Assembly: GCA_030835135.1 (NCBI GenBank) | Contig: JAUQWO010000051.1 | Coordinates: 62,001 to 126,000 of the forward strand | DNA from: Bacteroidota bacterium | GTDB taxonomy: Bacteria; Bacteroidota; Ignavibacteria; UBA10030; UBA6906 | Length of the DNA stretch: 64,000 bases | Direction of reading: 5' to 3' | Shown: positions 1-64,000 of the stretch, in pieces | Numbering within the stretch: the stretch's first letter is position 1 | Layout of the letters: the number at the start of each line of letters is the position of its first letter | The notes under the pieces: model-generated | The model's database searches: none | The model's input: the letters and a program-made list of their open reading frames with translations, nothing else | What the model was told of the DNA's origin: nothing | Position numbers and translations under genes: made by a program

Positions 1-1
1 C

Positions 2-1324
2 GGGTCCGTGGCCAAGGCCGATGGCGGCTACCTCGTGATCAACGCAACGGATGCTCTCACCGAACCCGGGGTGTGGAACACGCTGAAACGCGTCCTCCGC
101 AACCGCCAGATGGAGATCCAGTCGTACGAGAATGGGTTCTTCGGGACCAGCTCCGCCCTGCAACCGGAGTCCATCGGGATCAACGTGAAGGTGGTGATGA
201 TCGGCGACTCGCACATCTACCATCTGTTGTTCGGCCTCGATGAAGACTTCAAGAAGATCTTCAAGGTCCGCGCCGACTTCGACACCGAGATGGTGAACGA
301 TGCCAAATCCATCGGGTCCTACGTCTCGTTCATCCGCTCCTTCTGTGAGAAGGAGGGACTGCTTCCGCTCGAACTCAGCGCCGCCGCCGAGATGGTGGAG
401 TACGGCGCGCGGCTTGCCGGCCGCCAGCAGAAACTCTCCACCCGCTTCAGCCTTCTTGCCGATGTGCTCCGCGAAGCGAGCCACTGGGCCTCCGAAGACA
501 AGGCCGCGCGGGTGACGGACACGCATGTGCGCCGGGCGATCGATGAGCGCACGCGGCGGGTGAACATGCTCGAAGACAAGATCCAGGAGATGATCCTGGA
601 CGGGTCGATCATGATCGACACCGGCGCGGCGGTGGTCGGACAGATCAACGGGCTGTCGGTGTACCAGCTTGCCGAACATGAATTCGGGCGGCCGTCGCGC
701 ATCACGGCCAAGACCATGATGGGCCGTGCGGGCATCATCAACATCGAACGCGAAGCCGCGATGAGCGGACCGATCCATAACAAGGGCGTCTACATTCTGA
801 GCGGATACCTCGGCTCGAAGTACGCACAGGACAAACCGCTGGTGCTCAGCGCCAGTCTCGCCTTTGAACAGTCGTATTCAGGGGTCGACGGCGACAGCGC
901 CTCGTCCGCGGAGATCTATGTGCTGCTGTCGAGTCTCGCGGATGTCCCCTTGCGCCAGGACCTGGCTGTCACCGGTTCGGTGAACCAGCACGGCGAGATC
1001 CAGCCCATCGGCGGCGTCAATCAGAAGATCGAAGGGTTCTTCGACGTCTGCGCCGCACGGGGGCTGACCGGAACGCAGGGGGTCCTCATTCCCGTGCAGA
1101 ACGTGCAGGACCTCATGCTGCGGCACGACATTGTGGAGGCGGTCGACGCCGGGCGGTTCCACGTCTATGCGCTCACGACGATCGATGAAGGGATCGAACT
1201 GTTGACCGGCAGGAAGGCCGGCACACGCAACGGCCGCGGTGCGTACACGCCGGGGAGCATCCATGCGCTCGTGGACAAACGCCTCACGGCGTACGCACGC
1301 AAGAACAAGACCTTCGGTCAATGA
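2..1324 (+). CDS. Lon-like ATP-dependent protease (AAA+ lid and S16 peptidase domain), 5' truncated
   Basis: The reading frame is open from the first bases of the window, so this is the C-terminal ~440 residues of a longer protein. The first part (GGYLV near the start) resembles the end of the AAA+ module of Lon-related proteases, followed by an alpha-helical lid (about residues 100-200 of the visible part) and a Lon-type peptidase domain. The Ser-Lys dyad of family S16 is visible: the Ser in GDSAS (about residue 297, counted from the GTG at 8) and the Lys in NQKIEGF (about 340). These fit the LonB/LonC-like group rather than classical LonA, but the N-terminus needed to decide is outside the window. 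Its stop overlaps the next start as ATGA, so the two genes are probably co-transcribed. Confidence 0.9.
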   Translation, partial: GSVAKADGGYLVINATDALTEPGVWNTLKRVLRNRQMEIQSYENGFFGTSSALQPESIGINVKVVMIGDSHIYHLLFGLDEDFKKIFKVRADFDTEMVNDAKSIGSYVSFIRSFCEKEGLLPLELSAAAEMVEYGARLAGRQQKLSTRFSLLADVLREASHWASEDKAARVTDTHVRRAIDERTRRVNMLEDKIQEMILDGSIMIDTGAAVVGQINGLSVYQLAEHEFGRPSRITAKTMMGRAGIINIEREAAMSGPIHNKGVYILSGYLGSKYAQDKPLVLSASLAFEQSYSGVDGDSASSAEIYVLLSSLADVPLRQDLAVTGSVNQHGEIQPIGGVNQKIEGFFDVCAARGLTGTQGVLIPVQNVQDLMLRHDIVEAVDAGRFHVYALTTIDEGIELLTGRKAGTRNGRGAYTPGSIHALVDKRLTAYARKNKTFGQ

Positions 1325-2742
1325 CACCGGACGAGTTTCGCACATACGGGCACGAACTCGTCGACTGGATGGCGGACTACATGGCGAACGTGGACACGTT
1401 GCCGGTCAAGCCGGACATCCCGCCGCGCGCCATCATTGACCAGCTGCCGGCTGCACCTCCTGACACACCGGAGCCATTCCCACGGATCTTCGATGATTTC
1501 CGGTCGATCATCCTCCCGGGGATGACGCACTGGCAGCATCCGTCGTTCTTTGCCTACTTCCCTGCCAACAGCAGTCCGCCGTCGGTCCTCGGCGAGATGC
1601 TCACCGCGACGCTGGGCGCACAGTGCATGAGCTGGGCGACATCGCCGGCCGCCACCGAGCTCGAGCAGCGCGTGATGGAGTGGTTGCGGTCCATGATCGG
1701 ACTGCCGGCATCGTTCACCGGCGTCATTCAGGACACGGCATCCACCGCCACCCTGTGCGCGATCCTGACCGCGCGCGAGCAGCGGTCGGGATTCGCCGTG
1801 AATGAGCGGGGATTCTCGCCGGACGAGCGGTACACGGTGTATTGTTCCCTCGAAGCGCATTCGTCCGTCGAGAAGGCCGTGAAGATCGCCGGGATCGGGC
1901 GCGAGTACCTCCGGAAGATACCGGTGGACGCTGCGTACGCGATGGATCCCCCGGCATTGGAGACCGCCATCGCGGCGGACATCCGGTCGGGGCTCACGCC
2001 GCTGTGTGTCGTAGCGGCCATCGGCACCACGGGCTCGACGGCGCTCGACCCCCTGCCGGCGATCGTGGCGATCTGCCGGCGGCACCGGGTCTGGTTGCAC
2101 TGCGATGCGGCGTTCGCGGGGAACGCGCTGATCCTTCCCGAATGCCGGTGGATCGCGAAGGACATCGGGTCCGCGGATTCCATCGTCTTCAATCCGCACA
2201 AGTGGATGCTCACGAATTTCGATTGCTCGGCGTACTTTGTGCGTGACGCCGGGGCACTGGTGCGGACCTTCGAGATCCTGCCGGAATATCTGAAGACCCC
2301 TGAAGGTGACCGGGTGAACAATTACCGCGACTGGGGCATCCAGCTCGGGCGGCGGTTCCGTGCGCTCAAACTGTGGTTCGTGATCCGGAGCTATGGGGTG
2401 TCCGGCCTCCAGGCGGTGCTGCGGAACCACATCGCAATGGCGCAGACGCTGGCGTCCACCATGCGTTCGATGCCGGATTTCGAGTTGCTTGCCCCGGCGC
2501 CGCTGAATGTGATCTGTTTCCGGTACGCGCCGCCGTCGGTGACGGATGCGGCGGCGCTCGATGCATTGAACGCGAAGCTGCACGCGCTGCTGAACGCCGA
2601 TGGTACGATGTTCCTGACGCACACGAAGCTTGCCGGGCGGTACACGTTGCGGCTGGTGATCGGGCAGACCAACGTGCGGCAGTCGCACGTCGACGCTGCC
2701 TGGGCCCGGATCGTCTCGACGGCGCGGAGTCTCGCGGAATAA
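1321..2742 (+). CDS. Pyridoxal-phosphate-dependent aromatic-L-amino-acid-type decarboxylase (group II)
   Basis: A 473-residue cytosolic enzyme of the group II PLP decarboxylase family, which converts aromatic amino acids to the amine and CO2. The PLP lysine lies in FNPHKW (Lys ~294), the ring-stacking His in EAHSSV (His ~180), and the Asp that pairs with the pyridine nitrogen in HCDAAFAG (Asp ~262). The mobile loop keeps a Tyr in NNYRDW; in this family Tyr there goes with decarboxylation while Phe is found in aldehyde synthases. Length is normal. The start overlaps the stop of the upstream protease by four bases. The substrate (Phe, Tyr, Trp or DOPA) cannot be told from sequence. Confidence 0.93.
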   Translation: MTPDEFRTYGHELVDWMADYMANVDTLPVKPDIPPRAIIDQLPAAPPDTPEPFPRIFDDFRSIILPGMTHWQHPSFFAYFPANSSPPSVLGEMLTATLGAQCMSWATSPAATELEQRVMEWLRSMIGLPASFTGVIQDTASTATLCAILTAREQRSGFAVNERGFSPDERYTVYCSLEAHSSVEKAVKIAGIGREYLRKIPVDAAYAMDPPALETAIAADIRSGLTPLCVVAAIGTTGSTALDPLPAIVAICRRHRVWLHCDAAFAGNALILPECRWIAKDIGSADSIVFNPHKWMLTNFDCSAYFVRDAGALVRTFEILPEYLKTPEGDRVNNYRDWGIQLGRRFRALKLWFVIRSYGVSGLQAVLRNHIAMAQTLASTMRSMPDFELLAPAPLNVICFRYAPPSVTDAAALDALNAKLHALLNADGTMFLTHTKLAGRYTLRLVIGQTNVRQSHVDAAWARIVSTARSLAE

Positions 2743-2762
2743 AGCTGCATATTGCTCTGCGG

Positions 2763-2867
2763 CCCGGGGTATGCTCCTGGCCGCACCACCGGACTGCCGA
2801 ATTTGGGACAGGCCGGAGGGAGCGTCGATTCAATATCCGAGTTTCCGCTGGAGGGGCACACCCCCGG
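2763..2867. repeat. Decayed copy of the large inverted-repeat element
   Basis: The 174-base gap before dcd holds two segments matching the arms of the 33-bp inverted repeat at 18714-18806. The right segment (2841-2867, containing TTTCCGCTGGAGGGGCA) agrees with 18777-18803 at about 25 of 27 positions. The left segment (from 2763, CCCGGGGTATGC) matches the other arm only at its outer end. The left part also forms its own imperfect hairpin (GCGGCC ... GGCCGC, about 2759-2784). I read it as an eroded member of the same family; it carries no gene. Confidence 0.6.
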
Positions 2868-2916
2868 CGCCAAAACCGATACAACATTCACAAATGAGCA
2901 CTTGCGCAGAGCGTCC

Positions 2917-3465
2917 ATGATCCTGACCGACTCGCAGATCCGGGAAGAAATGAAGCGCGGCACCATCGTCGTCGAGCCGTTTGACCCGGCATCCCTCGGC
3001 TCCAACTCGTACGACGTGCATCTCGGCAGGACCCTCGCCGTGTACCGCGATGAAGTGCTGGACGCGCGCGTGCACAACCAGGTGGACTACCTCGAGATCC
3101 CGGATGACGGTCTGATCCTCCTCCCCCACCGTTTCTATCTGGGCGTGACGGAAGAGTACACCGAAACCCACCGCCACGTGCCGTTCCTCGAAGGCAAGAG
3201 CAGCATCGGCCGGCTCGGCATCGACATCCACGCTACTGCCGGCAAAGGCGACATCGGGTTCTGCAACACCTGGACCCTCGAGATCTCGGTGAAGCTCCCT
3301 GTGCGCGTGTACGCGGGGATGCCCATCGGTCAGCTCATCTATTTTGAGGTCGCGGGCGACGTGGCCACTCTGTACCGGGCCAAGGCGAATGCGAAGTACG
3401 CCACGCGCACCGACAAACCTGTCGAATCCATGATGTGGAAGAACTTCCTGCCAAAGGAGAAATGA
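2917..3465 (+). CDS. dcd: dCTP deaminase
   Basis: A 182-residue protein beginning MILTDSQI, a typical Dcd N-terminus. It deaminates dCTP to dUTP on the path to dTTP. The GKSSIGRLG segment and the later region ending TLEI carry the conserved substrate-binding and catalytic residues (the Glu of TLEI corresponds to the catalytic Glu of the family). The frame stays open upstream to 2752, but that extension is encoded by the repeat-like intergenic DNA and has no family similarity, so the ATG at 2917 is chosen. Whether the enzyme is also a dUTPase (bifunctional DCD-DUT) cannot be decided here. Its stop shares one base with the next start. Confidence 0.93.
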   Translation: MILTDSQIREEMKRGTIVVEPFDPASLGSNSYDVHLGRTLAVYRDEVLDARVHNQVDYLEIPDDGLILLPHRFYLGVTEEYTETHRHVPFLEGKSSIGRLGIDIHATAGKGDIGFCNTWTLEISVKLPVRVYAGMPIGQLIYFEVAGDVATLYRAKANAKYATRTDKPVESMMWKNFLPKEK

Positions 3466-5537
3466 TGCATATCCGCCAGATCCGCGTCACCGCATTGCTG
3501 CTCGTTCTCACGAGTGCCCTGGCCCTGATGGGCACGGCACAAGCGAAACGCGCGGTCACCATCGAGGACTTGGGCACGATGAAACGTATCGCCGCCCCGG
3601 CCCTCGCGCCCGACGGCAAATGGGTCGCCTATACGGTGAGCACGCCGGATGTGAAGGCGAACAAGAACAGCGCCGACATCTGGCTCTCGTCCGTGGACGG
3701 CAAGGTCCACCGCCAGCTCACCACCAATGCCGCCGCGGACCGCAACCCGGTCTGGTCGCCGGATGGATCCCAGATCGTCTTCGAGTCGTCGCGCTCCGGC
3801 GAGAACCAGCTCTGGCTCATCAGCGTGAACGGCGGCGAACCGCGGCAGTTCACCACGCTTGCCACCGGCGCATCGCAGGCCGTGTGGTCCCCCGACGGCA
3901 GCATGCTCGCATACGTGTCGGAGGTGTTCCCCGAGTACTCGCATCTCCCGTTCAAGGAAAGCGACGAACAGAACAAGAAGAAGCTCCAACAACTCGAGAG
4001 CGGCAAGGTGAAGGCACAGGTCTTCACGCGACTCCTCTACCGTCACTGGGACCACTGGGTCGAGGGGAAGCGCCAGCACATCTTCCTCCAGTCGCTGGCG
4101 GGCGGAGAGCCACGCAACCTGACACCCGGCGACCGTGACGCGGTGCCGTCGTCGTCGACTTTTTCCGCCGGAACTGACTACGCGTTCTCACCGGACGGTT
4201 CGGAGATCGCGTACACCGCCACGCCCATCCCCATCCGGGAAGAGGCATGGAATACGAACCACGATGTGTACATCGTGCCGGTCGCCGGGGGCACGCCGCG
4301 GCAGCTCACCACCAACCCCGCTGCCGATGGCTACCCGCGCTACTCGCCCGATGGCAGGTACATCGCATACCGCGCCCAGGAACGTCCGGGCTTTGAAGGC
4401 GACCGCTGGCAGCTGATGCTGTACGACCGGAAGGCCGGGACCACGAAGAGCCTCACCGCGTCGTTCGATGCCGCGGTGGGGACGCCTGTCTGGTCGCCCG
4501 ACAGCAGGAAGCTGTACTTCGATGCGGAAGAGCGTGCGCGTACGCCGATCTTCGCGGTCTCGGTTTCGGGCAATGATGTGAAGAAGGTCGTGGATGGCCG
4601 CACGAACCACGACATCAGCATCGACGCGAAGGGCACGTTCCTGGTGTTCAGCCGTGTCGGCGTCACCCGGCCCGTGGAGATCTACACCGCGGGCGTCGAC
4701 GGCAGAGGATTGCGACCGATCACCGGCGTGAACGATGCGGTGTTCGCGCAGCTCACGTTGCCGGAGCCCGAGGACATCAGCTGGACCGGCGCGGGCGGCA
4801 CCCGTGTGCAGGGGTGGCTCCACAAGCCGCCGCAGTTCGATCCCGCGAAGAAATATCCGCTGATCCTGATGATCCATGGCGGTCCGCAGGGGGCGTGGGG
4901 CGATGGATGGTCGTACCGCTGGAACCCGGTCCTCTGGGCGGCGCAGGGATACGTTGTGCTCGCGCCCAATCCGCGCGGCAGCACGGGGTTCGGACAGAAG
5001 TTCACGGATGAGATCAGCGGCGACTGGGGCGGCAAGGTGTACATCGATCTCATGAAGGGGCTGGATACGGTGTCGGCGTTCCCGTACATCGACTCCACCC
5101 GCCGTGCGGCGGCCGGCGCATCGTTCGGCGGCTATATGGTGAACTGGATCCTCGGCCATGCCGGCGAACGGTTCCGCGCGCTCGTTACCCATGATGGCGT
5201 CTACAACTTCGAGAGCATGTACGGTTCCACGGACGAGGTCTGGTTCGACGAGTGGGACCACAGCGGCGCACCGTGGGACAAGCCGGAGGAGTACCGGCAC
5301 TTCTCGCCGCATGTGTATGCGAAGAACTTCCGGACCCCCACGCTGGTGATCCACGGGGCACTCGACTACCGGATCCCGTACACCGAGGCGATGCAGCTCT
5401 TCACGGCTCTCCAGCGTCAGAACGTGCCGTCGAAGTTCCTGTACTTCCCCGATGAGAACCATTGGGTGCTGAAGCCCGCGAACAGCGAGTTCTGGCACCG
5501 GACGGTGTTCGGGTGGCTCGCGGAATACCTGAAGTAG
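3465..5537 (+). CDS. Secreted S9 family prolyl-oligopeptidase-type peptidase
   Basis: A 690-residue serine peptidase with a clear signal peptide (hydrophobic LLLVLTSALALMG, likely cleavage after AQA). Residues ~35-420 hold WD40/PD40-like beta-propeller repeats (recurrent WSPDG and YSPDG motifs). The C-terminal ~250 residues are the alpha/beta-hydrolase domain with the triad Ser553 (GASFGGY), Asp634 (HGALDYR) and His666 (ENHWV). This fits the acylaminoacyl/dipeptidyl peptidase branch (S9C, DPP5-like), which trims di- or short peptides in the periplasm. Two adjacent in-frame ATGs exist at 3462 and 3465; the AAAGGAG at 3453-3459 is better spaced for the second. It lies directly behind dcd. Confidence 0.94.
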   Translation: MHIRQIRVTALLLVLTSALALMGTAQAKRAVTIEDLGTMKRIAAPALAPDGKWVAYTVSTPDVKANKNSADIWLSSVDGKVHRQLTTNAAADRNPVWSPDGSQIVFESSRSGENQLWLISVNGGEPRQFTTLATGASQAVWSPDGSMLAYVSEVFPEYSHLPFKESDEQNKKKLQQLESGKVKAQVFTRLLYRHWDHWVEGKRQHIFLQSLAGGEPRNLTPGDRDAVPSSSTFSAGTDYAFSPDGSEIAYTATPIPIREEAWNTNHDVYIVPVAGGTPRQLTTNPAADGYPRYSPDGRYIAYRAQERPGFEGDRWQLMLYDRKAGTTKSLTASFDAAVGTPVWSPDSRKLYFDAEERARTPIFAVSVSGNDVKKVVDGRTNHDISIDAKGTFLVFSRVGVTRPVEIYTAGVDGRGLRPITGVNDAVFAQLTLPEPEDISWTGAGGTRVQGWLHKPPQFDPAKKYPLILMIHGGPQGAWGDGWSYRWNPVLWAAQGYVVLAPNPRGSTGFGQKFTDEISGDWGGKVYIDLMKGLDTVSAFPYIDSTRRAAAGASFGGYMVNWILGHAGERFRALVTHDGVYNFESMYGSTDEVWFDEWDHSGAPWDKPEEYRHFSPHVYAKNFRTPTLVIHGALDYRIPYTEAMQLFTALQRQNVPSKFLYFPDENHWVLKPANSEFWHRTVFGWLAEYLK

Positions 5538-5763
5538 GGAGAGTGAACCCGGGCGGGTCCGATGGTGTTCTTAGAAGACCCCAGCCCGGGAACCATAGTC
5601 CTCCCCTGGCAGCGGGGCAAGGGCGCTGAACGAAGAGACGATCATTGAATTCGCGCCCTGCCGACAAGGCACACATACCGGGATGATAAGGCACTCCGCT
5701 CTGGCGGGTGAGGCCGCTCTCCCATGCTGCTCATTCACTGATAACGAAACAAAGGAGATCACC

Positions 5764-6228
5764 ATGAAAGAACAGTATCGTCAGCAGATCATCGACATGC
5801 TCACCCGTGCCTACTGGATGGAGCTCGAGACGGTCACCAATTACATCGCCAACTCGGTGAATCTGGACGGCGTGCGTGCGGAAGAGATCAAGAAGAGCCT
5901 GGCGCTCGATGTGACCGCCGAGATCGGCCATGCGCAGCTTCTCGCAAAGCGCATCAAGCAGATCGGCGGACTGGTCCCGGGTTCACTGCAGTTCAAGCCG
6001 GACCAGAAGGCATTGCAGCCGCCGACGGACACGACAGACGTGGCCGCGGTGATCCGTGGCGTCATTGCAGCGGAAGATGCCGCCATCACGCACTACGGCA
6101 AGCTCATCGAACTGTGCGGCGAGGCAGGAGACTATGTGACGCAGGACCTGTGCATCACCACGCTGGGCGATGAAGAAGGTCATCGAGTCGAGTTCGGCGG
6201 CTACCTCAAGGAGTACGCGAAGGGCTGA
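5764..6228 (+). CDS. Ferritin-like diiron protein (bacterioferritin family)
   Basis: A 154-residue four-helix-bundle protein. Diiron ligands are visible as Glu in WMELET, the EIGH motif, Glu in AAEDA and EEGH near the C-terminus, the E/ExxH/E/ExxH pattern of ferritin-like proteins. In bacterioferritin the residue after the first ExxH Glu is the haem-ligand Met; here it is Ile, so haem binding in the usual way looks unlikely. A strong Shine-Dalgarno (AAAGGAG, from about 5752) fixes the start. The 226-base gap before it has no gene; I could not find a convincing promoter there. The expected role is iron storage or peroxide detoxification. Confidence 0.85.
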   Translation: MKEQYRQQIIDMLTRAYWMELETVTNYIANSVNLDGVRAEEIKKSLALDVTAEIGHAQLLAKRIKQIGGLVPGSLQFKPDQKALQPPTDTTDVAAVIRGVIAAEDAAITHYGKLIELCGEAGDYVTQDLCITTLGDEEGHRVEFGGYLKEYAKG

Positions 6229-6241
6229 CGCCTTCTCCTTC

Positions 6242-6898
6242 ATGAAGACCATCGACTCGACGCTCGTTCACCGTGTCCTTCCGCCGGAACACGCCGGCGC
6301 GGGGCCGCATCCTGCTCTCATCTTTCTCCATGGCCGCGGTGCGGATGAAGAGGATCTGCTGGGGCTCACGTCCGCATTCGACGAACGGCTGTTCGTCATC
6401 AGCGTACGCGCGCCGTTCCCGTACGAATACGGCGGCTATACGTGGTACGATGCCGGCACGATCGGCGAACCGGATCGGGTGCGCTTTCCTGAAAGCTGCG
6501 ACCGGCTCTCCCGCTTCATCGCCGACGTGAAGGCGCGGTACGCGGTGGACCCGGACAAGGTCTTTCTCTTCGGGTTCAGCATGGGCTGCGTTATGTCCTT
6601 CGCGCAGGCGGTGAGCCATCCGGGTTCCGTGCGGGGCGTTGCGGCGAACAGCGGGTATGTGCCCGAAGGTCCGCACCTCACGTTCAAGTGGCAGGAACTG
6701 GCCGGCACCTCGTTCCACATCACGCACGGCATCCACGACCCGGTGATCCCGATAGCATTCGCACGCCATACCAGGTCGCTCTTCGAGCGCTCGAATGCGC
6801 CGTTCACGTACAAGGAATATCCGTCGGAGCACTACCTTGCGGAAGAGTGCATCGGGGACACCGCCGTGTGGCTCCGCGGCTTGATCGACGGACAGTAG
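6242..6898 (+). CDS. Small alpha/beta-hydrolase (phospholipase/carboxylesterase family)
   Basis: A 218-residue cytosolic alpha/beta hydrolase of the PF02230 type. The early HGRGADEEDLL segment is typical of this family's oxyanion region. The triad is Ser in GFSMG, Asp in HGIHDPVIP and His in SEHY. The start is the ATG 13 bases after the ferritin-like stop; a longer in-frame start at 6170 would run through the ferritin gene and lacks family similarity. No strong Shine-Dalgarno is seen, so translation may be coupled. The natural ester is not predictable. Confidence 0.88.
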   Translation: MKTIDSTLVHRVLPPEHAGAGPHPALIFLHGRGADEEDLLGLTSAFDERLFVISVRAPFPYEYGGYTWYDAGTIGEPDRVRFPESCDRLSRFIADVKARYAVDPDKVFLFGFSMGCVMSFAQAVSHPGSVRGVAANSGYVPEGPHLTFKWQELAGTSFHITHGIHDPVIPIAFARHTRSLFERSNAPFTYKEYPSEHYLAEECIGDTAVWLRGLIDGQ

Positions 6899-6910
6899 GT
6901 GGGAGGAGGA

Positions 6911-6990
6911 CCGGTGGGGGCCCTGCGGCGCGAAACCGCCGGGGGAAGCGCCTTCATCGGACAGGTTTCGTGACGCAGGGCCCCCACCGG
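6911..6990. repeat. Large inverted repeat (27-bp arms) between convergent genes
   Basis: Arms at 6911-6937 and 6964-6990 are complementary at 25 of 27 positions and enclose a 26-base loop. The outer arm is CCGGTGGGGGCCCTGCG and the inner end CGAAACC. The architecture (27-33 bp arms, 26-27 base loop, inner arm end GAAACC or GGAAACCC, loop with a GGAxGCGC...CTTC motif) resembles the element at 18714-18806 although the outer arms differ in sequence. It lies between the convergent esterase and malic enzyme genes, beside a conventional terminator. Confidence 0.75.
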
Positions 6991-7022
6991 CCCGACGTAC
7001 CGAGACCCCCGGAGAACAACAC

Positions 7023-7058
7023 AGCGGGGACCACACGTCGTGGCCCCCGCTTTCGTTT
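7023..7058. terminator. Bidirectional terminator between esterase and maeB
   Basis: AGCGGGG (7023-7029) pairs with CCCCGCT (7045-7051), and CCAC (7031-7034) with GTGG (7040-7043), around a 5-base loop. The stem is followed by TTCGTTT on the + strand. The same stem can serve malic enzyme transcripts arriving from the other strand. Confidence 0.7.
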
Positions 7059-7080
7059 GCCTCAAGCAGCGCACAGCAGG

Positions 7081-9342
7081 TTACTTCTTGATCTCCTGTG
7101 CATCCCGGACAGCCATGGCGGTGACGTTCACGATATCCGCCACTTCGTTCCCGGGGATCACCAGATACACCGGCTTCTTCATGCCCACGAGGATCGGTCC
7201 GACCAGCTCCGCGCCGCCGAGCTTGCCCAGCAGCTTGTAGGCGATGTTCGCCGACTCCAGGTTCGGGCACACCAGCACGTTCGCACTCCCCTTCAATGAG
7301 CTGAACGGATACAGCGACTCGAGGATGTCCGTCGAGACCGCCGTGTCCGCCATCATCTCACCGTCGATCATGAGATGCGGTGCCCGCTTCTTCACCAGGT
7401 CCGTCGCCTTCGCCATCTTCGCGGCCGAGGGGTGCTGCGTGCCGCCGAAGTTGCTGAACGACAGCATCGCGATGCGCGGATCGATATTGTAGCTCTGCAC
7501 CTTCTCCGCCACCAGGATCGCGATGTCGGCCAGCTGCTCCGCCGTCGGATCGAAGTTCACGGTGGCATCGGCGATGAACCGCACATCGTTCTTGAAGATC
7601 AGCATGTACATGCCGGCGATGGTCGAGATGCCGTCACGCGGTCGGATGATCTGCAGCGCCGGACGGATGGTACCCGGGTAGTTCTGCGTGAGGCCGGCCA
7701 CGAGGCCGTCCGCTGCCCCTTCGTTCACCATCATCATCCCGAACGGGATGGAGTGCTGCAGGGCGTCCTGCGCGTCGTTCCGCGTCATGCCCTTCCGCTT
7801 GCGCATATCGAAGTACTTCTGCACGTACACGTCGAACTGCGACGACGTCTTCGGGTCCACGATCTCCGCACCCGTCAGGTCCAGATCGAGCGCCTTGATC
7901 TTCCCCGTGATGATGTCTTTGTTGCCCAGCAGGATCGGCGTCGCGATCTCCTCATCCAGGATGATCTGGCTGGCGCGGAGGATCTTCTCCTCGACGCCTT
8001 CGGGGAACACGATGCGCTTCGGTGCTTCCTGCGCCTTGTGGATGAACACGCGCATGATCTCCTTGGAGCGGCCGAGGCGGCTCTCCAGGGAATCGCGGTA
8101 CTTGTCCAGGTCGGCGACCGGCCTGCGCGCCACGCCCGTTTCCATGGCGGCTTTGGCGACGGCCGGGGCCTCCCACAGAAGCACGCGCGGATCGAGCGGT
8201 TTGGGGATGATGTACTCCCGCCCGAACCGGATCTTCGCGCCGCCATAGGCCTTGATCACGGAATCCGGCACATCCTCTTTCGCAAGTTTGGCCAGCGCCT
8301 GCGCGGCCGCCATCTTCATCTCATCATTGATGGCCGATGCCATCACGTCCAGCGCGCCGCGGAAGATGAACGGGAACCCGAGCACATTGTTCACCTGGTT
8401 CGGATAATCCGAGCGGCCGGTGGCCATGAGGACATCGGTGCGGGCGGCGAATGCATCCTCCGGCATGATCTCCGGATCCGGATTGGCCATCGCGAAGATG
8501 ATCGGATCGCGGGCCATCGACTTCACCATGTCCTTGGTGACCACGCCCTTCACCGACACGCCGGCGAACACATCGGCGCCCTTCATCGCATCCGCGAGGG
8601 TCCGGGCGGAGGTCTCGATCGCAAAATACTCCTTGTAGGGATTCATCCCCTCCTTGCGGCCCTTGTACACCACCCCCTTCGTGTCGCAGAGAATGAGGTT
8701 CTCGCGCTTCACGCCGAGCGTGATATAGAACTTGGCGCAGGCGATGCCCGCGGCGCCGGCGCCGCTGAACACCACCTTCACCTGATCGATCTTCGTCCCG
8801 ACGATCTCGAGCGCGTTCAGCAGTCCCGCCCCGGAAATGATCGCGGTGCCATGCTGGTCGTCGTGGAAGACCGGGATGTTCATCATCCCCTTGAGCGTCT
8901 CCTCGATATGGAAACACTCGGGGGCCTTGATGTCCTCGAGGTTGATGCCGCCGAACGTCGGCTCGAGGGCCTTCACGATCCTGATGATCTCTTCCGGATC
9001 GTGCGTGTTGAGCTCGATGTCGAACACATCGATGTCTGCAAAGCGCTTGAAGAGCACGCCTTTGCCTTCCATGACCGGCTTGCCTGCCAGGGCACCGATG
9101 TCGCCGAGTCCGAGTACCGCGGTGCCGTTGCTGATGACCGCAACGAGGTTGCCCTTCGCCGTGTACTTGTAGGCATCTTCGGGATTCGCTTCGATCTCCC
9201 GGCAGGGTTCTGCAACGCCCGGGGTGTAGGCCAACGACAGGTCGCGCTGAGTCGCACAGGGTTTGCTCGAGATAACCTCGATCTTTCCTTTGCGGCCGAC
9301 GCTGTGGTAATCAAGCGCATCCTGCTTGCGGATCATGGCCAT
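7081..9342 (-). CDS. maeB: NADP-dependent malic enzyme / phosphotransacetylase fusion
   Basis: A 753-residue MaeB-type protein. Residues ~1-410 are the malic enzyme ([11 protein letters not shown], the [11 protein letters not shown] segment, the metal-binding region around IDVFDIE, and a nucleotide-binding GAGAAG motif). Residues ~430-753 are a phosphate acetyl/butyryltransferase domain, which in the MaeB group is usually regulatory (acetyl-CoA sensing) rather than catalytic. It oxidatively decarboxylates malate to pyruvate with production of NADPH. AAGGAG sits 8 bases before the ATG. It is monocistronic and faces genes on both flanks in the opposite orientation. A TATCTT on the minus strand (9456-9461) could be its -10 box, but no good -35 accompanies it. 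Confidence 0.95.
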
Positions 9343-9782
9343 GATGGGAGCTCCTTATGTTATCAGGAACAGGTAGGACCAGCGCGGTGCGCGGACATCC
9401 GCAGGCACTGTCGTGCGGATGACGGACCGCGGCGGAGACATTGTGGTTGTGATGGAAGATACAAGAAAGTGATGAATAGTGCCACCCCAACGGATGGTGC
9501 CAAACGACGTGCCGGCAACATCAGTGTCGGGGTGATCATCCCGCCGCGAGATGCGTGGCGGAATGCCAGAGGGCAGTTCCGGTTACCTTGCTTTTCAGGG
9601 CTGTTTTGCGTAAGATAGACAAACCACTACGTACCATTCTCTCGACGCTGCGCGGTGACCACCCTCCGGACACCAGTCAAAGTACCGGCATCCTGTGGGG
9701 CACGAACCCACGTCCGTAGTGTCTCCATTCCTCACTCCGCACGTCGTTGCACCCTGATCCCATCTCCCGGTGGGGAGGCATG
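9343..9782. other. Divergent intergenic region between maeB and plsC
   Basis: About 440 bases without a recognisable gene. It holds the maeB Shine-Dalgarno at its left end, a candidate plsC promoter (9588-9616) and the plsC Shine-Dalgarno (GGGGAGG, 9772-9778). No tRNA or other structured RNA was recognised. Confidence 0.6.
9588..9616 (+). promoter_or_regulatory. Candidate sigma-70-type promoter for the plsC-pyrG operon
   Basis: TTGCTT (9588-9593) and TAAGAT (9611-9616) are separated by exactly 17 bases and lie about 165 bases upstream of plsC, in the only AT-richer stretch of the gap. Confidence 0.5.
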
Positions 9783-10505
9783 ATGTCCCTCCTCATCAGC
9801 ATCCTCCGGTTCCTGGCCAGCACGATCGCCACTGCCATCATCGCGGTCGTCGCGTTCGTGACCCTGCCCTTCAACCGGAACGAGAAACTGTACCACCGGA
9901 TCGGCCGCTTCTGGTCGCGCCTTCTCCTGCGGATCTGCGGCGTCCGGGTGGAACTGCACGGTGCCGAACATTGCGCACACGGCGCATCCGTGATCTATGC
10001 GGCGAACCACGCAAGCATGCTCGATATTCCGGTGGTCATCGCATCGGTCCCTGATGATATCCGGCTCGTGTACAAGAAGGAGCTGGAGAAGATCCCCGTG
10101 TTCGGATGGGGATTGCGGTATGGAAGCTATATCGGCATTGACCGCGGGCGCGGGTCGGAAGCGCGCAGGAGCCTCGAAGAAGCGGTCGACAAGATCCGCC
10201 GGGGCGCGTCGGTGCTGCTGTTCGTGGAGGGCACACGAACGTCCGACGGCAGACTGCAGCCGTTCAAACGCGGGGCATTCAACCTCGCGGCCCGGTCCGG
10301 CGTCCCCGTGATCCCGCTGACCATCAACGGTACCTACGCGCTCGTACCGAAGCATTCCCTGCGCATCCGGCCGGGGACCGTGCACCTGCATTTCGATCCG
10401 CCCATCACGGTGGAGAATGCGGAGAACGACCGTGAGACCGAAACACGGCTCATGGAACGCGTCCGGATCGCCATGGAAAGCCATTACGTCGTCCAGGAGG
10501 ATTGA
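9783..10505 (+). CDS. plsC: 1-acyl-sn-glycerol-3-phosphate acyltransferase
   Basis: A 240-residue membrane-associated acyltransferase that makes phosphatidic acid from lysophosphatidic acid. One N-terminal hydrophobic segment (about residues 3-25) is followed by the NHASMLD form of the HX4D catalytic motif and the FVEGTR motif for acceptor phosphate binding. Two adjacent ATGs exist (9780, 9783); the GGGGAGG at 9772-9778 fits either, and the second is better spaced. It heads a compact operon with gatC, kdsB, a DUF502 gene and pyrG, so phospholipid, translation, LPS and nucleotide functions share one transcript. A different lysophospholipid as acceptor cannot be excluded. Confidence 0.9.
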   Translation: MSLLISILRFLASTIATAIIAVVAFVTLPFNRNEKLYHRIGRFWSRLLLRICGVRVELHGAEHCAHGASVIYAANHASMLDIPVVIASVPDDIRLVYKKELEKIPVFGWGLRYGSYIGIDRGRGSEARRSLEEAVDKIRRGASVLLFVEGTRTSDGRLQPFKRGAFNLAARSGVPVIPLTINGTYALVPKHSLRIRPGTVHLHFDPPITVENAENDRETETRLMERVRIAMESHYVVQED

Positions 10506-10508
10506 CCC

Positions 10509-10802
10509 GTGTCCGTGACCCCGAAGGATGTTGACCACGTTGCCCGCCTCGCACACCTGTCGTTCACCGACGGAGAGAAGCAACGCCTCACGAGCGAGTT
10601 GAACACGATCCTGTCGTACATGGAGCAGCTCAACGGACTCGACACGGAGCATGTGGAGCCCCTCGCGCATGTGATCGAACTCGCGAATGTGTTCCGGCCG
10701 GATGTGCGCACACCGGGACTTGCCGCCGACGATGCGTTGCAGAATGCACCGGGCCGGAGCGACGATTTCTTCACGGTCCCGAAAGTGATCGCCGACCGAT
10801 GA
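10509..10802 (+). CDS. gatC: Asp/Glu-tRNA(Asn/Gln) amidotransferase subunit C
   Basis: A 97-residue GatC with the typical DVDHVARLAHLSFT opening and the VEPLAHV and RPDV segments that wrap the GatA-GatB interface. The GatCAB complex converts misacylated Glu-tRNA(Gln) and Asp-tRNA(Asn). The start is GTG, 3 bases after plsC. gatA and gatB are not in this window, so the subunit genes are split. Its stop overlaps kdsB by four bases. Confidence 0.93.
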   Translation: MSVTPKDVDHVARLAHLSFTDGEKQRLTSELNTILSYMEQLNGLDTEHVEPLAHVIELANVFRPDVRTPGLAADDALQNAPGRSDDFFTVPKVIADR

Positions 10803-11559
10803 GCCATCCGCCTCACAGGGTGGTGGCCGTCATCCCCGCCCGCTATGCGTCGAACCGTTTGCCGGGAAAACCGCTGGCCGACATCAACGGCAAGCCGATG
10901 ATCCAGCATGTGGTGGAACGCGCACGGATGGCGCAGAGGGTGGACGATGTGATCGTGGCGACCGATGACCAGCGCATCATGGACGCCGTGCAGGCGTTCG
11001 GCGGAACGGCCGTGATGACCCCGGCCGATTGCCCGAGCGGATCGGACCGGATCGCCCTCGTGGCGCGCGGACTCGCCGGAACGGAGATCATCGTGAACGT
11101 GCAGGGCGATGAGCCCGTGATCCCGCCGTCCATGATCGACGAGGCCGTGGCACCGCTGCTCGCGGACCCGTCGCTGCCGGTCGGCACACTCGTCACACGG
11201 CTCCGGACGGCGGAAGAGTTGCTGGATCCGAACACCGTGAAGGCCGTGCTGGACTCGCGGGGCCGCTGCCTGTATTTCTCCCGCTCCCCGATCCCGTACG
11301 GACGCGATCTCACGCCCGCCGCACTGCTGGAACGCTGCCCCGTGTACCGGCACATCGGCATGTACGTGTACCGGCGCGATTTTCTCATGCAGTATGCGGA
11401 CCTGGAGCAGACACCGCTCGAACAGGCCGAGAAGCTGGAACAACTCCGTATCCTTGAACATGGCTATGCCATCCACGCAGCGGTCACAACCGGCACGAGC
11501 ATCGCGGTCGATACCCCCGCCGATCTCGACCGCGTGCGCGCATTGATCACCACACGCCC

Positions 11560-11563
<4 letters not shown>
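10799..11563 (+). CDS. kdsB: 3-deoxy-manno-octulosonate cytidylyltransferase (CMP-Kdo synthetase)
   Basis: A 254-residue cytosolic nucleotidyltransferase activating Kdo with CTP for lipopolysaccharide inner core. The N-terminal IPARYASNRLPGKPL motif, the CPSGSDRIA motif and VNVQGDEP are diagnostic. Its presence shows that the organism makes a Kdo-containing LPS. It overlaps gatC upstream and the DUF502 gene downstream by ATGA junctions. pyrG, which makes CTP (the substrate), is two genes downstream. Confidence 0.96.
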
Positions 11564-13829
<2,266 letters not shown>

Positions 13830-13881
13830 CCGGCGACCAGGCCATGGATCGTATCAGCCACCATACCGGGAACACACACGC

Positions 13882-14238
13882 ATGAGTCCATCGATCCTGC
13901 TCCGTCCGGGATACTTCTTCACCCTGATCTTCGCGTCGGCGCTGACGGGGACCGCGGCGTTGCCGGCGATCATGCCCGAGCTCTTTGGGATACCGTCCAC
14001 GGCCGCGTTCGCGATCGTACTCGCCGGGATCGTGGCAGCGATCGGCCTGCTCCTGCGCTGGCCCACCGCACGCCCCCTGGTCATGGTGTATCTCGGCATC
14101 CTCATCGCGCTGAGTGCATGGTATGTATTCACCGGAGTGCCCATCGCGAGGATCAGCTGGGGTATCCTGGGGGCCGTCGCGGCGGCATTGCTCGCAACGC
14201 TGCTCCTCTCGGGCACGATCCGGAAGTACGAGGCATGA
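13882..14238 (+). CDS. Small multi-pass membrane protein, unknown
   Basis: A 118-residue hydrophobic protein with about four predicted transmembrane helices (roughly residues 8-32, 40-58, 65-85, 90-112), short polar loops and a basic C-terminus (IRKYEA). I do not recognise a family. It lies 52 bases after pyrG in the same direction; no strong Shine-Dalgarno is seen. Codon use is like its neighbours. Confidence 0.7.
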   Translation: MSPSILLRPGYFFTLIFASALTGTAALPAIMPELFGIPSTAAFAIVLAGIVAAIGLLLRWPTARPLVMVYLGILIALSAWYVFTGVPIARISWGILGAVAAALLATLLLSGTIRKYEA

Positions 14239-14304
14239 CCGTTGTTTTGCATGGCTGAACGCCGTGCCATCACGCGCTAGCCACCACACACACCAGGAGG
14301 ACAT

Positions 14305-14460
14305 ATGGCAGGACGCAAACGCACGACCCATCGGAGTGTCTCCGGCACGAAGTTGTACGCGGTCCGCGACGCCAAAGGGCGGTTCGTCGACATTCAGACC
14401 TACAAACGGGCGCACGGCGCCGATCTGAAACGGAAGAGCAGGAAAGAGAAGGGCAAGTGA
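14305..14460 (+). CDS. Small basic conserved-type protein (51 aa)
   Basis: A 51-residue, strongly basic peptide (MAGRKRTTHR at the start, RKSRKEKGK at the end) with a central FVDIQTYKRAHG stretch. An excellent Shine-Dalgarno (AGGAGG, 14295-14300) sits 4 bases before the ATG. Similar short basic proteins occur as hypothetical genes in many bacteria; from memory they share the SGTKLYA and YKRAHG pattern. The charge suggests nucleic-acid or ribosome binding, which is inference. It lies 3 bases before the VOC gene and is likely co-expressed. Confidence 0.8.
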   Translation: MAGRKRTTHRSVSGTKLYAVRDAKGRFVDIQTYKRAHGADLKRKSRKEKGK

Positions 14461-14463
14461 CCC

Positions 14464-14889
14464 ATGAGCGCGAACGAGGCAACACCGTTCGGCGCCATGG
14501 CATGGGCCGACCTGACGGTCCGTGACGCGACACAGGTGCGCGACTTCTATGCAGCGGTCGTCGGCTGGGAGGCGGTCCCCGTTCCCATGAGCGGCTACAA
14601 TGATTTTCAGATGAATCTCCCGGGAACGGACCAGCCGGTGGCCGGCATCTGCCACGCACGGGGCGCCAATGCCAACCTCCCCGCCCAGTGGCTCGTGTAT
14701 GTCACCGTCGCGGATCTCGATGCAAGCATCGACGCGTGCACGAACCATGGCGGCATGCTGATCGCCGAACCCCGTGGCATGGGCTCGTATGGCCGGTTCT
14801 GTGTGATCAAGGACCCCGCGGGTGCGGTGATGGCCCTGATCGAACCACCCAAACCCGCACAGCAGTCTCCACCGAAGGACAAACACTGA
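14464..14889 (+). CDS. VOC (glyoxalase/bleomycin-resistance) superfamily protein
   Basis: A 141-residue protein with the beta-alpha-beta-beta-beta repeat of the vicinal oxygen chelate fold: first half AWADLTVRDATQVRDFYAAV, second half VADLDASIDACTNHGG, ending in IKDPAGAVMALIEP. It resembles the two-module glyoxalase-like proteins often annotated only as VOC family. Metal-ligand assignment is uncertain, so no reaction is claimed. It lies between the small basic protein and the DUF456 gene. Confidence 0.82.
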   Translation: MSANEATPFGAMAWADLTVRDATQVRDFYAAVVGWEAVPVPMSGYNDFQMNLPGTDQPVAGICHARGANANLPAQWLVYVTVADLDASIDACTNHGGMLIAEPRGMGSYGRFCVIKDPAGAVMALIEPPKPAQQSPPKDKH

Positions 14890-14890
14890 T

Positions 14891-15373
14891 ATGGCAGATG
14901 GACTGTTGCTTGGCGGCGGCATCCTGCTCGTCCTCGCAGGGCTCGCGGGTGTGATCATCCCCGGTCTGCCCGGGGTCATCTTCATCTACCTCGGCCTCTT
15001 CTTCATTGCGTGGGCGGACAGCTTCGTGCGTGTGGGGTGGATCACGCTCACGATCCTGCTCGTGATCGGGGCCGCGGCATGGGGCGCCGATCTTGTCACC
15101 ACCACCTATGGCGCACGCCGCTTCGGCGCAAGCCGGTGGGCGGCACTGGGTGCAGGCATCGGCATGTTCATCGGCTTCTGGTTCGGCCTGCCCGGTATCA
15201 TCATCGGTCCGTTCGCCGGCGCCCTGGTGGTGGAATGGCTGGTGCGCAAGAACTTCATCGAAGCGGGCAAGGCGGGTGTCGGGACCTGGATCGGACTCCT
15301 CCTGGGCACCGCGATCAAGATCGCACTCGTGTTCGTCATGATAGGGATCTTCCTTATCGCGTATCTCATCTAG
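14891..15373 (+). CDS. DUF456 family membrane protein
   Basis: A 160-residue hydrophobic protein with four to five transmembrane segments and the glycine-rich motifs of DUF456 (LAGVIIPGLPGVIFIYLG near the N-terminus, FGLPGIIIGPFAGA in the middle). It starts one base after the VOC stop, so the two are co-translated. Function is unknown; the family is widespread as a small membrane protein. Confidence 0.85.
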   Translation: MADGLLLGGGILLVLAGLAGVIIPGLPGVIFIYLGLFFIAWADSFVRVGWITLTILLVIGAAAWGADLVTTTYGARRFGASRWAALGAGIGMFIGFWFGLPGIIIGPFAGALVVEWLVRKNFIEAGKAGVGTWIGLLLGTAIKIALVFVMIGIFLIAYLI

Positions 15374-15483
15374 GGCCGGCCCGGACAACGCTCCGGCAGG
15401 AGATCGATGTGTATGCTTCATTCTCACCCGTCTTCCGCTCTGTCTTTGCTGTCACGCAACGTTCCACCTACCCGGAGATCCCC

Positions 15484-17445
15484 GTGTCATACAAATTTTC
15501 TTGCACGATCCTTGTGTGCGGCCTGACCATGGCCACCCTTTCCGCCTCCGCGAGTCCGGACAAGGACTTCACCGTATCGTCCCCCGACGCCAGAACCCTG
15601 GTCACCATCGCCACCGGCGATCAGGTGACCTATGCGGTGCAGCGCGATGGGATCGTCCTCGTCTCCCCTTCACCCATCGGCATGACCTTCGGGAACGGGA
15701 CCGCCGCGGGTGTGAAACCGGCTGTGAAGCGCACATCCACGCGCTCCGAGAACCGCACCATCCCGCGCGTCATCCACCAGAAGAGCAGCACGGTCCTCGA
15801 GGCCTACAACGAACGCACCATCGAGTTCAAGGATGGCACCTCGCTCATCGTTCGCGCCTACAATGAAGGCGTGGCATACCGGTGGAGCATCGGGTGGAAG
15901 GGCGCGACCATCGTGTCGGCCGAGACCTTCACCATCAATGTCCCCGGGGAGCCCATGGTCTGGTTTCCCGAAGAGGAAAGCTTTATGTCGCACAACGAGC
16001 GCCTGTACACGCATGCACCCCTGCGGACCATTGCAGCGAAGAAATTCGCCAGCACGCCGACCCTGATCGCCACCGATGGCGGCAAACACATCCTGATCTC
16101 GGAGTCGGATCTGATCGATTATCCCGGATTGTGGCTCAACGCAACGGGGACGAACGCCCTGCACGGCCTGTGGCCGTCATTCGTGCTGGAGGAGAATACG
16201 AAGAACGACCGCGATGTGGAACCGGTGAAGCGGGCGGAGCATCTGGCGGCGACGCAGGCACCGCGGGCTTTCCCGTGGCGTATGCTCGCGATCGCCGACC
16301 AGGACCGCGATCTCCTCACGAACGACCTGGTGTTCCTGCTCTCGCAGCCCTCACAGATCAAGGATCCATCCTGGATCAGGCCGGGCAAGGTGGCGTGGGA
16401 CTGGTGGAACGCGAACAACATCTACAACGTGGACTTCCGCGCCGGCATCAACAACGAGACCTACAAGTACTACATCGACTTCGCGGCGAAGCATGGCATC
16501 GAGTATGTCATTCTGGATGAAGGGTGGTACCCGCTGGGCGATCTGCTCAAGCAGGAACCCGGCATCGATGTCCCTGCACTGGTTGCCTACGGCAAGAGCA
16601 GGAATGTCGGCATCATCCTGTGGGTGATATGGAAGACCCTCGAAGACCAGATGCAGCCCGCGCTGGACCTTTTTGCATCGTGGGGCGTGAAGGGCATCAA
16701 GGTGGACTTCATGCAGCGCGACGACCAGTGGATGGTGAACTACTACTGGAGGATCTCGCGCGAAGCGGCGGCACGCAGACTGCTGGTCGACTTCCACGGC
16801 GCGTACAAGCCGTCGGGACTGAACCGTGCCTGGCCGAACATGCTCACCAGCGAAGGCGTGCGCGGACTGGAGAACGCCAAGTGGTCCACCGTGACGCCGA
16901 AACATTGCGTCACGCTGCCCTTCACCCGCATGGTGGCGGGGCCGATGGACTTCACGCCCGGCGCCATGGTCAATATTCCCGAGAAGTCGTTCAAGCCGAT
17001 GTGGGCGACCCCGGCGAGCATGGGCACGCGCTGCCAGCAACTCGCCATGTATGTCGTGTATGAAAGCCCGCTCCAGATGCTGTGCGACAGTCCGACGAAC
17101 TACATGCGCGAAGAGGAATGCATGAAGTTCCTCGCACCCGTCCCCGCGGTGTGGGACCGGACGATCGCGCTGGATGCAAAGGTCGGGTCGTACGTGTTGA
17201 TGGCCCGGAAGACCGGCAATGAGTGGTACGTGGGCGGGATGACCGATGAGGAAGGCCGGACGCTCACGGCGGACCTCTCGTTCCTCGGCGCGGGACCATG
17301 GACCGCCGAGATCTGGCAGGACGGCATCAACGCCGACAGGAACGGGAACGACTTCAAGCACGTAACACAAACCGTCACGGCCGCCACGAAGCTGGATGTG
17401 CGCATGGCACCCGGCGGCGGATGGGTGGCACGCATCCGCAAATAG
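15484..17445 (+). CDS. Glycoside hydrolase family 97, retaining alpha-galactosidase type
   Basis: A 653-residue secreted GH97 enzyme. The start is a GTG preceded by GGAG, followed by a signal peptide (SCTILVCGLTMATLSASAS). Residues ~30-290 form the N-terminal beta-sandwich, ~300-560 the (beta/alpha)8 barrel and the rest a C-terminal beta domain. The barrel has an Asp (about 408) in GIKVDFMQRDD, the position that acts as nucleophile in retaining GH97 members (BtGH97b type); inverting SusB-like members lack it. Glu residues in TSEGVRGLE are in the acid/base region. I infer hydrolysis of alpha-galactosides or similar in the periplasm. No SusC/D genes are nearby, so it is not part of a visible PUL. 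Confidence 0.9.
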   Translation: MSYKFSCTILVCGLTMATLSASASPDKDFTVSSPDARTLVTIATGDQVTYAVQRDGIVLVSPSPIGMTFGNGTAAGVKPAVKRTSTRSENRTIPRVIHQKSSTVLEAYNERTIEFKDGTSLIVRAYNEGVAYRWSIGWKGATIVSAETFTINVPGEPMVWFPEEESFMSHNERLYTHAPLRTIAAKKFASTPTLIATDGGKHILISESDLIDYPGLWLNATGTNALHGLWPSFVLEENTKNDRDVEPVKRAEHLAATQAPRAFPWRMLAIADQDRDLLTNDLVFLLSQPSQIKDPSWIRPGKVAWDWWNANNIYNVDFRAGINNETYKYYIDFAAKHGIEYVILDEGWYPLGDLLKQEPGIDVPALVAYGKSRNVGIILWVIWKTLEDQMQPALDLFASWGVKGIKVDFMQRDDQWMVNYYWRISREAAARRLLVDFHGAYKPSGLNRAWPNMLTSEGVRGLENAKWSTVTPKHCVTLPFTRMVAGPMDFTPGAMVNIPEKSFKPMWATPASMGTRCQQLAMYVVYESPLQMLCDSPTNYMREEECMKFLAPVPAVWDRTIALDAKVGSYVLMARKTGNEWYVGGMTDEEGRTLTADLSFLGAGPWTAEIWQDGINADRNGNDFKHVTQTVTAATKLDVRMAPGGGWVARIRK

Positions 17446-17516
17446 CCACGGCACACGGTCGCCGGAGGGGGTCGTGGTTTCGGTGATGGAAAAGTGGTAT
17501 ATTTCCGCTACCACCT

Positions 17517-18638
17517 ATGCAATTCCACCGGAAGCAATACCTCGACCTGATGACCTTCGGCCGCGCTGACCGGCCGATGTTCGTAGAACTCTTCGGTCCG
17601 CTCGTCGGACTGGAAAACGAATGGCTGGCACAGGGTGCCACGCCAGATGAACTCACCCTCGAAGCATTCGATTGGGACTATGTCCCCGTCACCACCTGCG
17701 GCGGAGCTACCGGCGTGTTCGGCGGCCCGCCGCCCGTCGTTCTGGAAGAGACCGACGAGATCCTCATCCGCCGCGATGAGATGGGCCGGCGGACCAAACT
17801 CATCAAGAGTGCCGCCACTATCCCCCTGCCGATGGACCATCCCGTGCACGACATGGATTCGTGGGTGAAGATCAAGCCGCTGTTCACGTTCCGCGAGGAC
17901 CGGATCGACACGGAGGCCATCGCCCGCGCGCGCGCAGCGCAGGAGCAGGGGACGCTCGTCGTCGCCTACATCCCGGGAGGGTTCGACATCCCGCGCGAAC
18001 TGATGGGCGAAGAGCTCTCCTGCATGGCCTACTACGAGCAGCCCGAGCTGATGCAGGACATCATCGACACCATGAAGGACACCTCACTCCGCGTGCTGGA
18101 GCGGGTAACGGACACGCTGGTGATCGATCAGTTGTCGGTGCACGAGGACCTCGCCGGCAAGGCCGGGCCCATGATCGGTCCGACGCAGATCGAGACGTTC
18201 ATCAAACCGTATTTCTCTTCGGTGTGGGACCTGGTGCACTCGCGCGGCACGCAGATCTTCGACATGGATTCCGACGGGAACATGTGGCGGGTGCTCGATG
18301 CGTTCATCGGCTGCGGAGTGAACTCGATGCACCCGATGGAACCTGCTGCCGGCATGGATGTGGTGGAGGTGCGCAAGCGGTACGGCACGAAGCTGGCGAT
18401 CCGGGGCGGGATCGACAAGCATGTGCTGCGCACGGACAAGGAAAGCATCCGGAAGGAACTCGAATACAAGATGCAACCCTTGATGCGCGAGGGCGGGATC
18501 GCATTCGGGCTGGACCACCGGATCCCGAACGGGACCCCGATCGAGAACTACCGCTATTACGTGGACCTCGGGCGCGAGATCCTGGGGCTGCCGCCGCGCA
18601 ACGGCGCGCACAAGGGCTGGCGGCGGATGGCGTTCTAA
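17517..18638 (+). CDS. Uroporphyrinogen decarboxylase (URO-D) superfamily protein
   Basis: A 373-residue TIM-barrel protein of the URO-D/MtaA superfamily. It lacks the N-terminal Arg-rich substrate motif of true HemE and resembles the methyltransferase-like branch (VDQLSVHEDLAGKAGPMIGP, HPMEPAAGMDVVEV, IRGGIDKHVL). Members often act on methyl groups with corrinoid partners or have unknown catabolic roles. No corrinoid protein is adjacent. A TATATT (17498-17503) ends only 13 bases before the ATG and no Shine-Dalgarno is seen, so the transcript may be nearly leaderless. It follows the GH97 gene by 71 bases; a catabolic link is possible but unproven. Confidence 0.82.
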   Translation: MQFHRKQYLDLMTFGRADRPMFVELFGPLVGLENEWLAQGATPDELTLEAFDWDYVPVTTCGGATGVFGGPPPVVLEETDEILIRRDEMGRRTKLIKSAATIPLPMDHPVHDMDSWVKIKPLFTFREDRIDTEAIARARAAQEQGTLVVAYIPGGFDIPRELMGEELSCMAYYEQPELMQDIIDTMKDTSLRVLERVTDTLVIDQLSVHEDLAGKAGPMIGPTQIETFIKPYFSSVWDLVHSRGTQIFDMDSDGNMWRVLDAFIGCGVNSMHPMEPAAGMDVVEVRKRYGTKLAIRGGIDKHVLRTDKESIRKELEYKMQPLMREGGIAFGLDHRIPNGTPIENYRYYVDLGREILGLPPRNGAHKGWRRMAF

Positions 18639-18713
18639 AGCCGGTGTATGCGTTCCAATGGCGACACACGTCGTTCCACAGTATGCGTCGTCGCGGATAC
18701 CACACCGGTGGGG

Positions 18714-18806
18714 ACCCCGGGGGTATGCCCCTCCAGCGGAAACCCGGTGGCTGGATGCGCGTCTTCTTGGGTTCGGGTTTCCGCTGGAGGGGCATACCTC
18801 CGGGGT
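18714..18806. repeat. Large inverted repeat with 33-bp arms
   Basis: Arms 18714-18746 and 18774-18806 are complementary at 32 of 33 positions around a 27-base loop. The arm reads ACCCCGGGGGTATGCCCC followed by TCCAGCGGAAACCCG. A near-identical right arm occurs at 2841-2867. It occupies most of the gap between the URO-D and HEXXH genes, which holds no gene. No U-tract follows, so it is not an ordinary terminator. It resembles REP/MITE-type palindromes; no transposase is near. Confidence 0.85.
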
Positions 18807-18855
18807 CGATTGAGGCACCATTCGTTGTCGTGCTCTACTGTCAGCAGGAGAGGAC

Positions 18856-19458
18856 ATGTCCGATATGATGCACAACGGAGCACCAGAGACACCGCCGGGA
18901 GCGCGAGACCTTTCCCTCTCCATGCGCCAGGTCAACCTGATGGCGATCCCCGTCGCCCTCATCCCCGTACTGCTCATCGTGCTCCTGTATGCGGGCGTAC
19001 ACGGATGGGGCGCCTTCAGGGCCACCGTCGGCATCTTCCGCCAGCCCGGACTCTCCTTTGCGATCCTCGCCGGCGGCATCATCCTCCATGAACTGCTCCA
19101 CGGCGCCGCGTGGGCGTACTACGGACAGAAGTCGCTTGCCGCCATCACCTTCGGGGTGCACTGGGCAACCCTCACACCCTATGCCCACTGCCGCGAAGCG
19201 CTCACCGTGGAAGCCTATCGTATCGGCGCACTGGTCCCGGCGATCGCTCTTGGCCTGATCCCAAGTCTCCTTGCCGTGTTCGGCGGCATGCCGTGGCTCC
19301 TCTTCCCGGCGATCCTGTTCTCCGCGGCAGCCGGCGGCGATCTACTCATCATCTGGCTCCTCCGGAAAGAGTGCGGCACGGCAATGGTCCTCGACCATCC
19401 CGACCGTGCCGGTTGCATAGTCTATGATCCACCATCAACACAGGACGGTCTTGTATGA
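18856..19458 (+). CDS. DUF3267-type integral membrane protein with HEXXH motif
   Basis: A 200-residue membrane protein with four or so transmembrane helices. The second helix carries HELLH (near residue 78), the zinc-binding HEXXH motif of zincins, in the ILHELLHGAAW context typical of the DUF3267 family. The family is regarded as putative membrane metalloproteases, but activity is not established. A good Shine-Dalgarno (AGGAGAGG) precedes the ATG. Its stop overlaps the beta-CASP gene by four bases. Confidence 0.85.
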   Translation: MSDMMHNGAPETPPGARDLSLSMRQVNLMAIPVALIPVLLIVLLYAGVHGWGAFRATVGIFRQPGLSFAILAGGIILHELLHGAAWAYYGQKSLAAITFGVHWATLTPYAHCREALTVEAYRIGALVPAIALGLIPSLLAVFGGMPWLLFPAILFSAAAGGDLLIIWLLRKECGTAMVLDHPDRAGCIVYDPPSTQDGLV

Positions 19459-20870
19459 GCATCGAACTCGAGTTCTGGGGCGCGGCACGAACGGTCACCG
19501 GATCCATGCATCTCATCCATGTGAACGGCAAACGCATCCTTCTTGATTGCGGCATGTACCACGGCCGGCGCGATGAGGCGCTCGAACGGAACAGCACATT
19601 CCCCTTCGACCCCGCATCGATCGATGCGATCGTCCTGTCGCACGCTCATATCGATCATAGCGGCAACCTTCCGGGTATCGTCAAACAGGGATTTGCCGGA
19701 CCCATCTACTGCACCCCGGCCACCGAAAGCCTCTGTCAGGTGATGCTCAAGGACAGCGCGTACATCCAGGAGAAGGACGCCGAATTCATCAATAAGCGGC
19801 ACAGGAAGAAGCGTCTCCCGCTCGTGGAACCGCTCTACACCGAGGATGATGTCCTGCAGACCATCGATCTCTTCCAGTCCTTCAACTACTCCAGGGACTT
19901 CGATGTCGTGGATGGCGTGCGCTGCCGCTTCGAGGACGCCGGCCACATCCTGGGTTCCGCATCCGTCTCCCTCGATCTTCGCGCCAACGGCACCCGTACC
20001 ACGCTCGCCTACACGGGCGATCTCGGGCGTCCGCACCTCCCCATCCTCCGCGACCCGGTGATGATCGCGAATGAACGTACGGAGTATCTCATCTGCGAAT
20101 CGACGTATGGGGGGCGGTATCACGCAGCGCAGGAGGACATGGAGGACCAGCTCCTCCAGCCGATCCTGCGCGCGATGGACCGGAAGGGAAAGATCGTCAT
20201 CCCCGCCTTCAGTGTCGGACGCACACAGGAGATCGTGTACACGCTGCATCAGCTCAGCAAGGCCGGGAAGCTTCCGCACATACCGGTGTACGTGGACAGC
20301 CCGTTGTCCGTAAACGTGACGGACGTGTTCAAGAAGCATACGGAATGCTTCGATGAAGAGACACTGGCGATCCTGCACGCGCCGGACCACAACGACCCCT
20401 TCGGCTTCGACCGTCTCACGTATGTTCGCACGCTCGAGGAATCCAAGGCCCTGAATGAGAAACCCGGACCGTTCATCGTCATCGCTGCCTCGGGCATGTG
20501 CGAAGCCGGCCGCATCGTGCACCATCTCGCCAATTCCGTCGCCGATCCGAAGAACCTCATCTGCATCGTCGGCTATCAGGCCGAGCACACCCTCGGCAAA
20601 CGCCTTGTCATGAAGGAGCCGGTGGTCAACATCTTCGGTGAGCCGCACGAGCTGAAGGCCGAGGTCGTGGTGCTCAACTCGTTCAGTGCGCACGCGGACC
20701 GGACCGAGATCCTCGACTATCTGCACGACTTCCCGCGCAAGCCGATGAAGAAGATCTTCCTCGTCCACGGCGATCCGGACCAGTCCGAGAAGCTGGGCGC
20801 GACGCTCCGCGAGGAGAAATTCGGCGAGGTGATCATTCCCTCGCGCGGGAACCGCATTCCGCTCGCATGA
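19455..20870 (+). CDS. Metallo-beta-lactamase / beta-CASP family RNase-like protein
   Basis: A 471-residue protein of the MBL plus beta-CASP class, related to CPSF73/YsdG-type RNA-processing nucleases. Visible metal motifs: HAHIDHSG (HxHxDH), a His in EDAGHILGS, Asp in YTGDLG, and the beta-CASP motifs including FSAHAD near the C-terminus. These enzymes are Zn-dependent endo/exoribonucleases; the RNA target is unknown. It overlaps the HEXXH gene upstream and the beta-barrel gene downstream by four bases, so the trio is translationally coupled. Confidence 0.92.
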   Translation: MSIELEFWGAARTVTGSMHLIHVNGKRILLDCGMYHGRRDEALERNSTFPFDPASIDAIVLSHAHIDHSGNLPGIVKQGFAGPIYCTPATESLCQVMLKDSAYIQEKDAEFINKRHRKKRLPLVEPLYTEDDVLQTIDLFQSFNYSRDFDVVDGVRCRFEDAGHILGSASVSLDLRANGTRTTLAYTGDLGRPHLPILRDPVMIANERTEYLICESTYGGRYHAAQEDMEDQLLQPILRAMDRKGKIVIPAFSVGRTQEIVYTLHQLSKAGKLPHIPVYVDSPLSVNVTDVFKKHTECFDEETLAILHAPDHNDPFGFDRLTYVRTLEESKALNEKPGPFIVIAASGMCEAGRIVHHLANSVADPKNLICIVGYQAEHTLGKRLVMKEPVVNIFGEPHELKAEVVVLNSFSAHADRTEILDYLHDFPRKPMKKIFLVHGDPDQSEKLGATLREEKFGEVIIPSRGNRIPLA

Positions 20871-22816
20871 TGCCTGCACTCTCCCGTGCGCTCCGGATCC
20901 TTCTCCCGGCGGCGATGCTGGCGATGGCCGGATCTTCCGTGCAAGCGCAGGAGAGCATGCGGGAGGGCGAGACGGCGATCGCGGGGCCGGACTCGGTCCA
21001 GCGGACCAACACCGCGGGGATCCTGTTCGACAAGAACCTGAACACGTTCAACTGGCTCGGCCGCCTCGCGGTAGACACGGTTGCGGGACGAACGCGGTTC
21101 GGGGTCGGCGCGACCTACCTTTCGAACATCATTCAAACCGAGAACCCGGCGCCCGGTTCGGCGAGAACAAGCGAGAGTACGCAACAGAACTTCCGGCTGA
21201 TGCTCGCCCATCCGGTCAGCGAGCCGTTCGCGCTACACACACAATGGTCGTCCCTCATCTTCTCGGACAACCGCGGGAACGGGCTGAGCAATGCCTCCAA
21301 CCACACGCTGCTCGCCGGTGTCGATGTCAGCCCGTGGCCTTTCGTCACGCTCTCGCCTCTCGCGGGATACCGGTGGGACCGTCAGGGCGCCATCCATGAC
21401 CGCGGCCTCGCGCTCGACCTCGGCGCGGAGCTTCATCCTCTCGACTTCGATGGGTACCGGTTCGCCGGCGAAGGACATTTCCGGCGGGACAACCTCTCGC
21501 CCCGTGTGCTGACCAACCACATTGCCCAGGTCGGCGTGGAGAAGCGATTCAGTCCGGAAGCACGCGACAGCATGATGATGGCATTCCAGCAGACCGGACG
21601 GGAATTCTATCTTGCGGGTGACAGCACGATCGAAAGCCGGACCGACGACCTCTTCTCCTTCGCCAACCTGCTCTCGTACGATGTCAGCCGTTCATGGGGG
21701 GCCGACCTCTTCGTGAACGTGAACAGCCGCGGACTGGACAAGGACATGCGGCGACTGCGGCAGGATGCTTCGGACGAGGCGTCGTTCGACACGCGCATCG
21801 AGGAGTTCCGTCTCGATACGTACGCGCAGGTCTGGTATCAGGCGCCCGATGCCAGTTCCTCGGCGCACATCCGGCTCGGATACTCCGAACGGAATGAAAC
21901 GCATCGCGCGAAGGCACCGGCGGGAACGATGGCACCCAACATCGCCGTGCTGTTCGCCGAACGGAACCGGCAGGAGCAGTCCAAGGACAACGTCGCACGC
22001 AGGGTTGCCCTGTCGGGTGGCACATCACTCGATGTGTCGCCTCTGCACCGGGTCATGTTCGCCGGGTCGGCGACCATCCTGCGGTACGATACGCCGAGCG
22101 AGCTGAACCAGGAGGACCGTGATGAGCTGCTCGTGGCTCTGGCACTGGGCACGTGGCACCGGGTGAGCCGCGCCGTGGACATCGGGATCGCGCTGGACGG
22201 GACATACAGCCATCTGGTCTATCTGCTGAAGGAGCGGAGCGCCAACAATAACATCAACAGGGTCCTCCGGCTCTCCCCCCGGGTCATCTACCGGCCGGTG
22301 GAGTGGTTCACCAGCATCAACGGGTTCGAGGTCCTGGCCAATTACACGGTCTATGACTACGAAAAGCAGGTTGCCCTGGCCCGGAGCTTCTCCTACAGGC
22401 AGTTTTCCTGGATGGATTCCACCACGGTTGAGTTCACCGGTCGATTAGGACTTGATTTTTACGCCTATTTAAAGTTGTATGAACGGGGGATGCTTCGCTG
22501 GGACGAGTTTCTGGAACGGACCGAGAACTCCACGGTGGACCGGACATTCTCCGCGCAGGTGCGCTACGCCCCGGCCCCCGCGGTACTGGTGGCTCTGGGG
22601 GTGCGGTACTTCAGTCAGTCGCGGTATGTGTACAAGGACACGGTCCGCCGGCCGGACACGTTCTTCAGCAGCGTCGGACCGACGAGTCTGATCCGGTGGG
22701 ATGTGAGTGCGGCGAGCAGGTTATTGTTTCAGGGCTGGTACGAGCGGCGGAAGCAGTCGGACGGCACATTCCGCTCGCTGGCAAGCATGACGATGCAGGT
22801 CTTTCTCCACTTCTGA
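20867..22816 (+). CDS. Putative outer-membrane beta-barrel protein
   Basis: A 649-residue protein with an N-terminal signal peptide (hydrophobic LLPAAMLAMAGS, cleavage after VQA) and no globular domain that I recognise. The sequence alternates short amphipathic strands with polar turns and ends in Phe (MTMQVFLHF), the C-terminal signature of outer-membrane barrels recognised by the BAM machinery. The start overlaps the beta-CASP stop; ATGATG gives two possible starts (20867 or 20870). Function and cargo are unknown. Being coupled to a nuclease and a regulatory ATPase is unusual. Confidence 0.75.
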   Translation: MMPALSRALRILLPAAMLAMAGSSVQAQESMREGETAIAGPDSVQRTNTAGILFDKNLNTFNWLGRLAVDTVAGRTRFGVGATYLSNIIQTENPAPGSARTSESTQQNFRLMLAHPVSEPFALHTQWSSLIFSDNRGNGLSNASNHTLLAGVDVSPWPFVTLSPLAGYRWDRQGAIHDRGLALDLGAELHPLDFDGYRFAGEGHFRRDNLSPRVLTNHIAQVGVEKRFSPEARDSMMMAFQQTGREFYLAGDSTIESRTDDLFSFANLLSYDVSRSWGADLFVNVNSRGLDKDMRRLRQDASDEASFDTRIEEFRLDTYAQVWYQAPDASSSAHIRLGYSERNETHRAKAPAGTMAPNIAVLFAERNRQEQSKDNVARRVALSGGTSLDVSPLHRVMFAGSATILRYDTPSELNQEDRDELLVALALGTWHRVSRAVDIGIALDGTYSHLVYLLKERSANNNINRVLRLSPRVIYRPVEWFTSINGFEVLANYTVYDYEKQVALARSFSYRQFSWMDSTTVEFTGRLGLDFYAYLKLYERGMLRWDEFLERTENSTVDRTFSAQVRYAPAPAVLVALGVRYFSQSRYVYKDTVRRPDTFFSSVGPTSLIRWDVSAASRLLFQGWYERRKQSDGTFRSLASMTMQVFLHF

Positions 22817-22824
22817 GCACAGCA

Positions 22825-23250
22825 ATGCCGAAAGCACCCCGATCGATCTTCCGCCTCACTCTCCGGAGTGTTCCGAAGAGTGTCATGCGCGTTGAGGGCT
22901 ATCTGAACAAGATCAATGCCGTGGTCGGGCTTGACGAGATCGCGATGCACAAGCTGATGGTCTCACTGACGGAGGCCGTCAACAATGCGATCCTCCACGG
23001 CAACGCCTCCGATCCGACGAAACGCGTGAAAGTGTCGTGCGAGATCCTGCCCGGATGGCTGCTGTTCCAGATCAATGATGAGGGGAAAGGGTTCCGTGCG
23101 GAACAGGTACGGAATCCATTGAAGGAAGAGAATCTGCACCGCGCGAGCGGACGCGGCGTATTCCTGATGCGCACGCTCATGGATAAGGTGGAGTTCACCC
23201 ACGCGCCGGAGGGAATGCAGGTGCGCCTCTGGCTCAACACGAACAAGTGA
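22825..23250 (+). CDS. Anti-sigma-factor-type histidine-kinase-like ATPase (RsbW/SpoIIAB family)
   Basis: A 141-residue single GHKL ATPase domain. The N-box is EAVNNAILHGN, the G1 box NDEGKGF and the G2 region GRGVFLM. Proteins of this kind phosphorylate anti-sigma-factor antagonists and bind sigma factors in partner-switching modules. No antagonist (STAS) or sigma gene is in the window. It starts 8 bases after the barrel gene and converges on the lipoprotein gene 3 bases past its stop, with no terminator between them. Confidence 0.9.
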   Translation: MPKAPRSIFRLTLRSVPKSVMRVEGYLNKINAVVGLDEIAMHKLMVSLTEAVNNAILHGNASDPTKRVKVSCEILPGWLLFQINDEGKGFRAEQVRNPLKEENLHRASGRGVFLMRTLMDKVEFTHAPEGMQVRLWLNTNK

Positions 23251-23253
23251 CGA

Positions 23254-23961
23254 TCACCCCCCTGCCCTGATCTCCGTCAGGGTCAGTTCCGTCCCCCCGA
23301 ACCCATCATCAGGTTCCAGCCAGATGACCGGGAATGCCGTCGGGTCATCCGCGAGCCAGAAGGTGTACCGCATGTGAGGCCCCGCGAGTTCCACGCGGTA
23401 GGCGGGGATGACCTTCTGCTGCCCCTTCACCTTCACGGCATACATGTCCGGTGTACCGGAGATGAGCCCGTAGACCGCTTCCGTCCTGGCGGTATCGAGA
23501 TGGCCCACGAAGAACGACCTGTTCGATCCGATCGACACTGCCGCGATGCGGTCCCAGGATTCAGGAAGTGCGGGGAGTCTGCGGATGCGTGCGATCGTGG
23601 CAAGGAACCCGTGCCGGTAGATGTCGCCGTTCGACGCCACCGCAACCGTCACCGTGTCGAAGACCGACGCACTGTCGCGCAGCACGCTGGCACTATCCAC
23701 GAACACGGTCCCCACGCCGACCCCCGGCACGGGGAAGCCGGTACTCAGGACCTTCCATCGGGCTCTGGAGCGCGAGGAGTATATGGGGTAGCCGTACTCG
23801 TCGGTAAGGAGGGCATCGTACAGGAACACGTCACCCGCGGTGAACACGGGCGTGACGGAGATGGGGGTGGTTGCGTACGGGGTCTCATCCTGCCGGCAGG
23901 AGACCGACAGGAGGCCCAGGACAAAAAAGGCTACCCGGAGGGTAGCCTTGATCGTTTTCAC
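23254..23961 (-). CDS. Putative lipoprotein, unknown function
   Basis: A 235-residue predicted lipoprotein: a basic start (MKTIKATLR), a hydrophobic stretch VAFFVLGLLS and a lipobox-like LSVSC (Cys ~22). The mature part has no domain I recognise. It follows mdh on the same strand; the start is GTG, 15 bases after the mdh stop, with AGGAG overlapping the stop. The signal-peptide codons contain a complete Rho-independent terminator (see the terminator entry), so expression may depend on read-through or ribosome position. If the terminator is fully efficient, another promoter would be needed. Confidence 0.75.
   Translation of the reverse strand: MKTIKATLRVAFFVLGLLSVSCRQDETPYATTPISVTPVFTAGDVFLYDALLTDEYGYPIYSSRSRARWKVLSTGFPVPGVGVGTVFVDSASVLRDSASVFDTVTVAVASNGDIYRHGFLATIARIRRLPALPESWDRIAAVSIGSNRSFFVGHLDTARTEAVYGLISGTPDMYAVKVKGQQKVIPAYRVELAGPHMRYTFWLADDPTAFPVIWLEPDDGFGGTELTLTEIRAGG
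23922..23949 (-). terminator. Rho-independent terminator of the rplU-rpmA-mdh transcript, inside a coding region
   Basis: On the minus strand AAGGCTACCC (23949-23940) pairs perfectly with GGGTAGCCTT (23936-23927) around a 3-base loop, and runs into six T residues (23928-23923). This is the strongest intrinsic terminator in the window. It lies at codons 5 to 13 of the lipoprotein gene, beginning 27 bases after the mdh stop codon. Confidence 0.85.
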
Positions 23962-23976
23962 GGTGATGCAGAGCTC

Positions 23977-25184
<1,208 letters not shown>

Positions 25185-25193
25185 GACGCGCCT

Positions 25194-25505
25194 CTACTTG
25201 CCGATGCTGAGAATTTCGATCTGAGAATATCCCTGACGATGTCCGCGCTTCACACGGTATCCCTTGCGACGCTTCTTCTTGAACACGATCACCTTGTCCA
25301 TCTTGGCATGTTCAACAAGGGTCGCCTCGACGACGGCACCGCTGACGAGCGGGCGGCCGACTGCAACGGCCTTCTCGTCGCCAACCATCAGGACACGGTC
25401 CAGACGGATCTTCGTTCCGGGTTTCTCGTTGAGGGTGGGCACCATGATCTTGTCTTTCGGTGCCACTCTGTATTGCTTTCCAGCGACTTCAACGACGGCG
25501 AACAT
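25194..25505 (-). CDS. rplU: 50S ribosomal protein L21
   Basis: A 103-residue L21 ([14 protein letters not shown] at the start, [16 protein letters not shown] near the end, binding 23S rRNA). It leads the rplU-rpmA-mdh operon. A consensus promoter lies at 25536-25564, which gives an untranslated leader of roughly 25 bases, and a GAGAGGA Shine-Dalgarno precedes the ATG. Confidence 0.98.
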
Positions 25506-25535
25506 CGATGTATTCCTCTCTCATATAGGAATGTA

Positions 25536-25564
25536 AATGTACCAAATGATCGCAAAAAAGTCAA
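25536..25564 (-). promoter_or_regulatory. Sigma-70-type promoter of the rplU operon
   Basis: On the minus strand TTGACT (25564-25559) and TACATT (25541-25536) are separated by 17 bases. The spacer is AT-rich. The rest of the 310-base gap 25506-25815 holds the terminator of the rsmA-PAP2 unit and no gene. Confidence 0.8.
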
Positions 25565-25721
25565 TAATTCGACGCCAAAAAGGTGAGGACCCCCTCCGGC
25601 AGATACGCCGGATCTCCTTCTGAATGTCCTATGAATCAGCCTTTTTCATCAGATTAGGCCAATGAGCGCATCAGAGCACCGGAACGCAGTTTCCCGGGCG
25701 GAGGAAAGCCTTTCCATGGTG

Positions 25722-25756
25722 AAAAAAGACGCGCCGTCGGGGGGCACGGGCCCCCC
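25722..25756 (-). terminator. Candidate terminator of the rsmA-PAP2 operon
   Basis: On the minus strand GGGGGGC (25756-25750) pairs with GCCCCCC (25745-25739) around a 4-base loop, followed by a short GACG/CGTC stem and six T residues (25727-25722). Confidence 0.55.
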
Positions 25757-25815
25757 TGCACGACATGCCTGCAGCACCGCCAAACCACGGGCCTGGAACC
25801 GGGAACGGCCGGCCG

Positions 25816-26787
25816 TCAATACCAATCATCCCTCGCCCACGGATGCACACGGTCCATGGTCCCGATCGTCCTCCGCAGGAAGACGTACAGCCGGGGGGCA
25901 AGGAAGAGACAGACGACCGCGAAGACCGCCCCGCCGAGCACATCCACCACATAGTGGTACCGCTGATACACCGTGGCGACGATCAACAGGACCCCGGTGA
26001 TCAGCACGACGTGCCGGGAGCCAAGCCGGTAGCGCACCGCCATCCATATCAACACAAGCGTCATCATCGTGTGGCCGCTCGGAAAGACGTCGCGCTGCGT
26101 CGCCGCCATGGCCGCCGCACTGCTCACGCCCATGGGGATGGACTCCCCCCAGTTCACGAACCACCGCAACGCGGGGGTCAGCCACAGCCCGGGGATCTCC
26201 GCATCCAGCGAATTGAAATCGTGCAGCGTATACCGCGGCCCCACGGCGGGCAACGCGAAATAGCCCACATACGACAGATAGAATCCGAACACGCAGGTGA
26301 ACATGAAGAAATGGAACTCGCTCCGCGGGTGTTTCTTGTAGAGTTCGTACCCGACGATCAGGAACAGCACATAGAAGAGCGTGTACGCGATCATCAGTAC
26401 TTCGGTGATCACCGGATGGCTGAACTGCTGCAGCCACTGCGTCGGGTGCACCCCGAACAACCAGTGATCGGCGGCGATGAGCCAGTCGTCGTAGTCGATC
26501 CCCTGATGGATCGGCTTGATCATGTAGTACAGCTCTTTGAACGTAAGGAACACCAGCGGCGGTACGTACCAGTCGTGGAGCAACGCCAGCACCTTCGAGG
26601 TGCTCGCCTCACGCCACGCGGCAAGGCCATGGACCGCCGCGATGATCAGGACATTGATGAGCACCATCACCCACCACCCCGGGATCCGGCCCGCGAACAC
26701 GAAGTTCACGATCGTGAGGAGCGTGAAAAATGCAACGATCACCACATCGGTGGAGTGCAGTCGCGCTGCCGGGGTGCGGAATGTCAT
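25816..26787 (-). CDS. PAP2-superfamily membrane phosphatase / phosphotransferase
   Basis: A 323-residue polytopic membrane protein with about six transmembrane helices. The PAP2 catalytic signature is visible as FPSGHTMM followed by YQRYHYVVDVLGG; the first motif (KX6RP) is replaced by a PAVGPRYTL segment as in the PAP2_3/inositol-phosphoceramide-synthase-like subgroup. Such proteins transfer or remove lipid phosphates at the membrane. In an FCB organism, sphingolipid head-group transfer is possible, but not shown. The start overlaps the rsmA stop by ATGA and uses the GGAGG at the end of rsmA. Confidence 0.85.
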   Translation of the reverse strand: MTFRTPAARLHSTDVVIVAFFTLLTIVNFVFAGRIPGWWVMVLINVLIIAAVHGLAAWREASTSKVLALLHDWYVPPLVFLTFKELYYMIKPIHQGIDYDDWLIAADHWLFGVHPTQWLQQFSHPVITEVLMIAYTLFYVLFLIVGYELYKKHPRSEFHFFMFTCVFGFYLSYVGYFALPAVGPRYTLHDFNSLDAEIPGLWLTPALRWFVNWGESIPMGVSSAAAMAATQRDVFPSGHTMMTLVLIWMAVRYRLGSRHVVLITGVLLIVATVYQRYHYVVDVLGGAVFAVVCLFLAPRLYVFLRRTIGTMDRVHPWARDDWY

Positions 26788-27596
26788 GCACCTCCCGTTC
26801 CGCCCTGGAGGGCGGTGAACAGTTCATCGCCAAGCTGCACGAGTTCCTGCAGACTCAGTTCCTCCGGTCGCCGGCCATAATCGAAGCTCGTCGCCGGAGG
26901 CTCGGCCTCCAGATGATACCGGAGCGAATTGCGGAGTGTCTTGCGCCGCTTGCCGAACACGCCGCGCACCATCGAGCGAAAGAATTTCTCATCCTGCAGC
27001 GGGAACCGTGGTCGGGGCAGCGGGCGAAGGCGCACCAGCGATGACGTGACCTTGGGCCGCGGATAGAAGACCGTCGGCGGCACCTCGAACAGCAACTCCA
27101 CATCGAAGAAGAGCTGGAAGAAGACCGACAGGATCCCGTAGTCCTTCGTGCGCGGCACGGCGATCAGCCGGTAGGCCACCTCGCGCTGCATCAGCAGAAC
27201 GCTCTCGGTGACCACTGCCCGGTGCTCGAGAAGATGAAACAGGATCGGGGAGGTGATGTTGTACGGGATGTTGCCGGCGACCTTCAGTCTGCCTGCCCGT
27301 CCGGCGAGTTCGGTCAGGTCCAGTTTCAGGACGTCGGTGAAGATGACCTCCACCGGTTTGCCGGCAAAGGCCTCCTGCATCCGGGCGATCACCCGCTCGT
27401 CCAGGTCCACGATCACCAGCCGTCCGGCCAGCGAGGCAAGCTCGAATGTCAACGCCCCTTCGCCCGGCCCGATCTCCAGGACCGTATCCGCCTGGCCGGG
27501 GCCGAGGGCGGCCACGATCTTATGGGCGGTGTTCCGGTCACGCAGGAAGTTCTGGCCGAGGGAAGCGCGGGGGCGCAGAGGGGGGGCAGCGTTCAC
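26784..27596 (-). CDS. rsmA: 16S rRNA dimethyladenosine transferase
   Basis: A 270-residue KsgA/RsmA methyltransferase, dimethylating two adjacent adenosines near the 3' end of 16S rRNA. Motifs: SLGQNFLRD, the SAM site EIGPGEGALT, and the catalytic NIPYNITSPI. The GTG start at 27596 (AAAGGG a few bases upstream) gives the usual family length. A longer in-frame start at 27692 is excluded because it lies upstream of the predicted transcription start. Confidence 0.95.
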   Translation of the reverse strand: MNAAPPLRPRASLGQNFLRDRNTAHKIVAALGPGQADTVLEIGPGEGALTFELASLAGRLVIVDLDERVIARMQEAFAGKPVEVIFTDVLKLDLTELAGRAGRLKVAGNIPYNITSPILFHLLEHRAVVTESVLLMQREVAYRLIAVPRTKDYGILSVFFQLFFDVELLFEVPPTVFYPRPKVTSSLVRLRPLPRPRFPLQDEKFFRSMVRGVFGKRRKTLRNSLRYHLEAEPPATSFDYGRRPEELSLQELVQLGDELFTALQGGTGGA

Positions 27597-27663
27597 AACA
27601 ACCCTTTCAACCGGTCCCGTTGGCACGGCAATGGCCCCCTGAGAAGGGGCAAAAATGAAGTTA

Positions 27664-27692
27664 AATATAGACAAGGGGGGGGCGAATGTCAA
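27664..27692 (-). promoter_or_regulatory. Consensus sigma-70-type promoter of rsmA
   Basis: On the minus strand TTGACA (27692-27687) and TATATT (27669-27664) are separated by 17 bases, the spacer holding a run of eight C. It diverges from the promoter at 27711-27739. Confidence 0.85.
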
Positions 27693-27710
27693 CGTAACCC
27701 CCCGGTTTCG

Positions 27711-27739
27711 TTGATTCTCTCCTTGGAAAGCTGTACTTT
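27711..27739 (+). promoter_or_regulatory. Sigma-70-type promoter at the head of the polysaccharide island
   Basis: TTGATT (27711-27716), 17-base spacer, TACTTT (27734-27739). The -10 is followed by ATTG, and the first gene starts 40 bases on. Confidence 0.8.
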
Positions 27740-27778
27740 ATTGGGAATTAACCGTTCGGCACTGCCCGCATTGTCCCT

Positions 27779-28894
27779 ATGACCACGACCCCAGACCAAC
27801 CGACCGACCAGAACGCCCAGCCAACTGAAGGGCAGCAACCGCAGCCCCAACAGCCGCAGCGGCATGGCCAGCACCAGCGTCAGCCCCGCCAGCAGCACCA
27901 GCGGAATCCGCAGCAGCAACAGAACCAGAACCAGCAGAACCAACACCAGCAGGGCTGGGCTGACATCAGCGTGATCGTTCCCCTCTACAATGAGGAAGAT
28001 TCCCTGAAGGAGCTGAACACGCAGCTCCGCACCGTACTCGGCCGGATGAACATCCGGTATGAGATCCTGTACATCGATGACGGCAGCACCGACCGCTCGT
28101 TCCAGGTGCTGCGCGACCTGAAACGGAACGACCGTCACATCAAGGTCGTCCGCTTCCGCCGCAACTTCGGGAAGTCCGCCGCCCTCGCCGTCGGGTTTGA
28201 CAAGGCACAGGGGAACATCGTGATCACGATGGACGCGGACCTGCAGGACGATCCTGCCGAGATCCCGTCGATGCGCCGCCGCATCGAGGACGGCTTCGAC
28301 CTGATCTCCGGCTGGAAGAAGGTCCGCCACGACCCGATCACCAAGACCATTCCGTCGAAGTTTTTCAACACGATCACCGCGATGATGACCGGCGTGAAGA
28401 TCCACGACATGAACTGCGGCCTCAAGGCCTACCGCAAAGAGGTCATCAAGACCGTGAAGGTGTACGGTGAACTCCACCGCTACATCCCCGTCCTCGCCCA
28501 CTGGGAAGGCTTCAAGGTCGGCGAGATGGTGGTGCAGCACCGCGCCCGCAAGTACGGCAAGACGAAATTCGGCCTCGGCCGGTTCTGGAAGGGATTCCTG
28601 GATCTGCTGACCGCGATCTTCACCACGCGCTTCCTCCGCCGCCCGCTGCATCTGTTCGGACCCATCGGGATACTCTCCATGGTCATCGGCGGCGGCGTGG
28701 ACCTGTGGATGGTGATCAACCGCCTGATGCTCGGTCCCGATGTGTACGCCCTCGGCAGCCGCCCGATGTTCTTCGCGGCAACGATCCTCGTGGTGATCGG
28801 CGTGCAGTTCATCTCCCTCGGGTTGCTCGGAGAAATGATCAGCAAGACGCGGACCTCGGCGGAGGAGTATTCGATCCGCGAGTTCCTCAAGTAA
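27779..28894 (+). CDS. Family 2 glycosyltransferase, polyprenyl-phosphate sugar synthase type, with Gln-rich N-terminus
   Basis: A 371-residue membrane glycosyltransferase. Residues 1-60 are low-complexity, mostly Gln, Pro, Asn, Arg and His. The GT2 domain follows (ISVIVPLYNEEDSL, DDGSTD, DADLQDDP), then two transmembrane helices at about 295-320 and 335-360, the layout of DPM1/GtrB/ArnC enzymes that load a sugar onto undecaprenyl phosphate. It is the first gene of the island and probably provides a lipid-linked donor for the membrane enzymes downstream. The Q-rich head is not part of the family fold. Confidence 0.9.
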   Translation: MTTTPDQPTDQNAQPTEGQQPQPQQPQRHGQHQRQPRQQHQRNPQQQQNQNQQNQHQQGWADISVIVPLYNEEDSLKELNTQLRTVLGRMNIRYEILYIDDGSTDRSFQVLRDLKRNDRHIKVVRFRRNFGKSAALAVGFDKAQGNIVITMDADLQDDPAEIPSMRRRIEDGFDLISGWKKVRHDPITKTIPSKFFNTITAMMTGVKIHDMNCGLKAYRKEVIKTVKVYGELHRYIPVLAHWEGFKVGEMVVQHRARKYGKTKFGLGRFWKGFLDLLTAIFTTRFLRRPLHLFGPIGILSMVIGGGVDLWMVINRLMLGPDVYALGSRPMFFAATILVVIGVQFISLGLLGEMISKTRTSAEEYSIREFLK

Positions 28895-28908
28895 GGAACA
28901 CGTCCTCC

Positions 28909-30012
28909 ATGACACAACCGTGGGCGTCCATCGACGCATTGCAACGCGACTGCCGGTGGTTCCGCGGCGATGTCCCCTGCAAACCGCACAAGAAGTCGGG
29001 CTGCCATTGCCATGAGGCCGATGGCAGCGTCTGTGCCCAGTACGTCCCCCAGTCGGGCAATATCCTCATCATCAAGCTCGGCGCCATCGGCGACGTCATC
29101 CGCACCACGCCGCTCCTCCGGAAATTCCAGGCCGTCGATCCCGGACACCGCATCTGGTGGCTCACGCTCACTCCCGAGGTCGTCCCCGCATCGGCGGTGG
29201 ATGTGGTCCTCCCGTTCACCCCGCAGACGATCGCAACGCTGAACGCGATGCACTTCGACGTCCTCGTGAACCTGGACAAGGACCGCGAGGCGTGCGCGCT
29301 CGCCGCCACGATCGGTGCGGATGTGAAGAAGGGCTTCACGCTCGTGAACGGCAAACCGGCACCGATCGATGCCGACGCGGAACCAAAGTTCCTCACCGGC
29401 GTGTTCGATGACCTGAGCAGGGCCAACACGCTCAGCTACCTCAAGGAGATCTTCGCGATCGCCGGCTTCACGTTCGCGCACGAAGAGTACATCATGGACA
29501 ACCACGCGGACAAGGGGTTCGTGTGGAAGCTCCCGAAGAAGAAGCCCATCGTCGGGCTGAACACCGGCTGCGGCGGGCGCTGGGTATCGCGTCTCTGGGA
29601 CGAGAAGAACTGGGTCGCGCTCGCGAAGAAACTTAAGAAGGCGGGCTATGAGCCCGTGCTGCTCGGCGGCGAACAGGAACACGCCCGTAACAGACGCATC
29701 GCCGCGAAGAGCGGTGCGCGCTACCCCGGCTACTTCCCGCTCAACCAGTTCATCAACCTGATGGACCAGTGCGATCTCGTGGTCTCGGCGGTCACGATGG
29801 CCATGCATATCGCCGTGGGCCTCCGGAAGCCGCTCGTGCTGTTCAACAGCACATTCAACAAGAACGAGTTCGAGCTGTACGGCAGGGGCGAGATCCTCGA
29901 GCCGGACTTCGACTGTCCGTGCTACTATTCCCCCGTGTGTCCCAACAATTGCATGCAGTACCTTCGTGTCGAGACGGTCTTCGACAGCTGCCGAAGGATC
30001 CTCCCCACTTAG
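28909..30012 (+). CDS. Family 9 (heptosyltransferase-like) glycosyltransferase with cysteine clusters
   Basis: A 367-residue GT9-like protein. The core starts at ILIIKLGAIGDVIRTTPLLR, the signature of ADP-heptose:LPS heptosyltransferases, and has a GLNTGCGGRW donor-site motif. Unusual are five Cys in the first 42 residues (Cys 15, 24, 32, 34, 42, with FRGDVPCKPHKK between) and a second cluster near the C-terminus (CPCYYSPVCPNNC). The clusters suggest a bound metal; this is inference. The gene follows the GT2 gene by 14 bases and probably extends a heptose or other core sugar. Confidence 0.88.
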   Translation: MTQPWASIDALQRDCRWFRGDVPCKPHKKSGCHCHEADGSVCAQYVPQSGNILIIKLGAIGDVIRTTPLLRKFQAVDPGHRIWWLTLTPEVVPASAVDVVLPFTPQTIATLNAMHFDVLVNLDKDREACALAATIGADVKKGFTLVNGKPAPIDADAEPKFLTGVFDDLSRANTLSYLKEIFAIAGFTFAHEEYIMDNHADKGFVWKLPKKKPIVGLNTGCGGRWVSRLWDEKNWVALAKKLKKAGYEPVLLGGEQEHARNRRIAAKSGARYPGYFPLNQFINLMDQCDLVVSAVTMAMHIAVGLRKPLVLFNSTFNKNEFELYGRGEILEPDFDCPCYYSPVCPNNCMQYLRVETVFDSCRRILPT

Positions 30013-30026
30013 CCATCCACGTCCGC

Positions 30027-32348
30027 ATGGCAAAACCCAGATCAACATCACGGCAACGGCCAGCGTCCGGCACCCCGTGGGAGCCGTCGGACCTTCAGGC
30101 CGTTGGCTTCTTCGCGGCCATGACCGGCCTGTTCTTCCTGAAGATCCTCCTCGGTACCGCGTACCTGTGGGAGGACTTCGTGTATCAGTGGTATCCGTTC
30201 CGCCAGTATGCAGCCACCGCCCTCGCCGCGGGTGAGTTCCCGCTCTGGAACCCGTACACCGTGGGCGGCATGCCGTTCTTTGCCGAGATCCAGACCGAGG
30301 TGCTCTACATCCCGATGCTGGCGCTCACGCTGTTCGTGAAGAACGGTCACCTGAACGTCTACTGGCTCGAGCTCGTGAACGTGCTGCACTACTTCCTGGC
30401 CGCCGCCGGGATGTACCTGCTCGCGCGCTCTTTTGATCTCCGCCGGATGTCCGCACTCCTCGCCGGCACGGCCTTCGCCTTCTCCGGGTTCCTCGTGACC
30501 CATGCGATCCACCAGGTGATCGTCGGCGTCGCCGCATGGTATCCGCTCCTCCTGTTCATGATGCGCAAGGCGTTGCAGGAAAAACGCTGGACATGGGTCT
30601 TCATCGGCGCACTCGCGCTGGGGCACAGCTTCTTCGCCGGTTCGCCACAGATGTCGCTCTTCTTCTATTTCTTCCTGGCCTGTTACGTCGCCATGGAGAT
30701 CATCGCCACCGTGGGCGTGCGCGGACTCGCGACGCGACCGGGCCTCGTTCTCATGAGCCGCGCCGCGACGCTCGTCGGCCTGTCGTTCGCTTTCATCATG
30801 GTCCAGTTGCTGCCGACACAGGACCTCTCCGCGCTCTCCCAGCGCGCCACCATCACGTACGAGAAGGGCTCCGAAGGCTCGCTCGGGTGGGGACAGCTTC
30901 TCACCCTGCTCGTGCCGAAGTTCTTCGGTGCCTCGGACGCGCACAGCTACACCTGGTGGGGACCCGGTGCGTACTGGCAGTACTGGGAGACCAGCATCTA
31001 CTTCGGCGTGGCGCCGCTGCTGTTCGCGCTGTTCAGTCTCCGGTTCTTCCGGACGAACCGCCACATCGCGTTCTTCGCGTCGTTCGCCCTCTTCGCGCTC
31101 CTGTTCTCCCTGGGAAAGAATTTCTTCCTCCACGGCTTCTTCTTCGATCACATCCCGGGCTTTGCCTCGTTCCGGAACCCCGGGCGCATGGGGGTCTTCG
31201 TCGTGTTCGCCGGCTCTCTCCTCGCAGCGTTCGGCTTCGATGCGGTGCTGAAGGGACAGTTCACGGAGAAGGAAGGCAGGCGCTGGGTCGCCACGATGGT
31301 GTGGATCAGCGGCGTGTGCGCCGCCATCGTCGTCGCCGCGCTCGTCGGACTCCTCGACGGGATCTTCCCGTTCCTCGCGCAACAGCAGCAGCGCACCTTC
31401 GTCCGGAAAGAACTCGCCATCGCGCTGGTCACGATCATCCCGGCGTTCTTGTTCTTCTACGCACTCATCCGCCGCAGCATGCCCGCGGGGATCATCGGAC
31501 TCCTGCTCGTCGCGATCACGTTCTTCGACCTCTCTATCGTGGGGTCGGAGCAGAACACCGCGGCGCAGAACCCCGAGGAGCATTTCGCGCAGGCCTCGCG
31601 GCTCGTCGGGTTCCTCAAGTCGCAGAACGAACTGTTCCGCGTGAACACCCGCAATGCCCAGGGGATGATCATGGACAGGAACCAGGGGATCATGGACCGC
31701 GTGTTCACCATGGAAGGCTACACGCCGCTCATGCCTGCGCGTGTGTTCCCGCCCGCGGCCACCGCCGACAATTTTTACGACCTGCTGAACATCAAGTACT
31801 ACCTCCAGACGGATTCCGTGCGCGGGACCATCGGACTGAAGGAGCGCCCGGGTTACCTGGAGCGTGCCTATCTCGTCTTCACCACCACCGTTGCCCGGAA
31901 TGAAGAAGAGGTCCGTGCCCGCATGACGGCGCCGTCCTTCGATCCCCGCAAGGAAGCGGTGGTGGAGGACAGCACGTCCATTCCGATCGCCACGGCCACC
32001 CCCCCGGCGGGCTGGCAGGTCCGCATCACCGATCACCGCATCAACAGGATCGGACTCGCCGTGGAAACGCCGCAGGCCGGATACCTCGTGCTGAGCGAAG
32101 CGTACTTCCCGGGGTGGCGCGCATCGATCGATGGAGCGGCAGCGCCGGTGTACCGCACGAACTTCGTCTCCCGCGGCGTGCCGGTGCCCGCAGGCAAGCA
32201 CACCGTGGAACTGGTCTTCGATCCGCCGTCATTCAACCGCGGGGCGCTCATCAGTCTGCTCACCCTCCTGGTATGCGGTGGCGGCATAGCCGTCGGCATG
32301 TGGAACGCCCGCCGCGAACGCCAACGGTCCGAAACGGCAGGTGCCTGA
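30027..32348 (+). CDS. YfhO-family multi-pass membrane protein (GT-C-like)
   Basis: A 773-residue protein with a dozen or more transmembrane helices and a C-terminal extracytoplasmic beta-rich domain (YFPGWRASIDG and VPVPAGKHTVELVFDPPSF are typical YfhO C-terminal motifs). An acidic WEDFVYQWYPFR stretch in the first loop is compatible with a GT-C active site. YfhO proteins are linked to glycosylation of cell-wall polymers with lipid-linked sugars. No Shine-Dalgarno is visible at the chosen ATG. A second member is at 46344-48875. Confidence 0.85.
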   Translation: MAKPRSTSRQRPASGTPWEPSDLQAVGFFAAMTGLFFLKILLGTAYLWEDFVYQWYPFRQYAATALAAGEFPLWNPYTVGGMPFFAEIQTEVLYIPMLALTLFVKNGHLNVYWLELVNVLHYFLAAAGMYLLARSFDLRRMSALLAGTAFAFSGFLVTHAIHQVIVGVAAWYPLLLFMMRKALQEKRWTWVFIGALALGHSFFAGSPQMSLFFYFFLACYVAMEIIATVGVRGLATRPGLVLMSRAATLVGLSFAFIMVQLLPTQDLSALSQRATITYEKGSEGSLGWGQLLTLLVPKFFGASDAHSYTWWGPGAYWQYWETSIYFGVAPLLFALFSLRFFRTNRHIAFFASFALFALLFSLGKNFFLHGFFFDHIPGFASFRNPGRMGVFVVFAGSLLAAFGFDAVLKGQFTEKEGRRWVATMVWISGVCAAIVVAALVGLLDGIFPFLAQQQQRTFVRKELAIALVTIIPAFLFFYALIRRSMPAGIIGLLLVAITFFDLSIVGSEQNTAAQNPEEHFAQASRLVGFLKSQNELFRVNTRNAQGMIMDRNQGIMDRVFTMEGYTPLMPARVFPPAATADNFYDLLNIKYYLQTDSVRGTIGLKERPGYLERAYLVFTTTVARNEEEVRARMTAPSFDPRKEAVVEDSTSIPIATATPPAGWQVRITDHRINRIGLAVETPQAGYLVLSEAYFPGWRASIDGAAAPVYRTNFVSRGVPVPAGKHTVELVFDPPSFNRGALISLLTLLVCGGGIAVGMWNARRERQRSETAGA

Positions 32349-32349
32349 C

Positions 32350-33474
32350 ATGACGATCACCGTTTTGAGCACGGCGTTCCCCCTCCGCGGCGGCATCGCT
32401 CATTATGTGTCCCTGCTCGTTGCCGCACTGCGGAAGAGGCATGATGTGCAGGTGCTCACATTCAAGCGCCAGTATCCGGCGTTTCTCTTCCCCGGCAAGA
32501 CTCAGGAAGAGACCGGCAGCGAAGGACACGACGCACCCGCGCCGCAGGTGATGGATTCCATCAACCCGTTCAACTGGATCAGCGTCGGGTTGCGTCTCCG
32601 CCGCGAGCGCCCGGACCTGATCATCTTCAAGTACTGGCTCCCGTTCTTCGGGCCGTGCTTCGGCACCATTGCCGCGCTCGCCCGTTCCAACGGCCACACG
32701 CGGGTGCTGATCGTCTGCGACAATGTCATCCCGCACGAGCGGAGGCCGGGCGATATCCTGTTCACGCGGTACCTGCTCCGGTTCTCGGACCATTTCATCG
32801 TCCAGTCCGCATCGGTTGAACGGGACCTGCTCTCTCTCAAGCCGGGAGCATCGTATCGTTTTGCCGCGCATCCGGTGTACGACATCTTCGGCACGGTGAT
32901 GCCGGCGACCGAGGCGCGCGCCGCCCTCGGCATCACCGCTCCCCGGGTCCTTCTGTTCTTCGGATACATCAGAAAGTACAAGGGTCTGCACGTGCTGCTC
33001 GATGCAATCCACCGGCTCCCCGCCTCGTTCAACCTGCAGACGTTCGTCGTGGGTGAGTTCTACGATGATGAGGCGAAGTACCGTGACCAGGTGGCACGGC
33101 TGGGACTCGGCGACCGCGTCACGATCGTTTCCGACTATGTCCCCAACGACAAGGTTCGTCAGTATTTCTCTGCGGCGGACGCCGTTGTCCTTCCCTACCT
33201 GTCGGCCACGCAGAGTGGTATTGCCCAGATCGCATACAATTTCGACCTGCCGGTCATCGCCACTGACGTGGGGGGACTGGCGGAGGTCGTGCGTCATGAG
33301 GTCACCGGGCTGATCACTGCACCGAATGACCCCGACGCGCTTGCCACAACGATCCGGCGCTACTACGAGGATGGGCTTGCGGAACGATACCGTCCGCACG
33401 TACGCACCGAGAAGCTGAAGTATACCTGGGAGAACCTCGTGAACAGCATCGAGATCCTGACAGAACGGCAATGA
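32350..33474 (+). CDS. Family 4 glycosyltransferase
   Basis: A 374-residue GT-B enzyme. The N-terminal half opens with ITVLSTAFPLRGGIAHYV (acceptor domain, GGIA loop). The C-terminal half has the donor site region with FFGYIRKYKGL, and PYLSATQSGIAQIAYNFDLPVIATDVGG, the E-containing motif of GT4 being replaced by a Gln/Ser version. The start is the ATG one base after the preceding stop; an in-frame GTG at 32341 is possible. The sugar is not predictable. The stop overlaps the next gene by ATGA. Confidence 0.88.
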   Translation: MTITVLSTAFPLRGGIAHYVSLLVAALRKRHDVQVLTFKRQYPAFLFPGKTQEETGSEGHDAPAPQVMDSINPFNWISVGLRLRRERPDLIIFKYWLPFFGPCFGTIAALARSNGHTRVLIVCDNVIPHERRPGDILFTRYLLRFSDHFIVQSASVERDLLSLKPGASYRFAAHPVYDIFGTVMPATEARAALGITAPRVLLFFGYIRKYKGLHVLLDAIHRLPASFNLQTFVVGEFYDDEAKYRDQVARLGLGDRVTIVSDYVPNDKVRQYFSAADAVVLPYLSATQSGIAQIAYNFDLPVIATDVGGLAEVVRHEVTGLITAPNDPDALATTIRRYYEDGLAERYRPHVRTEKLKYTWENLVNSIEILTERQ

Positions 33475-34211
33475 CCACGACACCGATACCCGCCACCGGC
33501 AAACCGGCCGCCTATGGAGGAGAGCTCCTTCGGCGGCGCGACCGTCTCGCGCGACGCTTTGTGTCCTTCACAGGTAAGCGCGTCCTCGATTACGGATGTG
33601 GCAATGGCGCGCAGACGGTCACGTTCGCGCACGATGCTGCCATGATCCTTGGATGCGACATCATGCCGGACGGACTGGCGGAACTGGAACGGGTGACACG
33701 GGAGCAGGGGATCACGACGATCCAGGCGCAGATCTTTGATGGCACCACGATCCCCGCACCCGATGCTTCGTTCGATCTGGCGATCAGTTTTGAAGTGCTT
33801 GAACACGTGGAAGATGAGTGCAGGACCCTCCAGGAGATCCACCGGGTCCTCAAGGCGGACGGCGAGTTCCTCATCACCGTCCCGAACAAATGGTGGGTAT
33901 TTGAGACACATGGTGCGCGGCTCCCCCTGCTCCCCTGGAACCGGGTACCGTTCTTTTCCTGGCTCCCGGCCTCATTGCACCGCAGATGGGCGCATGCCCG
34001 CATCTATCGCAGGTCCCAGATCCGCCGCCTACTCGAGCAGGAACGGTTCACCGTCCTGGGTGATGCGTACGTGACCGCCCCCATGGATGTCCTGCCCGTG
34101 CCGGCCCTCCAGCGGTTCTTGCGCCGGACGATCTTCCGTGCGGATGCGACGCACGTTCCATTCCTTGCCACGGCCATCATGGTCCATTGCCGCAAGCGCA
34201 GCGGGTCATGA
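33471..34211 (+). CDS. SAM-dependent methyltransferase (class I)
   Basis: A 246-residue Rossmann methyltransferase. Motif I is VLDYGCGNGAQT, motif II has the acidic residue in ILGCDIM, and FDLAISFEVLEHV is the motif IV region. In this cluster it most likely methylates a sugar or the non-reducing end of a glycan. Both ends overlap neighbours by four bases. Confidence 0.88.
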   Translation: MTTTPIPATGKPAAYGGELLRRRDRLARRFVSFTGKRVLDYGCGNGAQTVTFAHDAAMILGCDIMPDGLAELERVTREQGITTIQAQIFDGTTIPAPDASFDLAISFEVLEHVEDECRTLQEIHRVLKADGEFLITVPNKWWVFETHGARLPLLPWNRVPFFSWLPASLHRRWAHARIYRRSQIRRLLEQERFTVLGDAYVTAPMDVLPVPALQRFLRRTIFRADATHVPFLATAIMVHCRKRSGS

Positions 34212-35110
34212 GCACGACCCTCCCCATCGTCACGGTGCTGCTGGTGAACTGGAACGGCAAACAGGTCACCCTCGAGTGTCTTGCCTCACTGCAGCACGTG
34301 ACATATCCGGCGATGCGCATCTTGCTGGTTGACAACGGATCGCACGACGATACGCTCCCGGCCGTCCACGCGGCCTACCCCAACGTCAGCATCCTTGCCC
34401 TTGGTGAGAACAAGCGCTTCGCTGCAGGCAACAATAATGGCATGAAGGTGGCACTCGAGGAAGGGACCGACTTCGTCCTCCTTTTGAACAACGACACCAC
34501 GGTCGCCCCCGACTTCATCACGCATCTGGTGGACCGCCACCGTGCCACCGAACGGTGCGGCATGGTGGTGCCGAAGATCTACTACGACACACCCGGCGAT
34601 ATGATCTGGTACGCCGGCGGGAACGTGTCGTTCTGGACCGGCACGATGAGTCACCGCGGCATCCGCGAGATCGATCACGGGCAGTACGACGTTGCCGGCG
34701 AGACCGGCTACGCCACCGGCTGCTGCATCCTGGTGCCGGCGGACGTGATCCGTCGCGTGGGGATGCTGGACCACCGCTACTTCATGTATGGGGAGGACGC
34801 CGACTGGTCACTCCGCGTGCAGCGCGCCGGCTATCGCGTGATGTATGAACCACGCTCGAAGGTATGGCACAAACTGTCGGTCAGCGCGGGCGGACACCTC
34901 TCCTCGTTCAAACTTCGGAACAAGGCGATCAGTCAGTACCGGTTCTTCGCGCATCATGCCCGCTGGTATCACTGGTTCACCTTTCCGTGGCTTTCCGTGC
35001 TGATGAATCTCTTCGCGACGATGCGCTATCTCATCGCGGTCAGAGGCATGCGGACGGCGCAGGTCACCAACCCGCCACCCCCGGGGACCCGGAAGACGGA
35101 GCTGCCATGA
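34208..35110 (+). CDS. Family 2 glycosyltransferase (rhamnosyltransferase-like)
   Basis: A 300-residue GT2 protein: VTVLLVNWNGKQVTLECL at the N-terminus, LLVDNGS, LLLNNDTTVAPDF (the DxD-equivalent NND), and a downstream GEDADWSLR (catalytic ED) motif. A C-terminal hydrophobic patch (about 255-285) suggests membrane association. The layout is typical of rhamnosyl- or similar transferases of O-antigen clusters. ATGA overlap with the methyltransferase gene. Confidence 0.9.
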   Translation: MSTTLPIVTVLLVNWNGKQVTLECLASLQHVTYPAMRILLVDNGSHDDTLPAVHAAYPNVSILALGENKRFAAGNNNGMKVALEEGTDFVLLLNNDTTVAPDFITHLVDRHRATERCGMVVPKIYYDTPGDMIWYAGGNVSFWTGTMSHRGIREIDHGQYDVAGETGYATGCCILVPADVIRRVGMLDHRYFMYGEDADWSLRVQRAGYRVMYEPRSKVWHKLSVSAGGHLSSFKLRNKAISQYRFFAHHARWYHWFTFPWLSVLMNLFATMRYLIAVRGMRTAQVTNPPPPGTRKTELP

Positions 35111-35163
35111 GAACTGCATACGCCCGCGTGGGGCCCGGCGTGCACTGACCCGACGGACCGCGC

Positions 35164-36483
35164 ATGGAATTCGGCAAACATATCGGCAAGAGTCTGTGGG
35201 GGATGGCGGACAAGGCATTGCCCGTGGTGTATGGGTTCGGGTACGTGCTGCTGGTCATCCGCGTCCTGCCCGAAGAAGAGTTCGGGAATTTCGTCCTGCT
35301 GCAGGAGATCTTCCTGATCCTCTCCGGACTCGCGACCGCCGTGGCGCTCCAGCCGATGTTGAAGTTCGCCTCCGAGCAGAGCGACGACCCGGCCGGCATC
35401 ATCGGCGCAGGCATGCTCCTCAATATCGTCTTCATCGCGGTCTCGTCGCTCCTGGTGGTCCTGGTGCGCGAACCGATGAGCGCTATTCTCCATTCGCCGG
35501 CCCTCGCGCCGCTGCTCCTGTACATCCCGGCGATGATGGTCGCATCCCTCATCCGCAACGTGGCGCTGATCCTGTTGCAGACGCGTTTCGGCATCGCCCG
35601 CATCTTCTGGATCGACGCCGTGCACTTCCTCGGTGCGCCATTGCTGGTTTGGATCTATTCGCGGATGCACCTCTTCGACACAGCCGAGGACCTGATCATG
35701 ATCAACGTGCTCTCCCTCTCGGCGTCGTCGCTGCTCGGACTGGCATTGTCCTGGCGGCTGTTCCGGTGGCGGTTGCGTCCCACGCGCGACGAGATGCGGC
35801 GGATGTGGGAATATGGCAAGTACGCGCTCGGCGGGAACGCGAGCTACCTCGTGTACTCGCGTGCCGACACGTTCATCCTTTCGGCGTTCACCGGACCTGC
35901 GCAGGTGGCGGTGTACAACTCCGCGAAGATCTTCACCCGTATCTTCGACATGGCGACGCAGATCATCCAGATGTTCATCCTCCCCGGGGTCTCGCTGCTT
36001 GCCTCGCGCGGCGAACGCGCAACGCTGAAGGTCGTGGTGGAGAAGTCCACGCTCTTCTCCGCGGTGGGCATGGTCCCGGTTTTGCTGGGCATGGTGCTAT
36101 TCGCAGGACCGATGATCGGCATCATCTATGGCGGCCGGTACCCGGATGCCGTGCTGATCCTGCAGATCTTCGGGCTGATGTCACTCGCCGTGCCGGCCTT
36201 CGCGATCGGTTCGAACGTGCTCATGGGACTCGGTGAGGCACGGGCAAGCTTCATCCTCGGTGCACAGATGCTCGTGGTGTCGCTCGCCGCCTACTTTGTC
36301 ATCATCCCGTGGCTCGGCACCATCGGTGCCGCGATCGCCGTGGTCGTGGCATCGTACATCATGGCGTGGATCGCACTGGCACGCGTGCAGGACTTCGTCC
36401 CCTTCACCATGCGCGAGGTCCTGGCCCGTCGTCACGATATCCGCGCATTCGTCGTGCGCCATCTGCAGACCATACGGGAGTAG
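35164..36483 (+). CDS. Wzx-type polysaccharide flippase (MATE/MOP superfamily)
   Basis: A 439-residue protein with about 12 transmembrane helices, beginning FGKHIGKSLWGMADKALPVVYGF. It resembles Wzx/RfbX flippases that move undecaprenyl-diphosphate-linked oligosaccharides across the inner membrane. A second flippase is at 39181-40581, so the island may handle two different glycans. It ends the first half of the island; a promoter lies 26 bases past its stop. Confidence 0.88.
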   Translation: MEFGKHIGKSLWGMADKALPVVYGFGYVLLVIRVLPEEEFGNFVLLQEIFLILSGLATAVALQPMLKFASEQSDDPAGIIGAGMLLNIVFIAVSSLLVVLVREPMSAILHSPALAPLLLYIPAMMVASLIRNVALILLQTRFGIARIFWIDAVHFLGAPLLVWIYSRMHLFDTAEDLIMINVLSLSASSLLGLALSWRLFRWRLRPTRDEMRRMWEYGKYALGGNASYLVYSRADTFILSAFTGPAQVAVYNSAKIFTRIFDMATQIIQMFILPGVSLLASRGERATLKVVVEKSTLFSAVGMVPVLLGMVLFAGPMIGIIYGGRYPDAVLILQIFGLMSLAVPAFAIGSNVLMGLGEARASFILGAQMLVVSLAAYFVIIPWLGTIGAAIAVVVASYIMAWIALARVQDFVPFTMREVLARRHDIRAFVVRHLQTIRE

Positions 36484-36508
36484 CGCACACTCACCGTACC
36501 CACTCCGA

Positions 36509-36548
36509 TTGACTCTCTCGAATCCCCTCCGTACTTTGAAGAGGGGAT
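36509..36548 (+). promoter_or_regulatory. Promoter of the LamG/T9SS gene with inverted repeat over the -10 box
   Basis: TTGACT (36509-36514), 17-base spacer, TACTTT (36532-36537). ATCCCCTC (36522-36529) and GAGGGGAT (36541-36548) form a perfect 8-bp inverted repeat bracketing the -10, a plausible operator. Start codon is 79 bases after the -10. Confidence 0.7.
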
Positions 36549-36615
36549 GATCCCTCCTGCACAGTACTACCCACCGTTCTTGCTTCCTTCCGATGGTCAT
36601 AGAGAGGGGATACCA

Positions 36616-38847
36616 ATGAAACGACTCGCATTCATATGCCTCCTGACGTTCTGTTCCTTCACCGCGTACACCCAGGTCATCGTGCCGCGTGTTCCGGACG
36701 TGAAGACCATGGCGCTGTGGCATCTGGATGAAGTGGTCCCTGGCGCCATGTTGGACGCCACCGGAAATGGTCTTGCCGGCACGGCGATGGGGACAACGGT
36801 AGTGGCCGGACGCGCCGGGAACGCACGGTCCTTCAACGGGACATCCGACTACATCACCCTGATGGATCCGGGCTATGGCCCGTTGGACTTCTCTCCGACC
36901 GAGAGTTTCACAGTTGAGTGCTGGTTCAAGACCAGTTCGGTCAGTCCCATGACACTCATTCGCAAAGGTGTCGCTCCCGAACCGGGCTACACACTGCTCG
37001 TCAGCGGCGGAAAAGTGGTCGGGATCATTGGTAACCGGGAAGACGGGACACCGCCTGATGCACTTGTGAACATCACGAGCACGGCCACCTACAATAACGG
37101 GCAGTGGCACCATGCCATGCTCATCCGTGACCGTCCGATGCAGAAGCTGTGTCTGTACGTGGACGGGGAACCGGCAGCGACAGCGGTGTCCGACACATTC
37201 CCGTATGCCATCTCCAACGATCGTCCGCTGACCGTCGGGCGGTGGGAAGAGAATAATTTCCCGTACTTCTTTGACGGGGCCATCGATGAGATACGTATCA
37301 CCCGCGATGCCCGGCATCCCGCTCTCTCTACCCCCCTCATGGCCTCGTGGAACTTCGATGATCCTCAGGGGAGCTTCATCACCGACTCATCAGCAAACCA
37401 CAATGGGGGCATCGCCATCGGGACAACGGTCGTGGAAGGAGTGACGGGATCAGCGCGGAGATTCAACGGGAGCGGTGACTACATCTTCGTGGACGATCCC
37501 GAGAACGGATCGCTGGATTTCGACTCCTCTCAGAGTTTCACGGTGGAAGCATGGTTCAGAACCACATCGGCGGCGGCCATGCAGTTGCTGAGGAAGGGGC
37601 TTGCTCCCGATCCCGGATACGGACTGTTCGTGAGCGGAGGATATGTGGCTGCCGTCATCGGCAATCGGGAAGACGGTGTAACACCGGACACCCTTCTCAT
37701 CCTCAAGAGTATCAGGCAGTATATCGATGAGGTCTGGCACCATGTATCCCTGGTGCGGGATCGGACAACCCGCAAAGTGTACCTCTACGTCGATAACAAG
37801 CTCGTGACCCGGCCCCTGGACGATGCATTCCCGTATGCGATCGCGAGTGCCCGCCCGCTGACGATCGGACGATGGGAATACCCATCACTGCCGTACTACT
37901 TCCAGGGAGATGTCGACCGCGTTGCGATCCACCGGGAAGCGGTACACCCCGAGGGTGCTCCGACTCCTACCGTTCTGGTCCGCACGGAACCGATCGAGTG
38001 GGAGACCGTTATCATCGGCGATGCGGTAGAGCGCCGGTTGAGCATCTACAACGCTGGCAACCGTGACACGCTCCAGGTGAGCACCATCGGCGCGACACCC
38101 TCTGTGTTCTCTCCGGAGGAAACGCAACTTGCCATCGGCCCCGGCGATACTGCATCGATCGTGATCCGCTATGCGCCGACATCAGCCGGGCAGGATTCGG
38201 GTTCGATCACATTCGCAACCAACGATCCCGGGACACCTTCCGTGACGATCCCACTCCTCGGGCGCGGGACCCCCGTATGCATGGTAACACTGGTCAGTCC
38301 CCTGAACTACGCCACCGCCAATAGGGACACGGTCAGTTTCAAATGGCGGAAGGCCACCCCGGCCGCGACGAAGTACTGGTTCGAATGGTCCACATCCTAT
38401 TCGTTCACGGAACGAACCGTAGACTCGACGCTGACGGATACGATGAACGTAGCATCAGGCTTCCCCAAGAACTCGAGCATTTATTGGAGAGTGCGCGCCG
38501 GAAACGAACTGGGCTGGGGAGAGTATAGCCTGACGCGGTCCTTTTTCAGAACAACGACGTCTGTGCCAGAGGCCGGAAGCCCGTCGGCGTATACCCTCCT
38601 CCCCAATTACCCGAATCCGTTCAATCCATCGACCACGGTATCGTTCACGGTTCCTACAACCACACAGGTACACATCGATGTGCACAATGCGGCCGGTGAG
38701 TTGGTCAGTGTCATGGCGGACGCCCTCTACCCCCCGGGAGAGCACCGCATCGTATTCGATGGCGCAGGCCTCCCGAGTGGAATGTACTTCACCCGGATGC
38801 GCGCGGGATCGGCGGTTCTGGTGCGGCCCATGCTTCTCATGAAGTAG
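36616..38847 (+). CDS. Secreted LamG-repeat surface protein with T9SS type-A sorting domain
   Basis: A 743-residue secreted protein. Order: signal peptide (1-19, ending AYTQ), LamG/concanavalin-like domain 1 (~30-240), LamG domain 2 (~245-450), a choice-of-anchor-D/ASH-like domain (~460-560), an Fn3-like segment (~565-640) and a C-terminal T9SS sorting domain (~655-743, NYPNPFNPST followed by VHNAAGELV and GLPSGMYF). The two LamG domains are highly similar (CWFKTSS/AWFRTTS, IGNREDG in both). It is transported by T9SS and probably fixed to the surface, where the LamG domains could bind glycans. It interrupts the polysaccharide island and looks slightly less G+C-rich than the flanking genes. 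Confidence 0.9.
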   Translation: MKRLAFICLLTFCSFTAYTQVIVPRVPDVKTMALWHLDEVVPGAMLDATGNGLAGTAMGTTVVAGRAGNARSFNGTSDYITLMDPGYGPLDFSPTESFTVECWFKTSSVSPMTLIRKGVAPEPGYTLLVSGGKVVGIIGNREDGTPPDALVNITSTATYNNGQWHHAMLIRDRPMQKLCLYVDGEPAATAVSDTFPYAISNDRPLTVGRWEENNFPYFFDGAIDEIRITRDARHPALSTPLMASWNFDDPQGSFITDSSANHNGGIAIGTTVVEGVTGSARRFNGSGDYIFVDDPENGSLDFDSSQSFTVEAWFRTTSAAAMQLLRKGLAPDPGYGLFVSGGYVAAVIGNREDGVTPDTLLILKSIRQYIDEVWHHVSLVRDRTTRKVYLYVDNKLVTRPLDDAFPYAIASARPLTIGRWEYPSLPYYFQGDVDRVAIHREAVHPEGAPTPTVLVRTEPIEWETVIIGDAVERRLSIYNAGNRDTLQVSTIGATPSVFSPEETQLAIGPGDTASIVIRYAPTSAGQDSGSITFATNDPGTPSVTIPLLGRGTPVCMVTLVSPLNYATANRDTVSFKWRKATPAATKYWFEWSTSYSFTERTVDSTLTDTMNVASGFPKNSSIYWRVRAGNELGWGEYSLTRSFFRTTTSVPEAGSPSAYTLLPNYPNPFNPSTTVSFTVPTTTQVHIDVHNAAGELVSVMADALYPPGEHRIVFDGAGLPSGMYFTRMRAGSAVLVRPMLLMK

Positions 38848-38856
38848 GTCTTTCTT

Positions 38857-38886
38857 CCGGATGGCGCCCTCCGGGGCGCCATCCGG
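38857..38886. terminator. Perfect 13-bp hairpin after the LamG gene
   Basis: CCGGATGGCGCCC (38857-38869) pairs perfectly with 38874-38886 around TCCG. It is 10 bases past the stop codon but has no U-tract, so termination is likely yet not certain. The remaining ~290 bases up to 39180 hold only the next promoter; no gene was recognised. Confidence 0.6.
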
Positions 38887-39017
38887 CATTCCTGGTGCTC
38901 AGAAAGCAGCAGATCACACGCCGATACGACAAGTGGCGGTATCCGCTCCGTACCCATCGTGTTCGCGGAGTGGCACATTCGTCCGCTCTCCCTCGCCTCT
39001 CGTGCGCCACCCTGCCC

Positions 39018-39046
39018 TTGTTCCTTCCTTCCGAGTTGCGTATCTT
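39018..39046 (+). promoter_or_regulatory. Candidate promoter for the second half of the island
   Basis: TTGTTC (39018-39023), 17-base spacer, TATCTT (39041-39046) followed by G. This leaves a leader of about 130 bases before the flippase ATG at 39181. Confidence 0.6.
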
Positions 39047-39180
39047 GAAAGCTAATTCTGGCTCGAATGGCCTGCTTTCAGCGCCGTGCCATGCTGGCAC
39101 GTACGGCCGGTACTTGCCGGGCAAACTCCTGCTCCCCGACACTATCCGTTGTGCACACCAATCAGGGTGGTACTTCAGCG

Positions 39181-40581
39181 ATGACCGTGGTCAGAGAATT
39201 TCAGGCGTTCGTGCAGGAGGCCTTCCAGGGGCTCGCGAACACCGTGGTGGATTCGAAACGCGGCATCCGTGATGTCCTCGTGCTGATCATCCCCCAGGTC
39301 GCCACGGTCGTCGCCGCACTCGCGACCTCCGTCCTCCTTGCCCGCGGTCTCGGCCCGGACGGCGTTGGGCAGTACACGCTGATCCTCAGTCTTGCGGGCG
39401 TCGCCGCTTCGCTCTCCGATCTGGGGATCGGACAGACCGCTATCCGGTTCGCGTCACGCGCGGCTTCGGTCGGCGACACGACCGGACAGATGGCCGTGCT
39501 GCGCTGGGCCTTCCGCCTGCGCCTGGCCCTGTCGATCGCCGTTACCGGCCTCCTCATCGCCCTCGCACCAGAGATCGCGGAACTCTGGAACGCAACCGAC
39601 CTGACGCCTATCATGCGGATCGGGCTCATCGGCGGCATCTTCACCGCCCTCGCCACCATCCCATCGATCTATTTCCAGTCGCTCAAGAAATTCGGCCGTA
39701 ATGCGAGCATCACCGTCGCGCAGACCGTGATCACGCTGCTCGGCATCGTGCTCCTGGCCATCCTCGGACTCTGGTCGGTCCATTACGTGGTCATCGTCTC
39801 ACTCGTCGCCGCGGCCCTCGGTGCCCTCATCTTCATCCTCGCGATTCCACGCGCCGCACTCATCGGCCGCAACCCGCTCCCCCGCTCCATCGCGGACGGG
39901 TGGAAGAAGGTCTGGCAGAACCCGCTCGCATCCGGGACCGGAGCACCGGTGAAGGACGGCGACGACCCCGCGTCCTTCGCACGGTACAACCTCGCCTCCA
40001 CCGTCATCGTGCTCATCATCCTGCGGCTCGATGTCTGGCTCATGGGCGCCTTCCTCCCCAAGAGCGATGTCGGGATCTACAACATCGCCACCCGCTTCGC
40101 CACACCACTCGCGATCCTGCTCACCGCGATCGGCGGCGCACTCTGGCCGCGCGCATCGTCGCACCTCACGCTGGAGCAGATCCGCACGATGATGAAGAAG
40201 ACATTCATGCTGTGCGGCGTGATCGCGTTCTTCGGCACCCTGTACGCGATCTTCGTCCCCATCCTCGCGCCGCTGCTGTTCGGCAAGGCCTTCGGGGGAA
40301 GCGTGTTGCTCGGACAGGTGCTGTGCCTCCGCTACGCCTTCGCCATCCTCATCGCTCCCATCGGCATCATCGGGTACAGCGTGGGCATGGTGAAGGTGTA
40401 CTGGAAGATCAATTTCGCTCAGATGGTCGCGGTGGTACTGGTGAACATCATCCTCCTCCCGCAGATCGGGCCACTCGCCTCCGCCCTGGCACTGCTGGTG
40501 AACGAGATCATCGGTGTCTCACTCACCGGCGCCATCCTGTGGAAGCGCCTGTCACCGCAACAAGGAGAGCTGCATGTCTGA
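39181..40581 (+). CDS. Second polysaccharide flippase (MATE/MOP superfamily)
   Basis: A 466-residue, roughly 12-14-helix transporter with a soluble loop of about 60 residues in the middle (about 220-270). The opening IIPQVATVVAALATSVLLARGLGPDGVGQYTLIL matches Wzx-like flippases. An open extension upstream to 39067 is rich in Cys and unlike the family, so the ATG at 39181 is used although its Shine-Dalgarno is weak. Its stop overlaps the next gene by 8 bases, tying it to the methyltransferase cluster. Confidence 0.87.
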   Translation: MTVVREFQAFVQEAFQGLANTVVDSKRGIRDVLVLIIPQVATVVAALATSVLLARGLGPDGVGQYTLILSLAGVAASLSDLGIGQTAIRFASRAASVGDTTGQMAVLRWAFRLRLALSIAVTGLLIALAPEIAELWNATDLTPIMRIGLIGGIFTALATIPSIYFQSLKKFGRNASITVAQTVITLLGIVLLAILGLWSVHYVVIVSLVAAALGALIFILAIPRAALIGRNPLPRSIADGWKKVWQNPLASGTGAPVKDGDDPASFARYNLASTVIVLIILRLDVWLMGAFLPKSDVGIYNIATRFATPLAILLTAIGGALWPRASSHLTLEQIRTMMKKTFMLCGVIAFFGTLYAIFVPILAPLLFGKAFGGSVLLGQVLCLRYAFAILIAPIGIIGYSVGMVKVYWKINFAQMVAVVLVNIILLPQIGPLASALALLVNEIIGVSLTGAILWKRLSPQQGELHV

Positions 40582-41335
40582 CACCACACCCTACCAGCAC
40601 GGCGATGTGGCCGCGACGTGGGACAAGGTCTCCGCCGCCTATGATGAGGCCGCGTACTGGCAGTTCCCCGAGAACCGGGCGAACCTCGAGACCATCGTGC
40701 GCCATCTCGGCGACCCGTCCGGGAAGCGGATCATCGAGGTCGGCTCCGGCAGCGGCCTGACCTCCGTGGCGCTCGCGCAACGCGGCGCACGCTGCGCCCT
40801 GCTCGATATCTCGTCGGTGGCGCTGGCAACGGCGGCTGAAGGGTTCAAACGTGCAGGACTTCCTCCCCCCGAGCAGTTCCTCGCGGACGCGTTGCGCAAC
40901 GACGTGCCCGGCGGCGTATACGACCTCGTCTGGAACGGCGGTGTGATCGAACACTTCGTGGACGAAGGCAAGGTGCTGCTCATCCATGAGATGGTGCGCC
41001 TCTGCAAACCCGGCGGACTCGTGCTGATCCTCGTTCCCAACCGTCTGGCCTGGCAGTTCCAGTTGCGTCAAAGCTGGCAGAAGATGCGCGGAACGTGGAA
41101 GTATGGCTTCGAAGATGACATGAGTCCGGGACGCATCCTCCGGATGGCCGTGAAGGCGGGATACACCGGCGCCGAAGCGTATGCATTCAATCCTATCGCC
41201 GCATGGCGGTGGATCCCGAGGACCAGCAGGATCCTCCGCTGGCTCGCGGTGGATACGCTCGAACACCACATGAAACGCTCGGCAACCGGTATGATCACGG
41301 TACTGGCCATCCGCTCCAGGGGCGCCCGGTCATGA
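40574..41335 (+). CDS. SAM-dependent methyltransferase
   Basis: A 253-residue class I methyltransferase (IIEVGSGSGLTSVAL for SAM, VWNGGVIEHF for motif IV). AAGGAGAG about 5 bases upstream marks the start, inside the flippase gene. Second of four methyltransferases in the island; target unknown. Confidence 0.87.
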   Translation: MSDTTPYQHGDVAATWDKVSAAYDEAAYWQFPENRANLETIVRHLGDPSGKRIIEVGSGSGLTSVALAQRGARCALLDISSVALATAAEGFKRAGLPPPEQFLADALRNDVPGGVYDLVWNGGVIEHFVDEGKVLLIHEMVRLCKPGGLVLILVPNRLAWQFQLRQSWQKMRGTWKYGFEDDMSPGRILRMAVKAGYTGAEAYAFNPIAAWRWIPRTSRILRWLAVDTLEHHMKRSATGMITVLAIRSRGARS

Positions 41336-42051
41336 TCGAAACGCTCATCCGCACACACCTGCAGGGGTTCACGGCCGGACGGATCCTGGATGTCGGTCCC
41401 GGATTTTCCTCGTTCAGCCGCGCCGCCGCGGAGGTCACGGGCGCGAAGGAGATCACGTACCTGGATTTTGACCCGAAGGTACTCGACTGGCAGATGGCGG
41501 AGGCGTCGCGCGCGGGCATCACCGCCACCGGCATCACGCTGCGGCTGGATGCCACAGACCTTCACACGCTGCAGGGACCCTTCGATATCATCCACTGCCA
41601 GGAAGTGCTGGAACATCTCCCCAATGCCGAGCAGGTGCTCACGGCACTCGCGGCGAAGCTCGCTCCCGGCGGGAGAATGGTCATCACCGTCCCTTCGCGC
41701 GTGTCGGAACGGTGGATCAAAGCGATCGATCCGTCCTACATGAGGGATGAACCGTTCGGGCATGTGAACGAATACGACCGTGCGGCGCTCGAGCAGCTCC
41801 TTGGCCGGACCGGACTGCAGGCGCTCGTGTTCGTTCCGACACAGCCGCACTACTTCGTCGGCCACACGTGGTTCTACGGCTCGCGCATGCGGAGCGAACC
41901 ATCCTCCGGACGCATTCTCACCGGTGGCCTCCGTGGAGCGGTCTATTCGCGCATCTTCCGGATGTCGCGCTGGCTGTTCACGCATACCGGCCCACGGTTC
42001 TGGGGACGGCTCATGCCACGCAATTACTTCGTGCTCGCGGCACACAGGTAG
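41332..42051 (+). CDS. SAM-dependent methyltransferase
   Basis: A 239-residue class I methyltransferase with ILDVGPGFSSFSRAA as motif I and FDIIHCQEVLEHLPN as motif IV. It resembles methyltransferases of O-antigen clusters. ATGA overlap upstream. The substrate is not predictable. Confidence 0.87.
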   Translation: MIETLIRTHLQGFTAGRILDVGPGFSSFSRAAAEVTGAKEITYLDFDPKVLDWQMAEASRAGITATGITLRLDATDLHTLQGPFDIIHCQEVLEHLPNAEQVLTALAAKLAPGGRMVITVPSRVSERWIKAIDPSYMRDEPFGHVNEYDRAALEQLLGRTGLQALVFVPTQPHYFVGHTWFYGSRMRSEPSSGRILTGGLRGAVYSRIFRMSRWLFTHTGPRFWGRLMPRNYFVLAAHR

Positions 42052-42085
42052 CACGCTCGAATCAGCATCAACGAAGGATCACCGC

Positions 42086-42874
42086 ATGTCGACGGTTGCG
42101 ATCACCAATCTCGTCACCCCCATCCTGAGACTCGTCGGACGCTCCGGCATCCAGTCGATGATCACGAACGAGTTCACCAAGGCGTATGAGGCCGGACAAC
42201 CGTCGTGGCCGGCGCGCGTGACATTGCCTCCCGGCTACGGCAAGCGCCTTCCCGAGCGCGCCGTGGAGATCCTGTTCGCACGGCTCACGTATGTTCCCGG
42301 CAAGCGCGTGCTGGACGTCGGGTTCGCCAACATCATGGAGTGCCACGCCACCATGCTGCGCTCGCTCCCCGGGCCGCGCCGCGTGACGGGGATCGACATC
42401 GCCGATCCGCACTACGACCCCACGCCGCTCTACGAGCAAACCGTCAAGGGCGACATCACGAAGACGCCGTTCGATGCCTGTACATTCGACTGCATCTGGT
42501 GCATCTCCTCGCTCGAGCATTTCGGGATGGACAATTCCGGATACACCGCGCACTTCACGAGGGCCGATGCGATGGACGCAAAGGCCGTCCATGAGATGCT
42601 GCGCATCCTCGCGCCGGGCGGGCGCCTGCTGATCACCGTCCCGTACGGGAAATTCGAGAACCATGGCACGCACAAGAACATGGACCGCGAGAGCTGGCAA
42701 CCGCTGCTCGACATCGGGAAGGGCGCGGCGGATGTGAAGGAGTGGTATTTCCGTCACACGTACGGAAGCGGCTGGCAGGAAGCACCCGCGGAAGAGCTCC
42801 GGTACGTCGGGTATTACGACCAGGCCAACGCCGGGGCCGGAGGGCTTGCCGTCGCCCTCATGACCAAACGCTGA
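42086..42874 (+). CDS. SAM-dependent methyltransferase
   Basis: A 262-residue class I methyltransferase with VLDVGFANIME in place of the usual GxGxG loop (GFAN), ITGIDIADPHYD for motif II, and DCIWCISSLEHFG. The altered glycine motif is shared with a small group of glycan-cluster methyltransferases known to me only as hypothetical. AAGGA lies 7 bases upstream of the ATG. Confidence 0.82.
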   Translation: MSTVAITNLVTPILRLVGRSGIQSMITNEFTKAYEAGQPSWPARVTLPPGYGKRLPERAVEILFARLTYVPGKRVLDVGFANIMECHATMLRSLPGPRRVTGIDIADPHYDPTPLYEQTVKGDITKTPFDACTFDCIWCISSLEHFGMDNSGYTAHFTRADAMDAKAVHEMLRILAPGGRLLITVPYGKFENHGTHKNMDRESWQPLLDIGKGAADVKEWYFRHTYGSGWQEAPAEELRYVGYYDQANAGAGGLAVALMTKR

Positions 42875-42879
42875 CACAC

Positions 42880-43980
42880 ATGAACATCGCCCTCGACGCA
42901 TCGGTGCTCGAGCTGCCGCCCACCGGGATCGCCAAGGTCACGGCCGGGCTGTCGCATGCATGCCTTGCGCACGATCCGGGCCTTACGATCGGTGCATTCC
43001 ATCGACTGCCGCTGCGTCTGACGTTCCAGGGCCGCATCACCGCGCATCCCATCGGCCGCTGGGTCCCCCATCAGTACTGGCGCTCGCTTGTCCTCCCCCG
43101 TGCGGTCCGCCATGCCGATGTTGCCTGGTTCCCCTGGAATGGGAACGTCCCGCGTCTGCAGACCTCCGGCATCGTCGCCTCCACGATCCACGATGTTCTG
43201 CCCTTGATCATCCCCGGGTACTTCCGGACGCCCGGCGATGAAGAGCGCTACCGCGCGCGGGTGCAGCAGGACCTGGACCGCTCCGATGTGATCTTCACCG
43301 ATTCCGTCTACTCGCGCCAGCAGATCGTCACGCAATTCACCGCTACGCATGAACCGGTGGTGATCAGGTTCGGTCCGACCATGACACCGCTTTCGCCGGA
43401 TGCGCCGGTAGGCAGGACCGGTGATGCGCCGTTCTTTGTGTACGTGGGCGGCTACGACCGCCGCAAGGGGATCGAGGGGCTCGTCCGGCTGTTCCTCGCA
43501 CTGCACACGGACGGCAGGATCCGATCGCGGCTCATCCTTACCGGAACGCCACAGTATTTCTCCGCAACATTCCGCGATGCCGTCAGAGAAGCCGTTGCCC
43601 GCGGGGCCGTGGAAGAACGCGGCTATGTGGACGAGCCCACGCTCGCCGGTCTTTTCCACCACGCACGCGCACTGGTGTACCCGTCGAAGTATGAAGGGTT
43701 CGGGTTGCCGCCCCTGGAAGCGATGACCGCCGGGTGTCCGGTCATCACCACGCGCGCAACCTCCCTCCCGGAGGTCTGTGGTGATGCGGCGGTGTACGTG
43801 AATCCGGACGACACGCGGGCATTCGCGGACGCGATCGTTTCCGTCGAAACCGACGCACTGCTCCGCGAGCGGCTGCGCGCGACGGGATTCGCCCAGGCGG
43901 CGACATTCACTTGGGAGGCGGCAGCCGCAACATTCCTGGGGGCGCTGCATACCGCGCTGCAGAAGCGGAGGCACGCATGA
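42880..43980 (+). CDS. Family 4 glycosyltransferase
   Basis: A 366-residue GT4 enzyme. The N-terminus is NIALDASVLELPPTGIAKVT; the donor domain has VYVGGYDRRKGIEGLV and the EGFGLPPLEAMTAGCPVI motif (E-x7-E) typical of mannosyl- and related transferases. It starts 5 bases after the methyltransferase stop and overlaps the next gene by ATGA. Confidence 0.92.
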   Translation: MNIALDASVLELPPTGIAKVTAGLSHACLAHDPGLTIGAFHRLPLRLTFQGRITAHPIGRWVPHQYWRSLVLPRAVRHADVAWFPWNGNVPRLQTSGIVASTIHDVLPLIIPGYFRTPGDEERYRARVQQDLDRSDVIFTDSVYSRQQIVTQFTATHEPVVIRFGPTMTPLSPDAPVGRTGDAPFFVYVGGYDRRKGIEGLVRLFLALHTDGRIRSRLILTGTPQYFSATFRDAVREAVARGAVEERGYVDEPTLAGLFHHARALVYPSKYEGFGLPPLEAMTAGCPVITTRATSLPEVCGDAAVYVNPDDTRAFADAIVSVETDALLRERLRATGFAQAATFTWEAAAATFLGALHTALQKRRHA

Positions 43981-45149
43981 ACGGCCCGATCATTTTCATC
44001 GAGCCGTTTTGCCGCGACTTCGAACACGCTCAGTACAACACACCGCTCGTCAAGACCGCCGCGGTTGCCTACCCCGGGGCGCCGATCATCTATATGGCCG
44101 AGCAGACGCATCTGGACCAGGTGCGGACCATGCTCACGTCCGCCGCGCCGGAGGTCACCGTTGAATGGCGGTCCATCCAGCTCCCGGCACGCAGTCTCGC
44201 CCCGGTGAAACGGATGCAGGCGGAGTATGCGCTCCTGCGCTCCGCGATGGAACTGGCCGCGCAGACGAACGCACGTGCGGTGATCTCGGCTTCGGCAACG
44301 GATACGGCGGCGCTCGCGGTGAAGCTTCTGTTGCACCGTCACCGGCCACCGTGTCCCGTCCTGGTCGTGCTGCACAGCGTGCTGGCCGGACTCGAAGACC
44401 ACACGCGGCGCTTCGCCGCGCTGCGCGGGATACGCCTCGCGATCGCGGTCCCGCATCCCCGAGGGCTCCGGTTCATCGTGCCGGGACGTCCGATCCACGA
44501 GTATCTGCAGGAGTATTTCCCCGCGGTGGCCGCACATTGCCGTCCGCTGGACCATCCATCCTTCTGGGCCGCGCACACACTGTCACTGCCAGATCCTTCC
44601 GCGCCGGTGCGGTTCGGTTTCTTTGGCGTGAGCGCCGTCCCCGGATTCGACCTCGTCGTGCAGATCGCACGCGAGTTGAAGGCGGAAGGATGCACGGCAG
44701 AATTTTCGATGGTCGGTCATCTCAATCACCCCGAGGATGCGAAGCGCGACTACACACCTGTACCGGATGCGCGTCTTCAGGTGTTGACGCCGGAGGAGTA
44801 CCGCTCGCGCGCCAGACAACTCACGTATGCCCTCTGGACCACCCGTACGCACCGGTCGGGACTCGTGGCGAGCTCCACGTTCCTGGACACGCTGTCGTAC
44901 ATCAAACCGATCATCTATTTGAGCAACCCGCTCATCGACGGGTACGCGCGTGAGCTGGGTGATATCGGATACCGGTGCGACGATGCAGCGGCAATGAAGG
45001 ACGTTGTCCGTCGGCTTGCTGTCGAGCCGCCGGGTGAACGCTACCAAAGGCAATGCAGGGCCATCCAGGAAGGCAGGCGTGCCTTCGATCCGGAGGTCGT
45101 GGGTGCGCGCCTCCGCACGGTCATCGAGGAAACGGAGCGGACAGTATGA
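43977..45149 (+). CDS. Putative glycosyltransferase (GT-B-like), unassigned
   Basis: A 390-residue soluble protein that I cannot assign to a GT family. It opens PIIFIEPFCRDFEHAQYN, and its second half (GFFGVSAVPGFDLVVQIARELK, then VLTPEEYRSRARQLTYALW) follows the pattern of a GT-B donor domain. Position between two GT4-type genes with 4-base overlaps on both sides supports a role in glycan assembly. Confidence in the gene is high, in the function modest. Confidence 0.75.
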   Translation: MNGPIIFIEPFCRDFEHAQYNTPLVKTAAVAYPGAPIIYMAEQTHLDQVRTMLTSAAPEVTVEWRSIQLPARSLAPVKRMQAEYALLRSAMELAAQTNARAVISASATDTAALAVKLLLHRHRPPCPVLVVLHSVLAGLEDHTRRFAALRGIRLAIAVPHPRGLRFIVPGRPIHEYLQEYFPAVAAHCRPLDHPSFWAAHTLSLPDPSAPVRFGFFGVSAVPGFDLVVQIARELKAEGCTAEFSMVGHLNHPEDAKRDYTPVPDARLQVLTPEEYRSRARQLTYALWTTRTHRSGLVASSTFLDTLSYIKPIIYLSNPLIDGYARELGDIGYRCDDAAAMKDVVRRLAVEPPGERYQRQCRAIQEGRRAFDPEVVGARLRTVIEETERTV

Positions 45150-46309
45150 CCCTCCTCTTCTTCTCGGACATCCCGTGGGACCATCTCTACCAGCGTCCGC
45201 AGCACCTCGCCTCCCGGCTTGCAGAGCGATGGCCGGTCCTCTGGATAGAGCCTGCCACGCTCGGCACGCGGCGCCGGTGGTCCCCGCAAAAGCGCACGGA
45301 CAACATCACGATCCTGTCACTTCCCCAATTCCCGCACAACGCGAAGGATCGGCGCATCCGTGCGTTCTCACGCTCCGTGAGCAAGGTCCCGCTCTTCCGT
45401 GCGTGCCTCACATGGATCCAATCGCTGCTGCTCCACCGGGCATGCCGTTGCATCGGCGTCGATGTCACGACATCTCCCGCGGTCGTCGAAAACTTTCAGT
45501 ACGCACCCCTTCTCGCGAAGGTCCGGCCGGCGGGCGTGGTATTCGACTATATCGACGACGCGTTCGGGTTCATCGATTTCCCCGGGTATGTCCTGAGGGA
45601 CTGGCAGCTGATGATCCGTCTGTCTGACCGCATCAGCGCCACGTCGGGCATTCTTCAGCAGCAGATCATGCGCGAAACATCAACGCCGGTCACCCTCATC
45701 GAGAATGGCGTCCACGCGGCGGCGTATGCAACCCCGACAACCCGTCCGGCCGACCTTCCGGATCACGGAACGCCGACGGTCATCTATGTGGGCACGATCT
45801 CTCATTGGTTCGATCTTGACCTGCTCGAAGCCATGGTGCAGGCATTCCCCGGCGTGAACGTGGTGCTGCTCGGACCGGTGCACCCGGACTGTGCGGAACG
45901 GTTGAACCCGATCCGCAAATTCACGAACTTGCACGTGCTCGGCGTTCGTACCCACGCACAGATCCCCGCCTATCTTGCCTCTGCAACGGTGGGGATCATC
46001 CCGTTCCTCAGGAACCGCCTCACGGAAGCGGTCAATCCGGTAAAGTTGTATGAATACGCAGCCGCTGGTATCCCGGTGGTGAGCACGGCGTTCTCCGATG
46101 ATCTGGAGAAGCTCCACCATATCGCTTTCATCGCGCACACGCGGGACGAATTCATCGCGGATGTGCGCACCGCGCTCGTACGCGGGCCGGGGGTTCCTGA
46201 TGCAGGCCGGCTGCAGGACTTTGCACGGACGAACGACTGGGGGGCGCGAGCCTCGGCGATCGCCGCGCTGGTCGACGGTGCGCTGAAAACCCACCGCACA
46301 CACGAGTAG
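45146..46309 (+). CDS. Glycosyltransferase (GT4-like, TuaH/rhamnan-type)
   Basis: A 387-residue GT-B protein beginning LLFFSDIPWDHLYQRPQHLASRL, the RPQH motif being typical of a group of GT1/GT4 enzymes that includes TuaH-like proteins. The C-terminal half has VIYVGTISHWFDLDLLEA and KLYEYAAAGIPVVSTA (the E of the EAAA donor motif). Last soluble transferase of the island. ATGA overlap with the preceding gene. Confidence 0.87.
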   Translation: MTLLFFSDIPWDHLYQRPQHLASRLAERWPVLWIEPATLGTRRRWSPQKRTDNITILSLPQFPHNAKDRRIRAFSRSVSKVPLFRACLTWIQSLLLHRACRCIGVDVTTSPAVVENFQYAPLLAKVRPAGVVFDYIDDAFGFIDFPGYVLRDWQLMIRLSDRISATSGILQQQIMRETSTPVTLIENGVHAAAYATPTTRPADLPDHGTPTVIYVGTISHWFDLDLLEAMVQAFPGVNVVLLGPVHPDCAERLNPIRKFTNLHVLGVRTHAQIPAYLASATVGIIPFLRNRLTEAVNPVKLYEYAAAGIPVVSTAFSDDLEKLHHIAFIAHTRDEFIADVRTALVRGPGVPDAGRLQDFARTNDWGARASAIAALVDGALKTHRTHE

Positions 46310-46343
46310 AGAGATCACCCACGTTCATCAACGGACAGACATC

Positions 46344-48875
46344 ATGAGCAAACAGATCAAACGCCCCCAGGCCGCACGGACCGCGGCGCCATCGTTCCTT
46401 GCGCGCTTCACCCCCCTTCAGCTCGATCTGATCTGCATCGGGCTGCTGTATGTGCTCATGCTCGTGGTCTTCCGGAACGTCGTGTTCAATGACGCCGCGT
46501 TCTCGTCCGAAGGCGACACCGCCGCGGCGCTGAGCTACACCGAAACAGGCAACCGTATCGCACAGACCGAGAACGTGGACGTGCTCTGGATGCCGCAGTT
46601 CTTCAGCGGCATGCCGACCTTCGGGAACGTCGCCTACATCCCGCACAACGTGAGCTACGTGCAGCAGGTCCTCCAGCATACACTGAACCTCTTCTTCCTG
46701 AACGGGAAATGGACCTGGGCGGTGGTCTACTACTTCCTCGGTGCGGTGTTCATGTTCATGATGATGCGCACCCTGAAGTTCTCCCGTCCCGCAGCATTGT
46801 TCGCCGCGGTCCTGTTCATGCTCGGGCCGTACAACATCGCGCTCGCCAGCGAAGGCCATGGCTCGAAACTGATGGCCCTCTGCTACGTCCCGCTGGTCTT
46901 CATGTTCACGCATCTCCTGTTCGAACGGAAGGACCTGCTCTCCTTCGGTCTGCTCACGGCCGCGATCGGCACACTGGCGCTCACGAACCACATGCAGATC
47001 GTGTACTACGGCTTCATGGTGATCGGCGCGTACCTGCTCTATCATATCGTCATGAACGTCAAGGCGGCACCGGGACGGACGGCGATCGTGACGGCTGCCT
47101 TTGCCGGCGCGGTGGTCATCGGGCTCTGTATCTCCGCCTACATCTATCTTTCTGTCCAGGAATTCGCGCAGTACTCGATCCGCGGCGGCGGGACGACCGG
47201 CTCCACGGGCGGACTCGCATGGGACTATGCCACCAACTGGTCGTGGCATCCTGCCGAGATCCTCACGCTGTTCATCCCCGGGTTCTTCGGGTTCCAGTCT
47301 CCGTACTACTGGGGCACCATGCCATTCACGATGTCCACGATCTACATCGGGATTCTCCCCCTCGTGCTGGCCGGCATCGCCCTTGCCTACAACCGGACGC
47401 GTCTCACGTGGTTCTTCGGTATCATCGCCGTCATCATGATGATCGTGGCATTCGGGAAGCATCTGCCGCTTCTCTACGGCCCGATGTTCGACTACCTGCC
47501 GTACTTCAACAAGTTCCGTGTCCCGGTGATGATCCTGCACCTCCTTCCGTTCGTGGCCGGCGTACTGGCCGGGATCGGACTCGATTGGCTGCTGGAGATC
47601 CCCGCCACGGTTGCGAAGGAACGGATCGAGAAGCTCAGCCGCACGCTGATGATCGCCGGCGGCGTGCTGCTTGGCCTGCTGGTCATCGGACTGCTCATCA
47701 AGAGCTCGCTGTATCAGACACTCTCGGGATCGATGTTCACCAAGGCGGACGAGCTGCCGCAACTCCGTCAGCAATACGGGAACCAGACCGACGCCGTGAT
47801 CGTGCAGCTCAAGCAGGCGCGGTTCGATCTGCTCTGGAAGGACTTCGTGAAGTTCGTACTGCTGGCCGCGGCATCACTCGGCATCGTCGTGCTGTATCTC
47901 AGGAAGAAGACCTCCGTTGCGGTGCTGACCGTCGCGGTCTTCGCGCTTCTGCTGGTCGACCTCCTCATCGTGATCAACAAGGGGAACTACGTCACCTCCA
48001 CGCCGCAGGCAACTGTGGAAGCGAGATTCAAGCCCGATGCCACGGTGACGTGGTTGCTGCAGCAACCCGGGCTGTTCCGGGTCTTCCCCCTGGCCGATCA
48101 ATTCAACGACAACACGTATGCCTACCATGGCCTGCAATCCATCGGCGGGTACAGTCCGGCGAAGCTGAAGATCTATCAGACCATGCTCGATTCCTGTCTG
48201 TACGTGAGCGCGGATCCGGCATTCCCGCTGAACATGAATGTCGTGAACATGCTCAACGCACAGTACCTGATCTTCGCCGGCCGGCTGCCCGAGGACAAGT
48301 TCACGCTCGCGTACGTGGACCAGGAGAAACGTATGGGCGTGTACAGGAATCTCACGGCGCTGCCGCGCGCTTTCTTCGTGGACACCGTGCTTGTCGCCGG
48401 CAGCGACCATGAGGTCTTCGGCGCCATGAATGCACCTTCCTTCAATGCGGCCCGGATGGCGGTCGTGCAGAGCCCACTCCCTTCACCGTGCACGCATCCC
48501 GACAGCGCGCGTGCGTCCGTCGAGGACTACAAGTCGCGTTCCATCACTATCAAGGCATACGCCTCTTCGCCGGCACTGATGGTACTGAGCGAGGTGTACT
48601 ACCCGGCCGGCTGGAAGGCGACGATCGATGGGAACGAGGCGGAGATCCTTCGTACCAATTCCGTGCTCCGTTCGGTGGTAGTGCCCGCCGGCGAGCATAC
48701 GGTGCAGTTCACCTTTGACCCGCCGGTGTACAAGGCTGGCTACACGATCTCCAATGTGGCATGGGCCATCGCGGCGATCTGCATCCTGATCGGGCTATGG
48801 CAGATCCCGGCGGTGCGGGAGAGGATCAAGGGGCGGCCTGCTGCCGCCGGGAAGCACGAACAGCACGCCGGTTGA
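46344..48875 (+). CDS. Second YfhO-family multi-pass membrane protein
   Basis: An 843-residue membrane protein, twelve or more helices followed by a C-terminal beta-rich domain (VYYPAGWKATIDGNEAE, VVPAGEHTVQFTFDPP), matching YfhO. The N-terminal periplasmic loop has an acidic SEGDTAAALSY stretch, a candidate GT-C catalytic loop. It is a paralogue of the protein at 30027-32348 and closes the polysaccharide island. Both would use polyprenyl-linked sugars on the outer face of the inner membrane. Confidence 0.85.
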   Translation: MSKQIKRPQAARTAAPSFLARFTPLQLDLICIGLLYVLMLVVFRNVVFNDAAFSSEGDTAAALSYTETGNRIAQTENVDVLWMPQFFSGMPTFGNVAYIPHNVSYVQQVLQHTLNLFFLNGKWTWAVVYYFLGAVFMFMMMRTLKFSRPAALFAAVLFMLGPYNIALASEGHGSKLMALCYVPLVFMFTHLLFERKDLLSFGLLTAAIGTLALTNHMQIVYYGFMVIGAYLLYHIVMNVKAAPGRTAIVTAAFAGAVVIGLCISAYIYLSVQEFAQYSIRGGGTTGSTGGLAWDYATNWSWHPAEILTLFIPGFFGFQSPYYWGTMPFTMSTIYIGILPLVLAGIALAYNRTRLTWFFGIIAVIMMIVAFGKHLPLLYGPMFDYLPYFNKFRVPVMILHLLPFVAGVLAGIGLDWLLEIPATVAKERIEKLSRTLMIAGGVLLGLLVIGLLIKSSLYQTLSGSMFTKADELPQLRQQYGNQTDAVIVQLKQARFDLLWKDFVKFVLLAAASLGIVVLYLRKKTSVAVLTVAVFALLLVDLLIVINKGNYVTSTPQATVEARFKPDATVTWLLQQPGLFRVFPLADQFNDNTYAYHGLQSIGGYSPAKLKIYQTMLDSCLYVSADPAFPLNMNVVNMLNAQYLIFAGRLPEDKFTLAYVDQEKRMGVYRNLTALPRAFFVDTVLVAGSDHEVFGAMNAPSFNAARMAVVQSPLPSPCTHPDSARASVEDYKSRSITIKAYASSPALMVLSEVYYPAGWKATIDGNEAEILRTNSVLRSVVVPAGEHTVQFTFDPPVYKAGYTISNVAWAIAAICILIGLWQIPAVRERIKGRPAAAGKHEQHAG

Positions 48876-48991
48876 TCGCGGCGCTTCGTGCAGGCACCAC
48901 GGGGGATGGCATGCCCTGTTCCCGGGAAGCGTGGGGGTGGAGATCAAAGAATTCGCGTGGACTGAACACGGAGCTACAGCGGGAGGAGAAC

Positions 48992-49048
48992 ATGAATCCC
49001 GGTGAACTTGCCCCTTCACAGCGGTCGTTCCTGGGGTTTTGGGGGTGA
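48992..49048 (+). CDS. Possible 18-residue leader peptide upstream of the BMC genes
   Basis: ATG at 48992 with an excellent Shine-Dalgarno (GGAGGAG, 48982-48988) opens an 18-codon frame (MNPGELAPSQRSFLGFWG). It ends 38 bases before the -35 box of the BMC promoter, so it would belong to another transcript. A strong Shine-Dalgarno for such a short frame may be chance. The remainder of 48876-49085 holds nothing recognisable. Confidence 0.25.
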   Translation: MNPGELAPSQRSFLGFWG

Positions 49049-49085
49049 AACGGGGAGATGGGAGCATCGGCGGGAGCACGATTCG

Positions 49086-49114
49086 TTGACTCTCAACCCC
49101 TGCTTGGCTATATT
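49086..49114 (+). promoter_or_regulatory. Consensus promoter of the BMC shell genes
   Basis: TTGACT (49086-49091), 17-base spacer, TATATT (49109-49114) followed by G. The first BMC start codon is 35 bases after the -10, with AGGAG at 49134-49138. Confidence 0.85.
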
Positions 49115-49148
49115 GTAGGACACCTTGTACAACAGGAGATACCCTCAG

Positions 49149-49442
49149 ATGGCGGAAAATTCGCAGGATGCTCTGGGCATGGTCGAGACCAAAGGTCTCA
49201 TCGGCTCCATCGAAGCAGCTGATGCCATGGTCAAAGCGGCACGCGTGACCCTGATCGGGAAAGAGACCATCGGCGGCGGCTATGTGACCGTGCTGGTGCG
49301 CGGTGATGTCGGAGCTGTGAAGGCCGCAACGGATGCCGGTGCCGCAGCAGCACAGCGCGTCGGCGAGCTGGTCTCCGTCCACGTCATCCCGCGTCCGCAT
49401 GCGGATGTGGAACTGATCCTCCCCAAACGGGCCGCAAAGTAG
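49149..49442 (+). CDS. BMC-domain microcompartment shell protein (hexameric BMC-H type)
   Basis: A 97-residue single BMC domain. Hallmarks: [23 protein letters not shown], the pore loop between [27 protein letters not shown], and the end of the fold at [12 protein letters not shown]. It belongs with PduA/EutM/CcmK-type hexamers that tile the flat faces of microcompartments. The pore loop (IGGG) is small and glycine-rich, suited to small polar metabolites (inference). No signature enzyme, vertex (BMC-P) or trimeric (BMC-T) gene is in the window, so the organelle's cargo must be encoded elsewhere. It has its own consensus promoter. Confidence 0.95.
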
Positions 49443-49496
49443 TTCGCCCGCGGGCATGCCACCCGGCACCGCCCGTGATGCGCACCTCCGACCTGC

Positions 49497-50009
49497 ATGG
49501 AACTTGCCCTCGGCATGATCGAGACGCGCGGCTTCGTCGGTTCCGTCGAAGCCGCTGACGTCATGCTCAAGACCGCGAACGTACGACTTCTCGGTAAGGA
49601 AGTGGTGCGCGAAGGCCTCGTCACGATCGAAGTGATCGGGGAGGTCGCGGCCGTGAAGGTGGCCGTTGAGGCAGGGGCCCAGGCCGCGGCACGCGTCGGT
49701 GAGTTGCTCAGTGCCCACGTGATCCCCCGGCCGGACGACGAGATCGACATCCTTCTCGCCGGACAGGCGGGCGTGGAAGTCGCACCCGTACCGCCGCCCG
49801 TTGTCCGGACAGCGCATGCCCCCGCCGCTGCCCCGAAGTCCGCTTCCGCACCGGTGATCACCAGCGACGCCGAACTGGACGCCATGACCGTGCACCAGTT
49901 GCGCGCGATCGCCCGGGAGATCCCCGGTCTCGGCATCCAGGGTCGGCAGATCTCGAAAGCGAATAAACAGGTCCTTCTGACCGAGATCCTCAAGGCCCGG
50001 AAGGGCTGA
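49497..50009 (+). CDS. BMC-domain shell protein with C-terminal SAP/Rho_N-like extension
   Basis: A 170-residue protein. Residues 1-84 are a BMC domain (LGMIETRGFVGSVEAADVMLKTA ... HVIPRPDDE). Residues ~85-118 are a Pro/Ala-rich linker. Residues ~119-170 (LDAMTVHQLRAIAREI ... ISKANKQVLLTEILKA) follow the helix-extended-helix pattern of SAP/Rho N-terminal domains, which bind nucleic acid. Known BMC extensions include the helix-turn-helix tail of EutK, but a SAP/Rho_N tail is new to me. The ATG at 49497 is the only start possible: a stop codon lies 7 codons upstream. There is no Shine-Dalgarno, so it may be expressed by coupling with the first BMC gene 54 bases upstream. Confidence 0.88.
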   Translation: MELALGMIETRGFVGSVEAADVMLKTANVRLLGKEVVREGLVTIEVIGEVAAVKVAVEAGAQAAARVGELLSAHVIPRPDDEIDILLAGQAGVEVAPVPPPVVRTAHAPAAAPKSASAPVITSDAELDAMTVHQLRAIAREIPGLGIQGRQISKANKQVLLTEILKARKG

Positions 50010-50081
50010 CGTGGCATTCTCCGATCCGCGCACGCGCGATCCCCACTCCGTCCGGTCCACGGACGCCCGGAGTGACACCCG

Positions 50082-51005
50082 ATGAAACGCCGCCGCTTCC
50101 ATATCGTCATCACCACGCTTCTCATCGGCATCTTCCTCTGGCTGTCCGTCACCCTGCGCGAACAATTCAACGTCACCGTGGACGCTCCGCTTACCGTGGA
50201 AGACGTCCCCGAAGGCATGGCGATCAAGACCGCGGTGCCGCGGCAGATCCGCCTTCGGTTACGCGGCGAGGGGTGGCGTCTGGCCGGACTCCTCATGGGA
50301 TCGTCGCTCCGCGTGAACATCCCCTTCGCATCGCTCACGCCGGGCAATCGCATCATCACGATCAACCAGATCGTGGAGCGCGTCACGCTCTCTCCCGGCA
50401 TTCAGGTGCTCCGGACGATGCCGGATACGGTCGTCGTGTGGCTGGACCGCGTTGCCACGAAGCGCGTTCCCGTCGTCCCGGATATCGCTCTCACATTCCG
50501 CGAGGGATACGGGCAGGTCGGACCGGTGCAGCTCATTCCGGACAGCATCACGATCACGGGCGCGGAGACCGTGGTGCACCAGATCAGAGAGTGGCATTCA
50601 GCGCGGGTGGCATTCACGGATGTCAAGGCTCCGGTCGAAGCGATGATCAACGTCGCACGCAGCGATGGTCCCGCGGTGCAGTGCATCCCGCCGGAACTGC
50701 AGGTGCGCATCAATGTCCAGCCATTCGCCGAGAAAGTGTTCAGCGGACTCCCGGTGGAGATCGCCGGCACGCCGGCCAACCGCGAGGTCATCTTCATCCC
50801 GCCCAAGATGGAAGTGGTGGCGCGGGGCGGTATCCGGCAGCTGGCCAGCCTGATGCCCGTGGATTTCCGGGTCGTGGTGCAGTTCGACAATATCGTGGCC
50901 GATACCACCGGCACGGTCCTGCCCGAGGTCTATCCCCCTGCGGGCATCCAGGTGGTGACGCATCATCCGGAGAAGCTGCAGTACATCGTGCGGAAGAGAC
51001 TGTAA
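50082..51005 (+). CDS. YbbR-like (CdaR) domain protein
   Basis: A 307-residue protein with an N-terminal transmembrane anchor (VITTLLIGIFLWLSV) and a periplasmic part of about three YbbR repeats (recurrent LRLRGEG, TVVVWLD, ITGAETVV beta-strand motifs). YbbR proteins regulate diadenylate cyclase in Firmicutes; in other phyla they are often of unknown role. No cyclase gene is adjacent here. It starts 72 bases after the second BMC gene, in the same direction. Confidence 0.8.
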   Translation: MKRRRFHIVITTLLIGIFLWLSVTLREQFNVTVDAPLTVEDVPEGMAIKTAVPRQIRLRLRGEGWRLAGLLMGSSLRVNIPFASLTPGNRIITINQIVERVTLSPGIQVLRTMPDTVVVWLDRVATKRVPVVPDIALTFREGYGQVGPVQLIPDSITITGAETVVHQIREWHSARVAFTDVKAPVEAMINVARSDGPAVQCIPPELQVRINVQPFAEKVFSGLPVEIAGTPANREVIFIPPKMEVVARGGIRQLASLMPVDFRVVVQFDNIVADTTGTVLPEVYPPAGIQVVTHHPEKLQYIVRKRL

Positions 51006-51035
51006 CAGATCAGGAAGAAGGAAGAGGGCACTGCC

Positions 51036-51746
51036 GTGAGATTATGCATCAACATCGACCACATCGCCACGTTGCGCGAGGCGCGGGGTGGATTGGAACC
51101 CGATCCTGTCACCGCGGCGCACATCTGTGAGCTGGCAGGCGCCGATGGCATCGTGTGTCATCTCCGGGAAGACCGGCGTCACATCAACGACCGCGACCTG
51201 CGCATCCTCCGCGAGACGGTGAAGACCAAACTGGACCTGGAGATGGCGGCGACCGATGAGATCGTGAAGATCGCGATCGAAACGCTCCCCGAACTCGTGA
51301 CATTCGTCCCCGAACGGCGCCAGGAGCTGACCACTGAAGGGGGGCTCGATGTGCTCGGACACATGCACCATCTGCGCGATGTGATCGCGGAGATGCACCG
51401 GCATGATATCGAGGCGAGCCTGTTCATCGATCCCGTGCTGGAACAGGTGGAAGCCGCAGCGGAGTGCGAAGCGGACAAGATCGAGATCCACACGGGTGAG
51501 TACGCGAACGCCCGCACCGACCAGGAGCAGATGGACCTGCTCGAGGTGGTCCGCACCGCGGCGCGCCGGGCAAAGGAACTCGGCATGGGCGTGAACGCCG
51601 GACACGGATTGAACTACCTCAACATCATCCCCTTCCGGTCGATCACCGAGATCGACGAAGTGAGCATCGGACATTCGATCATTTCGCGGGCGGTCTTCGT
51701 GGGCCTGGACCGTGCAGTGCGGGAAATGATCGCGCTCACACGGTAG
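51036..51746 (+). CDS. pdxJ: Pyridoxine 5'-phosphate synthase
   Basis: A 236-residue TIM-barrel PdxJ (starts with GTG: INIDHIATLREARGG; HLREDRRHI; FVPERRQELTTEGG; GVNAGHGLNYLN). It joins 3-amino-2-oxopropyl phosphate with deoxyxylulose 5-phosphate to form PNP, the last steps of the DXP-dependent vitamin B6 route. PLP is the cofactor of the decarboxylase at 1.3 kb. It ends the + strand run and meets a bidirectional terminator. Confidence 0.97.
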   Translation: MRLCINIDHIATLREARGGLEPDPVTAAHICELAGADGIVCHLREDRRHINDRDLRILRETVKTKLDLEMAATDEIVKIAIETLPELVTFVPERRQELTTEGGLDVLGHMHHLRDVIAEMHRHDIEASLFIDPVLEQVEAAAECEADKIEIHTGEYANARTDQEQMDLLEVVRTAARRAKELGMGVNAGHGLNYLNIIPFRSITEIDEVSIGHSIISRAVFVGLDRAVREMIALTR

Positions 51747-51776
51747 TCCACGGGGAAGACGGCCGGAGCAGCAGGA

Positions 51777-51821
51777 AAAAGGGCAAGGCAGCGGAGATCT
51801 CACCCGCGGCCTTGCCCTTTT
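51777..51821. terminator. Bidirectional terminator between pdxJ and the T9SS genes
   Basis: AAAAGGGCAAGG (51777-51788) pairs perfectly with CCTTGCCCTTTT (51810-51821), extended inside by GCGG/CCGC. Both strands end in a short T-run. Convergent genes lie on either side; the rest of 51747-51927 has no gene. Confidence 0.85.
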
Positions 51822-51927
51822 CGTTACAGACTTCCTCCTGACTGCTACAGGTCAGGGCTTCACCTCTTCTGCCCCTCCCCACTCTCCTTCCGTCTCTCTC
51901 TGTCTCGTTCGGCTGCTACCGCTTCGC

Positions 51928-52671
51928 CTATCTCACCAGGGTCAATTTCCGTGTCTGGGTGAACTGCCCCGCGGTCAGCCGGTAGAAGTACACGCCCGAG
52001 GCAAGGCCGGCGGCATCGAACGTTGCACGGTATTCACCCGCATCCTGATACTGATCCACCAGCACCCTCATTTCCTGTCCCAGGGGAGAGATGATGCTCA
52101 GATGCACGTTGGTCCTGCTGCCGAGCGCGTACGGGATCACCGTCGATGGGTTGAACGGATTGGGGAAATTCTGGTGCAACGATGAGACGACCGCACGGTT
52201 ACTGACGTCCGACCCGAGACCAGTGATGATGTTGAGCCCACCGTTCATCATCGTCACTGCAGGGGTTCCCGCGTTGAATGTGAACCGACGCAGCGTCAAG
52301 AGAGTCGAGCTGCCGGTCCCGCCTCGGATACGGCATCGAAGAATGACGATGGCGCCTTCGTCGGTCATGAACTGGGCGCCGAAGGCACCGACCGTCAGAG
52401 AATCAGCGGATATGTTCGCATTCGCGGACCAGCCGGACGTACCCACCAGCGTGCCCTCCGTCACGATGGACAGAACAGTGACCACACTCGCCGAGTAGCG
52501 GAGGGTGAATTGACAGGAGAGGACGGTTGAGTCCGGAATGCTGGTTGTATGCACCGGAATGTCGATGGTGTCACCCGGAGCACACGTCAACGTGGGGACA
52601 GACACCTCTATGGTGGCACGTGCCGCGGAGAGGGGCAGCGCCACCAGAACCAGGATCGTAAGCCACTTCAT
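51928..52671 (-). CDS. Secreted cohesin-like protein with T9SS sorting domain
   Basis: A 247-residue protein with a signal peptide (WLTILVLVALPLSAARA), one beta-sandwich domain of the cohesin type (~20-150: VPTLTCAPGDTIDIPV, the LRYSASVVTV strand, GAIVILRCRIRG, RFTFNAG) and a type-A T9SS sorting domain (~165-247, QNFPNPFNPST). The ATG at 52671 has AGGAGG 7 bases upstream; an earlier ATG at 52704 lacks one. Cohesins bind dockerins; a dockerin-like module is in the next gene on the same strand (52763-55609). Probably co-transcribed with it, though a hairpin lies between. Confidence 0.85.
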   Translation of the reverse strand: MKWLTILVLVALPLSAARATIEVSVPTLTCAPGDTIDIPVHTTSIPDSTVLSCQFTLRYSASVVTVLSIVTEGTLVGTSGWSANANISADSLTVGAFGAQFMTDEGAIVILRCRIRGGTGSSTLLTLRRFTFNAGTPAVTMMNGGLNIITGLGSDVSNRAVVSSLHQNFPNPFNPSTVIPYALGSRTNVHLSIISPLGQEMRVLVDQYQDAGEYRATFDAAGLASGVYFYRLTAGQFTQTRKLTLVR

Positions 52672-52719
52672 CACATCGCCTCCTGAATGGGCCATTGCAC
52701 ACATGCGTTGTTCATGGTC

Positions 52720-52755
52720 GGGACGCAGGGGAGGTGGTTGTCCCCCCTGCGTTCC
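52720..52755 (-). terminator. Hairpin between the two T9SS genes
   Basis: 52720-52731 and 52744-52755 form a 12-bp stem with one G/T mismatch and a 12-base loop, 8 bases past the stop of the large T9SS gene. No U-tract follows, so it may end only part of the transcripts or protect a 3' end. Confidence 0.5.
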
Positions 52756-52762
52756 GTATCTT

Positions 52763-55609
52763 CTATTTCAGCATCATGAGCCTGAGGGTGCCGACGAAAT
52801 CGCCCGCTTTCATTCTGCAGAAATAGTGCCCGGTGGAAACGACCCTCCCGGCGTCATTCGTTCCGTCCCATTCGATCTCATGTCTGCCCTGATCCGTCAC
52901 GTGATCGAACAGCGTTCTCACATGCACACCGAGGACATCGAACACTTCGATCGTGACCGGAGTTGTCGCCGGGACATCGAACACGACCGTCGTGGAGGGA
53001 TTGAATGGATTGGGATAGCTGCTCACCAGCGCAAAAGCACTGGGCAACACGCGGGTCGCTGCACCTGCCATGTCCACATCGCCAAGCAACGACGCATTCG
53101 CCATACAGGATGAGATCCTGAGGTCCCGCACCAGCGACGCCTGTGCAACCTCGATCTCGAACTTCAGATCCTTGAGATGTATCCCGGTGGGGTTGATGAG
53201 ACCGACCGTCCACTTCCCCGCGTCGGGATGATGCATGGCACAGACATATCCCGGGGGGAGATCCACAGGACGCACGATCCATTCCCCTTCATTCGCAGCC
53301 GGCACTTCAAAAGCCATCGTAAGCGCAAACACCTCTGCAGTCTCCTCCCCTGAGAGGGTGAGGCGGACGACCGGGCGCTCTCCCTGTCTTCCCGCAGCCG
53401 AAAGAGATGCGCTCAGCGCCTGCAGCGCCTGGACGACACTTCCGTCCTTCGCGGTCCCGGCAAAGCATGTCGCAACACCTCCCGGCGGCGGCAGACCGAT
53501 GGATCTCCGGAGTATCAATGCCGCGTCAAATGCTTGCACCTGCCCATTCAGATCCACATCGGCATTGAGCTTGCCCTGCGACGTCAGGGGTGCGACACCG
53601 ATCGCGTCTCTCAATGTCAACGCTGCGTCATAGGCCTGGATCGATCCGTTCGCATCCGCATCGCCACACTGAAAGCCGGAGATCGTCAGACGGCCGTTGA
53701 GGGTATCGGCAACCGGATCGCCCGCGTTGAAGAGGAACGAAGAGAATGTCAGGTCCGCTGTCTGTCCATCCGTGGCATTCGAATCGATATCCGCGGCAAG
53801 AATGACAAGAGCGCCGGAACCTGTCAGAGGTGTGGCACCAAAGCCACCGATAGTGATCTGCCCGGCCGTGTCGGAGTTCGCAATGACCGACCAGCCATTC
53901 TGGTCAGACAGCGTTCCGGTGGTGATCAGGGCGTTCTGTACCGCCACGATCGCCTGCGGGGTATCGAATTTCACGGTGAACTGATACGAGATCACACCCT
54001 TTCCTGTCAGGTCCCCGACATGCACGGGGATCTCAATGCTCATCCCTTTGCGCACAGTACGACTGGGAAGGGTCACGGGCACGGCATTCGTTTGCGCAGA
54101 CGTCAGGTTACGATGAACGGATATCCCATACGTGCCGTTGTACAACGCGGCGGTGCTCAGGTCGGGCCTGCCGTCCCTGTCGAGATCGCCGATGCTCAGA
54201 TCGTACGTCCCCTCACCGAGCGTTGGGATGTCAACGCGCGGAGAGAATGACAGGACGCCGTCTGAACTGGCGTTGCAGAAGATCGAAACCATCGATGCCG
54301 CGCCATGATCCACCGGTGCAGCGATATCCAACTGCCCGTCTCCATTCACATCGGCGAGTTCAACCTTCCAGGCGCCATTGATCAGGTCGGGAAGGACCAG
54401 CGGCTCGGCGAACGACACGGAGTCGGGAACGCTGACGTTCAGGAAGACGGAGATCTGTTTCGGCACTCCATCGGCCCCGGCGCCGGTGGTCACCGTCACA
54501 TCCGGCTTTCCATCGCCATCCATGTCCCCCGCGGCGATGCCCATGGGTGCAAAACCAGTTTGAAAATTCATCGCAGGTGCGAATTCGATCATTCCCGGCG
54601 TGGAGAGGTTTCGAAAGACCGTCACATACCCACCAGAAGAACGAAGGGCTGCAACGATGTCCTGTTTCATGTCACCATCGATGTCGGCGAGCGTCACGGC
54701 CATATAGCCACCTGGCAGGTCCACCTTCGGCGCGAACGATATGTCCCCCCCGGTTCCCGTGCCGCGGAAGACACTGATCGAAGTCCCCGACACCAACACG
54801 TCGGGCTTCCCGTCACGGTCCAGGTCGCCGATCGCGATCCCCTGAGGGGCCCCCGTCGCATAGAAGTCCGTTCGTTCAAAGTCAATGGATTGTTGTCCAC
54901 TGACATTCTTCAATACGCACAGCGTCCCCTCGGTATTGGCAATGGCAGCGAGGTCCAACTTGCCGTCGCCGTTCAGGTCCGCGGTCTTGACGCAATATGG
55001 CCTGACGCCAACGCTTGCCGACAGGAATCCGAGAAATGAATCGGCGGTAAGATCGCCCGGTGTACTGTTGTTCCAGAGGATCGAAACGGTGTTGTTATTA
55101 TTGGGCTCGATCAGGTCCAGTCGCCCATCGAAGTCAAGATCAGCAACGGTCCCCCACCGATAGTGCTGACCTGCTGCCAATCCGGTATAACCGGAAAAAC
55201 TCAGATCCTGATTGTCCGGAGATCCATCGAATGTCGGCATGAATGAATATTGTGAATATGCCGTGAGGCCATTCACGAGGACCGATACCGGTGCATACGT
55301 TGCACCGTACGGGATGGTCACCTGCAATGACGTGCTGGTTGCAGCGGCTACTCCCGCGCGCATGCCGCCGAAGTACACGATGTTCGAGACAGGTGTGGTC
55401 GAGAATCCCGTCCCATTGATCGTGACCAGCGTGCCGGGCTTTCCTTTGAGGGGAGACACTGAAGATATCACGGGGGGCGTGGTGAGCTGCACCCCGGCCA
55501 CGGAGGCTCCCTGCGGGATTTCCGCGGTAGCATCATTGACGGACGCGAACACCGCACACAACGAGAGCGGGAGGACGAACAACATGAAGGTGATGGTATT
55601 CCGTTTCAT
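52763..55609 (-). CDS. Large secreted FG-GAP/VCBS protein with IPT, cohesin-like, dockerin-like and T9SS sorting domains
   Basis: A 948-residue modular exoprotein. Order: signal peptide (~1-30), IPT/TIG domain (~45-120, VISSVSPLKGKPGTLVTING), FG-GAP repeats (~130-520, recurrent DLNGDGKLD, DLDRDGKPD, DIDGDMKQD calcium loops), a cohesin-like beta-sandwich (~525-640), two EF-hand-like dockerin repeats (~646-707, DADANGSIQAYDAAL and DVDLNGQVQAFDAAL), a further beta domain and a T9SS sorting domain (~865-948, SYPNPFNPST). It is exported across both membranes and anchored or released. An 18-base region around its start codon is identical to that of the LamG gene. Confidence 0.88.
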   Translation of the reverse strand: MKRNTITFMLFVLPLSLCAVFASVNDATAEIPQGASVAGVQLTTPPVISSVSPLKGKPGTLVTINGTGFSTTPVSNIVYFGGMRAGVAAATSTSLQVTIPYGATYAPVSVLVNGLTAYSQYSFMPTFDGSPDNQDLSFSGYTGLAAGQHYRWGTVADLDFDGRLDLIEPNNNNTVSILWNNSTPGDLTADSFLGFLSASVGVRPYCVKTADLNGDGKLDLAAIANTEGTLCVLKNVSGQQSIDFERTDFYATGAPQGIAIGDLDRDGKPDVLVSGTSISVFRGTGTGGDISFAPKVDLPGGYMAVTLADIDGDMKQDIVAALRSSGGYVTVFRNLSTPGMIEFAPAMNFQTGFAPMGIAAGDMDGDGKPDVTVTTGAGADGVPKQISVFLNVSVPDSVSFAEPLVLPDLINGAWKVELADVNGDGQLDIAAPVDHGAASMVSIFCNASSDGVLSFSPRVDIPTLGEGTYDLSIGDLDRDGRPDLSTAALYNGTYGISVHRNLTSAQTNAVPVTLPSRTVRKGMSIEIPVHVGDLTGKGVISYQFTVKFDTPQAIVAVQNALITTGTLSDQNGWSVIANSDTAGQITIGGFGATPLTGSGALVILAADIDSNATDGQTADLTFSSFLFNAGDPVADTLNGRLTISGFQCGDADANGSIQAYDAALTLRDAIGVAPLTSQGKLNADVDLNGQVQAFDAALILRRSIGLPPPGGVATCFAGTAKDGSVVQALQALSASLSAAGRQGERPVVRLTLSGEETAEVFALTMAFEVPAANEGEWIVRPVDLPPGYVCAMHHPDAGKWTVGLINPTGIHLKDLKFEIEVAQASLVRDLRISSCMANASLLGDVDMAGAATRVLPSAFALVSSYPNPFNPSTTVVFDVPATTPVTIEVFDVLGVHVRTLFDHVTDQGRHEIEWDGTNDAGRVVSTGHYFCRMKAGDFVGTLRLMMLK

Positions 55610-55775
55610 TGGTATCCCCTGCTGGACTGGTTGGAAGGAAGGAGTGAGGGGGAGGAGCGGTGTGATCTGAAGAGGCGTTACTGCGATGGATCAACAGCGC
55701 ACAGTGCGGATCGAAGGTCACGAATCCGTCGCCCACCCGACTTCTTCGCCTGCAATGAACATGAACTTCATTGTA

Positions 55776-55804
55776 AAGATACCCATGGGTTCACTGAGAG
55801 TCAA
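55776..55804 (-). promoter_or_regulatory. Consensus promoter of the large T9SS gene
   Basis: On the minus strand TTGACT (55804-55799) and TATCTT (55781-55776) are 17 bases apart. The spacer carries the palindrome ACCCATGGGT (55781-55790) touching the -10. The leader to the start codon is about 160 bases with no ORF. In the 378-base gap 55610-55987 the only other item is the small peptide gene at 55821-55895. Confidence 0.8.
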
Positions 55805-55820
55805 GTTATCGTTTGCATCT

Positions 55821-55895
55821 TCACCCTCTCCCCAACACCCAGACGATCAGGATACAGACGGACACCACTACCAGCCACTTTGGGAGATTTTTCAT
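55821..55895 (-). CDS. 24-residue single-span membrane peptide
   Basis: A 25-codon frame with a strong Shine-Dalgarno (AAAGGGG on the minus strand, 55908-55902, six bases before ATG). The product MKNLPKWLVVVSVCILIVWVLGRG has two basic residues, then one hydrophobic helix, then Arg, a typical small membrane peptide. Its hydrophobic end (LIVWVLGRG) recalls other short bacterial membrane proteins, but I cannot name a family. It lies 92 bases downstream of the MFS gene on the same strand and may be co-transcribed. Confidence 0.5.
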   Translation of the reverse strand: MKNLPKWLVVVSVCILIVWVLGRG

Positions 55896-55987
55896 CGGAT
55901 TCCCCTTTCACAGATGACACGCACATCTCTGTATCGTCGCATTTCCCTACAGGTGCGGAGAACACAACGATGCACCCCCCAAGAATA

Positions 55988-57148
55988 TCAAACACCACGG
56001 AAAAATGCTGTGCGCCCGAACACGACCGCGGTACACACAACACACACACCGATGACAGCAAGCGGTGCGAGGAATCCGCCGCCGGCGTCGAACCACGCAC
56101 CGCTGAGCGTGGCCGCCGGTGCGGCGATCATGTTCGCGGAGAATAGCAGCCCGTAGACCTGTCCGACCTGTGCCGCGCCCCAGATCCGGACGACCATCGC
56201 TGCGTACAGAACGAGGACGCCACCGTAATGCAATCCGACGAGCGCAGCGAATGCAAGGTAGCCAGCATCGCCGCGCAGCCAGAGTCCGGCCGAGAGCAAC
56301 AGCACGGCCTGCCCGGCAAGGTTCATCAGGATCACCGTCCGCGATGGCAGGCGGTCGAAGACGTAACCCCACAACGGGCGCCCCGCTGCATTTGCCACCG
56401 CAAAAACACCGACAGCGATCAAACCGGCACCGGAGCCCCCCACCACGGACAGGTCGCGCATGTTCGCATTCACCGCGAACCCCGCAGCGAGACCCATGAC
56501 CATGCACAGATACAGGACGAGGAATTCCGGACGTCGCACGATCCTCATCGCGGCCAACGGCGCCTCGGCGGTGGGCGCACTTCCCGGCGGGTATACCATC
56601 AACCAGCCCGCCGGTACGCTCACGGCCAGGAAGACGATGCCAAGAATGCGGAAGACCTCGAAGGGTCCGATGCCTCCACCGATCAACGCGCCCGCGACCT
56701 GACTGACCAGCAGCGCGCCACCGCCGAAGCCGGCCACCGCAAATCCTGTCACCGCGCCGCGTGACGCGGGGAACCACCGCACCAGCACGGCAATGGGAAC
56801 GACGTACACGAACCCCACACCCATACCCGCGAGGATACCGATCCCCATGACCGTCCAGGCGTATGACAGACCTCCCATCGAGGCAACGAGCCACCCGGCA
56901 CCGAAGACGCCACCGCCGGTCATTGCACACACCCGCGGACCGAATCGGTGCAGGAGCCGGCCGGCGAAGAGCATCGTCAGGGGAAAGCAGAAATAGAAGA
57001 ACGTGAACGGCAGCTGGGCGACCGTCTGGGTGAGTCCGGCGGCAAGACGCAGCGGGCCAACGAACACGGACCACGCATAGATGGCGCCGAGGCATACCTG
57101 AAGAAGGAGCGATGCGGTCAGGGCGTAGTATCGGTAGCGGGAGGTCAT
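55988..57148 (-). CDS. Major facilitator superfamily transporter, oxalate/formate antiporter (OFA)-like
   Basis: A 386-residue protein with 12 predicted helices. The first helix (CLGAIYAWSVFVGPL) and the GVGFVYVVPIAVLVRWFPASRGAVTGFAVAGFG loop between helices 4 and 5 are the hallmarks of the OFA family (monocarboxylate/oxalate-formate exchangers). The substrate is unknown. No oxalate or formate metabolic gene is near. It starts 39 bases after the L,D-transpeptidase stop in the same orientation. Confidence 0.87.
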   Translation of the reverse strand: MTSRYRYYALTASLLLQVCLGAIYAWSVFVGPLRLAAGLTQTVAQLPFTFFYFCFPLTMLFAGRLLHRFGPRVCAMTGGGVFGAGWLVASMGGLSYAWTVMGIGILAGMGVGFVYVVPIAVLVRWFPASRGAVTGFAVAGFGGGALLVSQVAGALIGGGIGPFEVFRILGIVFLAVSVPAGWLMVYPPGSAPTAEAPLAAMRIVRRPEFLVLYLCMVMGLAAGFAVNANMRDLSVVGGSGAGLIAVGVFAVANAAGRPLWGYVFDRLPSRTVILMNLAGQAVLLLSAGLWLRGDAGYLAFAALVGLHYGGVLVLYAAMVVRIWGAAQVGQVYGLLFSANMIAAPAATLSGAWFDAGGGFLAPLAVIGVCVVCTAVVFGRTAFFRGV

Positions 57149-57186
57149 GAGATCATCTGTTCGTGCACGGCGGTGCGTTCGGACAT

Positions 57187-57960
57187 TCAGCGTCCCTGCA
57201 CGAGATACGACCCATCACTGTCGACGGTGATCATGGGCAGCTCCCTGGTCCGCTGGAAGTATTCGAACCCGGGCTGCAGCATGTTCCAGAAGGATATCAG
57301 CGTGGCATCCTCCCCCTGTGCCGCGGCAAGATACTCCATCCCTTCCTTGTCCATGCGGCAGGGGAACACGTGCACGGGGATCCGTTCCATCCCTGCCGCG
57401 TGCACCTGGACGGCAAGCCAGTACACTTCTCGGATGCACTCGTCGCGGATGGGGATGCACCCGATGGTCACGCAATCGCCGTGGATCATGATGTCGCCGC
57501 CCGGTTTCTTCCTGTCGCTCAGGATGGCGTCCGAAGCGTTCGGATAGTTGATACCCAGCGAGAGGTGGTAGTCGCTGACCGGGTTGAAGATGTTGATATG
57601 GTAGAACCCTTCCGGCACCTGCAGGTCGCCTTCGCGGCGTTTCGGTCCGGGCACCCCCGACCGTTCGCAGATGGGATAATCCGTGAGCAGCACGAACGGT
57701 CCCGTGACGATGTCGCGCGCCCACACTTCCAGAAGACCTTCACGCTTGAATGCGCGGAGGAAGATCTCCCGGGGTGGATAGTGGAGCGAGCGGGCGGTAC
57801 AGTACGTCCGGAGGACGGAGTCCGTCTCCTGTTTCGCCGCGCGCACACGCGGATACCGGAGCTGCTCCTCCAGGAAGTCGCCGGCATGCGACGTGTAGCC
57901 GATAAGCAGGACTGCCGTGGTTGCCAGGATGAGCCGCACAGAGCGGGGGGCAGGGGACAT
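57187..57960 (-). CDS. L,D-transpeptidase-type catalytic domain protein (YafK-like)
   Basis: A 257-residue exported protein. A signal peptide (VRLILATTAVLLIGYTSHAG) is followed by the YkuD-type domain with HGDCVTIGCIPI, where the Cys of GCIPI is the nucleophile and the earlier His its partner. YafK-type members (DpaA) cleave or form links between peptidoglycan and lipoprotein. The ATG at 57960 has AAGGAG 5 bases upstream; a longer frame to 58098 lacks family similarity. The 244-base stretch from 57961 to 58204 holds no other gene. Confidence 0.9.
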   Translation of the reverse strand: MSPAPRSVRLILATTAVLLIGYTSHAGDFLEEQLRYPRVRAAKQETDSVLRTYCTARSLHYPPREIFLRAFKREGLLEVWARDIVTGPFVLLTDYPICERSGVPGPKRREGDLQVPEGFYHINIFNPVSDYHLSLGINYPNASDAILSDRKKPGGDIMIHGDCVTIGCIPIRDECIREVYWLAVQVHAAGMERIPVHVFPCRMDKEGMEYLAAAQGEDATLISFWNMLQPGFEYFQRTRELPMITVDSDGSYLVQGR

Positions 57961-58204
57961 GCACTCTCCTTCAGGATGGTTGCCGCAGTGCGCCCCGTAC
58001 CGGCGCACCGTGCACTGTAAGTACGGAGATTTTTCCCGCGGTGCAAGTGCCCTGCTCTGGCACCATGCCGGATGACTGTCCTTCTGTTGATCTGTCACTC
58101 CCCCGGAGACATTTCACGCCATTGTGATACGGCGTTAGCGGAGATACTGTGGTCGCACACCCCGGACCCGTTCCCCACACCAGGGCGTCGGTACAAGAGT
58201 GCGG

Positions 58205-61200
58205 TTATCGTCCGCAATGCAGGATCCCGTCCTGTGCGGCCTTCACCCAGTACGCTTCCGTAGGCAGAAGGATATCCGCCGGCGTGAACCGGACGGTGAA
58301 CCCGTAGAACCGGGAGGCAATGATGCCAGGCGGGGTCGTCGTGATCCCGTCGACGTGAACCGGCACATGGAACGGCGCGATCAGGTTCCACCCTGCCTGC
58401 AGCGGGATATCGTGCACCGCGGCCGTGTCCCCGCACATCTGCTCGGTCCTTTGGACCACATCGTTGCACCAGTATCCCCGTCCACATGTCAGGGTATCCG
58501 CAGCACGCAACGCGCCGTCGTACCCCATGGCCAGTGGCGCCGGGAAAGAAAACAGATCTCCCGCCCGCATCGATGCCGCATGGACCGGCACCGAACGCAT
58601 CGACCATCCCGGCCTCCGCACGAATCCCGTACACAGCGTATCAGCGGCCGTCAGGTACCGCACGATCCGCCGCATCACTTCCGCACGCATCGCCACACTG
58701 TCGATCGCCTCGAATCCGAACGAAAAGTACACCACCCTGCGTGCATCGAGGGTGTACGCAAGCGCGCCGATGAGGGGAGTTCCGGTTATCACGTGCATGA
58801 CGGGACGGAAAGGATCCACCCGCTGCGAACGTGCCGCCAGTTCCGGGTCGGGAACGACGTCATCGTACTGCATCAGCGGGACCGCCGGCGGCAGCGGGAC
58901 CACGGCAGAAGGAAAGACCTGATCGTCCGCGCCGTCGCCACCACCGATCCTGTAATGCGAATGGCGGAGGAATCCTGCATCGGTTCCTCCCAGCGCGAAC
59001 ACGCCTGAGCCATCCAGCGCCAGCTCCGCACGGAGATACGTGGCATAGAAGTGGCGGTCGCTCTCACCGCCCCGTACGGTGAGCGCATACCCGATATCCT
59101 GCCCGGTGATGAACAGCCGCCCCCCGGCATCCAGGAACGCCGCCAGGGCCAACTGCTCTGCCGATGTGAGGGGCGAGGTGTAGTCGCTCCCGCAGAACCA
59201 GATCACTCCGCCGTCGCCCCGGAGATATTGCGCGAGCACCTCCGGCGTCACCGCACCCACGGCGATGGTATGCCACACATCGCACGATCCACCGGCCGCT
59301 GCGAGCGCGTCCATGAAGTACGATTCGAACGGCATGCCGGCATCGTCATCCACGAGAAGCCACGGATTCCCCGCAAGGAAGACCTCCACGGAGGCCGGTC
59401 CGGCCGGCGCACTCCGCCATCCATCCGACCACGTTGCGGTGAGGATGTAGGTGTGCTTCCCCACACCCGGCATGCGGTCGGTGAAGATACCGATCCCGGG
59501 CGCGACGCTGTCGATGCAGATGCCATCGCGGGTGACCAGCACACACCGGAGCGCGCGTACGGGGTCAGCCGGGGGATCATTCCATTGGATCACCGCATCC
59601 GCGCCCGATTGCCGCACGGCAACGACCGCGGGGGGTTGCGGCTGCGGAAGATCGCCATAGAGGGCGCGCCAGACATCGAGCCGCCCATGACCCCAAAGGG
59701 CATTCGGGACCTGTCCCGTCCCCGCGTCCGAGCGTGCGGCGCCAAGCAATCGCTCCTTCACCTGCGCGGGTGTGAGCGTGGGGTCGTTCTCGAGCAGCAA
59801 CGCGGCGGCGCCGGCGACATGCGGGGCTGCCATACTCGTGCCGCTCATGCCGCGGAAGTTGCTGCCGGGTACCGTGGACGTGACGTTACCGCCCGGGGCA
59901 ACGATGTCGGGCTTCCATGCGCCGTCCCGTGCCGGACCGTGTGCGCTGAAGACCGACAACGCGCCGGTGTCATCGTTGTCGCACGATCCCACCGTGATCG
60001 CACCGTCTGCGCCGCCGGGCATCCCGATCGTGCACGTTTCATCGCGGTGGTCCAGGAACGCCACCTCGAAGTTGCGCTCCCACCAGAGATCGATCCGTCC
60101 GCCTTCGGGCAACGCACCATCCCCCGCCGCTTCGAGCCTGAACACCAGCACGATATCAGACACCGTCACCGGTACGGCGGGCAGCAGACTGCACCGGATG
60201 ACGTTGTCGCCGTTCAATGGCGAGTGGACCATGCTCGTCACTGCAACGTCGAGCGAATCGAAGGAGAGGAAAGCGGTGCCGCCGGGTACGACGGATGGCG
60301 GGAAGGACGCATCGCTCTCTTTCCTGCAGGAGATGCTGATGCGGTCGCCCCCGCTGTACCAGGCCTCCATCGGGATCGCGGCGCTGTCGTTGGGGAACAC
60401 CGTGTGGAACGCACACCGTATCTCCACCGCTCCTCCGGGAGGGATCACGGCGCTCGCATGCCGCGCGGACGAACCCTCATTCCCGGCTGCCAGACAGAGA
60501 ACACTGCCCGCACGGACGTCGGCGTCGATGGCCTGTTCGAACAACGAGGTGCCATCGTGCGGACCCAGGTTGGTGCCCTGACTGGTATTGATGACGTGCC
60601 TCTTCCCGAGTGCCGTCGCCTTTGCGCGTATGTAGTCATACCCATCCAGCGTGCCAACGGTCGTGAGGCCGCCCGACCAGAGATCATCGGGCCTGTTGCA
60701 TACCATGATGATGTCCGCCTCCGGCGCCATGCCAATGAACGTGCCCCCCGTCCGGCCATTCCCCGCGGCGATCCCCGCCACATGCGTGCCATGTTCCGCG
60801 AGGTCGTACATCCACCAGCGCCGGCTGTTGATGTCCGACGAATCGTGTTCCGCACCGTATGACCACCCTGGTGGTGGGTTCCCGCTCCCCTGCTGGTCCC
60901 ACACCGACAGGATGCGCGTGCGGCCGTCAATCGTGCGGAATGACGGATGTGGTGTATGGATGCCGCTGTCGGTGAATCCGATGATGACGCCCTTGCCGGT
61001 GAGGCGGCGTGTGACATCCGTCTGCGCATGCAGCACATGCGCGCCTGTGGATGGCACGCTGCGGTTCAGCGATGGCCGGAGGGTGCGTGCCCCCTCGATG
61101 GCACGGATCCCCGGTTGCACAGAGAGCATGCGGAGCGCATCGACGGGAACTACCGCCGTGCGTATCGATCCATGCCGCGAGCCGACGCGTCCTCCTGCGC

Positions 61201-61462
61201 CCAGCACCGCGGCCTCCACGCGTCCGTCGCCGGCGATCAGGACCCCGACCGTATCCTCCGCTGCGGGCGATGCGCCGAAGGATGCGGGCGCGTTCATGCG
61301 TGGCGCGAGATGCGCGCGCAGCGGATCGGTACGAAGTGCGAGCATCTGTTCGAGCGCCGGATCCAGCGTGGAGGAGCCCGCCGGTGCTTGCGTCGCGTGT
61401 TGCTGCCCGGTGGCTCCCATCACGAACGCGAGCCAGAGGGTCAGTATCCCCCGCAGTTTCAT
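58205..61462 (-). CDS. Secreted subtilisin-like serine protease (S8)
   Basis: A 1085-residue exoprotease with a signal peptide (LTLWLAFVMGATG). The catalytic triad is Asp ~165 (GFTDSGIHTPH), His ~224 (EHGTHVAG), Ser ~543 (SGTSMAAPHVAG), with the oxyanion Asn in AAGNEGS (~328). About 150 residues of beta-rich sequence are inserted between the Asn and Ser motifs, as in large S8 proteases. After it comes a long C-terminal region (~600-1085) with a Fn3-like part, a Rossmann-like part (MPFESYFMDALAAAGG ...) and a terminal GWNLI/YWVK domain. It has no T9SS sorting motif, so the export route past the outer membrane is unclear. It starts 3 bases after the upstream stop. Confidence 0.9.
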   Translation of the reverse strand: MKLRGILTLWLAFVMGATGQQHATQAPAGSSTLDPALEQMLALRTDPLRAHLAPRMNAPASFGASPAAEDTVGVLIAGDGRVEAAVLGAGGRVGSRHGSIRTAVVPVDALRMLSVQPGIRAIEGARTLRPSLNRSVPSTGAHVLHAQTDVTRRLTGKGVIIGFTDSGIHTPHPSFRTIDGRTRILSVWDQQGSGNPPPGWSYGAEHDSSDINSRRWWMYDLAEHGTHVAGIAAGNGRTGGTFIGMAPEADIIMVCNRPDDLWSGGLTTVGTLDGYDYIRAKATALGKRHVINTSQGTNLGPHDGTSLFEQAIDADVRAGSVLCLAAGNEGSSARHASAVIPPGGAVEIRCAFHTVFPNDSAAIPMEAWYSGGDRISISCRKESDASFPPSVVPGGTAFLSFDSLDVAVTSMVHSPLNGDNVIRCSLLPAVPVTVSDIVLVFRLEAAGDGALPEGGRIDLWWERNFEVAFLDHRDETCTIGMPGGADGAITVGSCDNDDTGALSVFSAHGPARDGAWKPDIVAPGGNVTSTVPGSNFRGMSGTSMAAPHVAGAAALLLENDPTLTPAQVKERLLGAARSDAGTGQVPNALWGHGRLDVWRALYGDLPQPQPPAVVAVRQSGADAVIQWNDPPADPVRALRCVLVTRDGICIDSVAPGIGIFTDRMPGVGKHTYILTATWSDGWRSAPAGPASVEVFLAGNPWLLVDDDAGMPFESYFMDALAAAGGSCDVWHTIAVGAVTPEVLAQYLRGDGGVIWFCGSDYTSPLTSAEQLALAAFLDAGGRLFITGQDIGYALTVRGGESDRHFYATYLRAELALDGSGVFALGGTDAGFLRHSHYRIGGGDGADDQVFPSAVVPLPPAVPLMQYDDVVPDPELAARSQRVDPFRPVMHVITGTPLIGALAYTLDARRVVYFSFGFEAIDSVAMRAEVMRRIVRYLTAADTLCTGFVRRPGWSMRSVPVHAASMRAGDLFSFPAPLAMGYDGALRAADTLTCGRGYWCNDVVQRTEQMCGDTAAVHDIPLQAGWNLIAPFHVPVHVDGITTTPPGIIASRFYGFTVRFTPADILLPTEAYWVKAAQDGILHCGR

Positions 61463-61465
61463 CCG

Positions 61466-62602
61466 CTATGGCTCCTTCATGGGTGCCCCGATACCGCGGC
61501 GTACGAGGGCAAGGTCCGTGGCACCTACGCCGCCGTTCAGATCCACATCGCAACGGTCGTACACGCGTGCGCGTCCCACGGCCGTACGCACCGCGGTCCG
61601 GTCCCATGTTCCTATCAGACCATCGCCGTCAGCATCCCCCACTCTGAGTCCCCAGAGAGACGGAGCGAGACGGGCCGCGTTGCCACCATCATACAGCTCC
61701 GACCCCGACGTCATATCGCATTCCCCGGCAGTGACGCCGGCCGGGATCGGCCGCGTACAGAGCACCGCGAGATGATTGCGATGGAAGAATGCGGGATACA
61801 GCTCGTGCTGCAGCGGGTCCGGGAATACGAGCGGCGCATCGAACGGAGGATCGAAGGGACAGACCGTACCGTCCTCGGTGAGCCATGCAGGCTGCGCGAG
61901 CCTTTCTTCCGCGTCCGGTTCCGCGGCGAGCCCGCGCAGTTCAACGCCGATACTATCCACGGCCTTCGCCGGTAGTGAGCGTCCCGGGAAGCGCTCTGCG
62001 AGTATTCCGGATGCACGCAACGAGGTTCGCATGCGCCCCGTCCGAGGCTCGAACGGACCTTCGAGCATCATGCGCGCAGTAAGAAGACGGACGTTGTAGT
62101 GCAGGGTGATGTGCATGGTAATGAGTGGACCCATAGTCCCCAGCGGAGCGCTCCCTCTCCCCGTCGCCATGATACTGCGCGGAGGCACGACATCACGGAG
62201 CTCAACCAGCGCAGCGACCCCGGACGGCAGGTCCCAGGATATGGCCACGGTTGTTCCGGCACCCCTACGGCAGAGAAGAAGGTGATGCTGCACGCCGACT
62301 CCTGCCGGATCGCCGGTGCGGAGATCGATCCAGGTCCCCTCACCCAGTGCGCGCCGCGTCGTATCGGGATCCGCAAAACGAGCATCGAAGATACCATCCG
62401 GCGGCGGTGGCGGGATCTCTGCTTCACCCAACGAGTCATCGATGCCGGATGATGCACCCGGGGCGATGCCGGCGCAGACCATCAGCGTGTCGCCCGCATC
62501 CGTGCTCACCGTGAACGGAGCAGGGAGCATCGGTTGCGAATGCGCGGCCGGTACGCGCACCATGCACATCACGATCACGGCAATCACAGAGCGGAACCGC
62601 AT
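61466..62602 (-). CDS. Secreted protein with C-terminal dockerin-like module
   Basis: A 378-residue protein with a signal peptide (FRSVIAVIVMCMVRVPAAHS). Most of it is beta-rich with no recognised domain. The end (~325-375) has two EF-hand-like loops, DADGDGLIGTWD and DVDLNGGVGATDLAL, each followed by a short helix, like a type I dockerin. The start at 62602 is chosen because AGGAGG lies 6 bases upstream. It precedes the S8 protease by three bases, so the two are probably expressed together and may act together outside the cell. Confidence 0.8.
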   Translation of the reverse strand: MRFRSVIAVIVMCMVRVPAAHSQPMLPAPFTVSTDAGDTLMVCAGIAPGASSGIDDSLGEAEIPPPPPDGIFDARFADPDTTRRALGEGTWIDLRTGDPAGVGVQHHLLLCRRGAGTTVAISWDLPSGVAALVELRDVVPPRSIMATGRGSAPLGTMGPLITMHITLHYNVRLLTARMMLEGPFEPRTGRMRTSLRASGILAERFPGRSLPAKAVDSIGVELRGLAAEPDAEERLAQPAWLTEDGTVCPFDPPFDAPLVFPDPLQHELYPAFFHRNHLAVLCTRPIPAGVTAGECDMTSGSELYDGGNAARLAPSLWGLRVGDADGDGLIGTWDRTAVRTAVGRARVYDRCDVDLNGGVGATDLALVRRGIGAPMKEP

Positions 62603-62620
62603 CGGCATCCTCCTGAACGC

Positions 62621-62648
62621 GACAGGGTCCCGATGCCGGGACCCTGTC
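62621..62648 (-). terminator. Perfect 12-bp hairpin in front of the dockerin gene
   Basis: GACAGGGTCCCG (62621-62632) and CGGGACCCTGTC (62637-62648) pair perfectly with a 4-base loop. It lies between the FG-GAP gene stop (62692) and the Shine-Dalgarno of the dockerin gene. There is no U-tract; it may terminate, or protect the downstream mRNA 5' end. Confidence 0.5.
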
Positions 62649-62691
62649 ATTGCTACACGCCGAGGATATGTTTTCCGAAGGTGAAGATGCG

Positions 62692-63999
62692 TTAGTCCGC
62701 GTGAGGGGATCCGCTGGTTGTGGTCTTGCCGATCGGGGCCCCGACCGGAGTGTCGCTCGTGTTCCCGCCCGGGGTGCTGCTCGTGTTCCCGTTCGCTTTA
62801 CCGTTCGCGTTCCCGGCCGCAGGGCCGTTCGTATTCCCGCCCGGGGTGCCTTCCAAGTCACCGCCCGCGTCCGCCTCCGGCGACACTTCGACGCCGCGCC
62901 GCCAGAGCCGTATCTGTTTCTTCAACCTCTCCCGGTATGCCGGCGATGGGTCTTCGGACAGGAGACCCTGCCCCACTGCCCACGAAGCCACCTGATCGTA
63001 GGAGTCGCCCGTCATGATCGTGACGGGGTTCATGGCTCTATCAAAGACGAAATTCAGAATGATCCCTTCCTTCACCGGGACCGGTGTCACGTTCCCCTTG
63101 TTGTCATTGACGCACACGGTCACCTCACCGTGCGCGCTATCCACCCGCACGAACAACGCCCCATTCCCCTTCTGGTCCACACCGAGGGTCGCGCCCAGAA
63201 TGCTTCTCGGAAGCAGGGCATATCCCTTCTCGATCCCTGTGGACGGCCGGATGCACCGATAGGCCGCGGTATGCGGGGAGCACCCGTCGATGGCATTGGC
63301 ATCGACCATCGCAAGGTACGCCCGGTTGAACGCGTTGTTCGTCCCGCACATGAAGAGTTCGACCGACCCATCTCCATCGAGGTCTGCAAGGGTGATGTCT
63401 GCCATGTGCCCTGTGCTCACGTATGTCTGCAGCACCGTGCCGGTGCCCAGTGCCAGCCTCTGCACCATCCCGGGAAAGCTGGGCGTGTGTGAGGATGCAA
63501 CGAACAGGTCGGGGATGCTGTCTGCGTCAACATCCCCGACAACGAGATCATTGATATTGAAAAACCCCGCTCTGGTGTCCGGACGTTCCGGAAAATCATA
63601 GTCAGGCGCGATCGTCCGCGCCCAGAGACGCCGGTCATCCTTCAGCGAGCGCGCGATGAGTTCTGTCGACCCGCCGATTCTGGATCCATCGTTCTGTGCA
63701 TAGATGATGTCCTTCATCCCATCCCCATCCACGTCAGCGAAGGCGTACCCATGTTGAGGGTCCCAGGGGGATGTGAGCCTGTCCCACTGGATGACTGTCG
63801 CCTCCCCGACCTGGATCGTCGCGATCGCCGCACCGTAGCGGTTCATCACCATCAGCCTGTCGCCCTCATATGTCACCCGCATCGGGTCACGGTCCAGCCG
63901 CCCCAGTATGTACCACCCTCCGAGCAGAAGCAGCACGGTGGAGGACACCAGTGCTACGGTCCGCGACTTCCGCCGCCATACCATGCGCACCGCGTGCAT
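62692..63999 (-). CDS. Membrane-anchored FG-GAP repeat protein with Asn/Gly/Thr-rich tail (5' end possibly outside)
   Basis: At least 435 residues: a basic patch (WRRKSRT) and a transmembrane helix (VALVSSTVLLLLGGWYIL), then FG-GAP-like blades (FADVDGDGMKDIIYA, VGDVDADSIPDLFVA, LADLDGDGSVELF). The last ~45 residues are a low-complexity repeat of Asn, Gly, Thr, Ala and Pro. The ATG at the window edge (63999) could be internal: a cytoplasmic domain might lie upstream of the helix, as in sensor or kinase proteins with FG-GAP heads. No function is assigned. Confidence 0.7.
   Translation of the reverse strand: MHAVRMVWRRKSRTVALVSSTVLLLLGGWYILGRLDRDPMRVTYEGDRLMVMNRYGAAIATIQVGEATVIQWDRLTSPWDPQHGYAFADVDGDGMKDIIYAQNDGSRIGGSTELIARSLKDDRRLWARTIAPDYDFPERPDTRAGFFNINDLVVGDVDADSIPDLFVASSHTPSFPGMVQRLALGTGTVLQTYVSTGHMADITLADLDGDGSVELFMCGTNNAFNRAYLAMVDANAIDGCSPHTAAYRCIRPSTGIEKGYALLPRSILGATLGVDQKGNGALFVRVDSAHGEVTVCVNDNKGNVTPVPVKEGIILNFVFDRAMNPVTIMTGDSYDQVASWAVGQGLLSEDPSPAYRERLKKQIRLWRRGVEVSPEADAGGDLEGTPGGNTNGPAAGNANGKANGNTSSTPGGNTSDTPVGAPIGKTTTSGSPHAD
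62750..62860. repeat. Imperfect tandem repeats encoding the Asn/Gly/Thr-rich tail
   Basis: Units of the type GTGTTCCCGCCCGGGGTG (from 62759) recur with substitutions down to GTATTCCCGCCCGGGGTG (from 62832), with a shortened GTTCGC unit in between. They encode the (P/A)GGNTN, ANG and NTSD repeats of the C-terminal tail. Replication slippage is a plausible origin. Confidence 0.6.
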
Positions 64000-64000
64000 C

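Follow-up and report, generated by a model that had tools for sequence, protein, structure and literature searches.

Near position 6.9 kb of the DNA analysed here (the window, 64,000 nucleotides long, C17:62001–126000 in a 4.9-Mb genome of 88 contigs) lies an inverted repeat, element A, which a preliminary description had set beside a second one at 18.7 kb, element B. That description held the two to share a loop and to differ in outer arms whose changes compensate each other, and it reasoned that, if so, the fold would be under selection. The question raised by the locus is what kind of element keeps its arms complementary while their sequence changes.

Hairpins in the window

The arms described at 6.9 kb (6911–6937 and 6964–6990) were borne out, with 25 Watson–Crick pairs out of 27 around a loop of 26 nucleotides. 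The inverted repeat of element A reaches 6908–6993 on the forward strand, its left arm at 6908–6937 and its right arm at 6964–6993 (30 nt each, 90% complementary) enclosing the 26-nt loop at 6938–6963 (type 1, GGAAGCGCCTTC). Element B, at 18713–18807 on the same strand, consists of arms at 18713–18746 and 18774–18807 and a loop at 18747–18773 (type 2, GGCTGGATGCGCGTC). Scored at +1 for a match and −2 for a mismatch, the hairpins of A and B reached 21 and 31, respectively; no hairpin in 100 dinucleotide-preserving shuffles of the window scored above 15. The inverted repeat of element A is thus confirmed as real. The tag GGTGG, recognised from the sequence and from the tally of tags given below, stands to the left of both elements (6898–6902 and 18707–18711, forward strand). 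The motif GAAACC-N20-34-GGTTTC, a pattern picked after the elements had been seen, was found twice in the window, where 0.01 occurrences would be expected. A decayed copy with recognisable outer arms lies at 2761–2881 on the minus strand.

The neighbours of element A are an alpha/beta-hydrolase gene and, convergent with it, a malic enzyme–phosphotransacetylase gene, and a position between convergent genes would suit an intrinsic transcription terminator, a GC-rich hairpin with a T-run behind it. However, this function is very improbable: a T-run is missing from both sides of element A, element B stands between two genes of the same strand (one of the URO-D family, the other DUF3267), and the sole terminator-like site within 6800–7120 is a different one that follows the malic-enzyme gene (7051–7023, minus strand). 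A separate terminator-like hairpin of 18 bp (AAAAGGGCAAGGCAGCGG/CCGCGGCCTTGCCCTTTT) was seen in the window at 51777–51821. All copies of the element whose neighbours were examined are intergenic.

Copies in the host genome

Pattern and DNA searches of the genome revealed a copy of the A type at C51:42.9k and others of the B type on contigs C12 and C8, and a hairpin scan revealed a copy at the end of C17. About one third of the genome was scanned in this way (1.61 Mb when overlaps and the window are counted); a 784-kb part gave three hairpins with loops of at least 12 nt, none of which was judged to belong to the family, against one such hairpin in shuffles. A covariance model, R1, was then built from six copies. 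With 150 of 2313 first-look candidates scored, it pointed to nine places at E ≤ 0.004 and to four weaker ones in the same genome (E = 0.08–0.6). Four of the nine places are contig ends: the end of C17 and the start of C61 share 56 identical nucleotides, and the end of C35 and the start of C8 share 49. We read these four as two copies (E2 and E1), and the genome therefore holds about seven intact copies of this short family, namely A, B, C51, C12, C8, E1, and E2. Decayed or half copies were found at C12:163.3k (R1 E = 0.6) and C12:159.0k, besides the one at 2761–2881 of the window. The copy at C12:159.0k and a degenerate partner spotted by eye seem to enclose the intact C12 copy.

Among the five GAAACC...GGTTTC places of this genome, those on C38 and C45 are without long arms and were not counted as copies. 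The weak R1 matches C46, C74, C36, G011, and G003 (E = 0.07–0.19) were dismissed on sight. Several other repeats were seen on these contigs. A 41-bp tandem repeat (2.4 copies) starts right beside the C8 element (L039, 194–292), and the palindrome GAGTGGTACGCCGTACCACTC stands twice on the same contig with 43 nt in between (L040, 3581–3663). C45 carries a repeated perfect palindrome, GTAGGGGCGCAGCATGCTGCGCCCCTAC, a short repeat with GTAG/CTAC ends (L056, 1332–1415 and 1980–2040; L058, 5613–5660). Another hairpin of C45 (L136, 512–562) has arms AAGACCCGGAGA and a loop containing GGGAAGCGCAT, which resembles the type 1 loop; it is perhaps a distant member or a chance likeness.

Arms and loops compared between copies

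The compensating arms held up in the covariance-model check: more copies exist, and the differences between their arms compensate. In the alignment of six copies, three of which (A, B, and the copy at the C17 end) were first found as hairpins so that pairing itself was partly sampled for, 14 of the 22 arm pairs carry changes in both partners, and 92.9% of the cells pair. Slid controls of the same alignment pair in at most 56.7% of cells. The observed pairing, double changes, and covariation score were each reached by 0 of 500 shuffles, and the number of pair types by 12 of 500. The copies E1 and E2 have an identical 27-nt loop and differ in two of 17 arm pairs, which are adjacent and both compensated. 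Between A and C51, the nine innermost pairs are shared and the loops agree at 24 of 26 bases; the 33 aligned pairs of these two copies comprise 23 that are the same, two double-changed with pairing kept, three whole-pair gaps, and five with a non-pair. On these counts, the compensation between A and C51 is real though imperfect.

The likeness of the 6.9-kb and 18.7-kb loops stood in part. Their direct match is weak, being equalled by 12 of 2000 shuffled loops, and it is the other copies that carry the likeness. The A loop scored 44 against the C51 loop and 28 against that of C12 in minus-strand reading, and the B loop matched those of C8 and E with scores of 36 and 29; in each comparison, none of 2000 shuffles did as well. 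No significant match was seen between the C51 and B loops (193 of 2000 shuffles as good). Type 1 thus comprises A, C51, and C12 (in minus-strand reading), and type 2 comprises B, C8, and E. The C12 copy has arms of the B type (18.7 kb), with 28 of 34 aligned pairs identical, together with a type 1 (6.9-kb) loop. By its sequence, this copy connects the two loop types, so that arms and loops appear to have been swapped between copies.

Selection on the fold does not follow from the compensating arms, in view of template switching, the swapped modules, the decayed copies, the weak direct match of the A and B loops, and the lack of a clear strand bias between G-T and A-C pairs in the arms. When template switching takes place within a hairpin, one arm is rewritten from the other, and multi-base compensating changes arise without selection; the process can both create and repair hairpins (as outlined in PMC8794818). 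Selection on the fold is unproven; such template switching could also keep the arms complementary. Whole-pair insertions between copies, adjacent double changes like the two compensated pairs of E1 and E2 beside an identical loop, and swapped modules would be the outcome expected of it. A further possibility, which we consider less likely than not, is that the arms owe their complementarity entirely to hairpin template switching and to gene conversion among the copies, without any selection for a fold. The mechanism is known (in outline, PMC8794818 and PMC8604942) and is compatible with the other readings considered here, but the near-invariant cores of the longer element described below require some constraint, and the present data are silent on the order of mutations. 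Arm complementarity is probably maintained by both the need to pair and template switching.

A longer element in the same genome

Starting from a hairpin at C12:213.5k, we identified a longer element, X, with nine copies, of which C12 carries two, C72 four, and C51, C60, and C65 one each. Two copies lie near genes that we take to be yidC, mnmE, and mnmG, and two more beyond a gene that we take to be mfd. The 20-nt cores of X have 0–2 differing positions between copies, and its apical segment is hypervariable. In the outer arms, nine of 28 pairs are double-changed and 88.9% of cells are paired, with the structure hand-drawn from one copy. The observed pairing was reached by none of 500 shuffles, the number of double-changed pairs by one, and the number of pair types by 32. 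The copies C72b, C72c, and C72d show no differences in both cores and the right arm (70 columns), 1–3 differing columns on the left, and 8–12 of 30 in the apical segment. C12a and C72a have a common apical module (5 of 30 positions differ), whereas their arms differ at 14 of 32 and at 12 of 31 positions. In its outer ends, tag, and plan, X is like the short family, but the two show little likeness when compared directly (E = 0.31 for E2 against C12:213.5k); on these features, X is a probable sister of the short family.

The interior of X folded no better than shuffles in nine of nine copies (z from 0.07 to 1.54), and a stable RNA in this part is therefore unsupported. Of the nine aligned copies (L155, L157–L164), eight are spanned by an open frame of the minus strand (GFSKFFD...GVHGVEKP). 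A coding reading of X was unsupported: the core is kept at all codon positions, and apical variability is 0.25, 0.40, and 0.44 by codon position. The X pattern had no matches in viral contigs. Four relatives gave matches with two mismatches that were without the X core or arms, and a backward control pattern also matched twice. To the left of 15534 in L029 (C12:213.5k), tandem GGGTTGAACGACGGACGGTG-like units reach the X copy C12a; the last unit coincides with its 5′ GGTGG tag, which hints at a target preference.

Tag and flanks of the elements

Of 16 copies, 15 have GGTG(G/A/C) or GGTTG at the left foot and one has it at the right foot; the motif occurs in 11.5% of random 24-mers of the window. 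This one-sided count is strong but post hoc: the motif was picked after the flanks had been seen, the windows were placed manually, and the loop and the tag served to orient C12. No target site duplication was found in the five copies checked, where the longest flank repeat was 3 nt.

The last result bears on whether the elements are MITEs of the type with terminal inverted repeats (TIRs), moved by the DDE transposase of an insertion sequence that has been lost or has escaped assembly. Inverted repeats do form the ends of the elements, the arms are long, the outer ends are alike across copies, and relatives are without the element. We nevertheless consider such an origin unlikely, as the five copies checked have no target duplication and as the arms are variable and the centre is conserved. 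A search of the incomplete 88-contig assembly with the arm pattern and up to three mismatches gave seven matches, all family copies, with no separate insertion sequence ends.

Searches in relatives and databases

The DNA of element A was found in none of the 59 other genomes searched, and the sole match of element B elsewhere, a weak one in G008, is not such a hairpin. With at most 52 candidates scored per genome, the R1 model gave no match at E ≤ 0.01 in any of the order's 97 other genomes; two marginal matches among 20 family relatives (E = 0.07–0.08) were dismissed on sight. In G001 and G002 (same genus) and in G016 (same family), the 420 nt that follow the malic-enzyme gene contain no such hairpin and hold a convergent esterase that we read as the one of the host locus. 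Downstream of the URO-D gene of G010 (73% identical), the DNA is different and without a B-like element, synteny being broken there. Judged by these comparisons, the family is present in the host genome only, among the genomes searched.

Pattern scans gave three matches in genome contigs and eight in viral contigs, all 11 of which were judged to be chance, without matching arms. The best R1 score among them was 17.4 bits (E = 0.055), and such scans may omit records near the host genome. The search for a Y1 transposase (PF01797) gave none in the 88 contigs of the host and was positive in five of 14 control genomes. No description of the element was found in the open-access literature, consulted mostly at the abstract level. 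Rfam gave no gathering-level match in the window or among the elements tested. The match of mir-2041 to B had an E value of 6.4e-11 but 55.7 bits against the 70 needed; this match and the others below gathering, mostly microRNA precursors, were taken as generic long hairpins.

Structured non-coding RNAs or RNA-level regulatory hairpins, in which the arms covary since the transcript must fold, would account for the covariation in both families, the directional tag, the near-invariant X cores, and the ratio of G-T to A-C arm pairs in the short family alone (11 vs 3, with the orientation of C12 partly set by its tag). We find this quite unlikely. Over both families together, the counts are 30 and 23 (p = 0.41), with no clear strand bias, and the X interior behaves like shuffled sequence in every copy. 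Besides the lack of an Rfam family at gathering, no sigma-70-like promoter was found within 6800–7120, copies have decayed, and relatives are without matches.

Discussion

REPINs, the doublets of REPs, are likewise intergenic palindromes of similar size with long hairpins, and their singlets are regarded as remnants. The present elements differ from them in the conserved centre and variable arms, the few copies, the GGTGG-like tag, and the Y1 transposase, which was not found. The copy number of REPs and REPINs is as a rule above 100 per genome (as outlined in PMC2817692), whereas we count about seven copies and nine of X. Of the traits of REPs and REPINs that have a RAYT, the intergenic long-hairpin palindrome is present here; the GTAG/CGTC tag and the high copy number are not, and a Y1-type transposase (RAYT) was not found in the 88 contigs. 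REPs tagged with GTAG/CGTC are likewise palindromes that carry an unpaired tag on one side, but they measure 20–40 bp, whereas the elements here measure about 86–140 nt and carry a GGTGG-like tag. The attC sites of integrons have core sites at the hairpin foot and go with a cassette array and IntI. Unlike in REPINs and TIR-type MITEs, the conserved part of our elements is the centre and not the ends. The enterobacterial units RU-1, RU-2, and RU-3 are MITE-like intergenic units of 103–168 bp with open frames (in outline, PMC2759123), and a bacterial stem-loop catalogue lists 92 repeat families, most of them intergenic with a common fold (in outline, PMC2267715). We liken our elements to both by description and not by sequence; swapped modules and a 5′ tag are absent from the summary of PMC2759123.

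We give about an even chance to the reading that element A belongs to a small, lineage-restricted family of non-autonomous mobile hairpins whose plan resembles that of REPINs or IS200. Dispersed copies, a conserved core, compensating arms, a one-sided tag, decayed copies, and occurrence in this genome alone among those searched are seen directly, while the mobility, the single-strand intermediate, and the mobilising enzyme are what we infer. A mobile folded strand would fit the dispersal, low copy number, and decay of the copies, their absence from sister species, the one-sided tag, and the missing target duplication. Such an element would have a 5′ GGTGG-type tag followed by a long stem that needs only to pair, and its conserved apical part would be recognised. 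It would most likely move in trans as a folded single strand, as has been proposed for REPINs (PMC3116915), insert without target duplication, and decay after landing. Against this count the lack of a Y1 transposase, the low copy number (about seven and nine of X), the post hoc tag, and the lack of an exact empty site.

It is rather improbable, though worth stating, that we are dealing with a modular single-strand element of a new type. The tag and the fixed core would then be recognised by a putative non-Y1 enzyme, the arms would be rewritten from each other in each cycle, and the apical segment of the long form, possibly a guide or specificity module, would be exchanged or diversified independently of the arms.

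If the element does move without a Y1 transposase, its mobiliser would be something not yet known. The family offers a case within one genome in which the arms drift yet stay complementary and the core is nearly frozen. It permits selection on the fold to be tested against hairpin template switching as the source of compensating changes in repeats.

Follow-up and report, generated by a model that had tools for sequence, protein, structure and literature searches.

A conserved putative operon terminator encoded in the signal-peptide codons of the following lipoprotein gene in a family of Ignavibacteria

The window that we analysed is a stretch of 64,000 nt from a genome in a family of uncultured Ignavibacteria, and the genes and features of the locus described here are on its minus strand. 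The first gene of the operon is rplU (25194..25505) for ribosomal protein L21, followed by rpmA (24930..25184) for ribosomal protein L27, both named by their recognisable sequences. A motif-based scan gives a promoter-like site, TTGACT-17-TACATT, upstream of rplU (25564-25536). The third gene is mdh (23977..24900), for a malate dehydrogenase of 307 aa with Pfam matches to Ldh_1_N (1.2e-41) and Ldh_1_C (4.2e-33), and with orthologs upstream of the lipoprotein gene in relatives. The TAG stop codon of mdh (23979-23977) shares bases with AGGAG (23974..23978), on direct reading a Shine-Dalgarno-like sequence 12 nt before the GTG start (23961-23959) of a gene for a lipoprotein of 235 aa (23254..23961, coding score 54). 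This GTG is 15 nt past the mdh stop codon.

Genes were called by codon usage, as long antisense open reading frames make length unusable for this purpose. One such frame, of 514 aa on the plus strand (23374-24918), is antisense to both mdh and the lipoprotein gene; it is a by-product of the GC-rich code and misleads gene calling by ORF length. At its far end the lipoprotein gene converges with a plus-strand gene that ends at 23250 and by eye is anti-sigma-factor/HATPase-like. The gap between the two is only 3 nt (23250-23254), and no intrinsic terminator is listed for either strand at this convergence.

The first codons of the lipoprotein gene, VKTIKATLRVAFFVLGLLSVS-C (23896..23961), encode a bacterial-lipoprotein signal peptide with the lipobox LSVSC, the Cys codon being at 23898-23896, and the Cys-Arg is invariant across 15 aligned homologues. 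A Pfam search assigned the lipoprotein to no family. Comparison of the predicted model with PDB 4fvs (E = 1.2e-6, TM 0.4) suggests a YmcC/LolA-like fold, with TM-scores that are weak.

The preliminary description of this DNA had placed a terminator in these codons, with a stem of 10 perfect base pairs, a 3-base loop and six Ts covering codons 5-13 (KATLRVAFF), and it is accurate in each respect, including the frame set by the GTG at 23961. The 5' arm AAGGCTACCC (23940..23949, codons 5-8) and the 3' arm GGGTAGCCTT (23927..23936, codons 9-12), both located by pattern and fold, flank the loop TCC (23939-23937, direct reading), and the six Ts (23923..23928) encode Phe-Phe. The stem ends in the first two of these Ts, which pair with the leading AA and leave four unpaired Ts, so that the whole hairpin (23949-23923) reads AAGGCTACCC-TCC-GGGTAGCCTT-TTTT. 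Six of the 10 pairs are GC, and the fold is -16.6 kcal/mol with z = -5.2, equalled by none of 200 dinucleotide shuffles. We thus have a GC-rich hairpin followed directly by a U-rich tract, as in an intrinsic terminator. As there is no in-frame stop codon between the GTG and the U-tract, termination there would leave an open frame, as in the arfA and brfA genes discussed below.

Two other identities for the hairpin were set aside. A riboswitch or other known RNA was rejected, as a search of 22500-26000 with the Rfam covariance models gave no match at E <= 1, and so was a mobile or repeated element, as the stem is found only once in the 4.9-Mb genome even when two mismatches are allowed.

Among 60 relatives the lipoprotein is restricted to the window's own family, where we count 17 loci, leaving out a weak and unlinked match in G006. 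At every locus with visible upstream DNA it is mdh that lies directly upstream, and in G013 and G014 mdh is present without the lipoprotein gene. Comparison with related genomes had been proposed in the preliminary description as a check, and stem and signal peptide are indeed kept together: the hairpin and U-rich tract are within the signal-peptide codons at 13 of the 17 loci, in 12 genomes and six of the eight genera. The distance from the mdh stop codon to the first base of these embedded stems is 19 to 31 nt (except in G016, whose contig stops short of mdh), and from the end of the stem to the lipobox Cys codon it is 25-35 nt, the latter distance for G002 being set from separate readings and not from the automatic Cys assignment. 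Their dG values are from -16 to -37 (13 loci). The stem sequences themselves are unrelated between genera, with AAGGCTACCC in the window, AAGGGCAACCC in G002, GGAGAGCGG in G003, AAAGCGGAC in G004 and GGGAGGGGG in G005, and those of G010 (AAGGGCGACCC) and genus g7 (GGAGAGCC) are again unlike the others.

The exceptions are informative. In G012 and G017, both members of genus g11, mdh is followed by a free-standing terminator, and the downstream gene, which has its own separate start, keeps its signal peptide but lacks the coding hairpin. In G019 the coding hairpin is kept and the U-tract is degraded, and G007 has no hairpin but retains the lipoprotein gene, which tells us that the hairpin is not essential for the mdh-lipoprotein pair. 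The U-tracts are short or interrupted in G005, G004, G016 and G010, and for that reason termination efficiency may be low in these four.

Two individual loci need comment. G020 has two differing copies of the mdh-lipoprotein junction, L013 and L018, and with an assembly contamination of 4% these are probably from two strains or species binned together. At L008 of G003 (about 1460-1475) the 5' arm of the terminator includes GGAGAG, a good Shine-Dalgarno sequence eight nt before an ATG that is itself inside the hairpin (MARVARTFAPALLFVC...), and to judge from the sequence this stem may also hide a start site.

With regard to origin, the mdh genes of Ignavibacteria and Chlorobi outside the family are mostly followed by an ordinary intrinsic terminator that starts at +13 to +54 from the stop codon, and their neighbouring genes are unrelated. 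Remote homologues of the lipoprotein are found in other families of the class, and in five cases (L065, L066, L071, L075 and L077) they adjoin mdh, which indicates that the linkage of the two genes is old. The gaps in these five are 136-184 nt, and three of them contain a hairpin with a U-rich tract. With separate terminators in the outgroups and gaps of this length, it appears to be the window's family that joined the mdh terminator to the signal peptide of the lipoprotein. The simplest account is a collapse of the gap between mdh and the lipoprotein gene in the ancestor of the family, by which the mdh terminator came to form the first part of the lipoprotein gene. Genus g11 either separated terminator and gene later or retained the old state, the mdh tree being poorly resolved at its base.

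We think it probable, from the sequence comparisons, that the hairpin is a working intrinsic terminator of the rplU-rpmA-mdh operon that has fused with the beginning of the lipoprotein gene, the lipoprotein itself being made from read-through transcripts. The A/G-rich 5' arm provides the Lys, Arg and small residues of the n-region, and the 3' arm and U-tract the Ala, Leu and Phe of the hydrophobic core. Most polymerases would stop in the U-tract and so end the mdh message, and a minority would read through to give full-length lipoprotein mRNA, so that the terminator would act as a leaky gate that keeps the lipoprotein low in comparison with mdh. Re-initiation 2-16 nt downstream by ribosomes that have completed mdh may modulate the ratio. 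The terminated messages would include the beginning of the lipoprotein frame, open and lacking a stop codon, and be expected substrates for tmRNA, and the genome does have a tmRNA gene.

The dependence on read-through follows from the structure of the gene, and the two findings that the preliminary description had named as fatal to its proposal, a promoter inside the gene and a later start codon, were looked for and not found. In the window gene there is no in-frame ATG, GTG or TTG between the U-tract and the Cys codon, so that a later start is rejected and the gene cannot do without its first codons. No transcript can include the complete signal-peptide sequence without crossing the hairpin. 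A promoter that lay inside the gene and past the hairpin could not supply the signal peptide. The promoter motif of the Bacteroidota type is TAnnTTTG, and in a motif scan, where absence is weak evidence, it was present in no embedded locus between mdh and the gene, so that a promoter in that position was also put aside on this weak evidence. The motif is present just after the separate terminator in G017.

The preliminary description had offered two mechanisms, and it is the first, a terminator with read-through, that gains from the ordinary terminators after mdh in the outgroups and from their separate state in the distant homologues. The second was a translation-controlled attenuator, in which ribosomes starting on the lipoprotein gene, or re-initiating after mdh, cover the 5' arm and block the hairpin, so that expression of the gene requires translation to keep pace with RNA polymerase. 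The hairpin does lie within translated codons, the GTG of the window is 12 nt before the stem so that an initiating ribosome could cover part of the arm, and the mdh stop and lipoprotein start are near enough for coupling. There are also precedents in the pyrBI leader (described in PMC4824070) and in bmrB of bmrBCD (PMC4191407), which show that translation through a coding terminator can be regulatory; translated codons span the terminator, so that ribosome position could decide the outcome. However a dedicated attenuator needs an antiterminator or a leader peptide, and neither was found. Folding of 12 genomes in context gave no conserved antiterminator pairing of the 5' arm, whose partner is the 3' arm in 11 of the 12, and the Rfam search gave no regulatory element. 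In pyrBI and bmrB the codons are those of a dispensable leader peptide, with predicted antiterminator structures for bmrB, whereas here the only ORF is that of the 235-aa lipoprotein, the regulated protein itself, and the hairpin would also end the upstream operon. The distance from start to stem also differs among genomes, and in a close laboratory analogue, with a terminator 30 bp past the AUG of a second cistron, initiation cut termination by only about 10% (PMC4824070). We thus favour the leaky gate and regard the attenuator, a proposal left unsupported by these comparisons, as unlikely.

It might also be argued that the hairpin arose as a by-product of encoding a signal peptide and has no role as RNA, the Lys and Arg codons (AAG, AGG) of the n-region being by chance complementary to the Leu/Phe codons (CTT, CCT, TTT) of the core. 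A match to the generic terminator pattern proves nothing alone, with six observed in the 8-kb neighbourhood and 5.3 expected in shuffles, and weak terminator-like hairpins are not rare, being present by loose criteria in the first 100 nt of 33 of 349 called genes, a background against which a single case carries little weight. Permuted codons also sometimes yield hairpins with dG of -9 or better. The strength observed is seldom reached, however. When the window signal peptide was recoded with genome codon usage an equal or better terminator was obtained in only 1 of 600 trials, and with its own codons permuted in 22 of 600; strict criteria give only 27 terminators in 433 kb of the source genome, both strands included. 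The observation in the window is well above chance, and the strongest argument is to be found in the relatives.

Across the embedded loci, synonymous recoding seldom equals the natural hairpin: with genome codon usage it does so in 0-6% of trials, and when own codons are permuted, in 0-8%. Taking one genome per genus, Fisher combined p values are 6.8e-9 and 2.1e-6 respectively, both optimistic because the relatives share ancestry. The by-product explanation must also accommodate a hairpin at a near-fixed place in 13 of 17 loci, formed by unrelated stem sequences that nevertheless pair, and the signal peptide of g11, kept without a hairpin where a separate terminator is present.

Covariation was read from a codon-matched alignment of five genomes of g1/g9, in which 100% of stem cells pair, as against 34-70% when the alignment is slid by 1-3 columns. 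In two stem pairs both partners change, and one of these pairs is swapped from U-A to A-U by a synonymous codon change in each arm, GCT/GCA (Ala) and GTA/GTT (Val). With only five sequences the compensatory changes were matched in 42 of 500 shuffles, so that support for a structure kept by compensatory change is modest, and in genus g7 alone the covariation counts were no better than in shuffles. In g1/g9 the codons for unchanged residues are conserved more in the hairpin (21/29) than elsewhere (232/504; p = 0.007), and in g7 codon conservation in the hairpin is not raised. Across the 13 loci Phe in the U-tract is encoded by TTT in 12 of 18 cases, compared with 49 of 144 elsewhere in the gene (p = 0.01). 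On this evidence we find it improbable that the hairpin is a by-product.

Still less probable, despite the GGAGAG and ATG of G003, where the stem could hide the start, and the poor U-tracts in a few members, is that the hairpin is selected but acts otherwise, hiding the start region or protecting or processing the mdh 3' end while transcription runs on, as a U-rich tract follows the hairpin directly at 13 of 13 loci, the preference for TTT over TTC is needless for translation control, and ordinary terminators are at the same spot after outgroup mdh.

A terminator near the 5' end of a coding region is usually put down to chance or met only in leader peptides. Our preferred reading, a merged terminator with read-through, has support from E. 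coli. In a test system termination was maximal once stop codon and stem were separated by over about 27 nt, and a terminator placed within the first 100 bp of a coding sequence functions (PMC4824070); the spacing in the window is 27 nt. In plasmid W48, with an artificial tricistronic operon, a terminator 48 bp past a stop codon and 30 bp past the next start codon worked, and translation lowered expression of the upstream gene, which was attributed to non-stop decay; in this work stop-less transcripts halved expression of the upstream gene (PMC4824070). The arrangement, shortly after one stop and the next start, is like that proposed here, but W48 is an E. coli construct and did not evolve to encode a signal peptide. 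ORF-internal 3' ends are also common in E. coli (PMC7815308).

The arfA and brfA genes have an intrinsic terminator inside the coding sequence and are regulated through non-stop mRNA (PMC8012679). The likeness is that a terminator-like hairpin in the reading frame would truncate the mRNA without a stop codon. However theirs lies toward the 3' end of a gene for a small rescue factor, and it is the truncated form that is active, whereas here codons 5-13 are involved and the product would be a signal-peptide fragment of about 13 residues, for which a function under tmRNA control is unlikely. In clostridial ABC importers internal operon terminators set stoichiometry by partial read-through (PMC9045158), and a partial terminator between mdh and the lipoprotein gene would tune their ratio in a similar way; the present one, however, is coding sequence of the downstream gene and not a separate element.

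Coding-sequence terminators as such are known, in the pyrBI leader, bmrB, arfA and brfA. A literature search of partial coverage gave no account of an operon terminator that is conserved and written in the signal-peptide codons of the following gene. More tentatively, we suggest that terminator and signal peptide could be one element, with n-region codons complementary to those of the Phe/Leu core, so that an operon terminator could be captured as an export signal. The lipoprotein level would then be tied to read-through, and perhaps re-initiation, of an operon for central metabolism and ribosomal proteins, and non-stop decay would feed back on mdh. This wider proposal is possible, but we hold it with much less confidence than termination with read-through.

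The family provides a natural example of DNA with two uses, as putative operon terminator and as signal-peptide codons, and the separate, decayed and lost states in close relatives are natural controls. It offers a system for testing how transcription can end within a gene whose expression is nevertheless required, and how ribosome rescue responds. It is also a caution for annotation pipelines that take terminators and coding sequence to be mutually exclusive.

There is a possible second and weaker case of an embedded terminator in the same genome, at C17:134687-134752 (L187:8687-8752, minus strand), where the signal-peptide codons of another lipoprotein (...LLGSFVLGSC..., which by eye is LptE-like) contain a long hairpin followed by a short T-rich tail.
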